Positions 1-64,000 of a DNA stretch of 64,000 nucleotides are shown one piece after another. A program made the position numbers and the translations under genes. Position 1 is the stretch's first letter; every line of letters starts with the position of its first letter. The stretch covers positions 49,476 through 113,475 of the forward strand of contig VGOM01000004.1 in assembly GCA_016875915.1 (NCBI GenBank). Direction: 5' to 3'. Origin of the DNA: Chloroflexota bacterium (lineage in GTDB: Bacteria; Chloroflexota; Dehalococcoidia; UBA2247; RBG-13-53-26). The notes beneath the pieces are model-generated. The model searched no databases and was not told the origin of the DNA. It saw only the letters and a program-made list of their open reading frames with translations.

Positions 1-1
1 A

Positions 2-442
2 ACTGATGGGGCGTGTGCCGTCCTGCTTGCTGCTGGTGACCGGGCACGCGCGCTGTGCAGGCGGCCGGCGTGGATTCGAGGACTGGCTCACCGCATCGAC
101 GTTCAGGCGCTGGGTCGTCGCGACCTGACCCACTCCGTCTCGGCGCGGCTCGCCGCGGAGGCGGCGGGGGCGATCGGAACGCCGATCGACATCGCAGAGC
201 TTCATGCTCCGTTTACTCCTCAGGACTGGATCCTGCAGCGGGAGCTGGGGATCGCGAAACGCACCATTGTCAATCCCTCGGGCGGCATTCATCAGGGGAA
301 TCCCATGATGGCTACTGGCCTCGTTCGCTTCGGCGAGGTGGCTGCACGCATCATCCGCGGGGAGGCAGACCGGGGTGTGGCTCATGCCACACAGGGGCCC
401 TGCCTGCAGCAGAACATGGTGTGCGTCCTGGAGGCTGAGTGA
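2..442 (+). CDS. Thiolase-like protein, C-terminal part (cut by window edge)
   Basis: This is the last 146 residues of a thiolase-superfamily protein whose start lies left of the window. The visible part has the DGA motif near the left edge (DGACAVLLAAG), a HAPFTPQ stretch, and the C-terminal NPSGG loop. In the usual GHP catalytic-histidine motif it reads GNP, so His is replaced by Asn, as in many SCP-x/lipid-transfer-type thiolases. It reads straight into the next thiolase gene with a TGATG stop/start overlap, so the two are probably co-translated and may form a heteromer. The Cys-containing half is not visible, so activity cannot be judged. Confidence 0.8.
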   Translation, partial: TDGACAVLLAAGDRARALCRRPAWIRGLAHRIDVQALGRRDLTHSVSARLAAEAAGAIGTPIDIAELHAPFTPQDWILQRELGIAKRTIVNPSGGIHQGNPMMATGLVRFGEVAARIIRGEADRGVAHATQGPCLQQNMVCVLEAE

Positions 443-1605
443 TGGCCAGCCGTTGCGCCGTAATCGGCATAGGACAGACGAAGCACACGGACAAGCGCCT
501 CGACGTCAATCACACCGGGATGGTCCGCGAGGCATGCAATCGTGCGCTGGAAGACGCCCGCCTGTCCTGGAAGGAAGTGGATGCCCTGGTCATTGGGAAG
601 GCACCAGACACCATCGAGGGAGTCATCTGTCCGGAGCTCTACATGGCCGAGGCTCTCGGCATGGTCGGGAAGCCGCTCTTCCGTGTTCACACGGCCGGGT
701 CGGTGGGAGGGACAACGGCGATTGTAGGCGCCGAGTTGGTACGTGCGGGCGTACACGACAAGGTTCTGGTGGTGGGCTGGCAGAAGCAGAGCGAGTCGGA
801 TATTACGTGGGCCCTATCGCCGCATCTGCCCTTTGACCCGCCGCTCATGGCAGGAGCGGGCGGCTTCTTTGCGCCCCATTTCCGGGAGTACATCCGTCGG
901 TCTGCTGCGCCGGACCACGTCGGCATCAAAGTGGCGGTGAAAGATCGCCGGCATGCCTTGAGGAATCCCTACGCTCATCTACATCAGCCAAAGGTCTGCT
1001 TTGAAGAAATCCGCGACACGCCCATGCTCTGGGACCCGCTCCGCTATGGAGAGACTTGCCCCTCGAGTGATGGCGCCTGTGCTATGGTTCTTTCCAGCGA
1101 GAAGTACGCATATCATGGTGGCACTCGCCCCGCGTGGGTCCATGCCACGGAGATGCGTTCCGAGCCCACAATCATGCCGGGACGAGATGAGGTCAACCCG
1201 CGTGCCGGACGCGACTGCGCCGCCGCGTTGTACAAGCAGGCGGGAATCACCAATCCGCGCAGGGACTTCGACTGCGCCGAGATCTACGTGGCCTTTTCAT
1301 GGTTCGAGCCGATGCTGGCTGAGACCCTGGGTTTTGCCGAACCCGGCGAAGGATGGAAACTTAGCGACTCGGGCGCCACGTCGCTGGACGAGGGCGGAGA
1401 CATCCCCTGGAACTGCTCCGGCGGCGTGCTCTCGTCCAACCCAATCGGTGCATCGGGCACCTTGCGCATGGCAGAGGCAGCGCTCCAGGTTCGAGGCCAG
1501 GCCGGGGCGCATCAGGTAGATGGAGCCCGGCTCGCCCTGGCTCATGCGCTGGGGGGTGCCTCCCAGTTCTTCGCCATGTGGATTGTGGGTAGCGAGAAGC
1601 CATAG
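442..1605 (+). CDS. SCP-x-type thiolase-like protein (no obvious nucleophilic Cys)
   Basis: A 387-residue thiolase-superfamily protein, the family's usual length. The N-terminus (MASRCAVIGIGQTKH) is typical of lipid-transfer/acetyl-CoA acetyltransferase-like members. Where classic thiolases carry the acylated Cys, it reads HTAGSVGGTT around residues 83-92, without Cys. The C-terminal motif is SSNPIGASG, with Asn in place of the catalytic His. A thiolytic role is therefore doubtful; a carbon-carbon lyase (aldolase) or a structural subunit is possible. ATG at 442 is preferred over the in-frame GTG at 439 because it matches the family N-terminus and overlaps the upstream stop. The gene heads a cluster with crotonase, DUF35 and acyl-CoA dehydrogenase genes. 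Confidence 0.8.
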   Translation: MASRCAVIGIGQTKHTDKRLDVNHTGMVREACNRALEDARLSWKEVDALVIGKAPDTIEGVICPELYMAEALGMVGKPLFRVHTAGSVGGTTAIVGAELVRAGVHDKVLVVGWQKQSESDITWALSPHLPFDPPLMAGAGGFFAPHFREYIRRSAAPDHVGIKVAVKDRRHALRNPYAHLHQPKVCFEEIRDTPMLWDPLRYGETCPSSDGACAMVLSSEKYAYHGGTRPAWVHATEMRSEPTIMPGRDEVNPRAGRDCAAALYKQAGITNPRRDFDCAEIYVAFSWFEPMLAETLGFAEPGEGWKLSDSGATSLDEGGDIPWNCSGGVLSSNPIGASGTLRMAEAALQVRGQAGAHQVDGARLALAHALGGASQFFAMWIVGSEKP

Positions 1606-1672
1606 ACACGTCGTCATGTAGACCTATTCCAGTGTGTTTGTGAAAGCACCGTATTCTGAGAGAGGAGATCGA

Positions 1673-2494
1673 ATGGACAAGAGAGATCCCAAGGCCGGAC
1701 CCGTGGTGATTGTCGAGAGGGAGGGGGCAATCCTGATCGTGACCCTGAACCGGCCCGAGAAGAAGAACGCCATCAACAGCGAGGTCATGTGCCGACTCTA
1801 TGATGCCTGGACCCAATTGAACGACGACAACGATCTCCGCGTGGGCATCCTCACGGGTAGAGGAGACACCTTCTGTGCGGGAATGGACCTTGAAGACCTG
1901 AAGAAGCTTCGCGGAGACGAGAAGACAGACGAGTGGGCTCACCGCGTCCTGAACACACCGGATCTCGCGTGGAAGGCCTGGCTCAAGGTCGGCCGGCCAA
2001 AGAAACCGATCATTCTGGCGGTCGAAGGCCATGCGCTCGCGGGCGGCACAGAGATACTGCAGGGAACCGACATTCGCGTGGCCGGAGAGAGCGCCGAGTT
2101 CGGAGTCACCGAGGTGCAGCGCGGGCTCTTCCCGCTGGCTGGTTCGACAGTGCGGCTACGGCGGCAGATGCCCTACGCGGTCGCGGCCGAGATACTTCTC
2201 GCCGGGGACGCCATACCTGCTTCGCGTGCCCATCAATTAGGGCTGGTCAACCATGTGGTGCCCGACGGGCAGGCCTTGGCCAAGGCCAAGGAGATCGCCC
2301 GGCGCATCGCGGACAACGGACCGCTCGCCGTTCAGGGCATTCTGGCGACGCTCCGCCAGACCGAGATGCTTCCCGAGGACAAGGCCTTCGAGATCGAACT
2401 GAGCTACGGCATGCCGGTGTTGATGTCCGAGGATGGGAGGGAGGGACCGCGCGCCTTCCTCGAAAAACGCAAGCCTATCTTCAAGGGCCGCTAG
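1673..2494 (+). CDS. Enoyl-CoA hydratase/isomerase (crotonase family)
   Basis: A 273-residue crotonase, expected to hydrate or isomerise enoyl-CoA thioesters in beta-oxidation. The first oxyanion-hole segment is CAGMDL and the second is HALAGGTE. Both Glu residues of classical hydratases seem present, one in AGGTE and one in GVTEVQRGLFP, so hydratase chemistry is plausible. ATG 1673 is chosen because AGAGGAG lies just upstream; an earlier in-frame start at 1634 would add 13 unconserved residues. It sits between two pairs of thiolase-like genes, which suggests it supplies a 3-hydroxyacyl-CoA for them. Substrate unknown. Confidence 0.88.
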   Translation: MDKRDPKAGPVVIVEREGAILIVTLNRPEKKNAINSEVMCRLYDAWTQLNDDNDLRVGILTGRGDTFCAGMDLEDLKKLRGDEKTDEWAHRVLNTPDLAWKAWLKVGRPKKPIILAVEGHALAGGTEILQGTDIRVAGESAEFGVTEVQRGLFPLAGSTVRLRRQMPYAVAAEILLAGDAIPASRAHQLGLVNHVVPDGQALAKAKEIARRIADNGPLAVQGILATLRQTEMLPEDKAFEIELSYGMPVLMSEDGREGPRAFLEKRKPIFKGR

Positions 2495-2620
2495 CACCTT
2501 TCCAATGCATGCAAGCAGAGAGTCGGACGTCATGATGTTTGGCGACAGCGCCATTCAATGTGGCAGCGGGGCAGGACCCCGGTCTCCGACGAACACCATC
2601 GATGACGCAGGAGGTAGCTC

Positions 2621-3778
2621 ATGAGTGCCGGGAGAGTAGCTATCGTCGGTGTTGGCTATACACCGTTCAGACCAATCACCCCTGATGTTTCATTCAGGGA
2701 GATGGTCTATGAGGCAGCTGCGAAGGCCTACGAGGATGCTGGAATTGAACCGCAGAAGGATCTAGATGCTTGTGTAACCTGCCAGGACGATTTTGAGCAT
2801 GGGAGGAGCATCTGGAATGAGCAGACGCCGGATAGTCTTGGTGCCGTTCTGAAACCGGTCGGTACTATCCCCGGAGATGGCATCTATGGTTTGATCGATG
2901 CCTATATGCAGATAAGAAGTGGGCTCAGGAACGTCGTGGTGGTGGAGACGCACAGCAAGGCATCCAATATGATCACACGGAACTACCTTCTGGCGCATGC
3001 ACCAGATCCCATCTACAACAAACCGCTGTCACAGCATCCATACTACATCGCTGGTATGGAGATGAACCGGTTCCTGTATGAGACAGGAAACACGAAAGAG
3101 CAGTGCGCGATGGTGGCCGTGAAGAACAGAAGAAATGCTCTGTCCAATCCCGTGGCGGCCTACGGACAAAAGAGCGCCGTAGAGGACGTGCTAGGATCAG
3201 AGATGATTTCCTATCCGCTTACCGAGCTCGACACAAGTAGCCATGCTGATGGAGGCATTGTCATGGTACTTGCATCCGAGGATAGAGCCAGAAGCCTTGC
3301 TGGCAAGCCGGTATGGATCAAGGGTGTGGGTTGGTGCTCCGAAACACCATGGTTGGAATCAAGGAACTGGGGAGAAGCAGTATATGCCAAGTTGGCGGCA
3401 GACATGGCGTACAGGATAGCCAAGATCAACGAGCCGCGAGAAGATATCGATTTTGCGGAGGTCGATGACACGTTTTCCTACAAGGAGCTTCAACACCTGG
3501 AAGCACTTGGACTGTGTCAGCGCGGTATGGCTGGCAGGATGACCAGTGATGGAGTGACTCAAAGACAAGGGGAGCTTCCTGTCAACGTATCCGGCGGCAG
3601 TTTGGGAGTGGGTCATCTAGTGGAAGCCACTGGTCTTCAGAAAGTCCTCGAGGTGGTGTTGCAGCTAAGGGGCGAAGCGGGCAAAAGGCAACTGGACAAC
3701 GCTAGGGTGGGTTTGGCTCAATCGTGGCGAGGTATCCCCTACGCAAGCGGCGCAGTAGCTATTCTCAGCCGTGAATAG
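2621..3778 (+). CDS. Thiolase-fold protein lacking the catalytic Cys (Ltp2/SCP-x-like)
   Basis: A 385-residue thiolase-superfamily protein. The region that should hold the nucleophilic Cys reads TIPGDGIYGL (about residues 82-91), with no Cys. The C-terminal loop SGGSLGVGHLVEATG keeps a His (about 332). A segment near 281-290 (VDDTFSYKEL) resembles the region that carries active-site tyrosines in the thiolase-like aldolase Ltp2; that assignment is by eye. It is followed after 18 bases by a second Cys-less homologue and then by two DUF35 genes, the partner family that Ltp2-type aldolases and BbsB-type thiolases need. The base composition is visibly less GC-rich than the flanking genes. ATG 2621 follows GGAGGT. 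Confidence 0.8.
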   Translation: MSAGRVAIVGVGYTPFRPITPDVSFREMVYEAAAKAYEDAGIEPQKDLDACVTCQDDFEHGRSIWNEQTPDSLGAVLKPVGTIPGDGIYGLIDAYMQIRSGLRNVVVVETHSKASNMITRNYLLAHAPDPIYNKPLSQHPYYIAGMEMNRFLYETGNTKEQCAMVAVKNRRNALSNPVAAYGQKSAVEDVLGSEMISYPLTELDTSSHADGGIVMVLASEDRARSLAGKPVWIKGVGWCSETPWLESRNWGEAVYAKLAADMAYRIAKINEPREDIDFAEVDDTFSYKELQHLEALGLCQRGMAGRMTSDGVTQRQGELPVNVSGGSLGVGHLVEATGLQKVLEVVLQLRGEAGKRQLDNARVGLAQSWRGIPYASGAVAILSRE

Positions 3779-3796
3779 GGCAAGGGAGGAGACAGC

Positions 3797-4960
3797 GTGG
3801 GTATGCGGAAAGTGGCTATCGTTGGTGCCGGGATGACGAAATTCATGCGCCGTGCTCAGGAGACAGGCAAGGAGCTCGCTTGGGAGGCAGCCAGCATGGC
3901 TCTAGACAGCTGCGGGATGACTCTGGATGGCATAGACTGCGTTGTAATGGGTACTGCCCCGGATGCCTTCGATATGATCCACATGAAGGGCGAGAATCTG
4001 ATCGATGGTGCAGGGGCATGGCGCAAACCGTACATGAGAGGCTTCGTAGGTGGTGGTACTGGGGTGTTTGTAGTGGATCAGGGTTGGTATCACGTAGCAT
4101 CAGGGCTTTTTGACACGTGCCTCGTAGTGGCTGAGGAGAAGATGTCCAGTTGTCTGCCACACCCTCAAGGTGCATTTATTACCATCTGGGATCAATTCAC
4201 GGAAAGCCCTCTTGGTCCGAGCCTATTGTGGATGTTTGCCATGGAGATGACCCGCTACATGCACGTCCATGGGATAACCGAACGTGAGATCGCTATGGTA
4301 TCAGTCAAGAATAAGAAGAATGCCATGGATCATCCCGCTGCACAGCTGCCCGCAGAGATCACGGTGGAAGACGTACTCAATTCCGAGGTAATGGCTTGGC
4401 CGGTCAAGAGGCTCGACGTCAGTCCCTCGAGCGACGGAGCGGTGGCTCTAGTACTCGCTGCTGAACCTGCTGCAAAAAGGATAACGGACAAACCTGTATG
4501 GATAGAGGGTGTTGGATGGTGTCTAGATACCTTCTATATCGGGCATCGTGATCTGTACTACCCCCGATATGTCGAGTACGCAGCGAGGCAAGCCTATGAG
4601 ATGGCAGGCATCAACGAACCTAGCAAGGAGATTGACATTGCCGAACCCTACGACCCGTTCGATTACAAAGAGCTACACAATGCGGAAGGACTGCTTCTAT
4701 GTGGCAAGGGAGAGGCACCCAAGTTGCTTGCAGATGGTGTTACACAGAGAACAGGAAGGCAACCCTGGTGTCCGTCAGGTGGAGCGTTGGGTGTTGGTAA
4801 TGCGATCGCTGCCACTGGAACAATGAAGGTGGCTGAACTCTTCTGGCAGCTTCGCGGTGAGGCAGGAAAGAGGCAAGTACCAGGAAAGCCTAGAAGGGGT
4901 GTAGCACAGGCTTGGGGGGATGAACTGCAGGTAGGTACAGTCATCGTGGTTGGGATATGA
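3797..4960 (+). CDS. Thiolase-fold protein lacking catalytic Cys and His (second of pair)
   Basis: A 387-residue thiolase-superfamily protein related to its upstream neighbour. The expected Cys site reads RGFVGGGTGV (about 81-90), and the GHP-type motif is LGVGNAIAATG, with Asn where His is usual. Tyr285 in AEPYDPFDYKEL may correspond to an active-site Tyr of Ltp2-type aldolases. GTG 3797 is chosen because GGGAGGAG ends about five bases upstream; ATG 3803 is the alternative. Its stop overlaps the ribosome-binding site of the following DUF35 gene. The tandem pair with different residue losses suggests a heteromer in which one chain is catalytic. A true thiolase role is unlikely. Confidence 0.8.
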   Translation: MGMRKVAIVGAGMTKFMRRAQETGKELAWEAASMALDSCGMTLDGIDCVVMGTAPDAFDMIHMKGENLIDGAGAWRKPYMRGFVGGGTGVFVVDQGWYHVASGLFDTCLVVAEEKMSSCLPHPQGAFITIWDQFTESPLGPSLLWMFAMEMTRYMHVHGITEREIAMVSVKNKKNAMDHPAAQLPAEITVEDVLNSEVMAWPVKRLDVSPSSDGAVALVLAAEPAAKRITDKPVWIEGVGWCLDTFYIGHRDLYYPRYVEYAARQAYEMAGINEPSKEIDIAEPYDPFDYKELHNAEGLLLCGKGEAPKLLADGVTQRTGRQPWCPSGGALGVGNAIAATGTMKVAELFWQLRGEAGKRQVPGKPRRGVAQAWGDELQVGTVIVVGI

Positions 4961-4970
4961 GGAGGTATCT

Positions 4971-5483
4971 ATGAGGAACGAAGTAGGTGAACTGCCCGGG
5001 GTGCCGCTGACCGAAAAGGACGTCCTCCACAAGAAGGTGCTATCGACAGAGTGGGATCCGAAACTGAAGTGGGCATGGGATACAGGGATAGGCTACGGTA
5101 GATACCTGAACGAGCTGAAGAAGGGTAGGATTGTTGGAAGTAAATGCAACAAGTGCAAACGTGTGTTGCTGCCCGCTCGAGCCTTTTGTGAGTTGTGCTT
5201 CCGACAGGTAGATGAGTGGGTTCATCTCAAGGATACTGGTACGGTCAACACATTCTCTATCGCATACACTGATTGGGTCGCCAGGAGGATAAAGGAGCCA
5301 CGCATTCCAGCTATGATCGAAATCGATGGTTCCGGAGGTGTCGCAATTCTGCATTTGTTGGGAGCAGTTGATCCGAAGCAAGTAAGAGTTGGACTGCGAG
5401 TCAAAGCTGTATGGAAGCCAGAGAGCCAGCGGGAAGGCGCAATAACAGATATCCTTCACTGGCTACCGATGGGGGAGGGTTAG
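4971..5483 (+). CDS. DUF35 zinc-ribbon/OB-fold acyl-CoA-associated protein (first of pair)
   Basis: A 170-residue protein of the DUF35 family: a rubredoxin-like zinc ribbon followed by an OB fold. The ribbon is CNKC, a ten-residue loop (KRVLLPARAF), then CELC, giving two Cys pairs. DUF35 proteins act as obligate or structural partners of thiolase-fold enzymes, for example with Ltp2, with BbsB, and in the archaeal thiolase/HMG-CoA synthase complex. The gene directly follows two thiolase-like genes. ATG 4971 is selected by AGGAGGT five bases upstream; an earlier TTG at 4950 would overlap the previous gene. A basic/hydrophobic N-terminal extension of roughly 55 residues precedes the ribbon. Confidence 0.87.
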   Translation: MRNEVGELPGVPLTEKDVLHKKVLSTEWDPKLKWAWDTGIGYGRYLNELKKGRIVGSKCNKCKRVLLPARAFCELCFRQVDEWVHLKDTGTVNTFSIAYTDWVARRIKEPRIPAMIEIDGSGGVAILHLLGAVDPKQVRVGLRVKAVWKPESQREGAITDILHWLPMGEG

Positions 5484-5486
5484 AGA

Positions 5487-5987
5487 GTGTCGGCAGAGAA
5501 GGTAACGCAGCTTAGTCAAACAAAACGGATGTTTGGAGAGCTGTCATTCGGGCCTCAGGACGTCAAGCTATACGGTCAGTATACATACGGCATTGCTGGA
5601 GAACGCTTCTTCAGAGAGATCAAGGACAATGGCCGAATCATGGGCACAAGATGTCAGAAATGCCAGCTAGTCTACTTGCCCCCTCGCATATACTGCGAAC
5701 GCTGCTTTGCCGAATTGAAGGAGTGGGTAGAGGTAGAGGGCAAAGGTAGAGTACACAGCTACACAGCTGTTCATGTTGATCTCGATGGCAACAGATTGAA
5801 CGAGCCAATACTAATGGCGATAGTGGAATTCCCTGGCATCTATGGTGGATTCGTTCATAAGCTCGGAGAAATCGAACCCAGGGATGTTCGTATTGGCTTG
5901 AAGGTTGAAGTGGTCCTAAAACGTGAAGAGGAGCGAGAGGGTTCCATCCTAGATATCGAGTACTTCAAGCCGGGGATGTTTGATTGA
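5487..5987 (+). CDS. DUF35 zinc-ribbon/OB-fold acyl-CoA-associated protein (second of pair)
   Basis: A 166-residue paralogue of the preceding gene, with zinc-ribbon Cys pairs CQKC and CERC separated by QLVYLPPRIY, then an OB-fold domain. It starts at GTG 5487, three bases after the upstream stop, with GGGGGAGGG as ribosome-binding site. Two thiolase-like chains followed by two DUF35 chains suggests each DUF35 is matched to its own thiolase-like partner, or that all four form one complex. The role is probably to hold acyl-CoA or stabilise the thiolase fold rather than to catalyse. The composition is less GC-rich, like the three genes before it. Confidence 0.87.
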   Translation: MSAEKVTQLSQTKRMFGELSFGPQDVKLYGQYTYGIAGERFFREIKDNGRIMGTRCQKCQLVYLPPRIYCERCFAELKEWVEVEGKGRVHSYTAVHVDLDGNRLNEPILMAIVEFPGIYGGFVHKLGEIEPRDVRIGLKVEVVLKREEEREGSILDIEYFKPGMFD

Positions 5988-6041
5988 GTCGTGCTACTTG
6001 ACCTGCCCCCCAAGAATGATCCTGTCCCATAGGCATACCGA

Positions 6042-7211
6042 ATGGCGTTGGATTTCGATCTCACAGAAGAACAGAACCTGACGCGTCGAGCCGTGCGGGA
6101 ATTCGCTGAGACGGAGATAGCACCCGTCGCGCAGGAACTGGATGAGCGCGAGGAATTCTCGGTCGAGCTCACGCAGAGAATGGCCGGGATAGGCCTTCTG
6201 GGCTGCTGCGTTCCCGACAGGTACGGCGGGGCGGGAATGGGGTACGTATCGTACATCATCGCCGTGGAGGAACTGGCCAGGATTGACGGTTCGCAGGCAG
6301 CTACGATCGCCGCAGCGAATTCCCTGGGAGTTGGACCAATCTACCAGTTTGGCAACGAAACGCAGAAGAAGGAATGGCTCCCGGGGCTCTGTTCCGGGCA
6401 GATGTTGGCTGCCTTCGGCCTGACAGAGCCTGAGGCTGGTTCCGACGCTGGAAGCTCCAAGACCACAGCAGGGCTGCGCAACGGGAGATGGGTGATAAAC
6501 GGAAGGAAGATCTTCATCACCAACTCGGCATGCCCGCTGACGGGAGTGGTAATAGTGCAGGGCGTGACCGGCTCTCGTGGCGATGGGAAGCCGGAACTGA
6601 GTTGCATACTTGTTCCCGCCGATACCCCGGGCCTGACTGCGAGAGAGATGAAAGGGAAGATGATGTGGCGGGCATCCAACACCGGGGAGCTGTCTCTCGA
6701 TGATTGCGCAGTGCCGGAAGAGAATCTCCTGGGCCAGAGAGGAGACGGTCTGCATCAGATGTTGGCTACCTTGGACAGGGGGCGCCTCAGCATAGCTGCC
6801 ATGGGGCTCGGCGGTTCCCAAGGTGCCTTCGAACTGGCTCTGCAGTATGCCAACTCACGGATCCAATTCGGCCGCCCAGTCAGCTCGTTTCAGGCAAATG
6901 CGTTCAAGCTGGCGGACATGGTCCTGGAGATCGAAGCAGCCAGGAACCTGCTCTACAAGGCATGCTGGCTTCTCGAGAAGAAGCGCTCCTTCACCGTGGA
7001 AGCGGCCATGGCCAAGCTCTACTGCTCTGAGGTGATGCACAGGTGCGCGCACAAAGCTGTGCAGTTGCATGGAGGGTATGGTCTGATGAAGGACTTCCGG
7101 GTCGAGAGACTCTACCGCGACCAGAGGCTTCTTGAGATCGGTGAGGGTGCATCGGAGATCTTGCGTATCGTGATCGCCAGGAACATCGGCGTTGCAGGCA
7201 GAGGCATGTAG
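6042..7211 (+). CDS. Acyl-CoA dehydrogenase
   Basis: A 389-residue FAD-dependent acyl-CoA dehydrogenase introducing an alpha-beta double bond into an acyl-CoA and passing electrons to ETF. The N-terminal helical domain begins LDFDLTEEQNLTRRAV. The beta domain has the FGLTEPEAGSD signature. The C-terminal signature LLEIGEGASEI places the catalytic Glu at the short-chain/medium-chain position. ATG 6042 gives the family N-terminus. It follows the DUF35 pair by 54 bases and precedes a regulator by 15 bases, so it is likely the last enzyme gene of this cluster. The GC content returns to the level of the rest of the chromosome here. Confidence 0.9.
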   Translation: MALDFDLTEEQNLTRRAVREFAETEIAPVAQELDEREEFSVELTQRMAGIGLLGCCVPDRYGGAGMGYVSYIIAVEELARIDGSQAATIAAANSLGVGPIYQFGNETQKKEWLPGLCSGQMLAAFGLTEPEAGSDAGSSKTTAGLRNGRWVINGRKIFITNSACPLTGVVIVQGVTGSRGDGKPELSCILVPADTPGLTAREMKGKMMWRASNTGELSLDDCAVPEENLLGQRGDGLHQMLATLDRGRLSIAAMGLGGSQGAFELALQYANSRIQFGRPVSSFQANAFKLADMVLEIEAARNLLYKACWLLEKKRSFTVEAAMAKLYCSEVMHRCAHKAVQLHGGYGLMKDFRVERLYRDQRLLEIGEGASEILRIVIARNIGVAGRGM

Positions 7212-7226
7212 GAAGAAGGCAGCAAC

Positions 7227-7889
7227 ATGGAGAAGAGAAGAGGAAGGCGCAAAGACACAGTGGTCAAGGGTGAGGACTTCATAACCCACCCTGTCGATCT
7301 TGATCGCGCACGAACGGGGCCGAAACTCCAGGGGACTCTGGGCGATAGGATCAGAAAGGCTCGCGAGACGCACGGCCTCACAATCAAGGAACTCGGCGAT
7401 CAGACCGGGATAGACGCGGATATGCTCGATCGCGTGGAAGCGAATAGGGCGATCCCTCCGCTTGGGGACTTGGTGAAGCTCGGTAGGGCTCTGGAAACCG
7501 GAATGAGCTACCTCGTGTCTCCGGGGACTGACAGACCCATGACTGTGGTCCGCGCCGATCAGCGCAGGGAAGCCTCACGCCATATCGGCAAGAAGGGTGC
7601 GCGCCACGGCTATTCCTATGAATCCTTGGCCCCGGAGAAAGCGAACCGCTCGATGGAGCCCTTCGTGGTGACCCTCACACCCAGTGAAGCAGTCCGGCCA
7701 TCCACTCACGACGGCCAGGAGTTCCTCTTCGTGCTTCAAGGACAGATCCTAGTACAGGTCGGTGGCCAGAGAGAGCACCTGGAGCCTGGTGATGCGGTCT
7801 ACTACGATTCCACCGAGCCGCATTTCGTCGAATGCGTCGACGGCAGAGAAGCCAAGATACTGGCCGTAATCCATCCGGGGGGACAGTAG
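7227..7889 (+). CDS. XRE-family regulator with C-terminal cupin domain
   Basis: A 220-residue transcription factor. An HTH_3 domain (about 32-90, beginning LGDRIRKARETHGLTIKELG) is followed by a cupin_2 sensor domain (about 140-215, HDGQEFLFVLQGQILVQVGG and EPGDAVYYDSTEPH). Proteins of this design usually bind DNA as dimers and sense a small ligand in the cupin barrel. A basic N-terminal tail (MEKRRGRRK) precedes the HTH. Placed 15 bases after the acyl-CoA dehydrogenase gene, it is the obvious candidate local regulator of the 1-7.2 kb cluster. The ligand is not deducible. Confidence 0.87.
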   Translation: MEKRRGRRKDTVVKGEDFITHPVDLDRARTGPKLQGTLGDRIRKARETHGLTIKELGDQTGIDADMLDRVEANRAIPPLGDLVKLGRALETGMSYLVSPGTDRPMTVVRADQRREASRHIGKKGARHGYSYESLAPEKANRSMEPFVVTLTPSEAVRPSTHDGQEFLFVLQGQILVQVGGQREHLEPGDAVYYDSTEPHFVECVDGREAKILAVIHPGGQ

Positions 7890-8020
7890 CCGTTGCCAGA
7901 GCGGGGGAGTGCTTCAGTATGCCAAGCTCTTAACCAAGGACGGCAAGGACACTGTGATGCAGGCGAGCAGTCGGGACAAACTCGAGGGGCCGAAAACGGA
8001 GTAGGTGAAGGAGGTTTCTC

Positions 8021-9070
8021 ATGGCCACAGTTGCTCGAACACTGCCGTGGTATCTCAATCGACACAAGGTCGCCAGCGCCCTGCGCTCGACGTGGAGGCT
8101 GCTCTTTCTTCCCAAGGAGCAGCAGAAGCGGTTCTTCGACTCCTTCGACGTCTTCTCGATGGAGTGGGAGGCACGGCTGGCAGACAACCCCGGGGACTTC
8201 CGGGAGACATCGAGGAAGGTGGCGGACTGGTACTCGGTGGTGAACCTCTTGTGCTCGATCGGTCAGATCGAGAAGATGTACATCCCACCCCGGCTGGAGG
8301 CCGGCAAGAGCGTGCATCACAACCAGCTCCTCTACGAGCGCATGCTCGCGGAAGATCTCCGCGTGGGTCCCGGCGACACCGTGCTCGAGCTGGGCTGCGG
8401 GCGAGGGCGGGTGGCCTACCACGTCCACTCGTTGACCGGAGCCGGGCTCGTCGGTTACAACGTGGACGAGTCGCAGGTCAGGAGTGCCAAGGACTTCGCC
8501 CGGCAGCGCCGGGCTGACAGCCTGTGTCAATTCCATGTGCGCGACCTGAACGACGTGCCGTACCCGCTGCAGGACGGAAGCATCGCGGGTGTATACGAGA
8601 TCGGGGCGATCTGCTACTCCACTGATCTCAGCCGCCTCTTCAAGGACGTCCATCGAGTACTTCGACCGGGCGGGCGGGTGTCGCTGCTCGACATCTGCAT
8701 GCACGACCAATACGACCCCGCCAACCCCGAGCACGTGCGGCTCCTGAGCAAGACGAAGCCGCTGGTCGGGCTTCTCCGCGCGCTCCACTGGCATGACTAC
8801 CAGCGTGCCTTCCACGAGTCGGGCCTGAAGGTGGTCAAGAACGAGAACCCCAGCATCGACGGCCTGATGGTCCCGATGATTGAGTACCTCAACAGGTACT
8901 TCGTCTTGGCGGAGCGGGTGACCAAGGTGGGGACACGGCTCAGGCTGCTGCCCGCCCACCTCTCCAAGCTGCTCACCAGGTTCAACGAGGAGGGGGAGGC
9001 CTTCGTTGCGTTTGACCGAGGCCGGCTCGGCACGATCGCGCAATACATCGTGGCCGAGAAGCCGCACTAG
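8021..9070 (+). CDS. Class I SAM-dependent methyltransferase (sterol-methyltransferase-like)
   Basis: A 349-residue protein with a Rossmann methyltransferase core at about residues 115-230. Motif I is VLELGCGRGR and the following acidic strand ends VGYNVDESQ. The arrangement with a long N-terminal helical region and the VGYNVDESQVRSAKDF stretch resembles ERG6/gamma-tocopherol methyltransferase relatives more than small-molecule O-methyltransferases, but the SMT sterol-box motif was not found. The N-terminus (about 1-50) is basic and hydrophobic and could touch membrane. ATG 8021 follows AAGGAGG. It stands alone between the regulator and the trp promoter. Substrate unknown; a lipid or isoprenoid is a reasonable guess. 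Confidence 0.7.
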   Translation: MATVARTLPWYLNRHKVASALRSTWRLLFLPKEQQKRFFDSFDVFSMEWEARLADNPGDFRETSRKVADWYSVVNLLCSIGQIEKMYIPPRLEAGKSVHHNQLLYERMLAEDLRVGPGDTVLELGCGRGRVAYHVHSLTGAGLVGYNVDESQVRSAKDFARQRRADSLCQFHVRDLNDVPYPLQDGSIAGVYEIGAICYSTDLSRLFKDVHRVLRPGGRVSLLDICMHDQYDPANPEHVRLLSKTKPLVGLLRALHWHDYQRAFHESGLKVVKNENPSIDGLMVPMIEYLNRYFVLAERVTKVGTRLRLLPAHLSKLLTRFNEEGEAFVAFDRGRLGTIAQYIVAEKPH

Positions 9071-9186
9071 GCGCGGGCTTCGCCTTGGCCTTGTGGTGGG
9101 CGTCGGTGACCCTGCCACCATGGAAGCGGTTCAGAACGAGCACAGAGGCCCCCCGCCAAGCGGCCCCCGGCCGGCGCATGCGCATG

Positions 9187-9216
9187 TTGACAAAGGCATT
9201 ATGAGCATTCTATAAT
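9187..9216 (+). promoter_or_regulatory. Sigma-70-type promoter of the trp operon
   Basis: A near-consensus promoter: TTGACA at 9187-9192, an 18-base spacer, and TATAAT at 9211-9216. Transcription would start near 9223, just before the T-box leader. The stretch 9071-9186 upstream, after the methyltransferase stop, holds nothing else I recognise. Confidence 0.85.
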
Positions 9217-9223
9217 GCTGCGC

Positions 9224-9520
9224 AATTGAATAGGTGAAAGGCTGAGAACAGGGAGAGTAGGCTTCCAGCGAGGCACAGAGAGTCGGGGCAGGTGTGAGCC
9301 GACGCTGGCGCAGAAGCTGAATGGGCCTGGGAGCTGCAACCCCAAAGGCATTGCCGAGTAGGGTCTGACGGAAAGGGTACCGTAATCACAACCCAGGGTA
9401 TAGGGCGTTCGCCGAGGCATTGCCCCTGTACCTGAGAAGAGATGGTCTCCGCTGGAGACCAAAGAGGGTGGCACCGCGGATGGAGCCCTCCGCCCCTCAA
9501 TGGAGCGGAGGGCTTATTGT
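9224..9520 (+). ncRNA. Tryptophan T-box leader (riboswitch) upstream of trpE
   Basis: This roughly 300-base leader has the landmarks of a T-box that reads uncharged tRNA. The T-box sequence GGGTGGCACCGCGG lies at 9466-9479. A perfect Stem III (GGTCTCC/GGAGACC, 9444-9460) sits just before it, and an intrinsic terminator follows. In the 3' side of Stem I, GAATGGG places a TGG (Trp) triplet at 9322-9324, the likely specifier codon; GGTGTGAGCC nearby resembles the conserved AG-bulge/loop region. Uncharged tRNA-Trp should favour the antiterminator, so trp genes are read when tryptophan is scarce. The specifier was placed by eye, without a covariance model. Confidence 0.88.
9484..9520 (+). terminator. 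Intrinsic terminator of the Trp T-box
   Basis: A perfect GC-rich stem, AGCCCTCCGC (9484-9493) with GCGGAGGGCT (9505-9514), is followed by TTATTGTTT. It overlaps the position where the antiterminator would compete, as expected for T-box control, and ends about 17 bases before the trpE start. Confidence 0.85.
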
Positions 9521-9537
9521 TTGGGCAGCGGAGAGCC

Positions 9538-11037
9538 GTGGACAGTCTGGAGACTTTACATAAAGACAGCCATCAGGGCAACCTGATCCCGGTGGTCAGG
9601 GAGCTGCCGGCCGACCTGGAGACGCCGGTCTCGGTCTTCCTCAAGCTGGGCAAGCGGGCGCCGTCCTTCCTGCTGGAGAGCGTGGAGAGGGGGGAGCAGC
9701 TGGGCCGGTACTCCTTCATCGGCACCGACCCCTATTTGCAGGTCCAGACCAGCGGGGATGAGGGCCTGGTGCGCAGCAGGCGGGGGACTACGAGCATTGC
9801 CCTGGCCAGGGGCGGGAAGGGGCCCGACCCGCTGCACCTGGTGCAGTCGCTCCTCTCCCGCTACGGGGTGGTCCAGGCACCCGGGCTGCCTCACTTCTGC
9901 GGCGGGGCTGTGGGCTATCTGGGCTATGACGTGGTGGGCTTCTTCGAGGACCTGCCCGGCTGTCGCCACGATGAACTCAGCCTGCCTGACTCGTCCTTCC
10001 TGTTCAGCGACACCCAGGTGGTCTTCGACCACGTGCAGCACAAGATGAAGGTGGTCTCCAACGTACCCGCCGACGGCTCTGGGATGGAAAGGCAGGCGGC
10101 CGCGAAGATCCAGGCTGTCGCCGAGGCCATGCGGAGCGACCTCGTCCCGGAGCCGCGGACCTCCTTTCCGGTGGGGGGGCAGGCCAACCCGGCCCTGGAA
10201 TCGAACTTCTCCGCGGAGCGGTTCTGCGATGCGGTCAGAGCCGCCAAGGAGTACATCCTCAGCGGCGATGCCTTCCAGATCGTCCTCTCTCAGAGGCTGC
10301 GCCGCCGCACAGTGGCCCAGCCCTTCTCCATCTATCGGGCCCTGCGCATGCTCAATCCCTCGCCCTACATGTTCTACCTCGACTTCGGTCACTTCCAGTT
10401 GATCGGCTCGTCTCCGGAGATGCTGGTGAAGCTGGAGGGAGGCCTGGCCGAGACCAGGCCTATCGCCGGTACCAGGCCCAGGGGCAGCAGCGAAGAAGAG
10501 GACCAGGCCACCATCGCCCTCCTGCTGGCAGATCCCAAGGAGAGGGCAGAGCACAACATGCTGGTGGATCTGGGCCGGAACGACATCGGCCGGGTGGCCC
10601 GGCATGGCTCTGTCAAGGTGCCCCTGTACATGGGAATAGAGAAGTACTCCCACGTGATTCACATCGTGTCGTCGGTCAAAGGGGATTTGAACCAGGGCTG
10701 CAGTGCCTTCGATCTCCTCCGGGCCTGCTTCCCGGCGGGCACGGTCAGCGGTGCCCCCAAGGTGCGGGCCATGGAGATCATCGCTGAGCTTGAGGGGACC
10801 CGGCGAGGACCCTACGCCGGCGCGGTGGGCTACTTCGGCTTCGGGGGCAATATGGACACCTGCATCACCATCCGGACCATTGTCATGGTGGGCGACATGG
10901 TCTATCTGCAGGGTGGGGCCGGGATCGTGGCCGACTCCGATCCGATGAGGGAGTACCAGGAGACCCTGAGCAAGATCCAGGTCCTGGACGATGCGGTCTG
11001 TCTGGCGGAGCGCTGGAAGTCCGAGGGCCGGGGGTAG
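9538..11037 (+). CDS. trpE: Anthranilate synthase component I
   Basis: A 499-residue TrpE, which makes anthranilate from chorismate and ammonia as the first step of tryptophan synthesis. The feedback-inhibition LLES motif is present (SFLLESVERG), as are SPEMLVKLEGG, ETRPIAGTRPRG, EHNMLVDLGRNDIGRVA and FPAGTVSGAPKVRAMEII. GTG 9538 is chosen because it lies just after the T-box terminator and gives the normal family length; starts further left would translate through the terminator stem. No glutaminase domain is fused, and no trpG follows, so the ammonia-supplying subunit must be encoded elsewhere. First gene of the trp operon. Confidence 0.96.
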   Translation: MDSLETLHKDSHQGNLIPVVRELPADLETPVSVFLKLGKRAPSFLLESVERGEQLGRYSFIGTDPYLQVQTSGDEGLVRSRRGTTSIALARGGKGPDPLHLVQSLLSRYGVVQAPGLPHFCGGAVGYLGYDVVGFFEDLPGCRHDELSLPDSSFLFSDTQVVFDHVQHKMKVVSNVPADGSGMERQAAAKIQAVAEAMRSDLVPEPRTSFPVGGQANPALESNFSAERFCDAVRAAKEYILSGDAFQIVLSQRLRRRTVAQPFSIYRALRMLNPSPYMFYLDFGHFQLIGSSPEMLVKLEGGLAETRPIAGTRPRGSSEEEDQATIALLLADPKERAEHNMLVDLGRNDIGRVARHGSVKVPLYMGIEKYSHVIHIVSSVKGDLNQGCSAFDLLRACFPAGTVSGAPKVRAMEIIAELEGTRRGPYAGAVGYFGFGGNMDTCITIRTIVMVGDMVYLQGGAGIVADSDPMREYQETLSKIQVLDDAVCLAERWKSEGRG

Positions 11038-11046
11038 GGATAGGAG

Positions 11047-12069
11047 ATGATCAAGGAGGCCATTGCCCGGCTGGTGGAAGGGGCGGACCTGGAACAGGGC
11101 CAGGCCGAGGTGGTGATGCACGAAATCATGTCCGGAGAGGCCACACCGGTGCAGATCGGCGCTTTCGCCACCGCGCTGAGGATGAAGGGGGAGACGGCGG
11201 CGGAGATCGCGGGCTGCGCCCGGGCCATGCGGGCCAGGTGCCTCAGGGTGATCACGGCCACGAAGCCCCTGATGGACACCTGCGGCACCGGCGGGGACGG
11301 TGCGGGCACCTTCAACGTGTCCACGGCCGTGGCCCTGGTCATCGCCGGCGCGGGCGTGCCGGTGGCCAAGCACGGCAACCGCTCCGTGTCCAGCCGCTGC
11401 GGCAGCGCTGATGTGCTGGAGGCCCTGGGGGTGAAGATCGATCTCAAACCGGAAGAGATGGCCCGGTGCATCGACGAAGCGGGCATCGGCTTTCTCTTCG
11501 CCCCGTTGCTTCATCCGGCCATGAAACATGCCGCCCTTCCCAGGCGGGAGATCGGCATCAGGACCATCTTCAACATCCTCGGCCCGCTGACCAATCCCGC
11601 CTCGGCCTCAAGCCAGTTGCTCGGCGTATACGATTCAAAACTGGTGGAGACCATGGCTGTTGTGCTGGACATGCTGGGCGTGCATTCGGCGCTGGTGGTC
11701 CATGGCGCCGGGGGACTGGACGAGCTGTCGCTCTCAGGCACCAACATGGTGGCCCGGCTCCGGGACGGCCGGGTGGACAGCTTCCCGCTCGATCCCCGGG
11801 ACCTGGGGCTGCCGCCGGCCCGGCCGGATCAGATAAGCGGGGGATCGCCGGAGCACAACGCCGCTATGATGAAGGCCGTGCTCGGAGGAGAGAGAGGCTC
11901 CGTGCGGGACACGGTGCTGCTCAACGCCGCGGCCGGACTGGTGGCCGCCGGGAGAGCGGGTGGATTCAAGGAAGGAATGGGACTGGCTGTGCAGTCGATA
12001 GACAGCGGCGCAGCGCTGGGTCGGCTGAATGCCTTGGTCAATCTTACCCAGAGTATGGGGCAGGCATGA
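11047..12069 (+). CDS. trpD: Anthranilate phosphoribosyltransferase
   Basis: A 340-residue TrpD transferring phosphoribose from PRPP to anthranilate. The glycine-rich PRPP loop DTCGTGGDGAGTFNVST and the KHGNRSVSSRCGSADVLEALG motif are intact. The length fits stand-alone TrpD, with no amidotransferase domain. The start lies ten bases after trpE, and its stop overlaps the trpC start (ATGA), which supports translational coupling. Confidence 0.96.
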   Translation: MIKEAIARLVEGADLEQGQAEVVMHEIMSGEATPVQIGAFATALRMKGETAAEIAGCARAMRARCLRVITATKPLMDTCGTGGDGAGTFNVSTAVALVIAGAGVPVAKHGNRSVSSRCGSADVLEALGVKIDLKPEEMARCIDEAGIGFLFAPLLHPAMKHAALPRREIGIRTIFNILGPLTNPASASSQLLGVYDSKLVETMAVVLDMLGVHSALVVHGAGGLDELSLSGTNMVARLRDGRVDSFPLDPRDLGLPPARPDQISGGSPEHNAAMMKAVLGGERGSVRDTVLLNAAAGLVAAGRAGGFKEGMGLAVQSIDSGAALGRLNALVNLTQSMGQA

Positions 12070-12842
12070 CCATCGTCGATGACATAGCCGCGGACGTCCG
12101 CCGGGGGCTGGCCGAAAGGAAGCACCGCGAACCGCTCGCCGGCTTGGCGGGGGGATTGAACATCCATGGGATGCCGCGGGACTTCGGGGCCGCGCTGTGC
12201 GGTGACGGGGTGAGGCTCATCGCCGAGATGAAGAGGGCCTCGCCCTCCAAGGGCTGGCTCTGTCCCCGGCTCGATGCTGGCATGATGGCGCTGAGATACG
12301 CCAGGGGAGGCGCGGCGGCCGTCTCGGTGCTGACGGAGCGCACACGCTTCAAGGGCGACCGGGCCGACCTGACCGCGGCGCGTCTGGCCACGGAGCTGCC
12401 GGTGCTCTGCAAGGATTTCATTCTGGACGAGTACCAGATCCACGAAGCCAGGTTTTGGGGCGCTGACGCCGTGCTGCTCATAGCCTCACTGCTGTCCTCG
12501 GACGAGATGAGGGCGTTCATCGGCATGGCCGAGGGCCTGGGCATGGCTGCCCTGGTTGAGGTGCATACAGAGGCGGAGGTGGAGAAGGCCCTGTCCGCCA
12601 AAGCCGCCATTGTGGGCATCAACAACCGCAGTCTGGCCGATTTCAGCGTGGATCTGGGGACGACGCTGACGCTGCGCCCCCTGATTCCCGACGGGATCAC
12701 CGTGGTCAGCGAGAGCGGGATACGGTCGAGGGCGGACATCTCGGCCCTCAGGGCCGCGGGGGTCAACGCCTTCCTGGTAGGCGAGGCTCTGGTGACCAGT
12801 CCCGACCCCGAGGCCAGGCTGCAGGAGCTGGTGAAGGGCTGA
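12066..12842 (+). CDS. trpC: Indole-3-glycerol phosphate synthase
   Basis: A 258-residue TIM-barrel TrpC, which closes the indole ring from carboxyphenylamino-deoxyribulose phosphate. Signatures include LIAEMKRASPSKGWL (catalytic Glu-Lys pair), LCKDFILDEYQI, VGINNRSL, and VSESGIRSRADI. ATG 12066 overlaps the trpD stop and gives the normal N-terminus; the open frame extends left only as an overlap with trpD. The stop overlaps the trpF start. Confidence 0.96.
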   Translation: MTIVDDIAADVRRGLAERKHREPLAGLAGGLNIHGMPRDFGAALCGDGVRLIAEMKRASPSKGWLCPRLDAGMMALRYARGGAAAVSVLTERTRFKGDRADLTAARLATELPVLCKDFILDEYQIHEARFWGADAVLLIASLLSSDEMRAFIGMAEGLGMAALVEVHTEAEVEKALSAKAAIVGINNRSLADFSVDLGTTLTLRPLIPDGITVVSESGIRSRADISALRAAGVNAFLVGEALVTSPDPEARLQELVKG

Positions 12843-13486
12843 TGGAGAGACGGGGAATGGTCAGGGTCAAGATCTGTGGCATCACCAGCGCCGATGATGC
12901 CCTGGCCGCCGTTGAGTTCGGGGCGGACGCGCTGGGCTTCGTCTTCGCCCCCAGCCCCAGGCAGGTGACGCCGGAGCAGGCGGCCCGCATCGTGGCGATG
13001 CTGCCCCCCTTCGTCTGCACGGTGGGGGTCTTTGTGGACCGTGACGTTGCCGGGGTAGAGGCGGTGATGAAGCTGTGCCATCTCGACCTGGCCCAACTGC
13101 ACGGCGAGGAGACCCCGGCCGACTGCCGGGCCCTGGCCCCCCGGGTCATCAAGTCCTTTGCGGTCAGGGACGAATCGGTCCTGGCCGCGCTGCCCGGGTA
13201 CAGGGTGGCCGCCTATCTGCTCGATACCCACCATGCGGTGCTCAAGGGGGGCACCGGCCGGACCTTCGACTGGAGCATCGCCCGGCGGGCTGCCGCCTGC
13301 GGCCCGGTGATCATCTCCGGCGGCCTGACCGCCAGCAACGTGGGACAGGCCATCGCCATCGGACGGCCCTGTGCCGTGGACGTGGCCAGCGGCGTGGAGT
13401 CGCGGCCGGGTGTCAAGGACCACGCCAGGCTGAAGGCCTTCATAGAAGCGGCCAAGAGCAGCCCGGTTCCCTCAGGGACGGACTGA
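12842..13486 (+). CDS. trpF: Phosphoribosylanthranilate isomerase
   Basis: A 214-residue TrpF, the Amadori isomerase between TrpD and TrpC. It shows the family start VRVKICGIT with its catalytic Cys, [25 protein letters not shown], and [17 protein letters not shown] 12842 overlaps the trpC stop as TGATG; an internal ATG at 12857 would also keep the whole domain. It ends 16 bases before the unusual trpB start. Confidence 0.95.
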
Positions 13487-13502
13487 GAAAGGGGCAGGCA
13501 AA

Positions 13503-14693
13503 CTGAAGCTACCTGACGAAAAGGGCTACTTCGGCTCCTATGGGGGCAGGTTCGTCCCCGAGACGGTGATGAGCGCCCTGGAGGAGCTGGACAGGGCCTA
13601 TGGGGCGGCCTGCGCCGACCCCGCCTTCTGGAGCGAGTTCGATCTGCTCTGCCGTGACTACGCCGGCCGTCCCACCCCTCTGTATCATGCCCGGGGGCTG
13701 TCGGCCAGGGCGGGTGGGGCCAGCCTGTTGCTCAAGAGGGAGGACCTGCTGCACACCGGGGCCCACAAGATCAACAACGCCCTGGGTCAGGGCCTGCTGG
13801 CCCGGCGGATGGGCAAGGAGAGGATCGTGGCCGAGACCGGTGCCGGACAGCACGGAGTGGCCGTGGCCACGGTCTGCGCCCTGCTCAAGGTGAAGTGCGT
13901 CATCTACATGGGCGACGAGGACGTGCGGCGGCAGTCCAGCAACGTCTTCCGGATGAAGCTCCTCGGCGCCGAGGTCTGCCCGGTATCCAGCGGCAGCCGG
14001 ACGCTGAAAGACGCCGTCAACGAGTCCATCCGTGACTGGGTGACCAATGTGAGGCACACCCATCTCCTTCTGGGCTCGGCGGTGGGGCCGCATCCCTATC
14101 CCGACATGGTGGCCAACTTCCAATCGGTCATCGGCCGGGAGACCCGGGATGAGATGCTGGCCCGGTACGGCCGGCTGCCGGACTGCGTAGTGGCCTGTGT
14201 CGGCGGCGGCAGCAACGCCATCGGCATGTTCCGTCCCTTCGTGGAGCACCTGTCGGTGCGGCTCATCGGCGTCGAGGCGGCTGGGAAGGGACTCGACGGC
14301 AGCAGCCATGCGGCCTCCCTGGTCCGGGGCAGGCCGGGCGTGCTGCACGGGACGAAGTCCTATGTCCTCCAGGATGAAGCCGGTCAGATCGCCTCCACCT
14401 TCAGTATCGCCCCGGGACTGGACTACCCGGGCGTGGGGCCGGAGCATGCCCACTACCGGGACAGCGGCCGGGCCACCTATGTGGCCGTCACCGACGGCCA
14501 GGCCCTGGAGGGGTTCAAGCTCCTCTGCGAGACGGAGGGCATCATCCCTGCCCTGGAGCCATCCCATGCCGTGTATCACGCCGTCCACGTGGCCGCGGAG
14601 TTGCCCCGCGAGGCGCTGATGGTCATCAATCTCTCCGGCCGGGGGGACAAGGATCTGGGCATCGTCTCGGAGGCTCTGGAGGCCGGCCGATGA
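13503..14693 (+). CDS. trpB: Tryptophan synthase beta chain, TrpB1 type (probable CTG start)
   Basis: A PLP-dependent TrpB of about 396 residues condensing indole with serine. The PLP-lysine motif is [13 protein letters not shown], with [10 protein letters not shown] and the phosphate loop [10 protein letters not shown]. The conserved N-terminus [16 protein letters not shown] is encoded upstream of the first in-frame GTG (13566). Between the in-frame stop at 13443 and that region there is no ATG, GTG or TTG, so CTG 13503, preceded by AAAGGGGCAGG, is the best start. The stop overlaps the trpA start (ATGA), as expected for an alpha2beta2 synthase pair. A sequencing error near the start is the alternative. 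Confidence 0.9.
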
Positions 14694-15460
14694 GCCGGAT
14701 CGGCTCGGCCCTGGCCCGGAGGAAGGCCCTCATCGGGTATGTCACCGTGGGCTATCCGTCGCTGGAGGCCACCCTGGAGGTGGTCCCCCTGCTGGCCGGC
14801 TGGGGCTGCGACGTCATCGAGCTGGGCATCCCCTTCTCCGATCCCCTGGCGGACGGCACCACCATCCAGGAGGCGGCCCACCGGGCGCTGGCCAACGGAG
14901 TCACGCCGCGGCTGTGCCTGGAGGTGGCCGCCGAGCTGAGGCGGAAGGTGGCTATCCCTCTGGTGTTCATGACCTACTGCAATCCGGTGCTCAGTCTCGG
15001 CCCGGAGGCCTTCTGCCGGCTGTCGGCCGAGGGAGGCCTCGACGGCCTGATCGTCCCCGACCTGCCCCCCGAGGAGGGTGGGGAACTGGAGACCTGCTGC
15101 GCCGGTGAGGGGATGGACCTGATCTATCTTCTGGCCCCCACCAGCAGCCAGTCGCGCATCGATCTGGTCTCGCAGCGGTCCCGGGGCTTCATCTACCTGG
15201 TGTCGCTGGCCGGAGTCACCGGGGCGCGGCAGGACCTGCCGCCGGATCTGGAGTCATTCGTCGGCCGGGTGAGGAAGAGAGCGGCGCTGCCTTTGTGCGT
15301 CGGCTTCGGCATCTCCACGCCGGAGCAGGCCGGACGGGCGGCCAGGGTGGCCGACGGGGTGATCGTGGGCAGCCGCCTGCTCCAACTGATGGACGGCCGG
15401 CCGTACCGCCGACTTGGTGAGCTGGTGGCCGGAATGAGGGAGGCCCTGGACGCCTCCTGA
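14690..15460 (+). CDS. trpA: Tryptophan synthase alpha chain
   Basis: A 256-residue TIM barrel that cleaves indole-3-glycerol phosphate and channels indole to TrpB. Signatures: [19 protein letters not shown] with the catalytic Glu, [21 protein letters not shown] with the catalytic Asp, and [12 protein letters not shown]. Coupled to trpB1 by an ATGA overlap. The next 145 bases up to the second trpB gene hold no gene I can recognise. Confidence 0.96.
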
Positions 15461-15605
15461 GCCGGTGACAGTGAAGGATAGAGCATTGCCATGGAAAGGA
15501 GGTGCATATTCAGAGGACAGGCAGGTCATCCGCTCCGGCGGATGAGTGCTTGATGATTGGACGCACATCTCAGGAACGCAGATCAAATCGAGGAAGGAGG
15601 AGTAA

Positions 15606-16961
15606 TTGGACCAGACCAAGTACATGCTGACTGAGAAGGAGATCCCCACTGCCTGGTATAACGTCCAGGCGGACCTGCCCAAGCCGCTGCCGCCCTTGAG
15701 GCACCCGGGCACCACGGAACCCACCATCCTGCCCCCGCCGCTGTTCCCCGCCTCCCTCAACGAGCAGGAGCATAGCAAGGAGCGGTACATCGACATCCCG
15801 GAGGAGATCCAGCAGATCTACCGCCTGTGGAGGCCGACGACCTTGCACCGGGCCCACCGGCTGGAGAAGGCCCTGGGAACGCCGGCCAAGATCTTCTACA
15901 AGTACGAGGGAGAAAGCCCGGCGGGCAGCCACAAGCTGAACACCGCCGTGGCCCAGGCCTACTATGCCAAGAAGGCCGGGGCCAAGAGGCTGGCCACGGA
16001 GACCGGCGCTGGACAGTGGGGCAGTGCCCTGTCCATGGGCTGCTGCTTCATGGGCCTGGAGTGCAAGGTCTACATGGTCAAGGTGAGCTACCACCAGAAG
16101 CCCTACCGCCGCGTGCTGATGGAGGTCTTCGGGGCCAAGGTGGTGCCCAGTCCCAGCCAGGACACCAACATTGGACGCAAGATCCTGGGTGACGACCCCA
16201 ACTGCTCGGGCAGCCTGGGCATCGCCATCAGTGAGGCTGTGGAGGATGCCGCCACCCGTGATGACACCTTCTACTCCCTGGGCAGCGTTCTGAACCATGT
16301 CCTGATGCACCAGACGGTCATCGGGCTGGAGACCAAGAAGCAACTGGAGAAGGCTGACGCCTACCCCGACATCATCGTCGGCTGCATCGGCGGCGGCAGC
16401 AACTTCGCGGGCATGTTCCTGCCCTTCGTGCCGGACAAGCTCAAAGGCAAGAAGATCCAGGTGATTGCGGTGGAACCCGAGGCCTGCCCCAGCATCACCA
16501 AGGGACCCTACACCTGGGACTTCGGAGATGTGGCTGGCATGGCCCCCATAGCCAAGATGCACACCCTGGGACACGGCTTCGTGCCTCCTCCGGTGCATGC
16601 CGGCGGACTGCGCTATCATGGCATGGCCCCCATCGTCTCCCACCTGGCCAATCTGGGTCTGGTCGAGGCCAGGGCGGTCAACCAGACGGCCATCTTCCGC
16701 AGCGCAGTGGAGTTCGCCAAGGCCGAGGGGATCATCCCCGCTCCGGAACCGGCCCATGCCATCAAGGTGGTCTTCGATGAAGCCCAGAAGTGCAAGGAAT
16801 CGGGCGAGAAGAAGACCATCGTCCTGGCCCTGTCAGGTCACGGTCACTTCGACCTGGGAGCCTATGACGAGTACCTCTCGGGCAAGCTCCAGGACTATGA
16901 CTATCCCAAGGAGATGGTAGCCAAGGCCCTGGCCCAACTGCCCAAGGTAGTGGAGGCCTAG
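15606..16961 (+). CDS. TrpB2-type tryptophan synthase beta-like protein
   Basis: A 451-residue PLP enzyme of the TrpB2 subgroup, longer than TrpB1 at its N-terminus ([18 protein letters not shown]). The PLP lysine lies in [32 protein letters not shown] and [12 protein letters not shown] are conserved. TrpB2 proteins typically do not pair strongly with standard TrpA; they are proposed to salvage indole or, in some lineages, deaminate serine. TTG 15606 follows AAGGAGG. It lies 145 bases after trpA, so it may share the T-box transcript. The stop TAG shares a palindromic CTAG with the convergent recF stop. Confidence 0.92.
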
Positions 16962-18130
16962 GCCGGTTCGACGATACCCTGCCGTACCCTGAAACAGGCG
17001 GCGCCGGCCAGCCAGGCAGGTTCAAAGCTGTCGAGGTCGGTGGCCGAAACCAGCACCTGCTGGAACGGGGCGATAGATTCCAGCAGGTGCTGCCGTCTAT
17101 GCCGGTCCAGCTCGGAGAAGACGTCATCCAGAAGCAGGACGGGGGGATCGCCCCTCTCGTCCATCATGTGCACCGCTTGGGCCAGCTTGAGCGATATGGC
17201 CGTGGTCTGCTGCTGCCCCCGGCTGCCGTACCTGCTCAGGTCGGCCCCGTTGACCCGGAACAGCAGCCCGTCCCTATGAGGTCCGGCCAGTGTCATTCCA
17301 TGGGAGACCTCCCTGCGCCGGCCCCTCTGCAGGGCCTCCCGGAAACGCTGCTCGATCTCTGAGCGGGTCTCCCCCGGCCCGGTGCTGGGCAGGTAGGCTA
17401 TCTCCAGCCTCTCGGCCCGGCTGCTCACCTCACCGTGGATCCCCTGTGCCAGCCGGCTCAGAGATCTGACCAAACGCTGACGCCGTAGCACCACATAGGA
17501 GCCGCTCTCCACCAACTCGTTGTCCCAGAAGTCCAGTTGCCGGTCCGGCCCCCGGCGTTCCTGCAGCAGCCTGAGCAGGTGGTTGCGCTGCACCAGCACC
17601 CGGGCGTACCTCTGCAGCGAGCGGAGGTAGGCGGCATCCATCTGGGAGTTGACCAGGTCCAGGTAGCGCCGGCTGAGGGATGGAGGGCCGGTGATGAGAC
17701 TGGTGTCCAGGGCGCTGAACATGACCACATTGGCCTGCCCTACTAGGTCGGCCGCCCTCCGGGGGATGCCGTTGACCTTGATCCGCTTCCGCAGGGGGAT
17801 GGCCGGAGCCGCGGCGCAGTCCTCTTTCGCCGCTGGCCCGCTTCTCTCCAGCCGCATGACGATCTCGATATCCAGCCGCCCTTCGGCCTTCTCCACAGCG
17901 GCGCTCAGCCGGGCGAAGGGCAGGTCCTCCGCGGCGGCATCGTGGTTTAGCAGTTCCCGGTCGCTCGCGGCCCGATGCGACCTGGTGGTGGTCATGACGT
18001 GGATGGATTCCAGCAGGTTGGTCTTGCCCTGGGCGTTGTCGCCCTGAATGATGACCATGTGCGGAGGCAGTGCCAGCTCCAACTGCCGGTAGTTGCGGAA
18101 GTTGACCAGATTCAGGCGGGCGACGTGCAA
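16958..18130 (-). CDS. recF: DNA replication and repair protein RecF
   Basis: A 390-residue SMC-like ATPase that helps RecO and RecR load RecA at gapped DNA. It begins with the typical LNLVNFRNY. Walker A is [12 protein letters not shown], the ABC signature is [19 protein letters not shown], and Walker B with D-loop is [12 protein letters not shown]. The gene is divergent from the MFS gene and not next to dnaA or gyrB. dnaN is 10 kb to the right, so the usual dnaA-dnaN-recF cluster is dispersed. The start ATG 18130 gives the family N-terminus. Confidence 0.95.
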
Positions 18131-18172
18131 GGCGCTCCTCCGGGCGTCGGTCGGCTTCGCAGACCGCTACAT

Positions 18173-18201
18173 ACTCTAGCCCGAATGGGCCGCTTCCGCA
18201 A
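18173..18201 (-). promoter_or_regulatory. Possible promoter for recF
   Basis: On the minus strand, TTGCGG (18196-18201), a 17-base spacer and TAGAGT (18173-18178) lie about 40 bases upstream of the recF start. The match is moderate. Confidence 0.4.
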
Positions 18202-18232
18202 CAGCGCGCAGGCGGGAAGGGCGGCGACTTGT

Positions 18233-18262
18233 TTGACAGCGGCTGACGGCGTGGCCTATGTT
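18233..18262 (+). promoter_or_regulatory. Promoter for the MFS transporter gene
   Basis: TTGACA at 18233-18238, an 18-base spacer and TATGTT at 18257-18262 lie about 60 bases before the MFS start. The -35 is perfect. Confidence 0.55.
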
Positions 18263-18324
18263 ATCCGAATGCCGCCCGGAGTTGACCGTTGAGACGCCGG
18301 GCGACGGCCTGCTGAGGAGTGCCA

Positions 18325-19548
18325 GTGAGAGCCAGGTTCTTCCAGGGGCTGGGTGTCAACGTCTTCCTGCTGGGACTGGTCAGCCTGTTGACCGATCTCA
18401 GCAGCGAGATGGTCCTGCCCATCCTGCCCATGTATATCACGGCGCTGGGGGGCACGGCCTTCGCCGTGGGTCTGACCGGTGGACTGGGGGACAGCGTGGC
18501 CAGCGCCCTGAAGGTCTTCTCTGGCTACTGGTCGGACAGATTCGGCGTCAGGAAGCCCTTCGTCTTCTGGGGCTACGCCCTCTCGGCCATGGCCAAGCTG
18601 TCGCTGGCCTTCTCCACCGTCTGGCAGCACGCCATGATCGCCCGTTCGGCAGAGAGGGTGGGCAAGGGACTCCGCGAGGCTCCCCGGGACGCCATCATCG
18701 CCGACTGCACCGCGTACCGGGTCAGGGGCAGGGCCTTCGGGGTGCATCGGGCCATGGACACCACCGGGGCCATCGGCGGCTCTCTGCTGGCCTTCCTGCT
18801 CTACTGGTATTTCGACTTCCGCTTCGAATGGATCATTCTGGCCTGCGCCGTGATCGCCTTCGCCGCCCTGGTCCCCTTCTTCCGCATCACCGAGCTGAAG
18901 CGCCAACCCCAGCGGAACAGGGGATTGGGAGTCAACTTCCGCGCCCTGCCGCGGCAACTGCGCTGGTTCGTGCTCATCGCGGCCATATTCGCCCTGGGCA
19001 ACTTCACCTACATGTTCTTCGTCCTCCGGGCCCAGGACATCTTCGGGCAGGGTGCCAGCGAGAGATCGGCCATCGGCCTGGCCATCCTGCTCTATGCCCT
19101 CTACAACGCCGTCTACGCCCTGATGTCCATTCCCGCAGGGGTTCTCTCGGACCGGATCGGCAGGGGCAGGATCCTGGTGCTGGGGTATCTCCTCTTCGGG
19201 CTGACCTGCCTGGGGTTCGCCCTGCTGGACTCCCGGGCCTCTCTGGTGGCGCTGTTCGTGGTCTACGGACTGGTCCATGCCTTGGTGGTCGGCGCGGAGC
19301 GGGCCTATGCCTGCGATCTGGCCCCGGAGGATGTCCGGGGGACCGCCCTGGGCACCCTCCATGCTTTCATGGGACTGGTGGCCCTGCCCGCAGGGCTCAT
19401 CGCCGGCACGCTGTGGGACAGCTTCGGGGCCTGGGCCACCTTCACCTACGGGGGAAGCCTGGCGCTGCTGGCCGGAGTCCTCATGCTGAGGTTCTGCGCC
19501 TTCTCCGGCCCGCCGGCCGGTCAGTGTCCTGACAACCGAGGCCGCTAG
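18325..19548 (+). CDS. Major facilitator superfamily transporter
   Basis: A roughly 407-residue protein made of about 12 hydrophobic segments. The loop after TM2 carries a motif-A-like stretch (GYWSDRFGVRKPF), repeated in the second half as GVLSDRIGRGRILVLGY. LSSEMVLPILPMYI after TM1 is common in uncharacterised MFS efflux-type proteins. GTG 18325 is preferred over GTG 18319 because GAGGAG (18314-18319) would overlap the latter. It is divergent from recF and ends in a CTAG shared with the etfA stop. Substrate unknown. Confidence 0.85.
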   Translation: MRARFFQGLGVNVFLLGLVSLLTDLSSEMVLPILPMYITALGGTAFAVGLTGGLGDSVASALKVFSGYWSDRFGVRKPFVFWGYALSAMAKLSLAFSTVWQHAMIARSAERVGKGLREAPRDAIIADCTAYRVRGRAFGVHRAMDTTGAIGGSLLAFLLYWYFDFRFEWIILACAVIAFAALVPFFRITELKRQPQRNRGLGVNFRALPRQLRWFVLIAAIFALGNFTYMFFVLRAQDIFGQGASERSAIGLAILLYALYNAVYALMSIPAGVLSDRIGRGRILVLGYLLFGLTCLGFALLDSRASLVALFVVYGLVHALVVGAERAYACDLAPEDVRGTALGTLHAFMGLVALPAGLIAGTLWDSFGAWATFTYGGSLALLAGVLMLRFCAFSGPPAGQCPDNRGR

Positions 19549-20546
19549 CCGCGCAGACCTCTGAGTTTGGCCGTGAGCAGGGGGACCACCTTGAACAGGT
19601 CGCCCACGATGCCGTAGCTGGCCACCTCGAAGATGGGGGCCTGAGGATCGCTGTTGATGGCCAGGATCACCTCCGAGGTCTGCATGCCGGCCAGATGCTG
19701 GGGAGCCCCGGACACTCCGCAGGCGATGTACAGCCTGGGGGCCACCGTCCGCCCCGTCTGCCCGATCTGGTGTGAATAGGGGATCCAGCCGTCGTCCACG
19801 GGAGGGCGCGAGCAGGCCAGCCCGGCGCCCAGCGCCTCGGCCAGCGCGGCCACGACCTGGAAGTTCTCGGCCTTGCCCAGCCCCCGCCCGCCGCAGACCA
19901 CGATGTCCGCCTCCTCCAGCTTCACCTTCTGGTCCAGGTCATTGATGACCTTGAGCAGCCTGGTCCGGGAGGCGGCCGGCTGGCTCTCAAGGTCCACTCT
20001 GACTATCTCGCCCCGCCGCGCCGGGTCCGGCTCTCCCCTCTTGAAGGCGTAGGGCCGCACCGTGGCCATCTGGGGCCGCCGCACCGGACTCTCCATGGTG
20101 GCCAGCACGTTGCCCCCCAGGGCCGGGCGGGTCTGCCTCAGCACCTTCGTCTGCGGGTCGATCTCCAGCGCGGTGCAGTTGGCCGACAGCCCCGTTTCCA
20201 GGGCGGCGGCCACCCTGGGGAAGAAGGCCGAAGTGGACAGGCCGGCGGTGGTCAGCAGGATGGCGGGCTGGTGGCGGCGGACCATCTCGACCAGGGCCCG
20301 GGCGTAGATCTCCCCGTCGCGGTGCTCCGGGTCGGGATCGTCAACGAGGCAGACCCTGTCCGCGCCGTCGGCGAGAAGTTCCTCCGCCCCCTCCACATTC
20401 TGGCCGAAGCAGAGCACGGTCAGCCTCACGCCCAGGTCGTGGGCCAGCTTGCGGCCCTTGAAGACCAGACCGTGGGCCGCAGCCTCTATCCTGCCCCCTG
20501 CCTGTTCGGCCAGTATCCACACTTCACCGGGGGTCTGACTCTGCAT
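19545..20546 (-). CDS. etfA: Electron transfer flavoprotein alpha subunit
   Basis: A 333-residue EtfA, which with EtfB carries electrons from acyl-CoA dehydrogenases. The C-terminal FAD-binding domain is clear: [32 protein letters not shown], and [24 protein letters not shown] 20546 is the start; the frame stays open upstream, but those codons overlap etfB and look unlike the family. Third gene of an acd-etfB-etfA operon, 23 bases after etfB. Confidence 0.95.
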
Positions 20547-20569
20547 GGCGGTGTTCCCTCTCTCGCTCC

Positions 20570-21355
20570 CTACAGTATCCTGGACTGCCTCAGCTTCTCC
20601 ACCACCTCGTCCACCTGGCTCTCCGGACTGCCCTGAAGCATCTCCCGCTGGGCGGAACGCTGGGGCTGGGTCACCCTCACCGTGCGCAGTGGCGAGCCCT
20701 GCGACCCCACCCGGGCCGGGTCCGCCCCCAGCTCCTGGCCGTTCCACACTGTGATGGCGGCCTTCTTGGCCTGCATCAGCCCCCGCAGCGAGGGCAGACG
20801 GGGCACATTGATCTCCTTCACCACACTGATGGCTCCCGGCAGCTGCATCTCAACGACATGATGGCCCTCTTCGGCCATCCGCTGCATTCTCATGCTTCCT
20901 TCCCCCACCTCCTCGATCCTGCTCACGGAAGAGACGAAGGGCAGTCCCAGCATCTCCGCCAGCTCCGGTCCCACCTGACCGGTCTCGCCGTCGAGGCTCT
21001 GCCGCCCGCAGATGATCAGGTCGGGAGGCCCCAGCTTCTTCATCCCCAGCGAGAGTACATGCGCGGTGGCCCAGGTGTCCGAGCCCTCGAAGGCCGGGTC
21101 GGAGAGCAGGATGGCCTCGTCCGCGCCCAGGGCGATGGCTTCCCGCAGCGATTCGGCGGCCTGGGCCGGGCCCATGCTGACCGCGGAGACCTTCCCTCCG
21201 TGCTTCTCCTTCAGGCGCAGGGCCTCCTCCAGGGCGTTCTGGTCGAAGGGATTGATCATGCTGTCGGTGCCGGACTTGGTGAGGGCTCCGGACTGCGGGT
21301 CGATCTCTATCTTGAACTTGCCCGGCACCTGCTTGATGCAGACGGCGATCTTCAT
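20570..21355 (-). CDS. etfB: Electron transfer flavoprotein beta subunit
   Basis: A 261-residue EtfB with the family start MKIAVCIKQVPG, followed by INPFDQNALEEALRLKE and the signature GRQSLDGETGQVGPELAEMLG. It binds AMP in classical ETF; whether this ETF is a standard or bifurcating type cannot be decided from the sequence alone. Its start overlaps the stop of the acyl-CoA dehydrogenase by four bases, which indicates coupled translation. Confidence 0.95.
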   Translation of the reverse strand: MKIAVCIKQVPGKFKIEIDPQSGALTKSGTDSMINPFDQNALEEALRLKEKHGGKVSAVSMGPAQAAESLREAIALGADEAILLSDPAFEGSDTWATAHVLSLGMKKLGPPDLIICGRQSLDGETGQVGPELAEMLGLPFVSSVSRIEEVGEGSMRMQRMAEEGHHVVEMQLPGAISVVKEINVPRLPSLRGLMQAKKAAITVWNGQELGADPARVGSQGSPLRTVRVTQPQRSAQREMLQGSPESQVDEVVEKLRQSRIL

Positions 21356-22509
21356 TCCCGGAGGGCCTTCCTCTTCAGGACCTCCAGGGCGATGGTGTTC
21401 CGGACTACCTGGTTCGTGCCTTCATAGATCTGTGTGATCTTGGCGTCCCGCATCATCTTCTCCACGGGGTAGTCCCGCATGTATCCCGCGCCGCCCAGTA
21501 TCTGCACGGCGTTGGTGGTCACCCTCATGGCCATGTCAGAGGCGAAGACCTTGGCCATGGCCGCTTCCTCGGCGAAGCCCTTGGCACCGGCATCGATGGT
21601 CCTGGCCGTGGCATAGATCAGCGCCCGGGCCGCCTCCACCTCGGTGGCCATGTCGGCCAGCAGGTGCTGGACGGCCTGAATCGCCGAGATGGGATGGCCG
21701 AACTGGACCCGCTGCCGGGCATACTCCACCGCGGCCTCCAGCGCCCCCTGGGCGATGCCCAGCGCCTGGGCGGCCACTCCTGGCCGGGACCGGTCCAGCG
21801 TTCTGATGGCGATGATGAAACCCTGCCCTTCTCTGCCGATGAGGTTCCCCTCCGGCACGCGGCAGTCGCGGAAGACCAGCTCTCTGGTGGAGGAGGTCCG
21901 GATGCCCATCTTCTTCTCCTTCTTGCCGAAGGAGAATCCCGGCGTCCCCTTCTCCACAATCAAGGCGCTGGCGCCCCGGCTGCCCTTGGCGGGGTCGGTC
22001 ATGACTACCACGGAGTAGATCTCGGCCTCTCCGGCGTTGGTGATGAACTGCTTGGTGCCGTTCAGCACGTAGTATCCATCCGACCGGACCGCCGTGGTCC
22101 GGATGTTGGCCGCATCGCTCCCTGCGGTGGCCTCCGTCACGGCGAAGGCGGTCAGCCTCTTCCCGCTGGCCACATCCGGGAGGTACTTCTTCTTCTGTTC
22201 ATCGCTGCCGTAGCCGATCACGGGCAGCGCCCCCAGGGCGTTGGCGCCGTAGCAGATGGCCACCCCGCCGCAGACCCGGGACAGCTCCTCTATGACCAGG
22301 CACAGATCGAGCGAACCGCCCCCCAGCCCCTCGTACTCCTCGGGGATGAAGATGCGCAGCAGATCACTGGCCGCCATCTCCCTGATCAGGTCCCCGGGGA
22401 ACTCCTCCTTCTCATCAAGCTCCGCCCGCACGGGCAGTATCCTCTGCTCGGCTATCTTCCGGGCCAGGCCCTTCAGTGTCTGCTGCTGCTCAGAGAGGAA
22501 GTACTCCAA
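21352..22509 (-). CDS. Acyl-CoA dehydrogenase (ETF-linked operon)
   Basis: A 385-residue acyl-CoA dehydrogenase. Signatures: AFAVTEATAGSD, YVLNGTKQFITNAG, GFSFGKKEKKMGIRTSSTREL, ending in ITQIYEGTNQVVRNTIA with the catalytic Glu at the short/medium-chain position. It resembles butyryl-CoA dehydrogenases that are encoded beside etfBA. As first gene of acd-etfB-etfA, it and the flavoprotein are made together. This ETF probably also serves the other acyl-CoA dehydrogenases in the window, since no other etf pair is present. Confidence 0.93.
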   Translation of the reverse strand: MEYFLSEQQQTLKGLARKIAEQRILPVRAELDEKEEFPGDLIREMAASDLLRIFIPEEYEGLGGGSLDLCLVIEELSRVCGGVAICYGANALGALPVIGYGSDEQKKKYLPDVASGKRLTAFAVTEATAGSDAANIRTTAVRSDGYYVLNGTKQFITNAGEAEIYSVVVMTDPAKGSRGASALIVEKGTPGFSFGKKEKKMGIRTSSTRELVFRDCRVPEGNLIGREGQGFIIAIRTLDRSRPGVAAQALGIAQGALEAAVEYARQRVQFGHPISAIQAVQHLLADMATEVEAARALIYATARTIDAGAKGFAEEAAMAKVFASDMAMRVTTNAVQILGGAGYMRDYPVEKMMRDAKITQIYEGTNQVVRNTIALEVLKRKALRE

Positions 22510-22542
22510 CCCGCCCCTCCTTTCCTGCGTTTCCAGCGTGCA

Positions 22543-22571
22543 ATTCTACGCATGATGCGTCCATTTGTCGA
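22543..22571 (-). promoter_or_regulatory. Promoter of the acd-etfBA operon
   Basis: On the minus strand, TCGACA (22566-22571), a 17-base spacer and TAGAAT (22543-22548), about 35 bases upstream of the acd start. Confidence 0.5.
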
Positions 22572-22695
22572 GACCCGTGATTGCCTTTAGCGGGTGAGGC
22601 AGAACCCGGATGGCGGGATCGGGGCGTTGTAGACCTGAGGCCAGTGCGGTATCTCCAACGGTTCGCTAGCCCTACTGGCTATCGCACGTTGGGTG

Positions 22696-22720
22696 GGTGT
22701 CGGGTCCCCGACCCGACACC
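22696..22720. repeat. Perfect 11-bp inverted repeat
   Basis: GGTGTCGGGTC (22696-22706) and GACCCGACACC (22710-22720) form a perfect hairpin with a three-base loop, directly abutting dispersed repeat copy 1. The rest of the 22510-22825 gap holds the acd promoter and nothing else I recognise. Confidence 0.75.
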
Positions 22721-22721
22721 G

Positions 22722-22776
22722 GTGTCATCCCGCACTTGATGCGGGATCCAGGGCTGGGGTGGTGTGGCACAACTAC
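22722..22776. repeat. Dispersed hairpin repeat, copy 1
   Basis: Begins GTGTCATCCCGC, with a core stem TCCCGCA/TGCGGGA around CTTGA, followed by TCCAGGGCTGGGGTGG. It is 55 bases long and differs from copy 2 (24646-24700) at three positions. Related copies 3 and 4 lie near 38.3 kb. Confidence 0.85.
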
Positions 22777-22825
22777 GCATGACCATAACTGCTAAGCACT
22801 GCGCCGGAGGGCAGCCGGCTCGGGG

Positions 22826-23635
22826 CTACTCCTTCTCCTCTTCGTCCGTGCGCTCCCACAGGGGCACGGTGAAGTCCTTGATGAACTGGCGGCGGCTTTC
22901 CCTGACCACTTCCTCGATCTGCTGGGCGGCCTGCTCCGCGATCTCGTCCATTTCCTTCATGTCGATCTCGATCTTGAGCAGCTTGGTCAGAGCCTCGAGC
23001 ACCGCCCGCGAGGCGATGGGATTCCGCATCTCGCTCATGTAGCGGGGCGTCTCTCCCAGCAGGCAGGTGGCCCTCATGCCCCTCTCTCGGGCCACCGACA
23101 GGAGCAGTCCGTTCATGCCGGCGATGTAGAAGTCCCCCTTCAGCCCCAGCCCCTCCTCCTCCAGCCTGGCCAGTTGATCATCGTCTGTGGCCGCTGCCCA
23201 GACGCGGGACTCATCGCTGAACTGCGACACCAGTGCCGCGGCGAAGGTGTAGACGCTCTTCACCCCGAACTCCTGACTGAAGTCCAGTATCTTGTTGGCG
23301 AACTCCCGGCTCTTGGAGGTGGGCTGCACCTCTCCCATGAAGATGATCAGGTCCCCCAGCGTCCTTCTCTCCCTGCCCTCTCTCAGCCAGTAGTAGAACT
23401 TGTTCTGAGGCAGCCTGGGGGGCTGGACCAGGTTCTTCTCCACGTACACTCCGCCCAGCTCGAAGAACGAGGATGACTCGATCTCGGCGAACTCCTGGGC
23501 CCCCAGCTTGTCCTTCAAATAGCCCGTGGCTTCCAGGGCCACATTGGAGATGCCGGGCCAGGCCGCTATGAGTGTGGGCCTGACGAACTTCGGTTCGTGG
23601 ATTACCCTGAACTCATCCTCAAGGGGCTCTGTCAT
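22826..23635 (-). CDS. PAC2 family protein (proteasome-assembly-chaperone-like)
   Basis: A 269-residue protein with the PAC2 fold pattern: RPTLIAAWPGISNVALEATGYL at the N-terminus, then IIFMGEVQPTSKSREF, YTFAAALVSQFS, GLLLSVARERGMRATCLLGETPRYM. Bacterial and archaeal members are found near ATP-grasp or proteasome-related genes, but their role is mostly unknown. The C-terminal 60 residues are charged and probably coiled coil (EIDMKEMDEIAEQAAQQIEE). No partner gene is obvious nearby; downstream are repeats and the divergently evolving zinc-ribbon genes lie upstream. Confidence 0.8.
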   Translation of the reverse strand: MTEPLEDEFRVIHEPKFVRPTLIAAWPGISNVALEATGYLKDKLGAQEFAEIESSSFFELGGVYVEKNLVQPPRLPQNKFYYWLREGRERRTLGDLIIFMGEVQPTSKSREFANKILDFSQEFGVKSVYTFAAALVSQFSDESRVWAAATDDDQLARLEEEGLGLKGDFYIAGMNGLLLSVARERGMRATCLLGETPRYMSEMRNPIASRAVLEALTKLLKIEIDMKEMDEIAEQAAQQIEEVVRESRRQFIKDFTVPLWERTDEEEKE

Positions 23636-23802
23636 CTATGCCTGCACCACCGGGCGGAGATGTGTACGAAGGCTCTGTCCCACATGCGGACGCCCTTCGA
23701 TTCAGCCGGTGGTGACCATCATAACCGACCAGGTCGGGCAGAGGCAACCCGAGTCTGGCCGCCGTTCGGGGCGAGCTACCATGCCAGAGGGATGGCTCGC
23801 CT

Positions 23803-24156
23803 CTACGCCTGTGCCACATCGGCTCCGCAGAACTGGCAGAACTTGGAGTCCCCGGCTACCATGCGGAGGCAATTGTGGCACAGCTTCTCCTCGCGCATGC
23901 CGTCTGACTGCGTTGTCTCTGGCCTGCTTCTGAGCAGCACCGCCCCGCAGGAGATGCATTGGTGCCCCTCTCTATCGCCTTCACTCCAACTGCTCAACAC
24001 CCTCTCTTCTTCAGGGCTTCCATCGCGCCGGAACCAGAGTTGATGCGAAGACAATCCGGCCACCAGGAAATCCTTCAGCGTGCCCTTGATGCACGCCCGG
24101 CCCGGGACCATCTCTCCTTCGCAGTACGGGCACTTCAGTCTCACTTCTGTCCGCAT
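23803..24156 (-). CDS. Small zinc-ribbon protein (duplicate A, with extra C-terminal ribbon)
   Basis: A 117-residue protein with an N-terminal Cys pair CPYC (9-12) and a second pair CISC near residue 72, like DUF6487-type (PF20097-like) proteins. A C-terminal extension adds CHNC and CQFC, a double-zinc-ribbon tail. The middle holds a hydrophobic stretch, FLVAGLSSHQLWF. It is a paralogue of the 80-residue gene at 24284-24526, and the DNA just upstream of both is also duplicated. Function unknown; the tail ribbon may recruit a partner protein. Confidence 0.65.
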   Translation of the reverse strand: MRTEVRLKCPYCEGEMVPGRACIKGTLKDFLVAGLSSHQLWFRRDGSPEEERVLSSWSEGDREGHQCISCGAVLLRSRPETTQSDGMREEKLCHNCLRMVAGDSKFCQFCGADVAQA

Positions 24157-24270
24157 CTCAAGCCTCCGTCAGCTCAATTCCAGTCGGGCGGCATTGCCTC
24201 ATGCCAGCCTCGGGCTCGGACACCAAGCCTCGTGTGGGTGTCGTCTGCCTCAGGCAGACCGACCCGCCCC
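24131..24270. repeat. Duplicated segment, unit A
   Basis: The 5' end of the zinc-ribbon gene A and its upstream DNA closely resemble 24511-24645. Shared landmarks are CTCCGTCAGCTCAATTCCAG, TCGGGC, GTGTGGGTG and the palindrome GTCTGCCTCAGGCAGAC (24243-24259), then CGACCCG. Confidence 0.75.
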
Positions 24271-24283
24271 CGATTCGACTGAC

Positions 24284-24526
24284 CTACCGTCGGCTACCCT
24301 TGATGATCACAGCACCGCATGAGGGACAGCGCTGCGCCGCTTTCTTGTCCATGTCACCGTACCACCCTCCTACAATCTGCTCTGCCTTCGAGCCGGAATC
24401 GCCTCTGAACCAGAGCCATGACCAAGATGCGCCAACCAGAAGAAAGGTCAGGATTTTGCCTTTCACGTATACCTCACCCGAAACCATCTCGCCTTCGCAG
24501 TAGGGACACTTCAGTCTCTCTTCCAT
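24284..24526 (-). CDS. Small zinc-ribbon protein (duplicate B)
   Basis: An 80-residue protein: LKCPYCEGEMVSGEVYVKGK, a hydrophobic stretch (LTFLLVGASWSWLWF), then a second Cys pair CPSC in RCPSCGAVIIKG. It matches gene A in order and spacing of motifs but lacks the C-terminal double ribbon. It resembles the DUF6487 group of small predicted zinc-binding proteins. The two genes lie in tandem with copied upstream DNA, so they arose by a local duplication and have since diverged. Confidence 0.68.
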   Translation of the reverse strand: MEERLKCPYCEGEMVSGEVYVKGKILTFLLVGASWSWLWFRGDSGSKAEQIVGGWYGDMDKKAAQRCPSCGAVIIKGSRR

Positions 24527-24645
24527 CCCGTCTTCAGCCTCCGTCAGCTCAATTCCAGTCGGGCAGCGTCACCTCATACCGGCCTCATCTCGGACGCCGA
24601 GCCTGGTGTGGGTGCCGTCTGCCTCAGGCAGACCGACCCGACCCC
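24511..24645. repeat. Duplicated segment, unit B
   Basis: Counterpart of 24131-24270, with the same landmarks and the same palindrome GTCTGCCTCAGGCAGAC at 24617-24633. It runs directly into dispersed repeat copy 2. Confidence 0.75.
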
Positions 24646-24700
24646 GTGTCATCCCGCACTTGATGCGGGATCCAGGGCTGGGGTGGCTTGGCGCAACTAC
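24646..24700. repeat. Dispersed hairpin repeat, copy 2
   Basis: Nearly identical to copy 1 at 22722-22776, with the same TCCCGCA/TGCGGGA stem. The rest of the 24527-25043 gap holds the small gene at 24745-24918; 24919-25043 shows nothing recognisable. Confidence 0.85.
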
Positions 24701-24744
24701 AGATAGATATCTGCGAAGCACTACACCACCCATTCAGGCTGATG

Positions 24745-24918
24745 TCACCACTCGGCGCTCTTGTCTCGCTTGGCCTTCTGCGCCTTCAGCCTGCTCTCGG
24801 ACAGCGAAGCCCAACTCAGAACGCCGATGGCGGTCACCACTGCCTCCTTCTCTTCGGCACCAAGCTGATGCCTCTCCAGAAGGGCCTGCAGTATGGCCAT
24901 TGCCTCTTTGTATTCCAT
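24745..24918 (-). CDS. Small hypothetical protein, 57 residues
   Basis: A short frame that begins MEYKEAMAILQALLERHQLG, continues with AEEKEAVVTAIGVLSW, and ends with a basic helix (LKAQKAKRDK). The amphipathic, helix-rich composition and the EEKEAVxTAIGVLSW pattern resemble small conserved helical proteins I have seen in bacterial and phage genomes, though I cannot name a family. No strong ribosome-binding site precedes ATG 24918. Codon usage looks normal for the region. It could also be a chance frame. Confidence 0.5.
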   Translation of the reverse strand: MEYKEAMAILQALLERHQLGAEEKEAVVTAIGVLSWASLSESRLKAQKAKRDKSAEW

Positions 24919-25043
24919 GGATCTATGCCAGTCAGTCTACCAGTCCCCTCATCCGGGATTGATTCCGGCCCGGCGGGCCACCGCCCGTCTCTTGACCTGC
25001 CACACGGTATCCGGCTCCCAGGCAGCCGCGCCAGCGAGCCCTC

Positions 25044-25583
25044 TCACTCGACCAGTAGGAGCCCGTACCTGTTCATCTGCTGTGAGCGGTCGGTCAAGAC
25101 CTCGATGGGGTAGCCCAGTGGCCGCACCGTCGAGAACACGTCCACAGCCATGGCTTCCGGCGTCGGCCTTGAGAAGTCCGGCTTCTTACAGTCTGCACGC
25201 GCCGGAACACACTCGGCGCAGAGGCGGCAGGCACCCTGAAAGAGCATGAAGGCCTTGGGGTGGCCCGCCAGGAACACGTCCCTTTCCACTTTGGAGAGGC
25301 CATCATTGACTCTGGCGGTCCAACGATGGCGCTTCCGGGTGTCCTTGAACACCTGCTGGAAATGGAAGACCATGGCAGTGCGGTACTCCGCGAAGAACTG
25401 CCTGCATTCCTCGACCGTTGGCGTGTTCGGAGGGCAGCAGGCCATCCGCCCGTAGTTGGAGCAGCCGTATTCGCACTTCATCCTGACCCACTGCGAGACA
25501 ACGATGTCCTTGGGGTCAATCCACTTGAAATCGGTGAAGCCGTGATCTCGGGCTATGCTTTCCACGCGCTTGATGCGGGTCAT
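25044..25583 (-). CDS. DUF2284 predicted metal-binding protein
   Basis: A 179-residue Cys-rich protein of the DUF2284 type. It begins with an RIKRVESIARDHGF segment and has the family motifs KCEYGCSNYGRMACCPPNTPT and GACRLCAECVP followed by CKKPDFSRPTPEAM. About nine Cys are positioned to bind a metal or FeS cluster. The C-terminus (GYPIEVLTDRSQQMNRYGLLLVE) is also typical. DUF2284 proteins are common in anaerobes and their function is not known. Confidence 0.85.
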   Translation of the reverse strand: MTRIKRVESIARDHGFTDFKWIDPKDIVVSQWVRMKCEYGCSNYGRMACCPPNTPTVEECRQFFAEYRTAMVFHFQQVFKDTRKRHRWTARVNDGLSKVERDVFLAGHPKAFMLFQGACRLCAECVPARADCKKPDFSRPTPEAMAVDVFSTVRPLGYPIEVLTDRSQQMNRYGLLLVE

Positions 25584-25673
25584 CCTGACGCTGCTCCTCT
25601 CCTACTGCGCGGCAGTGGCTTCTGTTGCTTCAGCCGCGGTGCAAGGGGACGGGACTGCTGGGGCGGCTGACCA

Positions 25674-26519
25674 TCAGCCCAGCTTGAACACTTGCCGGGC
25701 ATTCCGGTGAAGAAAAGCCTCCTTCACCTCGCCCTCCAACCCCAGTTGATCCAATGCCTCCAGACACTTGGCAGGAGTAATCATGGGGTAGTTGGTGCCG
25801 AAGAGGACTTTCTCGCGGCCGTGCTCCTTCATATACGCCACGAGTTCAGGTGGATACCGCTTGGCGGTGTATGCCGAAGTGTCAATGAACACATTCGGGT
25901 GCTTCGTGGCCACGGCTATCATCTCTGTGGTCCAGGGGTAGCCTATATGACCGCACACTATCCGGAGCTCAGGGAACTCGATCGCGACCTCATCAATGTA
26001 CGGGATCGGCCGGCCCGGTTCGGATGGACAGAGGGGTCCGGTATGCCCCACCTGAAGACATACGGGGATGTCCAGGTGGATGCATTCAGCGTAGAGAGGG
26101 TAGTACCGCCTGTCGGTAGGGGGCAGGTTCCAGAACCACTGGACGATCCTCAGTCCCTTGAATCCCAGCTCACTGACACAGCGTCTGAGTTCGCGTATGG
26201 CCTCCATCGGCTTGAACAAATCCACCGAGGCTATCCCCACCAGGCGGTCCGGGAATTGCCTGACCAGTGAAGCCACCTTGTCATTGTGGACCAGAGGGCC
26301 TTGAGGCCCCCACCAGGCGCATATCAGACCCTTCTCAACATGGGCCTGGTCCATCGCAGCTATGGTGAACTCGGGCGGAATATCCTCCGTCAGCTTGTCC
26401 ATCCTCATCCAGCGCCGCAGCGATTCGAACATCGGATGGTTGACGAAGTCAGCAAACGGATGCTGCATCCAAACATCGATGATCTTGGCGCCTGTTGTCA
26501 TTGCCGGTACCCCGACCAT
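25674..26519 (-). CDS. Amidohydrolase family 2 (ACMSD-like) metal-dependent hydrolase
   Basis: A 281-residue TIM-barrel protein of the amidohydrolase_2 group, which includes decarboxylases and lactonases. Visible motifs are GFKGLRIVQWFW, CLQVGHTG with a metal-ligand-like His, RIVCGHIGYPWTTE with a second, NVFIDTSAYTAKRYP, and KVLFGTNYPM. The N-terminal HxH of classical members seems altered (DVWMQHPFADF), so metal binding may be mononuclear or reduced. ATG 26519 follows GAGGTGAT. Neighbours are not informative about its substrate. Confidence 0.8.
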   Translation of the reverse strand: MVGVPAMTTGAKIIDVWMQHPFADFVNHPMFESLRRWMRMDKLTEDIPPEFTIAAMDQAHVEKGLICAWWGPQGPLVHNDKVASLVRQFPDRLVGIASVDLFKPMEAIRELRRCVSELGFKGLRIVQWFWNLPPTDRRYYPLYAECIHLDIPVCLQVGHTGPLCPSEPGRPIPYIDEVAIEFPELRIVCGHIGYPWTTEMIAVATKHPNVFIDTSAYTAKRYPPELVAYMKEHGREKVLFGTNYPMITPAKCLEALDQLGLEGEVKEAFLHRNARQVFKLG

Positions 26520-26568
26520 TGTATCACCTCAGCAAGCCAGCACCGCTTGAGTCCCACAGCCCTGCTTC

Positions 26569-27303
26569 TCATTGACGCCCCGATTCCCTCTCGGTATCGA
26601 GATCGAGGCTGTCATCGTTCTTCTCGGTGATGATCCACCTCGTCACCAAGTCAACATCGGAGATTCTCTCTCCGTTCGCGGTCAATACATAGTCTCCCGG
26701 GCTGGCAGGCTGGAACATCAACAACTCGGGCGGCAACGCACGCTCTCTCCCGTCGCTAAGTGAGATCACAACGCCTTCCTTGAAGGACACTCTGGAGATC
26801 CAGCCATGGACCATTTCCTTCCTAGTCTGCTCGCACCTGCGGCCAACGCGGCGCTCATATGTCAGCCCCAGCAAGACATGCTTGCCCAAATACTGACTTC
26901 CCTTGGTCTCAATGACATGATTGAGATGGGCTGGATCGTGAGAGTACGTGACCTTCCATTCCTCGGGGACAGACGGGTCTACCAAGGGAGCGTAGTTGGG
27001 GGTGCACAACTTCGGCGAATCCGGATACTCGCCGGGCTTCACGATCCAAGACGCCAGGAAATCTGGATTCCTGATGATCTCGCCTGTGGAAACGCACTCG
27101 TATTTCCCTTGAGGCGCATCCAGAATGAGCTCGTTCGGTATGTGTCTTCTGCTGCCCCGCTCTGGTTTGACCTCGATCCAGGAATCACTGACGTCTGTTA
27201 TTGTGCCAAAGAACTGCTCCTGCCTTTCCAGCTTATCCGTCCTGTCCAGGTAGGTTATCCCAACCAGTATGCTTTTGCCGAGAAGCTCTGCGTCATCCGT
27301 CAT
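26569..27303 (-). CDS. Unknown protein with two tandem homologous repeats
   Basis: A 244-residue protein I do not recognise. It has an internal duplication: residues about 8-92 and 136-230 align by eye. Repeat 1 reads LGKSILVGITYLDR, then HIPNELILDAPQGKYE and GEIIRNPDFLASWIV. Repeat 2 reads LGKHVLLGLTYERR, then ALPPELLMFQPASPGDYV and GERISDVDLVTRWII. Each repeat looks like a small beta-barrel unit (predicted strands around GxIxxVS). No signal peptide or membrane segment. It precedes the TM/TPR-like gene on the minus strand, with no clear functional link. Confidence 0.65.
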   Translation of the reverse strand: MTDDAELLGKSILVGITYLDRTDKLERQEQFFGTITDVSDSWIEVKPERGSRRHIPNELILDAPQGKYECVSTGEIIRNPDFLASWIVKPGEYPDSPKLCTPNYAPLVDPSVPEEWKVTYSHDPAHLNHVIETKGSQYLGKHVLLGLTYERRVGRRCEQTRKEMVHGWISRVSFKEGVVISLSDGRERALPPELLMFQPASPGDYVLTANGERISDVDLVTRWIITEKNDDSLDLDTERESGRQ

Positions 27304-27415
27304 CTTCGTGCTTCAGCCGGTATCATCATCGGGATGTCTACCATTCCACGCTTATGCATCGAGAAGGTGAGAAAGATCGTTGCACAGAAGTAGCCATGAG
27401 GATCGAGGGACACGC

Positions 27416-27916
27416 CTATTGCTGGGAGCCAGTCTCCCCAAATGAATCCGCCATCCTCAAAGCCGTTTGAGCTATGACACTGCCGGGGAACTCTCGAAGA
27501 GCCCGTTCATAGTACTCTTTGCTCCGTCGCCCGTGACCGGTTTGCGCAAAGCAGAACGCCATGTTGACAAGCGCCATCTCGCGGTACGACATAGCACTGG
27601 AACTCCCCAGGAGCAAATGGCGTCCCTTGTCGAGCCAAACATGCCTCGAAAAGAAGTCGTAGCTATCCTCGAAGAATGGGATTGCATCCTGGAAACGCCC
27701 TGACTTGACGGCATTCATTCCTCGCCAGTGAGATTTGGCGATGACTCTCCTGATTCCAATCGAGTAGGCTAGGTACAGGGCAATCCCAACCAAGAGGGCG
27801 ATATCAAAGGACCAACCGGTTGCGGCTAGCAGCGCTGCAACTATCAAGCCAGCTAGGATAGCCTGGAATATCAGCGAGTGCCAGGCATAGCGGTGTACTA
27901 TGGGTGCTTTGCTCAT
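27416..27916 (-). CDS. Membrane-anchored TPR-like hypothetical protein
   Basis: A 166-residue protein with two hydrophobic segments in the first 60 residues (LIFQAILAGLIVAALLAATG and IALLVGIALYLAYSIGI). After these comes a soluble helical region with tetratricopeptide character: AVKSGRFQDAIPFFEDSYDF, MALVNMAFCFAQTGHGRRSK, YYERALREFPGSVIAQTALR. It probably displays a short TPR domain on the cytoplasmic side of the membrane. Function unknown. The downstream gap 27917-28125, toward dnaN, has nothing recognisable. Confidence 0.6.
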   Translation of the reverse strand: MSKAPIVHRYAWHSLIFQAILAGLIVAALLAATGWSFDIALLVGIALYLAYSIGIRRVIAKSHWRGMNAVKSGRFQDAIPFFEDSYDFFSRHVWLDKGRHLLLGSSSAMSYREMALVNMAFCFAQTGHGRRSKEYYERALREFPGSVIAQTALRMADSFGETGSQQ

Positions 27917-28125
27917 AGGCTCACTTCCTCTGGCAGGCGCGGCACAATGTTCACTGTTGGGATACTATCCAAACGAATCTTATGGTGGAGTCGTGGGCGA
28001 TGTCAAACTTGCTCGGAACCTGTGCCCTAGGAGAGGCTGTCCGAGGTCGCGGGCAGCCTCAGATTCGCAGTCGCAAACTGGGGATTGGCAGGACTGCTAG
28101 TGACAGCCCGCAGACCGCCGGTCGC

Positions 28126-29250
28126 TCACCACTGCACAAACATCGGCATGATGATGTGCACGTAGGTCTCGGAGCCTACCGGCCGGAGCACCCCTGGGCT
28201 TGAAGGGGTGGTGGTCTCCAGAGTCACCTGCCCTTCGTGGATGACGCTGAGCACGTCGATGAGGTACTTGCCGTTGAAGGCGATCTTGGCCGCTTCCCCT
28301 TCCACCTCGGCGTCGATCTCGCCGACGTTGTCGCCCACCTGCTCCGAACGGGCCGAGATGTTCATGCTGCCCTGGCCGGCTTCTGCCGGGGTCATCTGCA
28401 GGCGGACGATGCCGTTGCCGTCCCGGGCGAAGATGGAGGCGGTCTTGGTGGCCCTGAGAAACTCAGGGGTGCTCACCGTGGACCGGGTGGTGGAGCTCTG
28501 GGGAATGAGCTGCCTGTAGTTGGGGAAGGTGCCCTGCAGTAGCTGTGAGACGATCTCGATGTCCTTCAAGCGGAAGAGCACCTGGCTCTTGTTGGGGTTG
28601 ATGGATATGTCCACGGTCTCCTTCTGGTCGGCCAGAAGGCGGTTGAGTTCTATCAGTGAGCGGCTGGGGATGATGATCTCCGCTCTTTCGTCCACGGAAC
28701 CGGACAGCGGGGCTCTGTGCACCGCCAGCCTGAACCCATCGGCGGCAGCCAGGGTGAGGGTCTCATCTTCGAACTCGGCGGAGACGCCGGTGAGCACCGG
28801 CCGGGTGTCTTCCGAGGCGGTGGCGAACACCACCTGGTTGATGGCGGCGCGGAGGGCATCGGGCTCGATCTGGTAGGTCTTGCCGTCGCCCACCTTGGGG
28901 ATGGGGGGGAAGTCATCGGCGTCCAGTCCGCTGATCCTGGCTTCGAATCGGAGGCATTTCAGCTCCAGGCTCTGGCGGACCACATGGAGGTCGATTCTTT
29001 CGCTGGGGAGGGAGCTGATGAACTCGCTGAGCACCCTGGCCGGGACGGTGATCGCCCCTTCTTCCTCCACCATAGCGCCGATCCAGCAGCTGATGGCGAT
29101 CTCCAGGTTGGTGGCGGTGAGCCGGAGCCGGGAGTCCTCGGTGGCTATGAGGACGTTGTTGGTGATGGGGAGGGTCGTCCGCGTGGCCACAGCCCTGCCC
29201 ACAATGCCCAGTCCCTTGCTGAGGTTCTCTTGAACACAGGATACCTTCAT
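28126..29250 (-). CDS. dnaN: DNA polymerase III beta subunit (sliding clamp)
   Basis: A 374-residue sliding clamp that tethers polymerase to DNA. It starts MKVSCVQENLSKGLGIVGRAV and has three repeated clamp domains, with signatures such as LPITNNVLIATED, DADDFPPIP, ASEDTRPVLTGVSAEF, ADGFRLAVH and the C-terminal ETYVHIIMPMFVQW. ATG 29250 matches the family start; the open frame extends 30 codons upstream into the promoter. It is a single-gene unit, not beside dnaA, and divergent from cobO. Confidence 0.96.
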   Translation of the reverse strand: MKVSCVQENLSKGLGIVGRAVATRTTLPITNNVLIATEDSRLRLTATNLEIAISCWIGAMVEEEGAITVPARVLSEFISSLPSERIDLHVVRQSLELKCLRFEARISGLDADDFPPIPKVGDGKTYQIEPDALRAAINQVVFATASEDTRPVLTGVSAEFEDETLTLAAADGFRLAVHRAPLSGSVDERAEIIIPSRSLIELNRLLADQKETVDISINPNKSQVLFRLKDIEIVSQLLQGTFPNYRQLIPQSSTTRSTVSTPEFLRATKTASIFARDGNGIVRLQMTPAEAGQGSMNISARSEQVGDNVGEIDAEVEGEAAKIAFNGKYLIDVLSVIHEGQVTLETTTPSSPGVLRPVGSETYVHIIMPMFVQW

Positions 29251-29288
29251 GCCGTGCCCCCCTAGCTCATAACTGACAAACTCTGCTA

Positions 29289-29317
29289 AGTATACACTCC
29301 GGTCCATGGCAAGACAA
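29289..29317 (-). promoter_or_regulatory. Promoter of dnaN
   Basis: On the minus strand, TTGTCT (29312-29317), a 17-base spacer and TATACT (29289-29294), about 40 bases upstream of the dnaN start. Confidence 0.6.
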
Positions 29318-29375
29318 GAGAAGGGGAGTGTGATTGACACAGGGGAGAGGGCGTTGGTAAGCTGGGGCCACCTTC

Positions 29376-29894
29376 ATGGCCGGACTGGTCCAGATCTTCA
29401 CTGGCGATGGCAAGGGCAAGACCTCGGCCGCCCTGGGCGCGGCCATGCGGGCTGCCGGCCATGGGCTGCGGGTTCACATCACCTTCTTCATGAAGGGCGA
29501 CTACCCCTATGGCGAGCATGACTCGCTGGCACTGCTGCCCGGGGTCACCGCCGCCAGATTCGGCCAGCGGGAGTTCGTCGATCCACGGAACGTCAGGCCC
29601 GAGGAGCGGGAGCAGGCCGGGCAGGCCCTGGAGGACGCCCGGCGGGCGGCCTTCAGCGGCGAATACGACCTGGTCATCCTGGATGAGGTCAATGTGGCCG
29701 CCGCCTGGAAGCTCATCGACGTCGATGATGTGGTCCGGCTGATCCGGGGCAGGCCGGAGAAGGTGGAGCTGATCCTCACCGGACGATACGCCGACCAGAA
29801 GCTCGTCGAAGCCGCCGACCTGGTCACCGAGATGCGGGAGATCAAGCATCCCTACGGGAAGGGCGTGCCCTCCCGGAAGGGCTTCGAGTACTGA
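29376..29894 (+). CDS. cobO: Cob(I)yrinic acid a,c-diamide adenosyltransferase (CobO/BtuR family)
   Basis: A 172-residue ATP:corrinoid adenosyltransferase, which attaches the adenosyl group to cobalt in B12 synthesis or salvage. The P-loop GDGKGKTSAALGAAMRAAG, the Walker-B-like LVILDEVNVAA, and the closing segment ITEM/REIKHPY-like VTEMREIKHPYGKG are typical. It is divergent from dnaN, and no other cobalamin gene or cobalamin riboswitch is in the window. B12-dependent enzymes are common in the suspected lineage. Confidence 0.92.
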   Translation: MAGLVQIFTGDGKGKTSAALGAAMRAAGHGLRVHITFFMKGDYPYGEHDSLALLPGVTAARFGQREFVDPRNVRPEEREQAGQALEDARRAAFSGEYDLVILDEVNVAAAWKLIDVDDVVRLIRGRPEKVELILTGRYADQKLVEAADLVTEMREIKHPYGKGVPSRKGFEY

Positions 29895-29904
29895 GGGCGG
29901 CGGT

Positions 29905-29933
29905 TTGTCCTCGATCCTGACGTGTGATATACT
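29905..29933 (+). promoter_or_regulatory. Promoter upstream of the FBP aldolase/phosphatase gene
   Basis: TTGTCC (29905-29910), a 17-base spacer and TATACT (29928-29933), about 33 bases before the start. This may drive fbp-rdgB-moaA-moaC. Confidence 0.6.
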
Positions 29934-29965
29934 CCCCGCAGAGAAAACGGGAAGGAGGCATTCAG

Positions 29966-31060
29966 GTGAAAGTCACTTTGAGCGTGATTAAGGCCGATAT
30001 CGGGGGCTATGTTGGCCATTCCACCTCGCATCCGAAGATCCTGGAGAAAGCCGAGGAATGTCTCAAGGCGGCCAAGAAGGAAGGGACGCTGATCGACTAC
30101 CACGTGACCAGCTGCGGCGATGACGTCCAGCTGATCATGACCCATAAGAAGGGAGAGGACAACAAGGCCGTTCACAAGCTGGCCTGGGACACGTTTGTGG
30201 AGGGCACCAAGATAGCCAAGAAGCTGAAACTCCACGGGGCGGGCCAGGACCTCCTGTCCGACGCCTTCTCGGGCAACGTGAAGGCCATGGGCCCCGGCGT
30301 GGCCGAGATGGAGATCGAGGAGCGGCAGGCCGAAACGGTGATCATATTCATGGCCGACAAGACCTCGTCCGGAGCCTGGAACATGCCCCTGTACAAGATG
30401 TTCGCCGATCCCTTCAACACCATCGGTCTGGTTATTGCCGGCAATATGCACGGTGGCTTCGCCTTCGAGGTACACGATGTCAAGGAGCACAAGAAGATCA
30501 CCTTCAATGCTCCCGAGGAGATCTATGACATGCTGGTCTTCATGGGCGCCCCCAGCCGCTATGCGGTGAAGGCGGTCTACCACCGCGAGACGGGCGAGGT
30601 GGCGGCTGTTTCCTCCACCCAGCGTCTGTCTATGATGGCCGGCCGGTATGTGGGCAAGGACGACCCGGTCTGCATCGTCAGGTCACAGGGGAACTTCCCG
30701 GCGGTGGGCGAGATCCTGGAGCCGTTCACCATGCCGGCGATGGTGGAGGGCTGGATGAGGGGCTCCCATCACGGTCCCCTCATGCCTGTGGCCCAGCACC
30801 AGGCCAATCCGTCCCGCTTCGACGGGCCTCCCAGGGTGATCTCGTACGGCTTCCAGCTTGCGGACGGCAAGCTGGTGGGGCCGAGGGATATGTTCGACGA
30901 TCCCGCCTTCGATGAGCCGCGCCGTTGGGCGAACCAGGCTGCAGAGTACCTGCGGCGGCATGGTCCATTCGAACCCCATCGCCTGCCTCTGGAGGAGATG
31001 GAGTACACCACCATGCCGCAGGTGATGAAGAAGCTGCAGAAGCGATTTGTGAAGCTTTGA
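29966..31060 (+). CDS. fbp: Bifunctional fructose-1,6-bisphosphate aldolase/phosphatase
   Basis: A 364-residue FBP aldolase/phosphatase of the archaeal type, making fructose 6-phosphate from triose phosphates in gluconeogenesis in one enzyme. It starts VKVTLSVIKADIGGYVGHS, with SCGDDVQLIMTH, FMADKTSSGAWNMPLYKMF, GFAFEVHD, and RFDGPPRVISYGFQL, all family hallmarks. GTG 29966 follows GGAAGGAGG. This enzyme marks a gluconeogenic, often autotrophic or fermentative lifestyle and occurs in archaea and deep bacterial lineages. The stop overlaps the rdgB start. Confidence 0.94.
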   Translation: MKVTLSVIKADIGGYVGHSTSHPKILEKAEECLKAAKKEGTLIDYHVTSCGDDVQLIMTHKKGEDNKAVHKLAWDTFVEGTKIAKKLKLHGAGQDLLSDAFSGNVKAMGPGVAEMEIEERQAETVIIFMADKTSSGAWNMPLYKMFADPFNTIGLVIAGNMHGGFAFEVHDVKEHKKITFNAPEEIYDMLVFMGAPSRYAVKAVYHRETGEVAAVSSTQRLSMMAGRYVGKDDPVCIVRSQGNFPAVGEILEPFTMPAMVEGWMRGSHHGPLMPVAQHQANPSRFDGPPRVISYGFQLADGKLVGPRDMFDDPAFDEPRRWANQAAEYLRRHGPFEPHRLPLEEMEYTTMPQVMKKLQKRFVKL

Positions 31061-31662
31061 CGCCCAGACTCCTGCTGGCCACCAGAAACCCCGGCAAGGT
31101 GCGCGAGTTTGCCTACCTTCTTCGGCATGCCCCGTTCCAGTTGACCTCCCTGGAAGAGGAGGGGATAGGGTTGGATGTGAGCGAGACGGGGCAGACCCTG
31201 CATGAGAACGCCCGGCTCAAGGCCGCTGCCTACTGCGCCGACAGCCGGTTCGTGGTTCTGGCGGACGATTCCGGGCTGGAGGTGGATGCCCTGGACGGCG
31301 AGCCGGGCTCGCTTTCGGCTCGGTACGGGGGCAAGAAGACCGACGCGGAGAGGGTGGCCTTTCTCCTCTCACGTTTGCAGGGCGTGCCCCGGGAGCGGAG
31401 GTCGGCCCGTTTCCGGTGCGTCATCGCCATCGGCGCGGGTTCACGCATCGTGGGGATGTGCGAGGATGAGTGCTCCGGGGTGATCGCCTTCGAGCCGAAG
31501 GGGGACAAAGGCTTCGGCTATGATCCGGTCTTCTATCTGCCCGGGCTGGGCAAGACCATGGCCGAGCTGACTCTGGAGGAGAAGGGCCGGGTCAGCCACC
31601 GGGGCAAGGCGGCCCGCAAGGCTCTCGACATCCTGAATACAATGAAGGCGGGAGTGCAGTAG
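31057..31662 (+). CDS. rdgB: XTP/dITP pyrophosphatase (RdgB/Ham1)
   Basis: A 201-residue house-cleaning nucleotide pyrophosphatase removing inosine and xanthosine triphosphates. Motifs: LLLATRNPGKVREF, ADDSGLEVDALDGEPGSLSARYGG, and FGYDPVFYLPGLGKTMAEL. No ATG or GTG lies near the conserved start, so TTG 31057, overlapping the fbp stop as TTGA, is the start; it would give MTPRLLLATRN. Translation is probably coupled to fbp. The stop directly abuts the moaA ATG. Confidence 0.93.
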   Translation: MTPRLLLATRNPGKVREFAYLLRHAPFQLTSLEEEGIGLDVSETGQTLHENARLKAAAYCADSRFVVLADDSGLEVDALDGEPGSLSARYGGKKTDAERVAFLLSRLQGVPRERRSARFRCVIAIGAGSRIVGMCEDECSGVIAFEPKGDKGFGYDPVFYLPGLGKTMAELTLEEKGRVSHRGKAARKALDILNTMKAGVQ

Positions 31663-32646
31663 ATGAGCGGCGTATCGGACTCCTTCCAGCGGCCCATCAG
31701 CTACCTCCGAGTCTCGGTGACCGACCGCTGCAATCTGCGCTGCGTCTACTGCATGCCTGCCGGCGGGGTCCCGCTGGTGCCCCGGGCCGACATCCTCAGC
31801 TACGAGGAGATCGCCACGGTGGTCCGGGTGGCTGCCGGCATGGGCATTGCCAAGGTCAGGCTCAGCGGGGGCGAGCCCCTGGCCAGGGAAGGGCTGGTGG
31901 GGCTGGTGGAGATGGTCTCCCGGATCGAAGGCATCGACGATGTGGCCCTGACCACCAACGGCGTGCTGCTCAGGGAGCAGGCGGCCGGACTGGCGGCGGC
32001 CGGACTGCGGCGGGTGAACGTCAGCCTCGATTCCCTGAAGACGGAGAGGTTCCGGCAGATCACCGGCTATGATGCCCTGAGGGATGTCCTGGACGGCATC
32101 GAGGAGGCACGCAGGGCCGGCCTCGCCCCCATCAAGGTGAACATGGTGGTCATGCGGGGCGTGAATGATGATGAGGTTGTTGATTTTGCCCTCCTCAGCC
32201 GCCAGGGGTGGCATATCCGCTTCATCGAGCTGATGCCGCTGGTGGAAGAGGGCCGGAAGCCCACCGAGTTCGTCCCGGCGTCCGAGATCAGGCAGAGCCT
32301 CTCTTCACTGGGCGAGCTGGCCCCCTGCGATGCGCCGCTGGGCAACGGACCGGCCAGCTACTTTCAGTTGCCGGGGGCCGGCGGCACGGTGGGCTTCATC
32401 ACCCCGGTCAGCGAACACTTCTGCTTCAAGTGCAACCGGCTGCGGCTCTCCGCCGACGGGAAGCTGCTGCCCTGCCTTCTGGCCGATGACGAGATTGACC
32501 TGCGCCAGGTGCTCCGCCGGGAGGCTTCGCCCCAGGATGAGATCAGGAAGCTCATTCTGAAGGCGGTGGCTGCCAAGCCTCAGGGACACCGGGTGGAGCA
32601 GGGCGTTGTTCCCCGGAAGAGAACGATGACCCAGGTAGGAGGGTGA
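31663..32646 (+). CDS. moaA: GTP 3',8-cyclase MoaA (molybdenum cofactor)
   Basis: A 327-residue radical-SAM enzyme, first step of molybdopterin synthesis. The SAM-binding cluster motif is CNLRCVYC, preceded by RVSVTDR; RLSGGEPLAREG and NVSLDSL follow. The C-terminal second cluster is CFKCNRLR and a later Cys (LLPCLL). The C-terminus ends in Gly-Gly, as needed for MoaA. It starts immediately after the rdgB stop and is followed by moaC. Confidence 0.95.
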   Translation: MSGVSDSFQRPISYLRVSVTDRCNLRCVYCMPAGGVPLVPRADILSYEEIATVVRVAAGMGIAKVRLSGGEPLAREGLVGLVEMVSRIEGIDDVALTTNGVLLREQAAGLAAAGLRRVNVSLDSLKTERFRQITGYDALRDVLDGIEEARRAGLAPIKVNMVVMRGVNDDEVVDFALLSRQGWHIRFIELMPLVEEGRKPTEFVPASEIRQSLSSLGELAPCDAPLGNGPASYFQLPGAGGTVGFITPVSEHFCFKCNRLRLSADGKLLPCLLADDEIDLRQVLRREASPQDEIRKLILKAVAAKPQGHRVEQGVVPRKRTMTQVGG

Positions 32647-32658
32647 GGGCTGCGAGCC

Positions 32659-33111
32659 ATGGGAGAGAAGAACAGAGTCCGCATGATTGACGTTGGCCCC
32701 AAGCCGGATTCCCATCGGGAGTCCGTGGCCCGGGGCAGGATGAAGATGAAGCCCGCCACGCTGAAGATGGTCCGCCAGGGGAGGCTGCCCAAGGGCGACT
32801 GCCTGGCCGCGGCCCAGGTGGCCGGCATCATGGCCGCCAAGAGGACGCCGGACCTGATACCGCTGTGCCATCCCCTGCTGCTCAACGATGTCAGGGTGGA
32901 GTACGCCTTCGATGATGACGGGCTGGAGATCACCGCCAGCGTCAGAACGGTGGGCAAGACTGGGGTGGAGATGGAGGCCCTGACTGCCGTGGCCGTCGCG
33001 GCCCTGACCATCTACGACATGTGCAAGGGGGTCGACCCGGCGGTGCGCATCGAGAACATCCGGCTGGTCAGCAAGCGCGGCGGCAAGAGCGGACAGGTCG
33101 TCCTGGAGTAG
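32659..33111 (+). CDS. moaC: Cyclic pyranopterin monophosphate synthase MoaC
   Basis: A 150-residue MoaC, which turns the MoaA product into cPMP. It shows [59 protein letters not shown], and [11 protein letters not shown] second gene of the moaAC pair, 12 bases after moaA. No moaD, moaE, mog or molybdate transporter gene is nearby, so later steps are encoded elsewhere. Confidence 0.95.
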
Positions 33112-33238
33112 CCCCCGGCGCTCGCCGGACCCGCATCATTCCTCGCATTCCCGGGCATCCGCCCCGGCGCCATCCACGCCCGTCCCTGCCATCCACCATC
33201 ACTGCCTTTCCATGCCTGGCCGGGGCGTCTTGCGCTAG

Positions 33239-33266
33239 TTACAAATCCCAGGAACTGAGCTATACT
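33239..33266 (+). promoter_or_regulatory. Promoter for ktrB-ktrA
   Basis: TTACAA (33239-33244), a 16-base spacer and TATACT (33261-33266), about 75 bases before the ktrB start. The preceding moaC-ktrB gap (33112-33238) shows nothing else. Confidence 0.5.
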
Positions 33267-33342
33267 TCTACGACGGTAAAGGGAGGGCGTCGGCAGTATC
33301 CCTCCGGGCACAGCATAGCCCGGCCTGACAGGCAGAGAGGAC

Positions 33343-34776
33343 ATGCAGCAGAGACAGCCGCCCAAGCTGGGGGAGAGGGTCTTTCGCGTCCCCATCGTGG
33401 AGCCGTGGCGCATCCCTCTGTCCATCGTCCGCGCGCCGCGGTTCAGATCACTGCCGATCACCCTGGTGGTCTACGCCTTCGCCATCATCATCGGTGTGGG
33501 CGCCGTTCTGCTCATGCTGCCCATCTCCAGCGAGTCGGGGCAGTCCACTCCCTTCATTGACGCCCTCTTCACCGCCACCTCGGCGGTCTGCGTCACCGGC
33601 CTTGCCGTGGTGGATACCGGGACGCACTACAGCCTCTTCGGCGAAGGGGTGATCATGGCCCTGATGCAGATCGGTGGCTTCGGCATCATGACCGGCGGCA
33701 CCTTCCTGCTCGTCACCCTGGGAAGAAGGGTAGGGCTGCGCGAGAAGCTGATCGTGGGTGAGTCCATGGGCCTCGACAGGCTGGGCGGTCTGGTGCCCCT
33801 GGTCATGGGCATCATGGTCTTCACCATCGTGGCCGAAGGCCTGGGCATGGTTATGTTCTACATCCGGTTCTCTTCCGAGTATTCCCCCACCGCGGCAGCC
33901 TGGACCTCTGCCTTCCATGCCGTCTCTGCCTTCAACAACGCCGGTCTGGACATCTTCGGCGTGGATGCGGCAGGCAATTCCCTGAGCCTGGCGGGCTACC
34001 AGAATGACCCGCTGGTGGTTCTGACCACGGCGGGGCTGATAGTGCTCGGCGGCATCAGCTTCATCGTGGTGCTGGACGTCTTCCGGATCAGGAGGTTCAG
34101 CCGGCTGGCAGTGGACAGCAAGCTGGTGCTGTTCACCACCGGGGTGCTGCTCGCCGTGGGCATGATCGTGATCCTGGCCATGGAGTACAACAACCCTGCT
34201 ACGCTGGGTCCCATGACCTGGCCCCAGAAGGTCCTCGATGCCTTCTTCCACTCGGTCACTCCCCGCACTGCGGGCTTCTTTGTCGTCAGCATTCCATCGA
34301 TGGCCGTCTATACCCTGTTCTTCATCATCATGCTCATGTACATCGGCGGCGCTTCCGGGTCCACGGCCGGAGGCATCAAGGTGAATACCTTCGGCATGCT
34401 GGCCGCTACCGTGTGGAGCACCATCAGAGGGAAGGAGTATCCCGGGGCCTTCGGCCGGGAGTTCAAGGCGCAGCAGATCCACCGGGCGCTGACCATTGTC
34501 ATGTTGTCCATCGGCCTGGTGGGGGTGGTCGCCCTGGTCCTGGTCATCACGGAGGATGCCCCGTTCATCGATGTCCTCTTCGAGACAGTCTCGGCCTTCG
34601 GCACAGTGGGACTGTCCACCGGCATCACCGACGGATTGACGGTGGCCGGGAAGGCCATCATAGTCATGACCATGTTTGTGGGCCGGTTGGGCCCTCTGAC
34701 ACTGGCCTTCTCACTTGTACAAAGACAGCAGCGGACCGTTTACCGGTATCCTCAGGAAGACGTGAGGATCGGATAG
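33343..34776 (+). CDS. ktrB: Potassium uptake channel subunit (TrkH/KtrB family)
   Basis: A 477-residue membrane protein of the Trk/Ktr/HKT superfamily. The four P-loop selectivity-filter regions are visible: TATSAVCVTGLAV, SAFHAVSAFNNAGLDIF, FFHSVTPRTAGFF, and FETVSAFGTVGLSTG, each with the conserved Gly. Roughly eight to ten TM segments surround them. A basic cytoplasmic N-terminus precedes TM1. It is paired with an RCK regulatory subunit ten bases downstream, which fits a KtrAB-type uptake system. The start ATG 33343 follows AGAGAGGAC. Confidence 0.92.
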   Translation: MQQRQPPKLGERVFRVPIVEPWRIPLSIVRAPRFRSLPITLVVYAFAIIIGVGAVLLMLPISSESGQSTPFIDALFTATSAVCVTGLAVVDTGTHYSLFGEGVIMALMQIGGFGIMTGGTFLLVTLGRRVGLREKLIVGESMGLDRLGGLVPLVMGIMVFTIVAEGLGMVMFYIRFSSEYSPTAAAWTSAFHAVSAFNNAGLDIFGVDAAGNSLSLAGYQNDPLVVLTTAGLIVLGGISFIVVLDVFRIRRFSRLAVDSKLVLFTTGVLLAVGMIVILAMEYNNPATLGPMTWPQKVLDAFFHSVTPRTAGFFVVSIPSMAVYTLFFIIMLMYIGGASGSTAGGIKVNTFGMLAATVWSTIRGKEYPGAFGREFKAQQIHRALTIVMLSIGLVGVVALVLVITEDAPFIDVLFETVSAFGTVGLSTGITDGLTVAGKAIIVMTMFVGRLGPLTLAFSLVQRQQRTVYRYPQEDVRIG

Positions 34777-34785
34777 GAGGCGGCT

Positions 34786-35481
34786 ATGAAGAAGCAGGTA
34801 GCAGTGATCGGCCTGGGACGATTCGGGGTTGGCCTGGCCAACACGCTTCTGGATATGGGCTACGACGTCCTGGCCCTGGACGTGGATGAGGACCGGGTGC
34901 AGGCCGTGGCCTCGCAGGTGAGCCGGGCCATCCACGCTGATGCCACCGATGAGGCGGTGCTCCGGGGACTGGGCATAGACAAGTTCGACGTGGCCATCGT
35001 CTCCATGGGGTCCGACATCGAGCACAGTGTGCTGACCACCATTCTGCTCAGAAAGCTGGGCGTGCCCCTCATCGTGGCCCGGGCGGACAACGAGCTCCAT
35101 GGCACGATTCTGGACAAGATCGGGGCGGATAAGGTCATCTATCCCGAACGGGAGATGGGGACCAGGGTGGCCCACGGGCTGATGTTGACCAATGTCCTGG
35201 ACTACATGTCGGTCGACCCCAGCTATGGGCTGGCCAAGATCGTGCCCCCCGGCAGCTTCGTGGGCCGGACCCTCTCAGAGCTCGGCCTGGGGCCCCAGGG
35301 ACGCTGGGAGGTGGCCGTGCTGCTCATCAGGCGCGAGAGAGAGGTGATCATCGGCCCGGACCGGATGGAGGTGGTCCGGCCGGATGACATCCTCATCGTG
35401 TCGGGCAGCGACGTCCACCTGGAGCAGTTGATGGCCGAGGCCAGGAAGTCCGCCAGGGAAGAGGACGAAGAGGAGGACTAG
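34786..35481 (+). CDS. ktrA: Potassium uptake regulatory subunit (TrkA/KtrA, RCK domain)
   Basis: A 231-residue cytoplasmic RCK protein. The RCK_N Rossmann fold begins VAVIGLGRFGVGLANTL, with the acidic end of the second strand (LALDVDEDRV) and the HADATDEAVLRGLGI region. An RCK_C ligand-binding domain spans about 140-220. A strongly acidic tail (EEDEEED) ends the protein. It gates the KtrB channel in response to ATP/ADP or NAD(H) in the family. Convergent with the kinase-SCP2 gene 48 bases away. Confidence 0.92.
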   Translation: MKKQVAVIGLGRFGVGLANTLLDMGYDVLALDVDEDRVQAVASQVSRAIHADATDEAVLRGLGIDKFDVAIVSMGSDIEHSVLTTILLRKLGVPLIVARADNELHGTILDKIGADKVIYPEREMGTRVAHGLMLTNVLDYMSVDPSYGLAKIVPPGSFVGRTLSELGLGPQGRWEVAVLLIRREREVIIGPDRMEVVRPDDILIVSGSDVHLEQLMAEARKSAREEDEEED

Positions 35482-35529
35482 CCCTCCTCGGGCGCCCCGA
35501 TCCGGGCTGCGGCGGCCCACAGCGGCCGG

Positions 35530-36903
35530 CTACTTCGGCCTTGTGAACCTGGAGATGGTATCTTCGAGCTGCAGCAGCAGGCTCATGTCGCCCTCTATCT
35601 TCAGCTTCCCGTCCGTCCAGGCCTTGAATCTCTCCAGCTCTCCGCTCTGCATCCTGGCCCAGTCCTCCGCGGAGACGATCATGGTGCAGTTCGGCTCCTG
35701 CGCACAGCCCTCGAACCTGGTCGCTGTTCCCTTGTCGCACACCAGGTACCAATCGCTGCCCCCCGGGCCGGTGAGCCGGAACTGAACGGTGACCGAGACC
35801 TCCTCCACCTTGACCACCTCCCGGGCCACCGCTGCCGGGGCGGGCAGCCCGAGTAGCGCCGCTACTCGCTGGTGGCCCACGGTATTGGTGGTGGTGATCC
35901 CTCCCATCTCGATCCCCATCTTGGTGAAGTTCTTGCATATCTTGGCCATGATGATCCCGAAGTACAGGGCGGCCACCACCTCCTGGTAGAGGATGTGCTT
36001 CGTCTTGAAGCCGGTCAGTTCCTCGTAGCGGCTGATGGTCTCCTCCCGGGTGGGACTGCCTTCGGTGCGGGGGTAGCCATAGCCGTCGCTGTGCTGCCAG
36101 TCGCAGAACAGGAACCAGGCCAGGTCGGCCTCCGGGTCACCCAGGAAGGACATCTCCCAGTCAAGGACGGCCACAACGTCGTAGTTCCCCTCATCGTACA
36201 TCGCGTTGGGCAGCCTTGGGTCGCCCCAGCATATAGTGACATGTTCCGGGCTGTAGCGGTTGTCCTTCAGCCACTGCAGTCCGGTCTCCAGTATGGGCTG
36301 AGGTTCCCCCTCCTTCATCCAGTTGAGATACATGTCCAGGTACTCGATTTGGCGGTCGATGGGGCCGGTCCCGGACTTCGGCACGCCGAGGAAGGAGAAG
36401 CCCAGTTTCTTCCAGTCCAGCTTGTGGACCCTGGCCATGTTCTCCACCAGGCCCCACCACATCTTGGCCCGCTGCGCCGGCGCGGCGTTGAAGTACACGC
36501 CGAAGGTGTGGTAGGGCGGGAACTCCGGCGGGACAACGCCCTTGAGCTTGCCCATGACGTAGAACGGGAACCCCAGCACGGTGGCGTCCTCCTCCAGCCA
36601 GAGCATCCGGGGCACCGGCACGTCGGTCTCGCCCAGTGCCTTCATCACCTTGAACTGCTTGGCCAGGGCGTACTCCGGGAAGACCGGGTAGGCCTTGGGC
36701 GGGGTGCGCAGCACCATGCCCTCTGAGTGGGACTTCCTCCCCTCCTTCCACTTCACGTCGAAGAGCAGTGTCTCGTTGGAGAACCCTGCCCCGGCCCTGG
36801 CCATGTTCTCCAGGGCCAGCCCCTTGGCTTTGGGCATCCTGGCCTGCAGCCAGGGGATGAGTCTGGACTGTACTTCGGAGAGGTCTGCGCTTCTTGCCTG
36901 CAT
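35530..36903 (-). CDS. Aminoglycoside-phosphotransferase-like kinase fused to SCP2 sterol-carrier domain
   Basis: A 457-residue fusion. Residues about 10-350 form an APH/ACAD10-type kinase: FSNETLLFDVKW, then the catalytic loop CWGDPRLPN (Asp228, Asn233) and VLDWEMSFLGDPEADLAW (Mg-binding Asp248). The HGD of classical APHs reads WGD, common in ACAD10/11-like members. Residues about 365-457 resemble an SCP2 lipid-binding domain (MIVSAEDWARMQSGEL, DGKLKIEGDMSLLLQL). In the ACAD10/11 kinases 4-hydroxyacyl-CoA is phosphorylated; a similar role here, with SCP2 presenting the acyl chain, is inference. ATG 36903 follows AGGAGG. It is 20 bases downstream of the unknown gene at 36924-38018. Confidence 0.8.
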   Translation of the reverse strand: MQARSADLSEVQSRLIPWLQARMPKAKGLALENMARAGAGFSNETLLFDVKWKEGRKSHSEGMVLRTPPKAYPVFPEYALAKQFKVMKALGETDVPVPRMLWLEEDATVLGFPFYVMGKLKGVVPPEFPPYHTFGVYFNAAPAQRAKMWWGLVENMARVHKLDWKKLGFSFLGVPKSGTGPIDRQIEYLDMYLNWMKEGEPQPILETGLQWLKDNRYSPEHVTICWGDPRLPNAMYDEGNYDVVAVLDWEMSFLGDPEADLAWFLFCDWQHSDGYGYPRTEGSPTREETISRYEELTGFKTKHILYQEVVAALYFGIIMAKICKNFTKMGIEMGGITTTNTVGHQRVAALLGLPAPAAVAREVVKVEEVSVTVQFRLTGPGGSDWYLVCDKGTATRFEGCAQEPNCTMIVSAEDWARMQSGELERFKAWTDGKLKIEGDMSLLLQLEDTISRFTRPK

Positions 36904-36923
36904 CTTCTCGCCTCCTGTAAGCG

Positions 36924-38018
36924 CTAGTATCCGTGGTAGCCGTACCGGGGGTACTTGCCCACGATGACCATCTCCACGATGCCGTAGCCGGTCTCCTTCC
37001 CGCAGCGCATCTCGCACACCACGTCATCGAGGAAGGACACCTCGCGGATGGCCTGGGGGTCTTTCAGGTCTATCCTGACTCCGTCTTCGAAGTAGGGACC
37101 CAGCCACAGGCCGTGGGTGAACCCCTTGTAGCCGAAGTAGCCGCCGGCCCTGACGTAGCAGACGTTCAGGGGACGGACCGATATGTCCACTGTGGATCCA
37201 TCCTCGGCGTGAAGCACCACGTTCCCGCCGCTGATCTGGCGGATATCGGGCCTGAAGCTGAAATTGTGCTCCACCCTGGTCACCGCCAGCTCCGCTCTGC
37301 CGCTCTCGACGGGATAGAAGATGCCCCCGCTGAAGTGGCGGGACTTCTCGTCCCAGGTCTCCCGGGTGTGGTACGTTGCCCCCCACTGGTCGAACTGGGC
37401 CACGATCATGTTGTACAGGTAGCCCTCCGGGATTTCGCCGGGCTGCACGCCGGACTCCGGCACGCCGCCGCCCCGGCGTATTCCCCAGGAATGGTCCCGC
37501 TCCGCCCGCCAGCCGGCCCTGTCCACCTGGCAGGTCTGGCCTTCGAGCCCTATCCAGCCCGCGGGCCGGCCCACCTGGAAGTAGCGCTTCACGTTCTCTT
37601 CCACCCTGCCCCGGAAACGGCCGGTCTGCGGCTCCTCTTCGTGGGCCAGCATGGTGGCCTGGAACTCGAGGTCGTAGCTCAGGCCGTGCTCGTTGTCGGC
37701 CAGTGACCATTTCACCCGCCTCAACGGGTCCACAATCTGGTAGGAGAAGGGGCCCACGGCCACCTCGTCTATCCGGGGACGCAGCTCGCGTGAAGCCCTG
37801 ACGTTGAACTGGGTTCTGCCTTCCACAGAGAGGCAGGCGAAGGCGTCGATGATGTTCCGGTTGGGGTAGAAGCCGAAGCCCGCCACCAGCATCATCCTGC
37901 CGGTGGTGTCGTGAGCGCAGAACCACAGCCTCTCCGTCCACTCGCGGGCGCTGGTCTCCACGCTGTCGAAGGTGGCCACGATCTGGTGGCAGACAAACTC
38001 ATCGTACTTGGTGAGCAT
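36924..38018 (-). CDS. Hypothetical protein, possibly lipocalin-like DUF7064/DUF7065 type
   Basis: A protein of about 364 residues I cannot name with certainty. Beta-rich composition with repeated aromatic and Gly patterns (LVAGFGFYPNRNIID, GPFSYQIVDPLRRVKWSL, RDHSWGIRRGG, GYFGYKGFTHGLWLGPY) suggests a two-domain lipocalin or hydratase (CrtC-like) fold. Such proteins occur next to kinase and lipid-catabolism genes. No signal peptide. ATG 38018 is preferred over GTG 38027 because AAAGGAG is spaced properly for it. It is upstream of, and likely co-transcribed with, the kinase-SCP2 gene. Confidence 0.6.
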   Translation of the reverse strand: MLTKYDEFVCHQIVATFDSVETSAREWTERLWFCAHDTTGRMMLVAGFGFYPNRNIIDAFACLSVEGRTQFNVRASRELRPRIDEVAVGPFSYQIVDPLRRVKWSLADNEHGLSYDLEFQATMLAHEEEPQTGRFRGRVEENVKRYFQVGRPAGWIGLEGQTCQVDRAGWRAERDHSWGIRRGGGVPESGVQPGEIPEGYLYNMIVAQFDQWGATYHTRETWDEKSRHFSGGIFYPVESGRAELAVTRVEHNFSFRPDIRQISGGNVVLHAEDGSTVDISVRPLNVCYVRAGGYFGYKGFTHGLWLGPYFEDGVRIDLKDPQAIREVSFLDDVVCEMRCGKETGYGIVEMVIVGKYPRYGYHGY

Positions 38019-38216
38019 CGCTGGCACTCCTTTCGTTCTTCACCCGCTGTTGGCAGCTCGCGGAGACCGCCTCGCCGGGCTGCCGATGCCGTGCCCGCCG
38101 CACCGCCGCCCCAGGACCGGGGCCTGCACGGCGATTGTAGCCCCCGGCTCGTGTGAACTGTCAAGCGCACACTGCTGCGGACCCTGCCTGGTCTGTGACT
38201 GCCATCACTCTCCTGA

Positions 38217-38269
38217 TGTCATGCCGCACTTGATGCGGCATCCAGGGCTGGGGTGGTGCGGCGCGCCGT
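38217..38269. repeat. Dispersed hairpin repeat, copy 3
   Basis: TGTCATGCCGCA, loop CTTGA, TGCGGCATCCAGGGCTGGGG then TGGTGCGGCGCGCCGT. Relative to copies 1 and 2 the stem has a paired change (TGCCGCA/TGCGGCA). It shares its GCGGCGCGCCGT tail with copy 4. Confidence 0.8.
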
Positions 38270-38344
38270 GCGGTCCCCCTCCGCGCCGCAGGTCCTTCCG
38301 CGGAAGGATCATGCCGCTCTTGACCCGCCGCTACCCTCTCTCAG

Positions 38345-38406
38345 TGTCATGCCGCCCGCCTCCGGCGGGATGCGGCATCCAGGGCTGGGGTGGTGCGGCG
38401 CGCCGT
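38345..38406. repeat. Dispersed hairpin repeat, copy 4 (enlarged loop)
   Basis: The same TGCCGC/GCGGCA outer stem as copy 3, but the loop is replaced by a nested hairpin (CCGCCTCCGGCGGG). The shared 3' part is TCCAGGGCTGGGGTGGTGCG. Apart from copies 3 and 4, the gap 38019-38506 holds nothing I recognise. Confidence 0.8.
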
Positions 38407-38506
38407 CAGCCCCGCCGACCCGGCGTCGTGAATGCCCGCCGCTGTTGCGCTTTCCAGCCCCCGCCGATATCATTCTGAGTGCCATGGCGGCTGGCATGAG
38501 GCGGAC

Positions 38507-39598
38507 ATGCGCATCCTAGCGGTGGACGTGGGCACCGGCACCCAGGACATCCTATTGTTCGACGGCTCCCGGGTGGTGGAGAACTGCGTCAAGATGATCA
38601 TGCCCTCACCCACCGCCGTTCTGGCCCAGCGCATCTCCCGGGCTACGGCCAGCCGCCGCCCCATTCTGTTCACCGGAGTGACCATGGGCGGGGGACCCAG
38701 CAAGCGGGCGCTGCAGCGCCACACCGGTGCCGGACTGGCCGCCTATGCCACTTCCCAGGCGGCATTGACCTTCAACGACGACCTGGACGTGGTCAGGGGC
38801 ATGGGGGTGACCATCGTCGACCCCACTGAAGCCGCGGAACATCGGGAATTCGAGGTCATCGACCTGAAGGACCTCGATCTGGAGGCCATCCGGAAGGCCC
38901 TGGACGCCTTCGGGGTTGACTGCCGGTTCGACGCCGTGGCGGTGGCCGTGCTCGATCACGGCTTCGCCCCGCCCGGGGTGTCCAACCGCCTCTTCCGCTT
39001 CCAGTATCTGGAGCGCCTGATGATGGAGAGGAACGAGCTGGCCGCGCTGGCCTACGTGGCCGCCGACCTGCCTGACTACCTCACCCGGATGAAGGCCGTG
39101 GCCCGCAGCGTTGATCTGGATGTCCCGGTCCTGCTCATGGACACCGGCGCCGCGGCCGTGCTGGGAGCGCTGCAGGACAGGGAGGTCTCCCGGCGCGACC
39201 ACACCATGGTGGTCAACATGGGTAACTCGCACACTGTCGCCTTCCATCTCCGGGGAGGGCGGATCGAGGGCTTCCTGGAGCACCACACCAACCTCCTCAA
39301 TGGAGCCAAGCTGGACCATCTGGTCCGCGCCCTGGCCACCGGCACCCTGACGAACAGCGAAGTCTATCAGGACGGCGGCCATGGGGCGGTGGTCATGGGC
39401 AGCAGCCGGCGCCGGCCGTTCGTGGCCATAGCCGGGCCCCGCCAGGACGTGGCTGCCGGATCACAGCTCCGGCTTCACCGGGCGGTGCCCCACGGGGACA
39501 TGATGCTGGCCGGGTGCTATGGACTGGTCAGCGCCTGCGGATTGCGCATCGCCGGCTGGCGCGAAGAGATCGACCGCGCCCTAGCGGTCGGCGCCTGA
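38507..39598 (+). CDS. DUF1786 protein (COG4012, ASKHA-fold-like)
   Basis: A 363-residue protein of the DUF1786 group, with a start typical of the actin/hexokinase-like nucleotide fold: MRILAVDVGTGTQDILLFD. A second phosphate-loop-like segment is HTMVVNMGNSHTVAFHL, and VLLMDTGAAAVLGAL precedes it. The family has been annotated as related to pyruvate-formate-lyase activating enzyme, without support I can see here. ATG 38507 gives the conserved N-terminus; the frame upstream enters repeat DNA. It is transcribed toward the small minus-strand gene at 39642. Confidence 0.82.
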   Translation: MRILAVDVGTGTQDILLFDGSRVVENCVKMIMPSPTAVLAQRISRATASRRPILFTGVTMGGGPSKRALQRHTGAGLAAYATSQAALTFNDDLDVVRGMGVTIVDPTEAAEHREFEVIDLKDLDLEAIRKALDAFGVDCRFDAVAVAVLDHGFAPPGVSNRLFRFQYLERLMMERNELAALAYVAADLPDYLTRMKAVARSVDLDVPVLLMDTGAAAVLGALQDREVSRRDHTMVVNMGNSHTVAFHLRGGRIEGFLEHHTNLLNGAKLDHLVRALATGTLTNSEVYQDGGHGAVVMGSSRRRPFVAIAGPRQDVAAGSQLRLHRAVPHGDMMLAGCYGLVSACGLRIAGWREEIDRALAVGA

Positions 39599-39611
39599 CT
39601 CCGGAGCATCT

Positions 39612-39627
39612 GCCCCCGACCGGGGGC
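39612..39627. terminator. Possible bidirectional terminator hairpin
   Basis: GCCCCC and GGGGGC around a GACC loop lie between the convergent DUF1786 and small Cys-rich genes. The downstream T content is low, so function is uncertain. Confidence 0.35.
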
Positions 39628-39641
39628 TAGTCCTCCGCCTC

Positions 39642-39833
39642 TCAGCATCCCGGCTGGCCCAGGTGACCGCAGCAGCTCTGCCTGGTGCGGATCTTGATCC
39701 AGTTGTTGCGCAGCACCAGGTACAGCTTCCGGTGTAGGGGCATGGGGGCCTTCATGTTGGTGAATACCGCTCTGAGGCTGGGCCGTCTCCTCCGCTGCCC
39801 CTCGTCCCTGCCGGTTGGGTTGTCGTCCATCAT
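39642..39833 (-). CDS. Small Cys-containing protein with CCGHLGQPGC tail
   Basis: A 63-residue protein with a polar, basic N-terminus and the C-terminal segment KLYLVLRNNWIKIRTRQ followed by CCGHLGQPGC. The closely spaced Cys, His and Cys near the end could bind a metal. Its start (ATG 39833) overlaps the DUF167 gene stop as ATGA, so it is very likely translated with it. An internal start at Met27 or Met31 would leave only the conserved-looking half. Family unknown to me. Confidence 0.6.
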   Translation of the reverse strand: MMDDNPTGRDEGQRRRRPSLRAVFTNMKAPMPLHRKLYLVLRNNWIKIRTRQSCCGHLGQPGC

Positions 39834-40060
39834 CGCCCACCCCCTTCAGACGGGATCACCTCGATCACCTTGTTCCGGCTGCCCCATCCGCTCACAATGC
39901 GGAGCCTGCTTTCGGGGACGCCCAGATGGCCGGCCAGCAGCCGCAGCACCGCTCTGTTGGCCCGCCCTTCCACCGGCGGCTCCTTCACCTTCACCACGTA
40001 GCTGTCGCCCTCCCGGGAGACCTCCTCGCTCCGGGATCGGGGTTTTACCTTGACGGACAT
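39830..40060 (-). CDS. DUF167 (YggU family) protein
   Basis: A 76-residue DUF167 protein: VKVKPRSRSEEV, YVVKVKEPPVEGRANRAVLRLLAGHLG, and IVSGWGSRNKVIEV are the family core, here complete. ATG 40060 is chosen because the conserved part begins there; the frame is open further left inside gph. It lies 25 bases downstream of gph and is coupled to the next small gene. Function of the family is unknown. Confidence 0.85.
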   Translation of the reverse strand: MSVKVKPRSRSEEVSREGDSYVVKVKEPPVEGRANRAVLRLLAGHLGVPESRLRIVSGWGSRNKVIEVIPSEGGGR

Positions 40061-40085
40061 CTTCAAGGCGGCAGCGCTCCTGCTG

Positions 40086-40778
40086 TCACGGCCGGGGAAG
40101 ACCGGCTGCCCGGAGCAACTCCAGAAGCTGCCCCGGTCTCTCAATGATCGTTTGTGCCCCGCTCTGCGCCAGCTCTGCGGCGGTGCGGAAGCCCCACAGC
40201 GCGCCCACCGCATACATGCCGGCGGCCCGGGCCGTCTTCATGTCGGTGGCGGTGTCGCCCAGGTATATGAAGGCCTCCGGTGGCAGACTCAGGCTGCGGG
40301 CAATGGCCAGTGCCCCACCGGGATCAGGCTTCATGGGCACCGAGGCCGAAGCGCCCACCACGGGATGGAAGCGCCAGCCGGCCAGCAGCCGGGAGACCGT
40401 GGCCCTCGTGGAGTCGTCGGGCTTATTGGATAGTATGGCCATCGGGATGCCGGCGGCGGACAGGGCGTCGAGAAGCTCCGGTATCCCGTCATAGGGACGG
40501 GTGTTGTTGGCCCAGCGCTGGGAGTACTCCTCGCGGATGGCCGCCACGCACCCGGCCATAAGCGGCTCGCGGCGCTGGTCCTCCGGGAGGGCCCGGCGGG
40601 CTAGTTCCTCCACCCCGTCACCTACGAAGTACTTGTAGGCTTGCACATCATGCTCCGGAAACCCGTGGCGTCGCAGCACGGCGTTCACCGAGTCGGCCAG
40701 GTCCTGAACGGTGTCCAGCAGCGTGCCATCAAGGTCGAAGAGCACCGCCCTGTATCCGGTCTGTTGCTCCATGGTCAT
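40086..40778 (-). CDS. gph: HAD-family hydrolase, phosphoglycolate-phosphatase-like
   Basis: A HAD hydrolase of about 230 residues. Motif I is VLFDLDGTLLDTVQDLADSVN with the nucleophilic Asp; motif II is MAILSNKPDD; motif III/IV includes KPDPGGALAIARSL and YLGDTATDMKTARAAGM. The cap placement and sequence match Gph-like phosphatases. ATG 40778 follows AAGGGA; ATG 40793 is an alternative start. First gene of gph-DUF167-small gene, divergent from comM. The exact phosphate substrate cannot be certain from sequence. Confidence 0.85.
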   Translation of the reverse strand: MTMEQQTGYRAVLFDLDGTLLDTVQDLADSVNAVLRRHGFPEHDVQAYKYFVGDGVEELARRALPEDQRREPLMAGCVAAIREEYSQRWANNTRPYDGIPELLDALSAAGIPMAILSNKPDDSTRATVSRLLAGWRFHPVVGASASVPMKPDPGGALAIARSLSLPPEAFIYLGDTATDMKTARAAGMYAVGALWGFRTAAELAQSGAQTIIERPGQLLELLRAAGLPRP

Positions 40779-40873
40779 CTTCGTCCCTTCCATGGCTGGC
40801 TCTGGATCAGGCTGGATTATACGGCAGGCAATCGCACCGCCGTCAAATCGGCATCATCGGCAGGGCCCCGCTG

Positions 40874-40903
40874 TTGTCGCTGAAGCGGCGGGCTTGCTAT
40901 AAT
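40874..40903 (+). promoter_or_regulatory. Promoter of comM
   Basis: TTGTCG (40874-40879), an 18-base spacer and a perfect TATAAT (40898-40903), about 30 bases before the GTG start. Confidence 0.6.
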
Positions 40904-40933
40904 CGCGACGATCGATAGCGAGGAGGGTGTATC

Positions 40934-42457
40934 GTGGCCCTGGCCAAGGTTAATGCCGCCGCCGTGGTCGGCCTGGACGGCAAGCTGATTGAAGTGGAGG
41001 TGGACATCTCCAGCGGCCTCCCCGGCATGACCATTGTCGGTCTGCCGGACACGGGGGTGCAGGAGGCCCGGGAGCGGGTCCGGGCAGCCGTCCGCAACTC
41101 CGGCTGCGTCTTCCCGACCAGGCGGATCACCGTCAACCTGGCCCCGGCGGACCTCCGCAAGGAGGGTCCGGCCTACGATCTTCCCATCGCTGTGGGCCTG
41201 CTGCTCAGCTCGGAGCAACTGACCGCCGACGTCTCCAGGACCCTCTTCCTGGGGGAGCTCTCCCTTGACGGCACTGTGCGGCACACCAATGGCATACTGG
41301 CCATGGTGGCCCTGGCCAGGGAGCGGGGACTGCTCACCGTCATCGTCCCGGCCGTCGATGCCCGGGAGGCCTCCCTCATAGACGGCGTCAGCGTTGTCCC
41401 CGTCGCCTCCCTGTCGGAGCTGATCGGACACCTGAGAGGGGTCAGCCCCATCCCCGCCTGTGTCGCCCCTCCCTCGGAGGAGGATGCGCTGCCGCTGTGG
41501 AATGCCACTGACCTGACTCATGTTAAGGGTCAGGAGCACGCCAAACGGGCCCTGGAGGTGGCCGCAGCGGGGGGCCACAACATGGTCATGGTCGGCCCTC
41601 CGGGCAGCGGCAAGACCATGCTGGCCCGGGCCCTGCCCTCCATCTTCCCCAGGATGGCCATGGAGGAGTGTTTGGAGGTGACCAAGATCTACAGCGTCGG
41701 CGGCCTGCTGCCTCCCGACACGCCCCTGATCACACAGCGCCCCTTCCGCTCCCCCCACTACACCATTTCCCACGCCGGACTGGTCGGCGGGGGACGCTGG
41801 CCCCGGCCCGGCGAGATCAGCCTCAGTCACCGGGGGGTGCTCTTCCTGGACGAGTTCGCGGAGTTCGGCCACAATACCCTGGAGGTGCTCCGCCAGCCGC
41901 TGGAGGACCGGGTGGTCACCATCAGCAGAGCCCAGGGGAGCGTCACTTTCCCGGCCAGCTTCATGCTCGTGGCCGCCATGAACCCCTGCCCCTGCGGCTA
42001 CTACGGGGACTCGGTCAAGGAGTGCCGCTGTTCATCGGCTGAGGTCACCCGGTACAACAAGAGGATCAGCGGCCCCCTGCTGGACCGGATCGACATCTTC
42101 GTCGACGTGCCCAGGGTGGAGTACGAGAAGCTGGCCGATGACCGGCAGGGCGAAGGCTCGGACAGCGTCCGAGCCCGGGTGGAGGCCGCCCGTCAGATCC
42201 AGAGACAGAGGTTCGATGGCAGGGTCCCGGCCTGCAACGCCGATGCCACCGCCGTCGAGGTCAAGGAGTTCTGCCGCGTCGAGCCCTCGGCGCAGGGCCT
42301 GCTCCGGACCGCCATGAAGCAGCTATCGCTCTCGGCGCGGGGCTTCCACCGCATCCTGAAGGTGGGCCGCACCATCGCCGACCTCGAGGGTTCCGAACTG
42401 ATCCGAAGCCATCACCTGGCCGAGGCCGTCCAGTACCGGCCGCGGACCGTCTCCTAG
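40934..42457 (+). CDS. comM: YifB/ComM family Mg-chelatase-like AAA ATPase
   Basis: A 507-residue protein. The N-terminal ChlI-like domain has VGLDGKLIEVEVDISSGLPG and VNLAPADLRKEGPAYDLPIA. The AAA core has Walker A GPPGSGKTMLARALPSIFP and Walker B GVLFLDEFAEF, then the conserved MNPCPCGYYGD cysteines and the RISGPLLDRIDIFVDVP segment. ComM-type helicases promote branch migration during transformation in some bacteria; YifB members elsewhere have no set role. GTG 40934 follows GAGGAGGG. No other competence gene is in the window. Confidence 0.92.
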   Translation: MALAKVNAAAVVGLDGKLIEVEVDISSGLPGMTIVGLPDTGVQEARERVRAAVRNSGCVFPTRRITVNLAPADLRKEGPAYDLPIAVGLLLSSEQLTADVSRTLFLGELSLDGTVRHTNGILAMVALARERGLLTVIVPAVDAREASLIDGVSVVPVASLSELIGHLRGVSPIPACVAPPSEEDALPLWNATDLTHVKGQEHAKRALEVAAAGGHNMVMVGPPGSGKTMLARALPSIFPRMAMEECLEVTKIYSVGGLLPPDTPLITQRPFRSPHYTISHAGLVGGGRWPRPGEISLSHRGVLFLDEFAEFGHNTLEVLRQPLEDRVVTISRAQGSVTFPASFMLVAAMNPCPCGYYGDSVKECRCSSAEVTRYNKRISGPLLDRIDIFVDVPRVEYEKLADDRQGEGSDSVRARVEAARQIQRQRFDGRVPACNADATAVEVKEFCRVEPSAQGLLRTAMKQLSLSARGFHRILKVGRTIADLEGSELIRSHHLAEAVQYRPRTVS

Positions 42458-42486
42458 CCTGCTGTCTTCCCGCGAGTCCCGCCCGC

Positions 42487-43167
42487 TCAGTCCTGCCAGG
42501 CCAGGCCGAACCGCCAGCCGGTCAGCGCTGATGTTTCTGAAGCGTCGCTGTTCGGGAGCTTCGCCTCCTCGTCCATGATCAGCGTGGTGTCGGAATGGAG
42601 CGCGATCTCCCCTTCCTGGTTGGTGGCCCAGAAGACCAGGTCATCGGGCAACTCGATCTCGGCCGCCAGCGTCAGGCTCAGGTCGTCCAGGAAGATGGAG
42701 CTGCCCACCGCGCCGATCACCGCGCTTCCCCTCCTCACGGGCACCGCGGCAATGACGGACTTCTTGCCGGTGGCCTTGCTGACCACCAGCGGGCCGACCA
42801 CCTCGTTCCCCGCCATCAGGCCCGGGAAGTACTCTCTGTCGGAGAGGTTCTGGTCTGTCCTCCCCAGCTCGACGGTGTAGTAGGAGCCATCGGGCTGCAC
42901 AAACCAGACCGTTCCCCCTGTCCCCGCGTCATCCACCTTCCTCAGCAGTGGCTCCATCTCCTCCCACTGCCCTGACTTGACCTCTTCCGTCAGCGCCAGC
43001 GCCTCCATGGAGTCCATGTAGCCCTTGATGTGGCTGTCCGCCAGTGCGGCTATGGCGGAAACCCCCATCTCCGCATCTATCTTGACCTTGCCTTTGCCCG
43101 ACGAGCAGCCCAGAACGGCGGTGGCCAGGGCCAGGCAGACAAACAGGATTGCCAGGATCTTTCTCAT
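42487..43167 (-). CDS. Cache-domain lipoprotein without output domain
   Basis: A 226-residue exported lipoprotein. The signal peptide (MRKILAILFVCLALATAVLG) ends in a lipobox with Cys21. The rest resembles a Cache/PDC sensor: helical start, then VWFVQPDGSYYTVELGRTDQNLSDREYFPGL-type sensor core with DREYF, and KSVIAAVPVRRGSAVIGAVG. In two-component sensors this fold binds small ligands outside the membrane, but here there is no TM or signalling domain. It may be a ligand-binding lipoprotein that partners a separate receptor. Convergent with comM. Confidence 0.68.
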   Translation of the reverse strand: MRKILAILFVCLALATAVLGCSSGKGKVKIDAEMGVSAIAALADSHIKGYMDSMEALALTEEVKSGQWEEMEPLLRKVDDAGTGGTVWFVQPDGSYYTVELGRTDQNLSDREYFPGLMAGNEVVGPLVVSKATGKKSVIAAVPVRRGSAVIGAVGSSIFLDDLSLTLAAEIELPDDLVFWATNQEGEIALHSDTTLIMDEEAKLPNSDASETSALTGWRFGLAWQD

Positions 43168-43261
43168 GATGAGCCCCTCCCTTGCTCAGCGTTGAATCGC
43201 GTTCAGCCTAGCACGGCAGCCGCATCAGGGTCAAACCGACGGCCGGCCACGTGGGATCTCC

Positions 43262-43290
43262 TTGCCCTACACGCACGTTTCAACTATACT
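43262..43290 (+). promoter_or_regulatory. Promoter of alaS
   Basis: TTGCCC (43262-43267), a 17-base spacer and TATACT (43285-43290), about 35 bases before the TTG start of alaS. Confidence 0.6.
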
Positions 43291-43325
43291 TCCTGTGTTT
43301 ACAGGTTTGGCCTCATGGGGGCAGC

Positions 43326-45956
43326 TTGACCGGCGACGATCTTAGAAGTACTTTCCTCACCTTCTTCCAGGGAAAAGGGCATACCGTCATCCCCAGTTCC
43401 TCCCTGGTGCCTCACGGCGACCCCACGCTGCTGCTGACCACCGCCGGCATGGTCCAGATCAAGCCCTACTTCCAGGGACTGGCCACGCCGCCCAGCCCCC
43501 GCCTGGCCTCGTGCCAGAAGTGCTTCCGGACCACTGACATCGACTCAGTGGGCGATGCCAAGCACCTCACCTTCTTCGAGATGCTGGGCAATTTCAGTGT
43601 CGGCGATTACTTCAAGAAGGAGTCCATCGAGTGGGCCTGGGAGTTCGTCACCCGGTGGCTGAAGCTGCCCGCCGACCGGCTGGTGATCACCATCTTCCTT
43701 GACGATGACGAGGCCTTCGGCCACTGGCGGCGGACGGGTGTAGCCGCGGACAGGATCGTCCGGCTGGGAGAGAAGTACAACTACTGGGGTCCCGCGGGCG
43801 ATTCCGGACCCTGCGGACCCTGTAGCGAGATACATTACGATTTCGGCCCGCAGTACGGCTGCGGCCGGCCCGACTGCGGACCGGCCTGCGACTGCGATCG
43901 GTTCTCCGAGATCTGGAACCTGGTCTTCACCCAGTTCGATCAGGACCGGGAAGGCCGGCGCACCCCGCTGCCCCGGCCCAACATCGACACTGGCATGGGA
44001 CTGGAGCGCATCGCCGCCGTGATGCAGGGCAAGCGCTCGGTCTACGAGACCGACCTCTTCGCGCCCCTGCTGGCCAGGGTGTCCGACATCTCCGGCAAGA
44101 GCCTGGGGAAAGATGACGGCACGGACAGGGCGGCCAAGATCATCGCCGAGCACATCCGGGGCATCACTTTCCTCATGGCAGACGGGGTGGTCCCGGGAAA
44201 TGAGGGCCGGGGCTACGTGCTCCGCCGGCTGCTGCGCCGCACCTGCCTCTTCGGCCGGAAGCTGGGGCTTGAGGAGCCTTTCCTGGTGGGACTGGCTGAC
44301 TTCGTCATCGGCAGGATGGGGCAGGCGTATCCCGAGCTCAGGGCCAGTCGGGACCTGGTGCTCGGCGGAGTGGACAGCGAAGAGAGGCGGTTTGGACAGA
44401 CCCTCACCGTGGGATTGAACTGGCTGGAGAGGGTGATGGAGAGAGCCGCGGCGGAGAACAGCAGAACAATCCGGGGCGAGGACTTGTTCATGCTCTATGA
44501 CACCTACGGCTTCCCCAGGGAGTTGACCGTCGAGATCGCCTCCGAGCGCGGTTTCTCCGTTGACCTGGACGGCTTTGAGCGGGAGATGGCCCAGCAGCGG
44601 GAGCGGGCCCGGGCCGCCGCCAGGTTCAACTCCGGCGGTGGCGGGGAAGCCGGGGCCTACGAGCAGCTGGGGCCTCTGGCCACGAGCTTCGTGGGATACG
44701 ACCGGTGGCAGCATCGGTCGAAGGTGGTCGGACTCCTCGTGGACGGCAAGCCGGCCGGCTCCGCGTCCGAGGGCGACGATGTCGAGGTCATCCTTGAGGC
44801 GACCCCCTTCTACGGGGAGATGGGCGGTCAGGTGGGGGACACCGGCGAGATCCGCGGTCACCATGGCAGGGTCGTGGTCCGACAGACCATCAGGCCCCTG
44901 CCCGAGCTCACCGTCCACCAGGGCCGGGTGGCCCAGGGGCGCATTGCGGTGAACGACGCCGTGGAGGCCCGGGTCGACCTGCCCCGGCGACTGGACATCG
45001 CCCGCAATCACACCGCCACCCACCTGCTGCAGGCTGCCCTGAGGGCCGTCCTGGGAGATCAGGTTCATCAGTCGGGATCGCTGGTCACTGCCGAGGGCTT
45101 CAGATTCGACTTCACCTATCCCGAAGCCGTGGGACGGCAGCGGCTGGCGGACATACAGCAGTTGGTCAACGAGAAGATACGGGAGAACCTGCCGGTGCTG
45201 GTCAGATCTACCTCCTACAGGGAGGCCGTGGCCGCAGGTGCCATCGCCCTCTTTGGAGAGAAGTATGGGGACACGGTTCGCCTGGTGCAGACCGGCGACC
45301 CGCCGTTCAGCATGGAGCTGTGCGGCGGCACGCACGTGGGCTCCACGGGAGAGATCGCCATCCTCCACATCACCAGTGAGGGGAGCATCGGCAGCGGAGT
45401 CCGGCGCATCGAGGCGGTCACCGGCAAGGGAGCGGAGAAGCTCTTCGGCCAGCGGCTGGCCGTGGTGGAGGCCCTGGCTCAGGAATTGCGCACGTCGCCG
45501 GAGAACGTCCCGTCCCGGGTGTCGGCGGTGCTGGCCGAGTTGGACAGGACGTCCAAGCGGGTCTCCGAGGTGGAGCGGGAGGCGGCCCGGAAATCGGCCG
45601 GGTCCCTGGTATCCCAGGTCAAGGAGGTCAAGGGCATCAAGGTGCTCTCAGTTAGGGTGGCTGCCAGCAGTTCCGAGGCTATGCGGGAGATGGGCGACCG
45701 GCTCAAGGCGGAACTGGGCAGCGGCGTGATCGTCCTGGGTGCCATTGTCAACGGCAGCCCGGTGAGCATAGCCATGGTCACCCCTGATCTGGTGGACAGG
45801 GGACTTCACGCGGGGCAGATCGTCAAAGAGGTGAGCAAGCTGATCGGTGGTGGGGGTGGTGGCCGGGCCGAGTTTGGACAGGGCAGCGGCAGGGACGTCG
45901 ACAAGCTGGATGACGCACTGAAGCATGTGCCGCACCTTGTCGAACCTTCGGCGTAA
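43326..45956 (+). CDS. alaS: Alanyl-tRNA synthetase
   Basis: An 876-residue AlaRS, full length. The catalytic domain starts LTGDDLRSTFLTFFQGKGH, with HTVIPSSSLVP, KCFRTTDID, and EMLGNFSVGDYFK. The editing domain has the metal motifs HTATHLLQ and MELCGGTHVGSTGE. The C-Ala domain has the Gly-rich GGGGGGRAEFGQGSG. TTG 43326 with GGGGG upstream is the start; no in-frame ATG fits. It heads a plus-strand run: alaS, ruvX, aroE, aroC. Confidence 0.96.
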   Translation: MTGDDLRSTFLTFFQGKGHTVIPSSSLVPHGDPTLLLTTAGMVQIKPYFQGLATPPSPRLASCQKCFRTTDIDSVGDAKHLTFFEMLGNFSVGDYFKKESIEWAWEFVTRWLKLPADRLVITIFLDDDEAFGHWRRTGVAADRIVRLGEKYNYWGPAGDSGPCGPCSEIHYDFGPQYGCGRPDCGPACDCDRFSEIWNLVFTQFDQDREGRRTPLPRPNIDTGMGLERIAAVMQGKRSVYETDLFAPLLARVSDISGKSLGKDDGTDRAAKIIAEHIRGITFLMADGVVPGNEGRGYVLRRLLRRTCLFGRKLGLEEPFLVGLADFVIGRMGQAYPELRASRDLVLGGVDSEERRFGQTLTVGLNWLERVMERAAAENSRTIRGEDLFMLYDTYGFPRELTVEIASERGFSVDLDGFEREMAQQRERARAAARFNSGGGGEAGAYEQLGPLATSFVGYDRWQHRSKVVGLLVDGKPAGSASEGDDVEVILEATPFYGEMGGQVGDTGEIRGHHGRVVVRQTIRPLPELTVHQGRVAQGRIAVNDAVEARVDLPRRLDIARNHTATHLLQAALRAVLGDQVHQSGSLVTAEGFRFDFTYPEAVGRQRLADIQQLVNEKIRENLPVLVRSTSYREAVAAGAIALFGEKYGDTVRLVQTGDPPFSMELCGGTHVGSTGEIAILHITSEGSIGSGVRRIEAVTGKGAEKLFGQRLAVVEALAQELRTSPENVPSRVSAVLAELDRTSKRVSEVEREAARKSAGSLVSQVKEVKGIKVLSVRVAASSSEAMREMGDRLKAELGSGVIVLGAIVNGSPVSIAMVTPDLVDRGLHAGQIVKEVSKLIGGGGGGRAEFGQGSGRDVDKLDDALKHVPHLVEPSA

Positions 45957-45998
45957 GGGACTCCGGTATGCAGGAGACGGACACTGGCTGAGGTCCCT

Positions 45999-46427
45999 AT
46001 GGAAGGCAGGGTGCTCGGGCTTGATGTGGGCGAGAAGTGGATCGGGGTGGCCCTCAGTGATCCCTGCGGTATCCTGGCCAGTCCGCTGACCAGAATCCCC
46101 ATGAAGGGCCCCGAGCCCCCGGAGGCGGCCATCGGCCGTCTGGTCAGCCAGCATCAAGTGAAGGGCGTTGTGGGCGGACTGCCCTACTCCATGGATGGCA
46201 CTCTGGGTCAGCAGGGGGAACGCGTACGTGCATTCCTGCAGAAGCTCTCTGATTCCTTGGGAATCCCTGTGGAGACCTGGGACGAGCGCCTGTCCACCGT
46301 GGCCGCCTCCAGGCGAATGATTGAAGGTGGGGCGGGGCGGGGTGCCCGTAGGGAAGGGATCGATGCTGCAGCCGCGGCATACATCCTCCAGGGGTATCTG
46401 GATCGCAGGCGCTTCGAAGAGGCCTAG
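45999..46427 (+). CDS. ruvX: Putative Holliday junction resolvase / pre-16S rRNA nuclease RuvX (YqgF)
   Basis: A 142-residue RNase-H-fold protein of the YqgF family. It has the start VLGLDVGEKWIGVALSD with the first acidic residue, VVGGLPYSMDGTLGQQG, PVETWDERLSTVAA, and the C-terminal GIDAAAAAYILQGYLD with the last acidic residue. The common alaS-ruvX pairing supports it. In E. coli the enzyme matures 16S rRNA 5' ends; a resolvase role has also been proposed. Confidence 0.92.
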   Translation: MEGRVLGLDVGEKWIGVALSDPCGILASPLTRIPMKGPEPPEAAIGRLVSQHQVKGVVGGLPYSMDGTLGQQGERVRAFLQKLSDSLGIPVETWDERLSTVAASRRMIEGGAGRGARREGIDAAAAAYILQGYLDRRRFEEA

Positions 46428-46547
46428 CCTCCGGCTCGCACTCCGAAGCAGTCGGCGAGGGAACCGCGTTGACACGGTCTCCCACCGGCAGCGAGTGACT
46501 CCTCTCAGGCGGTTCAGAGCGCTGGGCGAAGGGGTGATATCCGGCTG

Positions 46548-47408
46548 ATGAGCAAGACCGTGTTCCTGATCGGCTATCCGCTGAAGCACTCCGTGTCATC
46601 GGTGTTCCAGCAGGCCGCCTTCGATCACCACCGCCTCGACGTCTGCTACCAGAACCGCGAGACGGCCGGGGCGGAGCTGGAGGCGGCGGTGCAGGGCCTG
46701 CGGCAGCCCTCCGTACTGGGCTGCAATGTCACCATCCCCCACAAGGAGAAGATCGTGGCTTTCCTCGACGAACTGGACGGGCCGGCGGCAGGCATCGGAG
46801 CGGTCAACTCCATCGTCAATCGCGGCGGCCGGCTTGTCGGCTTCAACACCGATGCCGGGGGATTCCTCAGGGCTCTGCGGGAGGCCGGATTCGACTGCCG
46901 GGGGGCGAGCGCCGTGCTCCTCGGTGCCGGCGGCGCCGCCCGGGCCGTGGGCTTCGCCCTTGTCCGTGAAGGGGCGGGGCGGCTTATCGTCGCCAACCGC
47001 ACTCCGCGGCGGGCGGAGGACCTGGCCGCCTGGCTGCGGGGCCAGTCCGGCCACCGTGCCGAGGTGGTCGGCGGGGACTGGGAAGGCCTGCGCTCCGGAG
47101 AGGCATTGCGCGATTGCCACCTGCTGGTCAACTGCACCTCCCTGGGGATGAAGCACGGCGCCACTGAAGGGGAGGGCGCCCTGGATGCGCATGCGATACC
47201 CGGGGGTGTCCTGGTCTGCGACCTGGTGTATAATCCAGAGGAGACTCCGCTGCTGCGGCAAGCCAGGAAGGCCGGTGCGGCCGTCCTGGGGGGACTGCCG
47301 ATGCTCGTCTATCAGGGTGCAGCCTCCTTCGAGCTGTGGACGGGGCGGGAGGCCCCGGTTGACATAATGTTCAGGAAGGCCAGAGAGGCTCTGGCCTCTG
47401 GTGCGTGA
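46548..47408 (+). CDS. aroE: Shikimate dehydrogenase
   Basis: A 286-residue AroE reducing 3-dehydroshikimate with NADPH. It begins with the shikimate-binding [12 protein letters not shown], followed by [10 protein letters not shown] with the catalytic Lys, [19 protein letters not shown], the NADP loop [15 protein letters not shown], and [21 protein letters not shown] 46548 is the start. The stop overlaps a GTG in front of aroC. First of an aro operon: aroE-aroC-TIM-aroKB. Confidence 0.94.
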
Positions 47409-47428
47409 AGGGATCTAGCTCCACGATC

Positions 47429-48592
47429 ATGTCCAGACTGCGTTTCCTGACAGCCGGCGAATCCCACGGCAGGGGGCTGACCGTGATCATCGACGGCCTG
47501 CCCGCCGGACTGCCCTTGGACGAAGACCGCATTGCCGCCGAACTGAAGAGGCGGCAGGGCGGGCACGGACGCGGGGCCCGCATGAAGCTGGAGCAGGACC
47601 GGGCCGAGATCCTCTCCGGGGTGCGCCACGGGCTGACCATCGGCAGCCCCATCAGCCTGCTCATCTGGAACCGCGACTGGGAGAACTGGAAAGAGGTCAT
47701 GAGCGTCTCGGCTCCCGAGAAGCCCGGCCCCCGGATCACCCGTCCAAGGCCGGGTCACGCCGACCTGGCCGGGGCCGCCAAGTACGGTCTGGATGACATC
47801 CGCCCGGTCATGGAACGGGCCAGTGCCCGGGAGACGGCCGCCAGGGTGGCCGCCGGCGCCGTGGCCCGCCGCTTCACGGCGGAGTTGGGCGTGGAGATAC
47901 ACAGTCACACCCTGGCCATAGGGGCAGAGCGGGTGGAGGCCGGAGCCGCCATAGACTGGCAGCGTGTGGAGGCCTCGCCGGTCCGCTGCGCCGACGCCGC
48001 GGCGGAGAAGGCCATGATGGCCGCCATCGACGCCGCCCGCGCATCGGGGGATACCCTGGGTGGGGTGACTGAGGTTGTGGCCGCCGGAGTCCCCGTGGGA
48101 CTGGGCAGTCACGTTCAGTGGGACCGCCGGCTGGACGGCGCCATCGCCCGGGCCATGATGAGCATCAATTCCGTCAAGGGCGTTGAGATCGGGGACGGAT
48201 TCAGGGCTGCCGGCATGATGGGCTCCCAGGCTCATGACATCATCGAGCCGGCCACCGGCTCACCCTATCGCTGGCGGCGGCCCTCCAACCACGCCGGGGG
48301 CATTGAAGGCGGCATCAGCAACGGCCAGGCCATCACCGTCAGGCTGGCCGTGAAGCCCGTGCCCACGCTGGGCCGGCCCCTCCCCTCGGTGGATCTGTCC
48401 ACCGGGGAAGCGGCTGAGGCCCACTTCGAGCGCAGCGACGTCTGCGTCGTTCCGGCGGTGGGGGTCATCGCCGAGGCCGCACTGGCGCTCGTTCTGGCTG
48501 ATGCCATGCTGGACAAGTTCGGCGGGGACAGCCTTGAGGAGACCAGGCGCAACTGCCGCAGCTACCTGGATTCGGCCCAGGGACGGCCATGA
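47429..48592 (+). CDS. aroC: Chorismate synthase
   Basis: A 387-residue AroC, a reduced-FMN-dependent enzyme making chorismate. Motifs: [66 protein letters not shown], and [20 protein letters not shown] 47429 ([14 protein letters not shown]) matches the family start; GTG 47405, overlapping the aroE stop, would add eight residues. Its stop overlaps the next gene's ATG by four bases. Chorismate also feeds the trp genes of this window. Confidence 0.95.
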
Positions 48593-49440
48593 CGAGGCTG
48601 GGATTCCATTGCCACGGCCTGGACCACTTCGGCAAAGTGATACTGTCGAACGGGCTGAGGCGGGGTGAGTTCTACAACTTCCCCCCGGACAGCCTGCCTG
48701 AGCTGAGGAGGGAGATCGGGCGCCACAATCTGCTGGCCAGCATCCATGCCCCGCTCACCCGGCTGTCCTGGTATCCCACGCCGCCCACCATATCCTTTCT
48801 GTGCGACGTTGACCCCGAGCTGAGGCTGCTCAGCCTGAAGATGATCCAGGAAACCATGGAGCTGGCCCAGGATTTCGGTGCCGAGTACGTGGTGGTTCAC
48901 TTCCCCGTGCCCCCTTCGACGCCGGTGCGGGGCATCGGCTACGATGAGCTCCGTGACGTTGCCTGGCGGAGCGCCGTCGCCTTGGCCGACATCAGTCGGA
49001 AGCATGGCCTGCCCATACACATCGAGGGCTTCGGCCCCAGCATCTTCCTCACCCCGGACTTCATAGTTGAGGTGACCAGCCGACTCGAGGGACTGCACTA
49101 CTGCTTCGACATCGGGCACATGCACATCGCCGCCCGGCGGGACGGATTCAGTCTCTACGAGTTCGCCCGCAAGCTGGCGCCCCACATCGGCTCGGTTCAC
49201 ATGTGGAACAACCGGGGTATCCGCGACTACCTCACCTTCGGGCATATCCCCATACACCCCAGTCAGCGGCCCGAGGACGGCTGGGTGGACATCGACCGCA
49301 TCCTGCGCTTGATCATCGCCGGGAATCCCGACTGCCGCATCATCCTGGAGAGCTCCTCGCGCTATCCTGAGGCTCTGGGTGGACACGATTTCCGGGACGG
49401 AGTGGAATGGACCAAGGATCTCATAGCCGCATCTTCCTGA
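48589..49440 (+). CDS. TIM-barrel sugar-phosphate isomerase/epimerase-like protein in the aro operon
   Basis: A 283-residue AP_endonuc_2 / xylose-isomerase-like TIM barrel. Metal-site-like features are [58 protein letters not shown], and CRIILESSS, with His and Glu in the right order. It is translated with aroC (ATGA overlap) and overlaps aroKB by 34 bases. The placement inside the shikimate operon suggests a link to that pathway, such as a dehydroshikimate-related activity, but no known shikimate enzyme has this exact sequence. It is not the common AroD or AroQ. Confidence 0.75.
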
Positions 49441-51074
49441 TCGGCTTCTCCGCCACGGGCAAGTCCCGCATTGCCGGGGGCCTGGCCGGACGGCTTGGCT
49501 GGGAGGCGGTGGACACCGATGAGGAGATCACCCGACTGGCCGGCAAGAGCGTGGCGGACATCTTCAGCCAGGACGGCGAGCCGCGCTTCCGGGAGATGGA
49601 AGAGCAGGTCCTGGCTGAGGCCGGCAGGAAGCGCCGCGTGGTCATCGCCTGCGGCGGTGGCGCGGTCACCGTTCGCGGCAACCGTCGCCTGATGAAGGAG
49701 GGCGGCTTCGTCGTCCGCCTCGAAGCCAGCCCGGAGGCCATTCACCGGCGGCTGGCCGGTGACGCCGCCAGCTCGGGGGGCATCCGGCCCCTTCTGGTCG
49801 CCGCCGATCCGCTGGAGCGGATCCGGGAGCTGAAGTCATCGCGGGAGCAGCACTACGCTATCGCCGACTGGACGGTGCACACCGACCGCCTCACCCTGGA
49901 AGAGGCCCAGCAGGAAGTCCTCCGGGGCTGGTACTACTGGCGCCGGGCCCATCCGGGGGGAGGCTCAGCGGACTTGAGTGGCGACCGTGCTGCCGAAGTG
50001 GTCACCGCCACTTCGCACTACCCCGTTGAAGTCGGCTGGGGCTTGCTCCCTGAACTGGGCCGCAGGCTGGCCCGAGCCGGCCTGACCGGGCCGGCCTATC
50101 TCATCAGCGACCAGACGGTGGCGGCCATCTACGGCGACACCGCCATGCGCAGCCTGCGGGAGGCGGGCATCCGGGCCGAGCAGTTCGTGGTCAGTCCCGG
50201 CGAAGCAACCAAGACCCTGGACACCTGCACCCGGATCTACGACTGGCTCATCGGGAACAGGGCGGAGAGAAGCCACACCATTGTCGCCCTGGGTGGTGGC
50301 GTGGTGGGCGACCTCGTCGGTTACGCCGCCGCCACCTTCCTCCGCGGTTTGCCCGTGGTGCAGGTGCCCACCAGCCTCATCGCCATGACGGATGCCGCCA
50401 TCGGCGGCAAGACCGCGGTCAACCACCCCCGGGGCAAGAACCTCATCGGCGCCTTCCATCAGCCGCGCCTGGTGCTGATTGACGTCCAGACGCTGGCTAC
50501 CCTCGGCAGGAGGGAGACCGTCTCCGGTTGGGCGGAGGTTGTCAAGCACGGGGTTGTCCTCGACCCGGCGTTGTTTGCCTGCCTGCGCGGCAAGGCCGCC
50601 AAGCTCCTGGCCCTGGAGGCGGCGGCCACCACCGAGGCGGTGAGGCGCAGCGTGGCCGTCAAGGCCATCATCGTCAGCGAGGACGAGAGGGAAAGCGGCC
50701 GCCGCATGCTGCTCAACTATGGGCACACCATCGGCCATGCCCTGGAGGCGGCCACCGGCTACCAGCGCTTCAGCCACGGTGAGGCCGTGGCCATAGGCAT
50801 GACCGGCGCGGCCATGCTGGCCCACGACCTGGGCCTGCTGCCGCGCGACGTCCTGCAGGAGCAGTCCGCCCTCCTCCAGGCCTTTGGCCTCCCCGCTCGC
50901 TGCTCCGGCGTGGACACGGCCGGGGTCCTGGAGGCCATGGAGATGGACAAGAAGGCCAGCGGCGGGGCGCTGCGGTGGGTCCTGCTCAGCGGTGTGGGCA
51001 ACCCCGTGATCAGGAACGACGTGCCTGAGGAGCGTGTCAGGGACGTGCTCGGCAGGCTGCTTTCGGAGCGGTAG
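49407..51074 (+). CDS. aroKB: Fused shikimate kinase / 3-dehydroquinate synthase
   Basis: A 555-residue fusion. Residues 1-170 are shikimate kinase: Walker A GFSATGKSRIAGGLA, DTDEEIT, FREMEEQVL, ACGGGAV. Residues about 190-555 are 3-dehydroquinate synthase: VALGGGVVGDLVGYAAATFLR, VPTSLIAMTDAAIGGKTAVN, KNLIGAFHQP, and LLNYGHTIGHALE, including zinc ligands. The pair catalyses steps two and five of the shikimate path. ATG 49407 overlaps the preceding gene by 34 bases. aroA, aroD and the DAHP synthase are not in the window. Confidence 0.95.
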   Translation: MDQGSHSRIFLIGFSATGKSRIAGGLAGRLGWEAVDTDEEITRLAGKSVADIFSQDGEPRFREMEEQVLAEAGRKRRVVIACGGGAVTVRGNRRLMKEGGFVVRLEASPEAIHRRLAGDAASSGGIRPLLVAADPLERIRELKSSREQHYAIADWTVHTDRLTLEEAQQEVLRGWYYWRRAHPGGGSADLSGDRAAEVVTATSHYPVEVGWGLLPELGRRLARAGLTGPAYLISDQTVAAIYGDTAMRSLREAGIRAEQFVVSPGEATKTLDTCTRIYDWLIGNRAERSHTIVALGGGVVGDLVGYAAATFLRGLPVVQVPTSLIAMTDAAIGGKTAVNHPRGKNLIGAFHQPRLVLIDVQTLATLGRRETVSGWAEVVKHGVVLDPALFACLRGKAAKLLALEAAATTEAVRRSVAVKAIIVSEDERESGRRMLLNYGHTIGHALEAATGYQRFSHGEAVAIGMTGAAMLAHDLGLLPRDVLQEQSALLQAFGLPARCSGVDTAGVLEAMEMDKKASGGALRWVLLSGVGNPVIRNDVPEERVRDVLGRLLSER

Positions 51075-51148
51075 TATTGGGGAAGGCCGTCCGGAGGGCG
51101 GCGCAGGCCGGCCGCCGGGTGGCCCATTCTTTGTGAAGGGGGAAGACG

Positions 51149-51706
51149 GTGAGTGCTAGTGAGGGCGTCAGAGGCACGACCATTCTGGGGGTAAGGCGGA
51201 AGGGCGAAGTGGCCATCGCTGGCGACGGGCAGATCACCACCGGGGATGTGGTCCTCAAGAGCGGCGCCAGGAAGGTCCGCACCCTGTATCATGACCAGGT
51301 GATAGCAGGCTTCGCCGGCTCGGTGGCCGACGCCCTGACCCTGTTTGAGAGGTTCGAGAACGAACTGGAGAAGCACGGAGGGCAGCTCAGGCGGGCCGCG
51401 ATCGAGCTGGCCAAGGAATGGCGCACCGACCGCGTGCTCCGCCGGCTGGAGGCCTGGCTCATCGTGGCCGACCGCAAGGAGACCCTGGTCATCTCCGGTG
51501 AGGGGGATGTCATTGAGCCCGATGACGACATCGTGGCCATCGGTTCCGGCGGGGGCTACGCCCAGGCGGCGGCCAAGGCCCTGCTCCACCACTCCGATCT
51601 GGATGCGGAGACCATCGCCCGGACCAGTATGGAGATCGCCGCGGACATCTGCATCTACACCAACAACAAGATCAGCGTCGTCACCATCGGCGATGCCCCG
51701 GCCTAG
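51149..51706 (+). CDS. hslV: ATP-dependent protease peptidase subunit HslV
   Basis: A 185-residue HslV, the proteasome-like N-terminal nucleophile protease of the HslUV complex. The mature Thr nucleophile is predicted at residue 10 ([19 protein letters not shown]), after a nine-residue propeptide. [31 protein letters not shown] and the [10 protein letters not shown] end are typical. GTG 51149 is the start. The unfoldase hslU, normally downstream, is absent; an acyl-CoA dehydrogenase follows instead, so the ATPase partner must be elsewhere or missing. Confidence 0.93.
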
Positions 51707-51737
51707 CCCCGCGGAAGGGCCTTCCGGGAGCGCGGGG
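51707..51737. terminator. Hairpin directly after hslV
   Basis: CCCCGCG (51707-51713) and CGCGGGG (51731-51737) pair around an inner GGAAGG/CTTCC stem, right at the hslV stop. No T-run follows, so it may be an attenuator or RNA-stability element rather than a full terminator. Confidence 0.4.
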
Positions 51738-51775
51738 TCGACTCCACCTGTGTAGAGAGAGGAACAGCTGCAACC

Positions 51776-52903
51776 ATGGACTTCAACCTCAACGAGCGGG
51801 AGAAGATGATCCAGAGCGCCGCCTGGGAGTTCGCCCAGAAGGAGGTGCTCTGTCAGGCGGCCGAGATCGACTCCACCGCCCGTTTCCCCCTGGAGCTGGC
51901 CCGGGAGATGGGCCGGCTGGGATACTACGGACTGCCCTACCCCGCCGAGTACGGCGGCGGCAGGGCCGGGTACACCGCCTACGCCCTGGTCATCGAGCAG
52001 CTGTCCAGGGCCTCCATGACGGTGGGCTCCGTCGTGGCGGTGAGCATCCTCTCTGAAGAAGCCATCTTCCGCTACGGTGACCAGAGGCAGAAGCATGACT
52101 GCCTCGTTCCCCTGACCAGCGGCAGCATCTTCGGCTGCTTCTGCTTCACCGAGCCGGCCACCGGGTCCGACCCCCGGGCCATAGCCACCAGGGCCAGGCC
52201 CGATGGCGGGGACTACGTCATCGAGGGCCAGAAGAGCTTCATCTCCCTCGCCCCGGTGGCCTCCCAGGCCCTGGTCTTCGCCAGGGACGATACGGGCCGG
52301 GTGAGCGCCTTCGTGGTTCCCGCGTCGGCGCCGGGCTTCCTGCTGCGGGAGCCCTGCGAGACCCTGGGTCTGCGGGGGCTGGGGACGTCGGTGGTCTACC
52401 TCGACGGCGTGCGCGTCCCCGGGGAGAACCTCATCGGCGCCAAGGGCTCCGGCTACGAAATCATGCTCGAAGCCATCAGCCTGGAGAGGGTGGGGGTGGC
52501 CGCCCAGGCAGTGGGCACATCCCAGGCGGCCCTCGACCTTTCCCTGGACTACGCCCGGCAGCGCACCGCATACGGCCGGCCCATCGCCGAGATGTCCACC
52601 ATCCAGTGGCTGCTGGCCGAGATGGCCTCCAGACTGGAGGCCGGACGGTGGCTGACCTACAGAGCGGCCTTCGTCCGCGATCAGGGCCATCCGGTGCGCA
52701 GCCAGTCGGCCATGGCCAAGCTCTTCTGCTCCCAGGTGGCCGTGGAGGCCACCCGCATGGCCATGCAGGTTCACGGTGCCTACGGCACCATGAAGAGCCT
52801 GCCCGTGGAGCGGCTCTACCGGGACGCCAAGATGACCGAGGTCTACGTTGGAGTGTCCGAGATACAGCGGGCTATCATCGCCGGCAGTCTCATCAGGGAG
52901 TGA
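51776..52903 (+). CDS. Acyl-CoA dehydrogenase with relocated catalytic base
   Basis: A 375-residue acyl-CoA dehydrogenase. N-terminal start MDFNLNEREKMIQ, FCFTEPATGSDP, and VYLDGVRVPGENLIGAKG identify the family. At the usual C-terminal catalytic site it reads MTEVYVGVSEI, with Val358 where short/medium-chain enzymes have Glu. Glu237 in LEAISLERVGVA matches the position used as base by isovaleryl-CoA and long-chain dehydrogenases. It may thus act on branched or long acyl-CoA. It lies between hslV and tgt without other catabolic neighbours. Confidence 0.9.
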   Translation: MDFNLNEREKMIQSAAWEFAQKEVLCQAAEIDSTARFPLELAREMGRLGYYGLPYPAEYGGGRAGYTAYALVIEQLSRASMTVGSVVAVSILSEEAIFRYGDQRQKHDCLVPLTSGSIFGCFCFTEPATGSDPRAIATRARPDGGDYVIEGQKSFISLAPVASQALVFARDDTGRVSAFVVPASAPGFLLREPCETLGLRGLGTSVVYLDGVRVPGENLIGAKGSGYEIMLEAISLERVGVAAQAVGTSQAALDLSLDYARQRTAYGRPIAEMSTIQWLLAEMASRLEAGRWLTYRAAFVRDQGHPVRSQSAMAKLFCSQVAVEATRMAMQVHGAYGTMKSLPVERLYRDAKMTEVYVGVSEIQRAIIAGSLIRE

Positions 52904-52907
52904 TCCG

Positions 52908-54119
52908 GTGGAGCAGGGATTCCAGCTGGTCAAGTCTTGCCCCCGCAGCGGTGCCCGGGCCGGCCTGATCGGCACGTCCCGGGGACCCCTGCCCACGCCC
53001 CTCTTCGCACCGGTGGGCAGCCAGGGCACAGTGAAGGCGCTCACCCCTGACGATCTCAAGGCCATCGGGGTGACCATGGTCCTGGGCAACACCTATCACC
53101 TCTATCTCCGGCCGGGCATCGCCGCGGTTGAAGCCCTGGGCGGACTGCACCGCTTCATGTCCTGGGACAGGCCCATCCTCACGGACAGCGGGGGCTACCA
53201 GGTGTTCAGCCTGGCCCCGCTCCGCCGCGTCGATGACCAGGGGGTCTGGTTCCGGTCCCATATCGACGGCACGGAGCACTTCTTCACCCCGGAGAAGGTG
53301 GTCGAGTTCCAGGCGCAGCTGGGCAGCGACATCGCCATGCCCCTGGATGAGTGCCCCCCTTATGGTGGTGACCGGGCATCGATCAGGGCTGCCACGGAGA
53401 GGACTCACCGCTGGGCTGAGCGGAGCCTCGCCTGCCACCGGCGCCCCGGCCAGAGCCTCTACGGCATCGTCCAGGGAGGCACCTACCCCGAGTTGCGCCG
53501 CCAGTCGGCCGCCGCCATCACCTCGCTGGGCTTCCCGGGCTATGCCATCGGGGGATTGAGCGTGGGCGAGCCCAAGAGCGTCACCCTGGAGGCCGTCGAG
53601 GAGACCACCTCCTGTCTCCCCCGGGAGCACCCCCGCTACCTCATGGGGGTGGGCTCCCCGGAGGACCTCTTCGAGTGCGTGGCCAGGGGGGTGGACCTCT
53701 TCGACAGCGCCCTGCCCACCCGCACCGCCAGAAACGGCGCCCTGTTCACCTCAGAGGGACGGTGCAACATCCAGAACGCCCGCTTCAGGGATGCCGATCG
53801 GGCCATAGATGCCGACTGCCCCTGCTACACCTGTCGGGGCTTCTCGGCGGCCTACCTGCACCACCTGTTCAAGAGCCGGGAGCTCCTGGCCTACCGCCTG
53901 GCCACCATCCACAACCTCTCCTTCATCATCAGGCTGATCGAGAGGATGAGGCAGGCCATCCTCGATGGCCGCTTCGTGGAGCTGAGGGAGGACTTCCTGG
54001 CCGGGTACCGCACCACCGACGAGGAGACCCGGATCCTCCAGAAGCAGAAGTGGCTCAACCGGCCCTCAAGAAGCGCTGGCGAAGGCCACGGCGCCGAGGA
54101 TGCCGGCGTTGTCCCCTAG
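52908..54119 (+). CDS. tgt: tRNA-guanine transglycosylase (queuosine biosynthesis)
   Basis: A 403-residue Tgt, which swaps guanine 34 for preQ1 in GUN-anticodon tRNAs. Hallmarks are MVLGNTYHLYLRPG, LTDSGGYQVFSLAPLR with one catalytic Asp, YGIVQGG, YAIGGLSVGEP, VDLFDSALPTRTARNGAL with the second, and the zinc set CPCYTCRG with later His. GTG 52908 follows AGGGAGTGA. The last 18 codons overlap the 3' end of the opposite-strand ROK gene, an odd tail-to-tail overlap of 54 bases; the extra tail is about 20 residues longer than usual. Confidence 0.94.
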   Translation: MEQGFQLVKSCPRSGARAGLIGTSRGPLPTPLFAPVGSQGTVKALTPDDLKAIGVTMVLGNTYHLYLRPGIAAVEALGGLHRFMSWDRPILTDSGGYQVFSLAPLRRVDDQGVWFRSHIDGTEHFFTPEKVVEFQAQLGSDIAMPLDECPPYGGDRASIRAATERTHRWAERSLACHRRPGQSLYGIVQGGTYPELRRQSAAAITSLGFPGYAIGGLSVGEPKSVTLEAVEETTSCLPREHPRYLMGVGSPEDLFECVARGVDLFDSALPTRTARNGALFTSEGRCNIQNARFRDADRAIDADCPCYTCRGFSAAYLHHLFKSRELLAYRLATIHNLSFIIRLIERMRQAILDGRFVELREDFLAGYRTTDEETRILQKQKWLNRPSRSAGEGHGAEDAGVVP

Positions 54120-55037
54120 CTCGCTGGGCACGATGCGCACCGCCCGGGCGGGCAGCTGAAAGGCCCTCTCCGCCACCACCCTCCTCGCCCCGTCGAGGAG
54201 CGAGTCCCCCATCTTGGCCACCCCGCCCCCCACTATGATCATCTCTGGATTGAAGATGTTGACCAGGTTCACCAGTCCTACCCCGAGGTAGGCCGCCGCC
54301 TTGGCCACCACCGCCTTGGCCGTGGCGTCGCCCCTCTGGGCGGCGGCGGACACCGTCTGGGCGGTGACGTTCTGCAGTTCGCCCTCCGCCAGTTCCAGGA
54401 TGCAGCTTCTGGCCCCGCCGGAGATCAGTCGCTGCGCCTCCCGGGCGATGGCCTTGCCCGAGGCCAGCATCTCCAGGCAGCCCACGTTGCCGCAGCTGCA
54501 GTGTGGGCCGTTGACGTCGATGGTGGTATGGCCAATCTCACCGGCGGCACCGCAGGCCCCCTCGTAGAGCTTCCCGCCGATGACTATCCCTCCCCCGATG
54601 CCTGTGCTGACCGTGATGTAGATCAGATTGCTCACCCCTCTTCCGGCGCCGAAGGCATGTTCGCCCAGGGCGGCGGCGCTGGCGTCGTTCAGCAGGATGG
54701 TCCGGATCCCCGTGGCTTCGCGGACCATCTCTCTCAGCGGGACGTCGTGCCACCCGGGGAGGTTGGGTGACGAGGTCACCGTTCCCGCGGTCGAGTCGAT
54801 GGCCCCGGCGCAGGCTATGGCTATGGCGGACGGGACGGAGGTCGGGGTGGCGTTCCGGACCAGGTCCTTGATGGACTCCAGCAGCCGTCCCACCACCGCT
54901 TCCGGTCCTTCGTCGGCCAGGGTGAGCTCGTACTGCCGTGAGATGATCTCGCCCGCGGTGGACACTACGGCGGCTACGAACTTGGTGCCGCCGATGTCTA
55001 TGGCCAGAACCGGCTGGTCCTTCACCGTCTCCATCAT
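54066..55037 (-). CDS. ROK-family sugar kinase (glucokinase-like)
   Basis: A 323-residue ROK kinase: phosphate loop LAIDIGGTKFVAAVV, LLNDASAAALGEHAFGAGRG, TVSTGIGGGIVIGGKL, and the ROK zinc motif EIGHTTID then HCSCGNVGCLE. The C-terminal LVNIFNPEMIIVGGGV is also typical. It most likely phosphorylates glucose or a related hexose. ATG 55037 (MMETVKDQP) is taken as the start; the frame is open a further 17 codons upstream. Its end overlaps tgt. malQ near the right edge would yield glucose as substrate. Confidence 0.87.
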   Translation of the reverse strand: MMETVKDQPVLAIDIGGTKFVAAVVSTAGEIISRQYELTLADEGPEAVVGRLLESIKDLVRNATPTSVPSAIAIACAGAIDSTAGTVTSSPNLPGWHDVPLREMVREATGIRTILLNDASAAALGEHAFGAGRGVSNLIYITVSTGIGGGIVIGGKLYEGACGAAGEIGHTTIDVNGPHCSCGNVGCLEMLASGKAIAREAQRLISGGARSCILELAEGELQNVTAQTVSAAAQRGDATAKAVVAKAAAYLGVGLVNLVNIFNPEMIIVGGGVAKMGDSLLDGARRVVAERAFQLPARAVRIVPSELGDNAGILGAVAFASAS

Positions 55038-55107
55038 GGGCGTACTGGGATTATAGCTGGCCCCCTGCTGGCCATCAACGGCTGTCACCCACCGAACCCC
55101 AATGGCC

Positions 55108-55500
55108 TCAACCCGGGCCGTCTCCGGACTGCACCGCGTCGATGCGGACGGTGGCTCCCTGCGCCACCCGCTTCAGGACCTTCGGGTCGTCGGTCACCCT
55201 GCCGATGATGGTCACCGCGCTGGCCGCCCGGATCTCATTCTTCCGGCTGGCCGGCGTCGGCCCGAAGAAGATGCACAGGCAGCTGCCCTCCGGCCAGTAG
55301 CCCAAGTCGCCCATGTCGACCACCTCCCGCCCGCCTTCGATGTCGGCCTGCAGAGGTATGGGGAAGTAGATCTCGTCCCCCCACCGGTTCGCCTTGCCCT
55401 CGATGGGCAGCATCCCCCGGACCGCCGCCGCTGTCCTGGTCTGGTTCAGCTCGGCTCTGACTTCGATGCCCGCGGCTCGAATGACTATCCTCTGGGTCAT
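55108..55500 (-). CDS. Cyclophilin-like fold protein (PF04126 type)
   Basis: A 130-residue protein of the TM1367-like cyclophilin-like family: IVIRAAGIEVRAELNQTRTA, LPIEGKANRWGDEIYFPIP, VVDMGDLGYWPEGSCLCIFFGPTP. This fold lacks proven prolyl isomerase activity in bacteria. It sits between the HDAC-family gene (39 bases upstream) and the ROK kinase (70 bases downstream) on the same strand. Function unknown. Confidence 0.8.
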   Translation of the reverse strand: MTQRIVIRAAGIEVRAELNQTRTAAAVRGMLPIEGKANRWGDEIYFPIPLQADIEGGREVVDMGDLGYWPEGSCLCIFFGPTPASRKNEIRAASAVTIIGRVTDDPKVLKRVAQGATVRIDAVQSGDGPG

Positions 55501-55539
55501 GTCGTCTTCCCCCCGGTCGACTTCCGGCCATCAGTTCCC

Positions 55540-56616
55540 TCACCCGGCAAAGCACCTCCAGTAGGGCTTGAGCGTCTCCTTCACCGACTTCACCACCTCC
55601 CTGGTCTCCGCCAGCCTGTGGTCTGTCCGCAGTGAGAACAGGAATGGCTCCTCCAGCTGCAGGTCCGGGCCGGTCGGTCCGCTGACCAGGGCCAGCCACC
55701 CCGGGGCCAGCACCGCCTGATTGTATCCGCTGCCCACCAGGTCGACCAGCCTCCCGCCGCACACCGCCTCGGCCACGGCGCCCACCTTGGCCCCGACCAT
55801 CTTCAGCCCCTTCAAGGTCAGACCCAGATCGGTCAGCTCATCGGCGAAGTGCGGATCGGACCCGCCGTTTCTGATCACCATCTCGGGCTGGAACTCCTCG
55901 GCCAGGGGCCGCACAATCTCGTCCAGCACGTATTCGTAGGCGTCGTCGGAGGCCCCCGGCGGCAGGGGCACGTTCACCGTGAACCCCGTGCCCCGCCCGT
56001 CGCCGATCTCCCTGACGAACCCGGTGCCGGGGTAGAGGGTCCGCGGGTCCTGATGGATGTCGATGAACAGCACCCTGGGCTCCTGGTAGAAGATGTGGCA
56101 GGTCCCGTCGCCGGCATGGGCATCGGTGTCCACGACCAGTATCCTCTTCGCCCCCTGGTTCTCCAGCAGGCTCCTGACGCACACCGCCACGTCGTTGTAG
56201 ATGCAGAATCCCGCTCCGTAGTCTCTGCGGGCATGATGCAGGCCGCCGCCCACGCCCACCGCATGCGCTGGTCCGCCTCTCCAGGCGGTCTCCGCCGCGG
56301 TCAGGGCGGCTCCCACGATCAGCCTGGCCGCCTCCTCCAGCCCTGGCTGGAGAGGGGTATCCGGACTGAGGAACTCCCGGCCCGGCGACCAGGCCCAGGC
56401 ACGCCCCGAGCGGAGGAAGTCCAGGTACTCCCTGTCGTGGACCAGAAGCAGCTCCTCGTCGCTGGCATACCTCGGCTCAACCACCTCGAAGTCGGCGCTG
56501 CTCACCATCCGCCGCAGCAGGTCCATGAATCGGGCATACCTGTCACCCCGGAAGGGATGACCGGGGCCGAAGTCATAGCCCTTCATCTTGTCGCTGTAGG
56601 CGATGGACAGTGTCAT
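55540..56616 (-). CDS. Histone-deacetylase-family protein (AcuC/acetylpolyamine-amidohydrolase-like)
   Basis: A 358-residue zinc-dependent deacetylase. GGGLHHARRDYGAGFCIYND carries the His pair, VVDTDAHAGDGTCHIFY carries metal ligands Asp and His, NGGSDPHFADELTDLGL carries the third Asp, and GSGYN the catalytic Tyr. In the DxDxHHGDG motif the second His is Ala, but it is not a metal ligand in the known structures. Substrates could be acetylated CoA-ligases (AcuC-like) or acetylpolyamines. The presence of many acyl-CoA genes nearby makes the first idea attractive, but it is inference. Confidence 0.87.
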   Translation of the reverse strand: MTLSIAYSDKMKGYDFGPGHPFRGDRYARFMDLLRRMVSSADFEVVEPRYASDEELLLVHDREYLDFLRSGRAWAWSPGREFLSPDTPLQPGLEEAARLIVGAALTAAETAWRGGPAHAVGVGGGLHHARRDYGAGFCIYNDVAVCVRSLLENQGAKRILVVDTDAHAGDGTCHIFYQEPRVLFIDIHQDPRTLYPGTGFVREIGDGRGTGFTVNVPLPPGASDDAYEYVLDEIVRPLAEEFQPEMVIRNGGSDPHFADELTDLGLTLKGLKMVGAKVGAVAEAVCGGRLVDLVGSGYNQAVLAPGWLALVSGPTGPDLQLEEPFLFSLRTDHRLAETREVVKSVKETLKPYWRCFAG

Positions 56617-56691
56617 GTGCTTACCTTGGAGACCTGATGGATTGCCGTGATCCGGATGGAACGGCCCGGGCCATCCGGCTGGTGAAGACGA

Positions 56692-56724
56692 GGGCCCGGG
56701 GTGAATCGCTCACCCATCGGGCCC
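56692..56724 (-). terminator. Possible terminator hairpin after the MaoC-led operon end
   Basis: GGGCCCGGGGTGA pairs with TCACCC then CGGGCCC with a two-base bulge. On the minus strand it lies about 60 bases after the MaoC stop. The T-run after it is weak. Confidence 0.45.
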
Positions 56725-56785
56725 GTTTCATCTGAGTGCGGAGATGACTTGACCGATGTTCAGCTGCCTGGGAATCCTGGGCAGT

Positions 56786-57196
56786 CTAGCCCAGGTTCAT
56801 CACCCGGCCCACCGCGGTGGCCACCACCTCGCCCTTCTGATTGGTGGTCGTGGATTTCATGGAGAAGAGGACCATCTTCCGCTTCTCGTTGCTCTTGTCC
56901 TCCACGCCGTACCATTCGTTGACCACGGTGATGGTGTCACCGGCCACGATGGGCTTGAAGTACTCCAGTTCCAGGCCGGCATCGACGATGCCCGGATGTG
57001 GCCACGGCGGTGTCATCACTCCTTCGCCCATGAGCATGGCGCAGGCCAGCATCCCGGGTGGCATCCGGTTCTCCCACTTGGGGCTGGTGTCCCCGATGGC
57101 CTCGCAGTAGCGGCGGATCATGGTTCTGTCGATCTCGAACTTGGAGGGGGGGCCCTTCTTGCCGATGTATGCCTTCAGTTCTTCTACGGTGGCCAT
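56786..57196 (-). CDS. MaoC-like hot-dog dehydratase (N-terminal type)
   Basis: A 136-residue hot-dog-fold protein of the MaoC_dehydrat_N kind: FEIDRTMIRRYCEAIGDTSPKW, MPPGMLACAMLMGEG, and LELEYFKPIVAGDTITV. The catalytic Asp-His dyad of hydratase_2 is not obvious, so it may be the non-catalytic or partner half of a heterodimer, as in ChsH1/ChsH2. Last gene of the minus-strand operon, 61 bases after the thiolase. A hydratase role in the pathway is inferred from context. Confidence 0.83.
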   Translation of the reverse strand: MATVEELKAYIGKKGPPSKFEIDRTMIRRYCEAIGDTSPKWENRMPPGMLACAMLMGEGVMTPPWPHPGIVDAGLELEYFKPIVAGDTITVVNEWYGVEDKSNEKRKMVLFSMKSTTTNQKGEVVATAVGRVMNLG

Positions 57197-57257
57197 GCGG
57201 ATGTCTCCTTTCCTGTCGTCCTATTCCAGCGTGTCTGACGTATCACTCGATCCGATG

Positions 57258-58508
57258 CTACCAGGCCTTGTGCAGGATGCACGCGGCATTGTTGCCGGCG
57301 TAGCCGTACGTCTGGGCCAGTCCATTGACCAGCTTGGTCTTCTTCACCTGGCCCTCGCCGCATTCGCCACGCATCTGGCGGACGAGCTGGCAGACCTGGG
57401 ACAGCCCCTGGGCCACCACGGCCTCGCCCTGTGCCGCCACACCGCCTCCGGAGCACACCGGAAGTTCGCCGGTGATGGGGTGGACCTTGCCCGACATGAG
57501 CATCTTGTCCGCTTCGCCGGTCTTGAGGCCCAGGATGCACTCCAGATAGACCAGGTAGTGCCATGAGGAGTTGTCGGGCAGCTCGATGATGTCGATGTCT
57601 GCCGGCTGAAGTCCGGACATCTTGTAGATCGCCTTGATGGCATTGCGCGACTCCGAGAGGTCGGGCACGCCCGGCCTCGGGAAGGCCGAGCAGAAGGTCA
57701 GCCTGATCGTCGGGTCGCCGAAGGTCGGCGTGCCGATGGTGATCGCCTTCACCAGCAGCGGCTTCTTGCTGTACTTCTTGGCGTTCTCCATTGTGGTCAC
57801 GATCACGGCTGCCGCTCCGTCGGAGGTGGCGCAGATCTCGAACAGACGGAGGGGATCGGCGATGTACTTGGAGGCCTGGATCTCCTCCATGGTGAACACC
57901 TTGCGGTACCGGGCGTAGGGGTTGTGCACCGCTCCCTCGGAGGTCATGTGCTTGGCCATGGCCAGCACCTCGTCCGTGGTGCCCACGTCGTACATGCGGC
58001 GCCTCAGCTCCATGGCCCAGTAGGCCGGATTGGTCTCGCCGGTCATGCAGAACCGGATGTAGTCGGTGTCGTTCTCGCCGCCCCTGTCGAACTTGGTTGG
58101 ACTGGCGTCGCGCAGCTGGGGCCGGAAGAATCCGCCGGCGGACTTGTCGGCGGCGATGGCGATGGCGGTGTCAACGTGTCCCGAGGCCACGGCCAGGACC
58201 GCCTCTCTGAGTATGGCCTGTCCCGAGGCGCAGGCGTTGACACAGTTCACCATGGGGATGCCCGTCTCGCCCATCATCCGGGCGATGGATGTGCCCATCA
58301 GCAGAGAGGGAACCCCGCCCCGGTCGGCGATCCACATGTAGGCGCCGAAGGCTGCGCTCTGGATATCCCGCCAGGACATGTTGGCGTCCTTGAGCGCGCT
58401 GACGATGCACTCAACGCCCATGTCCTGCATTGACTTCTCGGGGAACTGGCCCCAGGGATGCTGACCGATGCCGACGATCGCAACTTCACGCATAGGTTTC
58501 ATCGTCAT
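57258..58508 (-). CDS. Thiolase-like acyltransferase with catalytic Cys, lacking the GHP His
   Basis: A 416-residue thiolase-superfamily protein. Unlike the genes at the left edge, it keeps the nucleophile region: VNCVNACASGQ, with the catalytic Cys at 93. The C-terminal motif reads CSGGGVAAQGEAVVAQG, so the usual GHP His is not there. ICATSDGAAAVIV is the DGA motif. It begins at ATG 58508 (GGAGAGC upstream), six bases after the DUF35 gene stop, so the two are surely co-translated. It could be an Ltp2-like aldolase, or a thiolase with an altered active site. Confidence 0.85.
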   Translation of the reverse strand: MTMKPMREVAIVGIGQHPWGQFPEKSMQDMGVECIVSALKDANMSWRDIQSAAFGAYMWIADRGGVPSLLMGTSIARMMGETGIPMVNCVNACASGQAILREAVLAVASGHVDTAIAIAADKSAGGFFRPQLRDASPTKFDRGGENDTDYIRFCMTGETNPAYWAMELRRRMYDVGTTDEVLAMAKHMTSEGAVHNPYARYRKVFTMEEIQASKYIADPLRLFEICATSDGAAAVIVTTMENAKKYSKKPLLVKAITIGTPTFGDPTIRLTFCSAFPRPGVPDLSESRNAIKAIYKMSGLQPADIDIIELPDNSSWHYLVYLECILGLKTGEADKMLMSGKVHPITGELPVCSGGGVAAQGEAVVAQGLSQVCQLVRQMRGECGEGQVKKTKLVNGLAQTYGYAGNNAACILHKAW

Positions 58509-58514
58509 GCTCTC

Positions 58515-58937
58515 CTATTTCTCCACCGGCTTCCACATCCAGGTGATGTACTCGTTCTCCGCATCCTCATAGAGCTTGCCCACCGTCATCTCCACCGCCT
58601 GCCCGATCTTCAGGCCCTCGGTGGTTGTGGTCATGCCCAGCACCCGCATCCCCTCCGGGACGTCCACCATGGCCACTCCGTAGGGCTTGAACGGCTCCAT
58701 CCTGAAGGGATGGGCCGGCTGGGCCGTGTGGATGGTGAAGGTGTACATCTTGCCGGTGTTGCTCAGCGGCACCACTTCCATGTTGGCCTTGTCCTTGGGG
58801 CAGTCGGGGTTGCCGCAATAGGCCACCTTGGGGAAGAAATACGAGCCGCACTTCTTGCACTTGCTTGCTAGGAGCTGGGGTTTCTGGGAGGGCCAGGTAA
58901 AGAGCCCCTCGATGATCGGTACTTGCTGCTTGGCCAT
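58515..58937 (-). CDS. DUF35 zinc-ribbon/OB-fold partner of the thiolase
   Basis: A 140-residue DUF35 protein, with ribbon Cys pairs CKKC and a later CGNPDC separated by GSYFFPKVAY, then an OB fold (VPLSNTGKMYTFTIH, KPYGVAMVDVPEGMRV). The second Cys pair has three residues between, a common variant. Directly upstream of the thiolase-like gene with which it should form a complex, as DUF35 does with Ltp2 in steroid degradation. Shorter than the DUF35 pair near 5 kb because it lacks their N-terminal extension. Confidence 0.88.
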   Translation of the reverse strand: MAKQQVPIIEGLFTWPSQKPQLLASKCKKCGSYFFPKVAYCGNPDCPKDKANMEVVPLSNTGKMYTFTIHTAQPAHPFRMEPFKPYGVAMVDVPEGMRVLGMTTTTEGLKIGQAVEMTVGKLYEDAENEYITWMWKPVEK

Positions 58938-58975
58938 ACGCTGCTCTCCTTTCTGAGTTCGTTGCGCCCGCTATG

Positions 58976-60103
58976 CTAAAGCCCTATCTCTTTGGCCACG
59001 AACCGCCGCTGGAACCGGGAGTCGCCCAGGGCGAACTCGTAGGTCTTGGCCCGCCGCGAATACAGCGGCAGGTCATGGTCCTCGCAGAAGCCGATGGCTC
59101 CGTGGCACTGGTGCGCCAGGTCGCAGATCCTCTTGTAGGCCTGGCCGCTCCAGGCCTTGGCCACGGCCGCCTCCTTGGCGAACGGCTGGTTGTCGCCGGC
59201 CTTCCATGCCGCCAGGTAGGTGACGTATCTCATCCCCTCCAAATCGATCATCATGTTGGCGCAGTGATGCTGTATTGCCTGCAGGCTGCCGATGGGGTGG
59301 TCGAACTGCACCCTCTCCTTGACGTAGGTCACCGTCATGTCCATCACCTGCTGCGCCCCGCCCAGCATCTCGGCGCACTTGAGCACCGTGGCCAGCTCCA
59401 CCAGCTTCCTGATGTTGTCCTTCCCGGTGTGCGTCTCTCCCAGCCTGTTGCCCTCGGGGACCCTCACCCCCTGGAAGGCCACCTGGTACTGCTTGTCCCC
59501 GGCTATGGTCTCGATGGGCTGCCGGATCACCCCCTTGGCCCCGGACTCCACCAGGAAGAGGTCGATGCCTTCCTGCCTCCCGTCGTGCTTGGTCCGGGCG
59601 GCGCACAACATCAGGTCGGCCACATGGGCGTTCTCCACGAACAGCTTGGTCCCGCTGATGACGTACTCGTTCCCCTCTGCGCTGGCCTGGCATTCCAGGT
59701 GGTCCAGCTCATAGCCGGTGCCCGGCTCTGAGAAGGCGCTGGTCAGGATGAGCTTGCCCGAGGCTATCTTGGGGAGCAGCTCCTGCTGTTGCCGGGCGCT
59801 GCCCAGCCTCATGACGGCCAGCGTGCCCATCAGCGATGAGTGGAACGGTCCGGGCAGGCAGGCCCTCCCCAGTTCCTCCACCAGGGCCACCGCGTCCAGG
59901 AAGCTCCCGCCTATGCCCCCGAACTGCTCGGGGATGATCAGCCCCGGCCAGCCCAGCTCGGCGATCTTGTTCCATAGCTCGGTGGTGTGGCCCTTCTCGT
60001 CCTTGATCATCTTCCTGACCGTGTCCTTGGGGCACTCGGTGGCCAGGAAGTCCCGGGCTATCTTGCGCAGCATCTCTTGCTCTTCAGTGAAGGCGAAATC
60101 CAT
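58976..60103 (-). CDS. Acyl-CoA dehydrogenase-like protein, FadE-type subunit (no C-terminal Glu)
   Basis: A 375-residue acyl-CoA dehydrogenase-fold protein. MDFAFTEEQEMLRKIARDF and LGWPGLIIPEQFGGIGGSFLD are family typical, but AFSEPGTGYELDHLEC departs from the TEPxAGSD motif, and the C-terminus reads YEFALGDSRFQRRFVA, without the EGT catalytic site. It resembles the non-catalytic partners of heterotetrameric FadE pairs in actinobacterial steroid catabolism. The catalytic partner is probably the following (upstream) gene. Gap to that gene is 18 bases. Confidence 0.87.
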   Translation of the reverse strand: MDFAFTEEQEMLRKIARDFLATECPKDTVRKMIKDEKGHTTELWNKIAELGWPGLIIPEQFGGIGGSFLDAVALVEELGRACLPGPFHSSLMGTLAVMRLGSARQQQELLPKIASGKLILTSAFSEPGTGYELDHLECQASAEGNEYVISGTKLFVENAHVADLMLCAARTKHDGRQEGIDLFLVESGAKGVIRQPIETIAGDKQYQVAFQGVRVPEGNRLGETHTGKDNIRKLVELATVLKCAEMLGGAQQVMDMTVTYVKERVQFDHPIGSLQAIQHHCANMMIDLEGMRYVTYLAAWKAGDNQPFAKEAAVAKAWSGQAYKRICDLAHQCHGAIGFCEDHDLPLYSRRAKTYEFALGDSRFQRRFVAKEIGL

Positions 60104-60121
60104 ATCTGTCCTTCTCCCCCT

Positions 60122-61303
60122 CTAGCTCCTGGGCAGCCCCAGACCCCTGAGGGCGATGGTGGTTCGCTGGATCTCCGAAGTGCCGCCGGCCAGGCTGATC
60201 CCCCTGCAGAAGACGTAGAGGAACAGGAATCTCTTCCTCAGCCGGGCCCACTTGGAGCCGTCTTCGAGCTGTATCTCCGGGCCCAGTATGTCCAGGCCGG
60301 CGCTGGCGATCTTCTGTCCCAGCTCGTCCGCCAGGACCTTGACCACTGAGGACTCCCAGCTGATGCTGGCTCCCTTGTTCAGCAGCCAGGCCGCCTTGTA
60401 GTTCAACATCCGGCTGACCTCCAGCTCGACGGCCAGCTCGGCCAGCGTGTCCCGGATGGTCTGGTTGTCCTTCAGACGGTGCCCGTCGTACTTGGACTCA
60501 TTGACGTATTCCACCAGCTCTTCCAGGTCCCGCTTGCTGCCCGCATGCCTCAGGCATCGGCCCCAGAACCTGTCCCCTTCCAGGGCTTCGAAGACCAGGG
60601 GCAGCCCCCGGTTCTCCTGTCCCAGCAGGTACTTCTTGTGGACCCGGACATCCTCCAGGAATATCTCCGTGAACGACTTGGCCCCGGCCATGTCCACGAT
60701 GGGGTTCACCGTCACCCCGGGGCTCCTCACGTCCACCAGGAAGGTGCTCAGTCCTCTGGACTTGGGGGCGTCGGGGTCGGTCCGGGCCAGGAGCAGACAC
60801 CACTCCGCCAGATGGGCCCCGGTGGGCCAGATCTTCTGTCCGTTGATGACGTAGTAGTCGCCGTCCTTGATCGCCCGGGTGGCCGTGTTGAGCAGATCGG
60901 AGCCCGCCCCCGGCTCGCTCAGGCCGGTGGAGAACAGTATCTCTGCCTTGGCCATCCTGGGCAGGAACTCCTGCTTCTGGTCCTCGGTGCCGTAGCGCAG
61001 CACCCCGGTGGCCACGGCGTCGCCGAACAGATGGCCGTACTGCGGCGCTCTGTGATAGGCCAGTTCCTCGGCGGCCACGAAGCGTTCCATCGTGGTGCCG
61101 CCCATCCCCCCGTACTCCTTGGGCCAGGCGATGGACAGCCAGCCCTTCTGGCCCAGCCGCGTGGTGAATGCCCGCGACCAGCCGCCGAAGCCGTAGCCTT
61201 CATCCTCAATCTCGCAGGGGAAGGTCTCCGGCGGCTCCTTCTGACAGAACTCCCTCACTTCTTGGCGGAGCTTCTCTTCCTGTTCGGAGAATCGAAAATC
61301 CAT
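60122..61303 (-). CDS. Acyl-CoA dehydrogenase, FadE-type, likely catalytic subunit
   Basis: A 393-residue acyl-CoA dehydrogenase. GWLSIAWPKEYGGMGGT, TGLSEPGAGSDLLNTATRA and VINGQKIWPTGAH are the canonical FadE-type motifs; the C-terminus reads GISLAGGTSEIQRTTIA, with no Glu before GT. A base on helix G is likely (Glu239 or Glu242 in VFEALEGDRFWG), as in the FadE26-type subunits of steroid alpha2beta2 enzymes. It starts six bases after the flavin-reductase-like gene. It is likely paired with the next gene. Confidence 0.89.
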   Translation of the reverse strand: MDFRFSEQEEKLRQEVREFCQKEPPETFPCEIEDEGYGFGGWSRAFTTRLGQKGWLSIAWPKEYGGMGGTTMERFVAAEELAYHRAPQYGHLFGDAVATGVLRYGTEDQKQEFLPRMAKAEILFSTGLSEPGAGSDLLNTATRAIKDGDYYVINGQKIWPTGAHLAEWCLLLARTDPDAPKSRGLSTFLVDVRSPGVTVNPIVDMAGAKSFTEIFLEDVRVHKKYLLGQENRGLPLVFEALEGDRFWGRCLRHAGSKRDLEELVEYVNESKYDGHRLKDNQTIRDTLAELAVELEVSRMLNYKAAWLLNKGASISWESSVVKVLADELGQKIASAGLDILGPEIQLEDGSKWARLRKRFLFLYVFCRGISLAGGTSEIQRTTIALRGLGLPRS

Positions 61304-61309
61304 GGGCCT

Positions 61310-61702
61310 CTATCCTTTTTGGGCCGTCTTCATCGGAGGCATGATGGACACCTCTTCGACGGCCACCTTGATGGCGTAGCGGACCTTCATCTTCAGCGGG
61401 GCGAACTGGGCCTTGAAGGACTCCAGCAGGTCGCCGGAGTCGAGGATCTCCGCCTTGCCCTCGATTCTGCAGCCGCCCCAGGTAGCCGGGTCGAAGACCA
61501 TGATGGCCACTTGGGGGTTCTCCTTCAGATTGGCCAGGGTCTTGGGCGAGGCTATCTCTGCAAATGCGACATGTTCGTCATCGAGGACTCGGAGGGAACC
61601 CTTGGGGGAGGCGTTTGGCTTACCGTTCTTGCTTGCTGTGGCCACGAAAGCTGGTTGGACTGAGCTGATGATCTTCTTGGCTTCTTCGGGTAGTCTGGCC
61701 GT
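61310..61702 (-). CDS. Pyridoxamine-5'-phosphate-oxidase-like flavoprotein (probable ACG start)
   Basis: A roughly 130-residue split-barrel flavin-binding protein. Conserved parts are ARLPEEAKKIISSVQPAFVA, TASKNGKPNASPKGSLRVL, and HVAFAEIASPKTLANLKENP. The first conserved stretch is encoded upstream of the first in-frame GTG (61645). No ATG, GTG or TTG is available there, but ACG 61702 lies seven bases after AGGAGAGGAGG, and a promoter ends about 25 bases before it. An ACG start is therefore my best reading; a base error is the alternative. First gene of the ACAD-DUF35-thiolase-MaoC operon. It may reduce or protect a flavin or quinone. Confidence 0.7.
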   Translation of the reverse strand, partial: TARLPEEAKKIISSVQPAFVATASKNGKPNASPKGSLRVLDDEHVAFAEIASPKTLANLKENPQVAIMVFDPATWGGCRIEGKAEILDSGDLLESFKAQFAPLKMKVRYAIKVAVEEVSIMPPMKTAQKG

Positions 61703-61727
61703 GGCGCACCTCCTCTCCTGAGGAAAA

Positions 61728-61757
61728 ATTCTAGCACTTGGCGGTTGCGGAAGGCAA
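61728..61757 (-). promoter_or_regulatory. Promoter of the flavoprotein-ACAD-DUF35-thiolase-MaoC operon
   Basis: On the minus strand, TTGCCT (61752-61757), an 18-base spacer and TAGAAT (61728-61733). The transcript would begin near 61721, leaving about 19 bases before the proposed ACG start. Confidence 0.55.
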
Positions 61758-61841
61758 ATACGAGTTGGCTCGCCGGGGTGATATCCGTCCCGGCCGATGG
61801 TAGAATAGCCGGAGACGCGGTTTGAGACTGAGGTGAAGGCG

Positions 61842-61982
61842 TTGGCTCAAAGATGGAAGTCGCTGGTGGCTTGGGTGCGCAGCAGGCCGCCTCGGACGCT
61901 GCTCCTCTTCCTCCTCATGGAATCCTTCGTCTTCCTCCTGCTCATCGTCTTGCTGCTATGGGTGGTCTTTGCCAGGCAGTAG
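61842..61982 (+). CDS. Small single-span membrane protein
   Basis: A 46-residue frame with a basic N-terminus (AQRWKSLVAWVRSRPPRT) and a long hydrophobic segment (LLLFLLMESFVFLLLIVLLL) ending in WVVFARQ. TTG 61842 sits five bases after GAGGTGA, a very good ribosome-binding site; GTG 61833 would overlap that site. It precedes malQ by 26 bases and may be co-transcribed. A true coding region is likely but unproven. Confidence 0.5.
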   Translation: MAQRWKSLVAWVRSRPPRTLLLFLLMESFVFLLLIVLLLWVVFARQ

Positions 61983-62008
61983 CTGAACGAAGGATGCCGG
62001 AGTAGGGC

Positions 62009-64000
62009 ATGGGCCTGCCTCACCCACTCAAAGGACTCGGCCAGCTGGCCGGGGCGTATGGCGTGGTTGCGTCATACCGCGACATGGCCGGCCACGAGGT
62101 CGAATCCCCGCCGGAGGCCATCCTTCATGTTCTCAAGGCCCTCGGGGTGGACGTCGAGGTGGCGGACGATATCCCCCGCGCCCTGGATGAGCGCCGCCAG
62201 GCCCTCTGGAAGCGGTGCCTGGAGCCCGTGGTGGTGGCCTGGGATGGCCACCCTGCCGCCGTGGAGCTGCGCTTCCCCGCGGATCGCACGCCGGCGGCTG
62301 TCTTCTGCCATCTGCAGCTTGAAGACGGCGGTGAGCGGAGCTGGCCCTGTGATCTCACCGAACTGCCCGTCTCCGAGGCGGCGGAGCTGGGCGGTCAGGC
62401 CTACGCCGCCAGGAAGCTCTCCCTGCCCTCCTCGCTGCCCTGGGGCTACCACCGGCTGATCGTGGAAACCCCGGGAGGACTCCTGGAGTCCATGATCATC
62501 AGCGCCCCCCTGCGGGCCTATCCCTCTCACGACGGTCCGGCGGCCAGGACCTGGGGCGTCTTCCTGCCCCTGTATGCCCTTCATTCGCGGCGCAGTTGGG
62601 GCAGCGGCGACTTCTCCGATCTGGAGGCCCTCATGGCCTGGGTGGCTGGCCTGGGTGGTGGCGTGGTGGCCACCCTGCCCCTTTTGGCTGCCTTCCATGA
62701 CGGCCGCTCCGACCCCAGCCCGTACGCGCCGGTGAGCCGGCTCTTCTGGAATGAGCTCTACCTTGATGTGGCCCGGGCCCCCGGGCTTCAGGATTGCCCC
62801 CCGGCTTGGGCTCTGCTCGATTCGCCGGCCTTCCAGGAGGAGCTTGAGGCCCTCCGCGCTCTGCCCCTGGCCGACCACGGCCGCCAGATGGCCCTGAAGC
62901 GCCCGGTCCTTGAGGAGCTGGCCCGGTGCTTCTTCGCCGAGGCCGCGGACCGCTCCGGGGACTTCGGTGGTTTCCTGGAGTCGAACCCCCGTGTTGCCGA
63001 ATATGCCGCTTTTCGGGCTGCCCGTGAGCGCCAGGCCGTCCCATGGTGGCAGTGGCCCGGGCCGCTCCGCGACGGCGTTCTGGAAGGCGGCGACTACGAT
63101 GAGCAGTCCCGGCGCTATCACACCTACGTCCAGTGGCTGGCCGACCGTCAGTTGCGGGAGCTTTCCGAACGAGCGCGGGAGAAGGGCTCTGGACTCTACA
63201 TCGACCTGCCCCTGGGGGTCAGGACCGACGGCTATGACGTCTGGCGCGAGCGCGACCTCTTCGTCATGGGTGTCTCAGCTGGAGCGCCGCCGGACACCCT
63301 CTACAGCCGGGGTCAGAACTGGGCCTTCCCGCCCCTTCATCCCCAGCGGATCAGGGAACAGGGCTACCGCTACTTCAGGGACTACCTCGGCCATCACCTG
63401 AAGTACGCCGGATTCCTCAGGATCGACCACGTCATGAGCCTGCACCGGCTGTTCTGGATTCCCACGGGCTTCGAAGCCACCGAGGGGGTCTACGTCCGCT
63501 ATGCCACCGACGAGCTGTGCGCCATCCTCAGCCTGGAGACGCACAGACACAAGTGCTGCATCGTCGGGGAGAACCTGGGCACCGTGCCGCCCATCCTCAA
63601 TGAGATCATGTCCCGCCACAATCTCCGCGGCATGTACGTAGTCCAGTACCAGTTGTCCCCCGGTCCCGGCCAGCCGCTGCCGCCCGCCCTGGCGGGTGAT
63701 GTGGCCAGCCTGAACACCCATGACATGCCCCCCTTCGCCGCCTTCTGGCGCGGTCTGGACATCAGGGATCGGCTGGCCCTGAACCTGCTCGACGATGCCG
63801 GCGCCCGGAATGAATGGCAGGCCCGTCAGGAGGCAGAGCGCGCCCTGCTCCGTTCCCTTCGCAGCGGGGGCTGGCTCGCCGAGGCGGAGGAGGACGATGT
63901 CCAGGCGGTGATGGCCGCCTGCCTCCGGTTCCTGGGGGCCACTTCGGCGGGCCTGGTCCTGGTCAATCTGGAGGACCTCTGGCTGGAGACCGAGCCCCAG
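62009..64000 (+). CDS. malQ: 4-alpha-glucanotransferase (amylomaltase), 3' end beyond window
   Basis: At least 664 residues of MalQ, a GH77 disproportionating enzyme that moves alpha-1,4-glucan chains. The N-terminal part (1-180) is a beta-rich extension found in many MalQ. The catalytic core has FLRIDHVMSLHRLFWIP with the nucleophilic Asp, CCIVGENLGTVPP with the acid/base Glu, and LNTHDMPPF with the third Asp. LYSRGQNWAFPPLHP is also typical. No stop is reached before the right edge. ATG 62009 is the start. It suggests glycogen or maltodextrin metabolism, with the ROK kinase as a possible consumer of released glucose. Confidence 0.92.
   Translation, partial: MGLPHPLKGLGQLAGAYGVVASYRDMAGHEVESPPEAILHVLKALGVDVEVADDIPRALDERRQALWKRCLEPVVVAWDGHPAAVELRFPADRTPAAVFCHLQLEDGGERSWPCDLTELPVSEAAELGGQAYAARKLSLPSSLPWGYHRLIVETPGGLLESMIISAPLRAYPSHDGPAARTWGVFLPLYALHSRRSWGSGDFSDLEALMAWVAGLGGGVVATLPLLAAFHDGRSDPSPYAPVSRLFWNELYLDVARAPGLQDCPPAWALLDSPAFQEELEALRALPLADHGRQMALKRPVLEELARCFFAEAADRSGDFGGFLESNPRVAEYAAFRAARERQAVPWWQWPGPLRDGVLEGGDYDEQSRRYHTYVQWLADRQLRELSERAREKGSGLYIDLPLGVRTDGYDVWRERDLFVMGVSAGAPPDTLYSRGQNWAFPPLHPQRIREQGYRYFRDYLGHHLKYAGFLRIDHVMSLHRLFWIPTGFEATEGVYVRYATDELCAILSLETHRHKCCIVGENLGTVPPILNEIMSRHNLRGMYVVQYQLSPGPGQPLPPALAGDVASLNTHDMPPFAAFWRGLDIRDRLALNLLDDAGARNEWQARQEAERALLRSLRSGGWLAEAEEDDVQAVMAACLRFLGATSAGLVLVNLEDLWLETEPQ

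Follow-up and report, generated by a model that had tools for sequence, protein, structure and literature searches.

Does the six-gene cluster carried by this Chloroflexota genome encode an igr-like machine for the shortening of acyl-CoA side chains, and which chemistry would its thiolase-fold protein perform? The cluster lies at positions 61702-56786 of the window (the whole stretch of DNA analysed, 64,000 nucleotides), in a metagenome-assembled genome (MAG) that is 93% complete. The original prediction described six tightly packed minus-strand genes with a PPOX gene leading, and the coordinates, the intergenic gaps (6, 18, 38, 6 and 61 nt) and the Pfam matches bear this out. The Pfam profile search gave the order, from 5' to 3', PPOX, ACADa, ACADb, DUF35, thiolase-like and MaoC-like, while in the NCBIfam profile search none of the six proteins (0/6) reached a family cut-off. 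The features are the following.

61728..61757, minus strand: promoter-like site TTGCCT-18-TAGAAT, upstream of the operon (motif scan)
61310..61702, minus strand: PPOX-type flavoprotein (PF01243, 75.3 bits)
60122..61303, minus strand: ACADa, acyl-CoA dehydrogenase subunit a, with Asp244 as the residue at the base position and predicted to be catalytic (Pfam, PDB matches, alignment, tree)
58976..60103, minus strand: ACADb, acyl-CoA dehydrogenase subunit b, no base at the helix G or helix K position (Pfam, PDB matches, tree alignment)
58515..58937, minus strand: DUF35 protein, zinc ribbon (Cys27, 30, 41, 46) and OB fold (PF12172 and PF01796 over cut-off)
57258..58508, minus strand: candidate thiolase-fold C-C lyase of clade F1 (PF22691, PDB and fold matches, tree)
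56786..57196, minus strand: HadA/ChsH2-N-type MaoC (PF13452, 48.9 bits)
57074-57076, minus strand: codon of Trp41, at the catalytic-His position of MaoC (alignment)

Gene neighbourhoods were compared at 80 loci, taken from 232 relatives. In 5 of the 80 (L009, L010, L011, L014 and L017), all from Chloroflexota/Dehalococcoidia, all six genes recur with their order unchanged, in agreement with the Chloroflexota setting that had been proposed; in L009, ACADb reads as two ORFs. The promoter-like site is weak alone, since the motif scan of the region returned 2 such sites versus 0.9 ± 0.9 in shuffles. TAGAAT stands at the equivalent place in 4/5 of the same-order relatives (L009, L010, L014, L017), and L011 presents TAAAAT. 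The PPOX gene has ACG at its start position, with AGGAGG at 61714-61709; the start position reads ACG in L009, L010 and L011 and ATG in L014 and L017.

In the PDB, ACADa matches 4x28_A best (214 bits), with Tcur3483 second. Asp244 aligns with Glu247 of 4x28_A, Glu242 lying two residues upstream, and the helix-G Glu that had been announced for this subunit was dropped. The other half of that claim, one catalytic and one non-catalytic ACAD, still holds, since in ACADb the two positions known to provide the base carry Ala and Leu. In a tree with one PDB alpha-type reference, from which the beta references 4x28_D and Tcur3481 were left out, ACADa groups with pair-A subunits, Tcur3483 (PDB 6WY9) among them, in a clade of 24 rows (100/100), and ACADb groups with pair-B subunits in a clade of 23 rows (100/97). 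Four further ACADs encoded in the genome cluster by themselves, apart from both. A placement with homomeric families would have spoken against the original prediction, and both ACADs group with paired-type subunits. The alignments and the tree support the assignment of the ACADs to the heteromeric type, with one presumably catalytic and one presumably non-catalytic subunit. For ACADb, the PDB search puts single-type ACADs first (1ukw, 169 bits) and the beta chains at ranks 20 (4x28_D, 131 bits) and 21 (Tcur3481, 130 bits), a ranking that was counted against the reading favoured below.

The single MaoC of the cluster has Trp41 in place of the catalytic His, and Trp stands there in 42/42 aligned rows with a letter at this position (3 further rows are cut short there). 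A catalytic MaoC with the Asp/His dyad, of the ChsH1 type, is absent from the cluster, and no canonical hydratase is therefore encoded in it. Other MaoC genes of the genome were found on contigs C6, C9 and C21. A second Trp-type MaoC, 40% identical, adjoins a MaoC in which Asp and His are both present (GDFFELHYD), which indicates that, at another site in the genome, a MaoC of this type is paired with a catalytic half.

Judging from its domain and PDB matches, the DUF35 gene corresponds to the C-terminal domain of ChsH2, here as a free-standing protein. Its best PDB match is 6esq_E, followed by BbsA (7pxp_A) and the ChsH2 DUF35 (6ok1_B), which are the partners of a thiolase (6esq), BbsB and Ltp2, respectively. 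It adjoins the thiolase-like gene in 78 of the 80 loci compared. A single-chain model of the two proteins gave a pTM of 0.69, a value that does not settle whether they share an interface. Gene order and Pfam matches confirm the predicted placement of a DUF35 beside a thiolase-fold protein, and the Pfam and PDB matches agree with the DUF35 and ChsH2-like MaoC units being separate genes rather than one fused gene. In Comamonas testosteroni, the MaoC and DUF35 parts of ChsH2 retain both activities when expressed apart (PMC12502768).

The thiolase-like protein carries three sites that bear on its chemistry.

58230..58232, minus strand: codon of Cys93, thiolase nucleophile position (NACASG; alignment with solved thiolases)
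57558..57578, minus strand: PDNSSWH, residues 311-317, replacing HDCF/HDAF/YDHF/YDCY (alignments)
57423..57428, minus strand: Gly361-Glu362, replacing the thiolase Gly-His (alignments)

Cys93 is present in 121/121 rows of the alignment, and the same rows are fixed for PDN[S/T]xWH in place of HDCF/YDHF, with P, D and N invariant, and for GE in place of GH. Of the SCP2-type thiolase set (Cys, HDCF/HDAF, GH), only Cys93 is therefore kept, the two others being replaced; all three features are retained by 6/13 other thiolase-like proteins examined in the genome. By sequence and fold, the nearest proteins are DUF35-partnered thiolases (BbsB of the BbsAB benzoylsuccinyl-CoA thiolase and the archaeal acetoacetyl-CoA thiolase), which likewise combine a DUF35 with a thiolase-fold subunit bearing a Cys at the nucleophile position; these keep HDAF/HDCF and GH, whereas the window protein has PDNS and GE. 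The tree extends clade F1 to archaea, Desulfobacterota-type bacteria and Acidimicrobiia. Its sister clade F2 (NCBIfam PRK06059, 'lipid-transfer protein') shares GE, Cys and the DUF35 neighbour (52/52 loci compared), reads YDLS rather than PDNS-x-WH and occurs in ring-degradation-like clusters. The window protein scores 328.8 bits against PRK06059, below the cut-off of 424 bits; among F1 relatives, L013 (377.5) is also below, and L019 (437.3), L030 (451.1) and L020 (455.7) are above.

The igr system (ChsE1-ChsE2, ChsH1-ChsH2 and Ltp2 in actinobacteria; ORF40-44 in C. testosteroni) resembles the window cluster in its ACAD pair, ChsH2-type non-catalytic MaoC, DUF35 and thiolase-fold protein. However, the cluster has no ChsH1, ChsH2 is split in two genes, a PPOX gene is added, Asp replaces Glu in ACADa and YDHF is missing. 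The near-identity to the igr enzyme set in the original prediction consequently fails, since the cluster lacks the catalytic hydratase subunit and neither the Tyr/His of Ltp2 nor the Tyr/Cys of Sal occurs in the thiolase-like protein. A first igr outside Actinobacteria was also ruled out, the C. testosteroni counterpart being already published (PMC12502768).

The explanation we favour, tentatively and at somewhat under an even chance, is that the cluster serves one round of side-chain shortening, acts on a bulky or branched acyl-CoA and uses a Cys-based C-C lyase; both the chemistry and the substrate are predictions. ACADa and ACADb would form an alpha2beta2 acyl-CoA dehydrogenase with Asp244 as base. 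The MaoC, with Trp for His, would be a non-catalytic substrate-binding half, as is ChsH2 with Tyr, and would depend on a catalytic MaoC encoded at another locus of the genome. The DUF35 would dock on the thiolase-like protein, which is predicted to cleave the C-C bond by a retro-Claisen (thiolytic) reaction through a covalent acyl-Cys93, with Glu362 and the Asp312-Asn313-Trp316-His317 loop standing in for the absent His and Cys. The cluster by itself does not encode a complete round, which counts against this explanation: it has neither a hydratase catalytic dyad nor, by Pfam profile search, a 3-hydroxyacyl-CoA dehydrogenase, and both enzymes would come from other loci. The loss of the thiolase acid/base residues (HDCF, GHP) also counts against it, leaving Cys93 as a putative nucleophile only, and so does the failure of all six proteins to reach an NCBIfam cut-off. 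Moreover, 23/28 F1 loci have no ACAD pair just upstream, and F1 genes also occur with a mutase, a TPP enzyme or 3HCDH, so that the family has no fixed link to dehydrogenation of the igr kind. Our guesses for the substrate are sterane-, hopane- or isoprenoid-type acids.

An igr-like retro-aldol route, which we consider unlikely, would combine the ACAD step and hydration by a borrowed MaoC with a ketone-free cleavage as in Ltp2/Sal, Asp312, Asn313 and Glu362 replacing the Tyr-based acid/base pair. The lack of a 3-hydroxyacyl-CoA dehydrogenase is shared with igr, clade F2, whose YDLS includes the aldolase-motif Tyr, adjoins ACAD pairs in 21/52 loci, and the GH position, 50-51 residues past the motif, falls at the acid Tyr344 of Ltp2 when judged by spacing (PMC12329534). 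However, the F1 motif has Pro and no Tyr in 121/121 rows, and in sequence and fold the protein stands closer to thiolases than to either Ltp2 or Sal. The Sal-Shy bile acid aldolase of C. testosteroni is likewise a thiolase-fold protein with a DUF35, but CtSal has Gly at the place of the nucleophile Cys, and YDCY (PMC12329534), against Cys93 and PDNS here.

That ordinary genes of branched- or short-chain fatty acid oxidation came together by chance appears quite unlikely. Such genes are abundant in the genome (21 thiolase and 18 DUF35 matches in profile searches), but the order is conserved in the five Chloroflexota loci, both ACADs group with paired types, and the MaoC family has only 44 tight relatives in a search that reaches close relatives only.

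A condensing or acyl-transferring enzyme with a PhlC- or HMG-CoA-synthase-like acyl-Cys, in a biosynthetic or carbon-shuttling cluster, is distinctly improbable: the fold matches include the DUF35-partnered acyltransferases PhlC and CsATase (ranks 13-16), and F1 genes elsewhere accompany a methylmalonyl-CoA-mutase-like enzyme (5/28 loci) or a TPP enzyme (4/28), but the ACAD pair and six-gene order point to oxidation, and the ORF list and Pfam profile search of the six genes showed no ACP, ketoreductase or transport gene.

If the favoured one-round explanation is true, uncultured sediment Chloroflexota encode the trimming of side chains from polycyclic or branched acids that lie buried, in a module hidden under the database labels 'lipid-transfer protein' and 'acetyl-CoA acetyltransferase'. 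The PDNS-x-WH/GE signature would provide a test for a thiolase-fold family to which the literature searched assigns no chemistry, and the presence of this family in archaea raises the question of its ancestral reaction. In a bolder version, speculative and in our judgement very unlikely, F1 would be a family of thiolase-fold C-C lyases with catalysis of a new class, based on the PDNS-x-WH loop together with Cys93 and Glu362 (an HMG-CoA-synthase-like Cys/Glu/His set) and common to archaea and bacteria, and in sediment Chloroflexota it would be part of an oxygen-free igr-like machine that shortens side chains on polycyclic or isoprenoid acids, e.g. sterane and hopane remains.

Our literature search, which covered few subscription papers, found no description of the six-gene cluster and no paper joining Chloroflexota, steroid, side chain and acyl-CoA dehydrogenase. 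Sterol side-chain oxidation, with CYP125, has been proposed for SAR202 Chloroflexota, in a work whose accessible part does not mention thiolase or acyl-CoA dehydrogenase by those words (PMC5395668). The accessible part of another paper reports no hsaC among its Chloroflexi hits (PMC5790920). When the present 93% complete MAG was checked for steroid ring-cleavage genes, HsaC gave no match and PRK07938 gave 18 matches, with 0 over the cut-off, while a CoA-transferase pair on contig C21 is 37% like that of the F2 cluster.

A plasmid of Sphingopyxis sp. FD7 (L089) carries a row of a MaoC, a Pfam-less protein, a DUF35 and an F1-like protein, which is a loose parallel only. It was rejected as a case of split ChsH1-ChsH2, the first MaoC having the His but Arg at the Asp place and the second protein having no Pfam match. 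The thiolase of L089 reads ADNSVWQ, so that Pro311 and His317 are not universal, and the Gln at the latter place counts against a role for His317.

The cluster comprises six tightly packed minus-strand genes, as claimed by the original prediction, running from 61702 to 56786 with intergenic gaps of 6, 18, 38, 6 and 61 nt, in a MAG of 2.16 Mb that is 93% complete. The window covers 49476-113475 of contig C4 and, judging by its closest named relatives, comes from a probable Chloroflexota. Pfam assigned the six genes, from 5' to 3', to PPOX, ACADa, ACADb, DUF35, thiolase-like and MaoC proteins, with MaoC and DUF35 as two separate genes, again as anticipated; none of the six proteins reached an NCBIfam cut-off. 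A promoter-like site lies ahead of the cluster:

61757-61728, minus strand, promoter-like site TTGCCT-18-TAGAAT

The region holds two such sites versus 0.9 ± 0.9 in shuffled sequences, which is weak evidence by itself; the TAGAAT is kept at the same place in four of the five relatives carrying the full gene order. At 61700-61714 (minus strand), the PPOX gene starts with ACG six bases past a perfect AGGAGG. The same position reads ACG in the relatives L009, L010 and L011 and ATG in L014 and L017, and, judging from these sequences, ACG is possibly a conserved non-standard start codon.

Conservation was assessed by scanning the thiolase alignment against named genomes, using the best 80 of 232 relatives. 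The full gene order was found in five of these 80 (L009, L010, L011, L014 and L017), all titled Chloroflexi or Dehalococcoidia, the ACADb of L009 being read as two ORFs. Locus L024, which begins within the thiolase gene, retains MaoC, and no MaoC relative was present in the remaining loci of the 80. The genes upstream of the cluster differ between loci. A histone-deacetylase-like gene follows the cluster at 55540-56616, and one is also found 3' of it in L010, L011, L014, L017 and L024, there behind a DnaJ-like gene that is missing from the window. These two downstream genes, together in 5/28 loci of F1, the clade of the window thiolase-like protein, are of little help in judging function. The cluster, to which nearly the enzyme set of the actinobacterial igr cluster had been ascribed, is real, conserved and of the igr kind, but a half-enzyme is missing and the lyase is rewired.

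The missing half concerns MaoC, which matches PF13452 (HadA/ChsH2-N type). Alignment of the window protein with 44 relatives, three of them incomplete at position 41, places Trp41 at the catalytic-His position, Trp being present throughout the 42 rows long enough to include this site. At the catalytic-Asp position, 38 of these rows have Asp and 4 have Glu. ChsH2, a non-catalytic half, has Tyr at the catalytic-His position, according to PMC11321319. The remaining MaoC genes of the genome are located on contigs C6 and C21 and, as a pair, on C9, where a W-type MaoC 40% identical to that of the window adjoins a MaoC with Asp and His intact. The simplest reading of the window MaoC is thus that of a non-catalytic half, which would meet a catalytic partner encoded outside the cluster. 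A split design can work, since both activities of C. testosteroni ChsH2 remain when its MaoC and DUF35 are expressed separately (PMC12502768).

For the ACAD pair, a catalytic subunit with a helix-G Glu and a partner without it had been proposed. The partner agrees, as ACADb presents Ala at the helix-G and Leu at the helix-K base position, whereas ACADa has Asp244 aligned with Glu247, the catalytic base of 4x28_A. Among the best 120 of 7,927 matches, this position is Asp in all 61 relatives of at least 77% identity; the remaining 59 have Asp (43) or Glu (16). The best solved relatives of ACADa, 4x28_A (214 bits) and Tcur3483 of 6WY9 (171 bits), are both paired-ACAD subunits. In a 51-row tree, which held no beta reference, ACADa joins Tcur3483 and other pair-A subunits (24 rows, 100/100), and ACADb belongs to a pair-B clade of 23 rows (100/97). 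Four other ACADs of the genome, assumed to be homomers, stand apart in a group of 4 rows (100/99); one more ACAD, encoded on C9, groups with the pair-B rows. Nevertheless, the best solved relatives of ACADb are single-type ACADs, with the beta chains 4x28_D and Tcur3481 only at ranks 20 and 21, which weakens its specific link to paired ACADs. At the C9 locus L093 (25.8-28.8 kb), an HMG-CoA-synthase-like gene, a thiolase and a DUF35 adjoin a divergent non-catalytic pair-B-type ACAD, with no pair-A ACAD gene within that stretch.

Compared with solved thiolases, the thiolase-like protein retains the nucleophile Cys93 and carries PDNS for HDAF/HDCF and GE for GH. Cys93, Pro311, Asp312, Asn313, Trp316, His317 and Glu362 are each invariant in 121 rows (the window and the best 120 of 4,122 matches), position 314 is Ser or Thr and Cys352 occurs in 112. 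Pro311 and His317 are nevertheless not shared by every such protein: an F1-like one encoded on a Sphingopyxis plasmid has ADNSVWQ and GE, with Cys retained. The best 80 loci divide into F1 (28 loci, PDN), from Chloroflexota, two archaea (L012, L013), Desulfarculus- and Desulfobacteraceae-type genomes, Acidimicrobiia and Bacillota MAGs, and its sister clade F2 (52 loci, YDL), from Myxococcota, delta- and gammaproteobacteria, Acidobacteria and Acidimicrobiia. In a 42-row tree they form one clade (100/100; F2 100/100, F1 96/88). Thirteen other thiolase-like proteins of the genome comprise six with Cys, HDCF and GH and seven without Cys. A second cluster of the window (439-7211, plus strand) encodes three thiolase-like proteins without the nucleophile Cys, two DUF35-type proteins, an enoyl-CoA hydratase-like protein and an ACAD.

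The AF2 model of the cluster's thiolase-like protein (pLDDT 78.8, pTM 0.85, residues 128-160 poor) is closest to the DUF35-partnered thiolases BbsB (7pxp) and 6esq, an archaeal one, with the aldolases Ltp2 and Sal at ranks 20 and 36. A DUF35 gene adjoins 52/52 F2 and 26/28 F1 thiolase genes among the 80 loci. As the window pair is in frame and 6 nt apart, it was modelled as one joined chain, not two, giving a pTM of 0.69 versus 0.85 for the thiolase alone.

Because Cys is retained and 3-hydroxyacyl-CoA dehydrogenases neighbour F1 genes elsewhere (4/28 loci), we tentatively predict a covalent thiolytic cut. A retro-aldol cut would suit a cluster that, like igr, lacks such a dehydrogenase, but it appears less likely given these same neighbours and the nucleophile Cys, replaced by Gly in the aldolase CtSal (PMC12329534). 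Glu362 stands at the place of the Ltp2 acid Tyr344, as judged by spacing rather than direct alignment.

Pfam on one member per neighbour group further showed, near F1 genes, a methylmalonyl-CoA-mutase-like enzyme (5/28), a TPP enzyme (4/28) and an acyl-CoA-synthetase-like ATP-grasp pair (3/28). At L016, L022, L030, L032, L033 and L035, thiolase and DUF35 lie near the mutase-like enzyme with its B12 subunit (in L033 the B12 subunit alone), with the TPP enzyme in four of the six; such loci possibly represent another route using the same lyase.

F2 makes up the core of NCBIfam PRK06059 (L037, 707 bits; window protein 329, below the cut-off of 424), and both ACAD types lie at most 4 kb upstream in 21/52 of its loci. 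In L048 and L073 the F2 gene neighbours a CoA-transferase pair, an NMO-family protein, and an ECH, a thiolase and an SDR passing PRK07938 (355.7/260), PRK07801 (713.7/591) and PRK07856 (391/255), models that we take to represent three enzymes of steroid C/D-ring degradation, namely EchA20, FadA6 and an SDR. A CoA-transferase gene of that route is ipdAB, according to PMC5380842. These steroid-type neighbours indicate that F2 probably represents an enzyme of steroid clusters; the score of an HsaA-like protein in L041 stays under its cut-off (300/450).

On C21 of the window's own genome, a CoA-transferase pair, its alpha subunit 37% identical to the F2-cluster counterpart, lies near two ECH genes and one each of 3HCDH-like, ACAD and MaoC type, making some ring-acid breakdown possible. 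HsaC had no match in this 93% complete genome, and 0/18 of its ECH matches exceeded the PRK07938 cut-off; a steroid is a possible candidate substrate. The MaoC of the C21 stretch (L095) is of the catalytic type, and thiolase/DUF35 pairs lie there as well.
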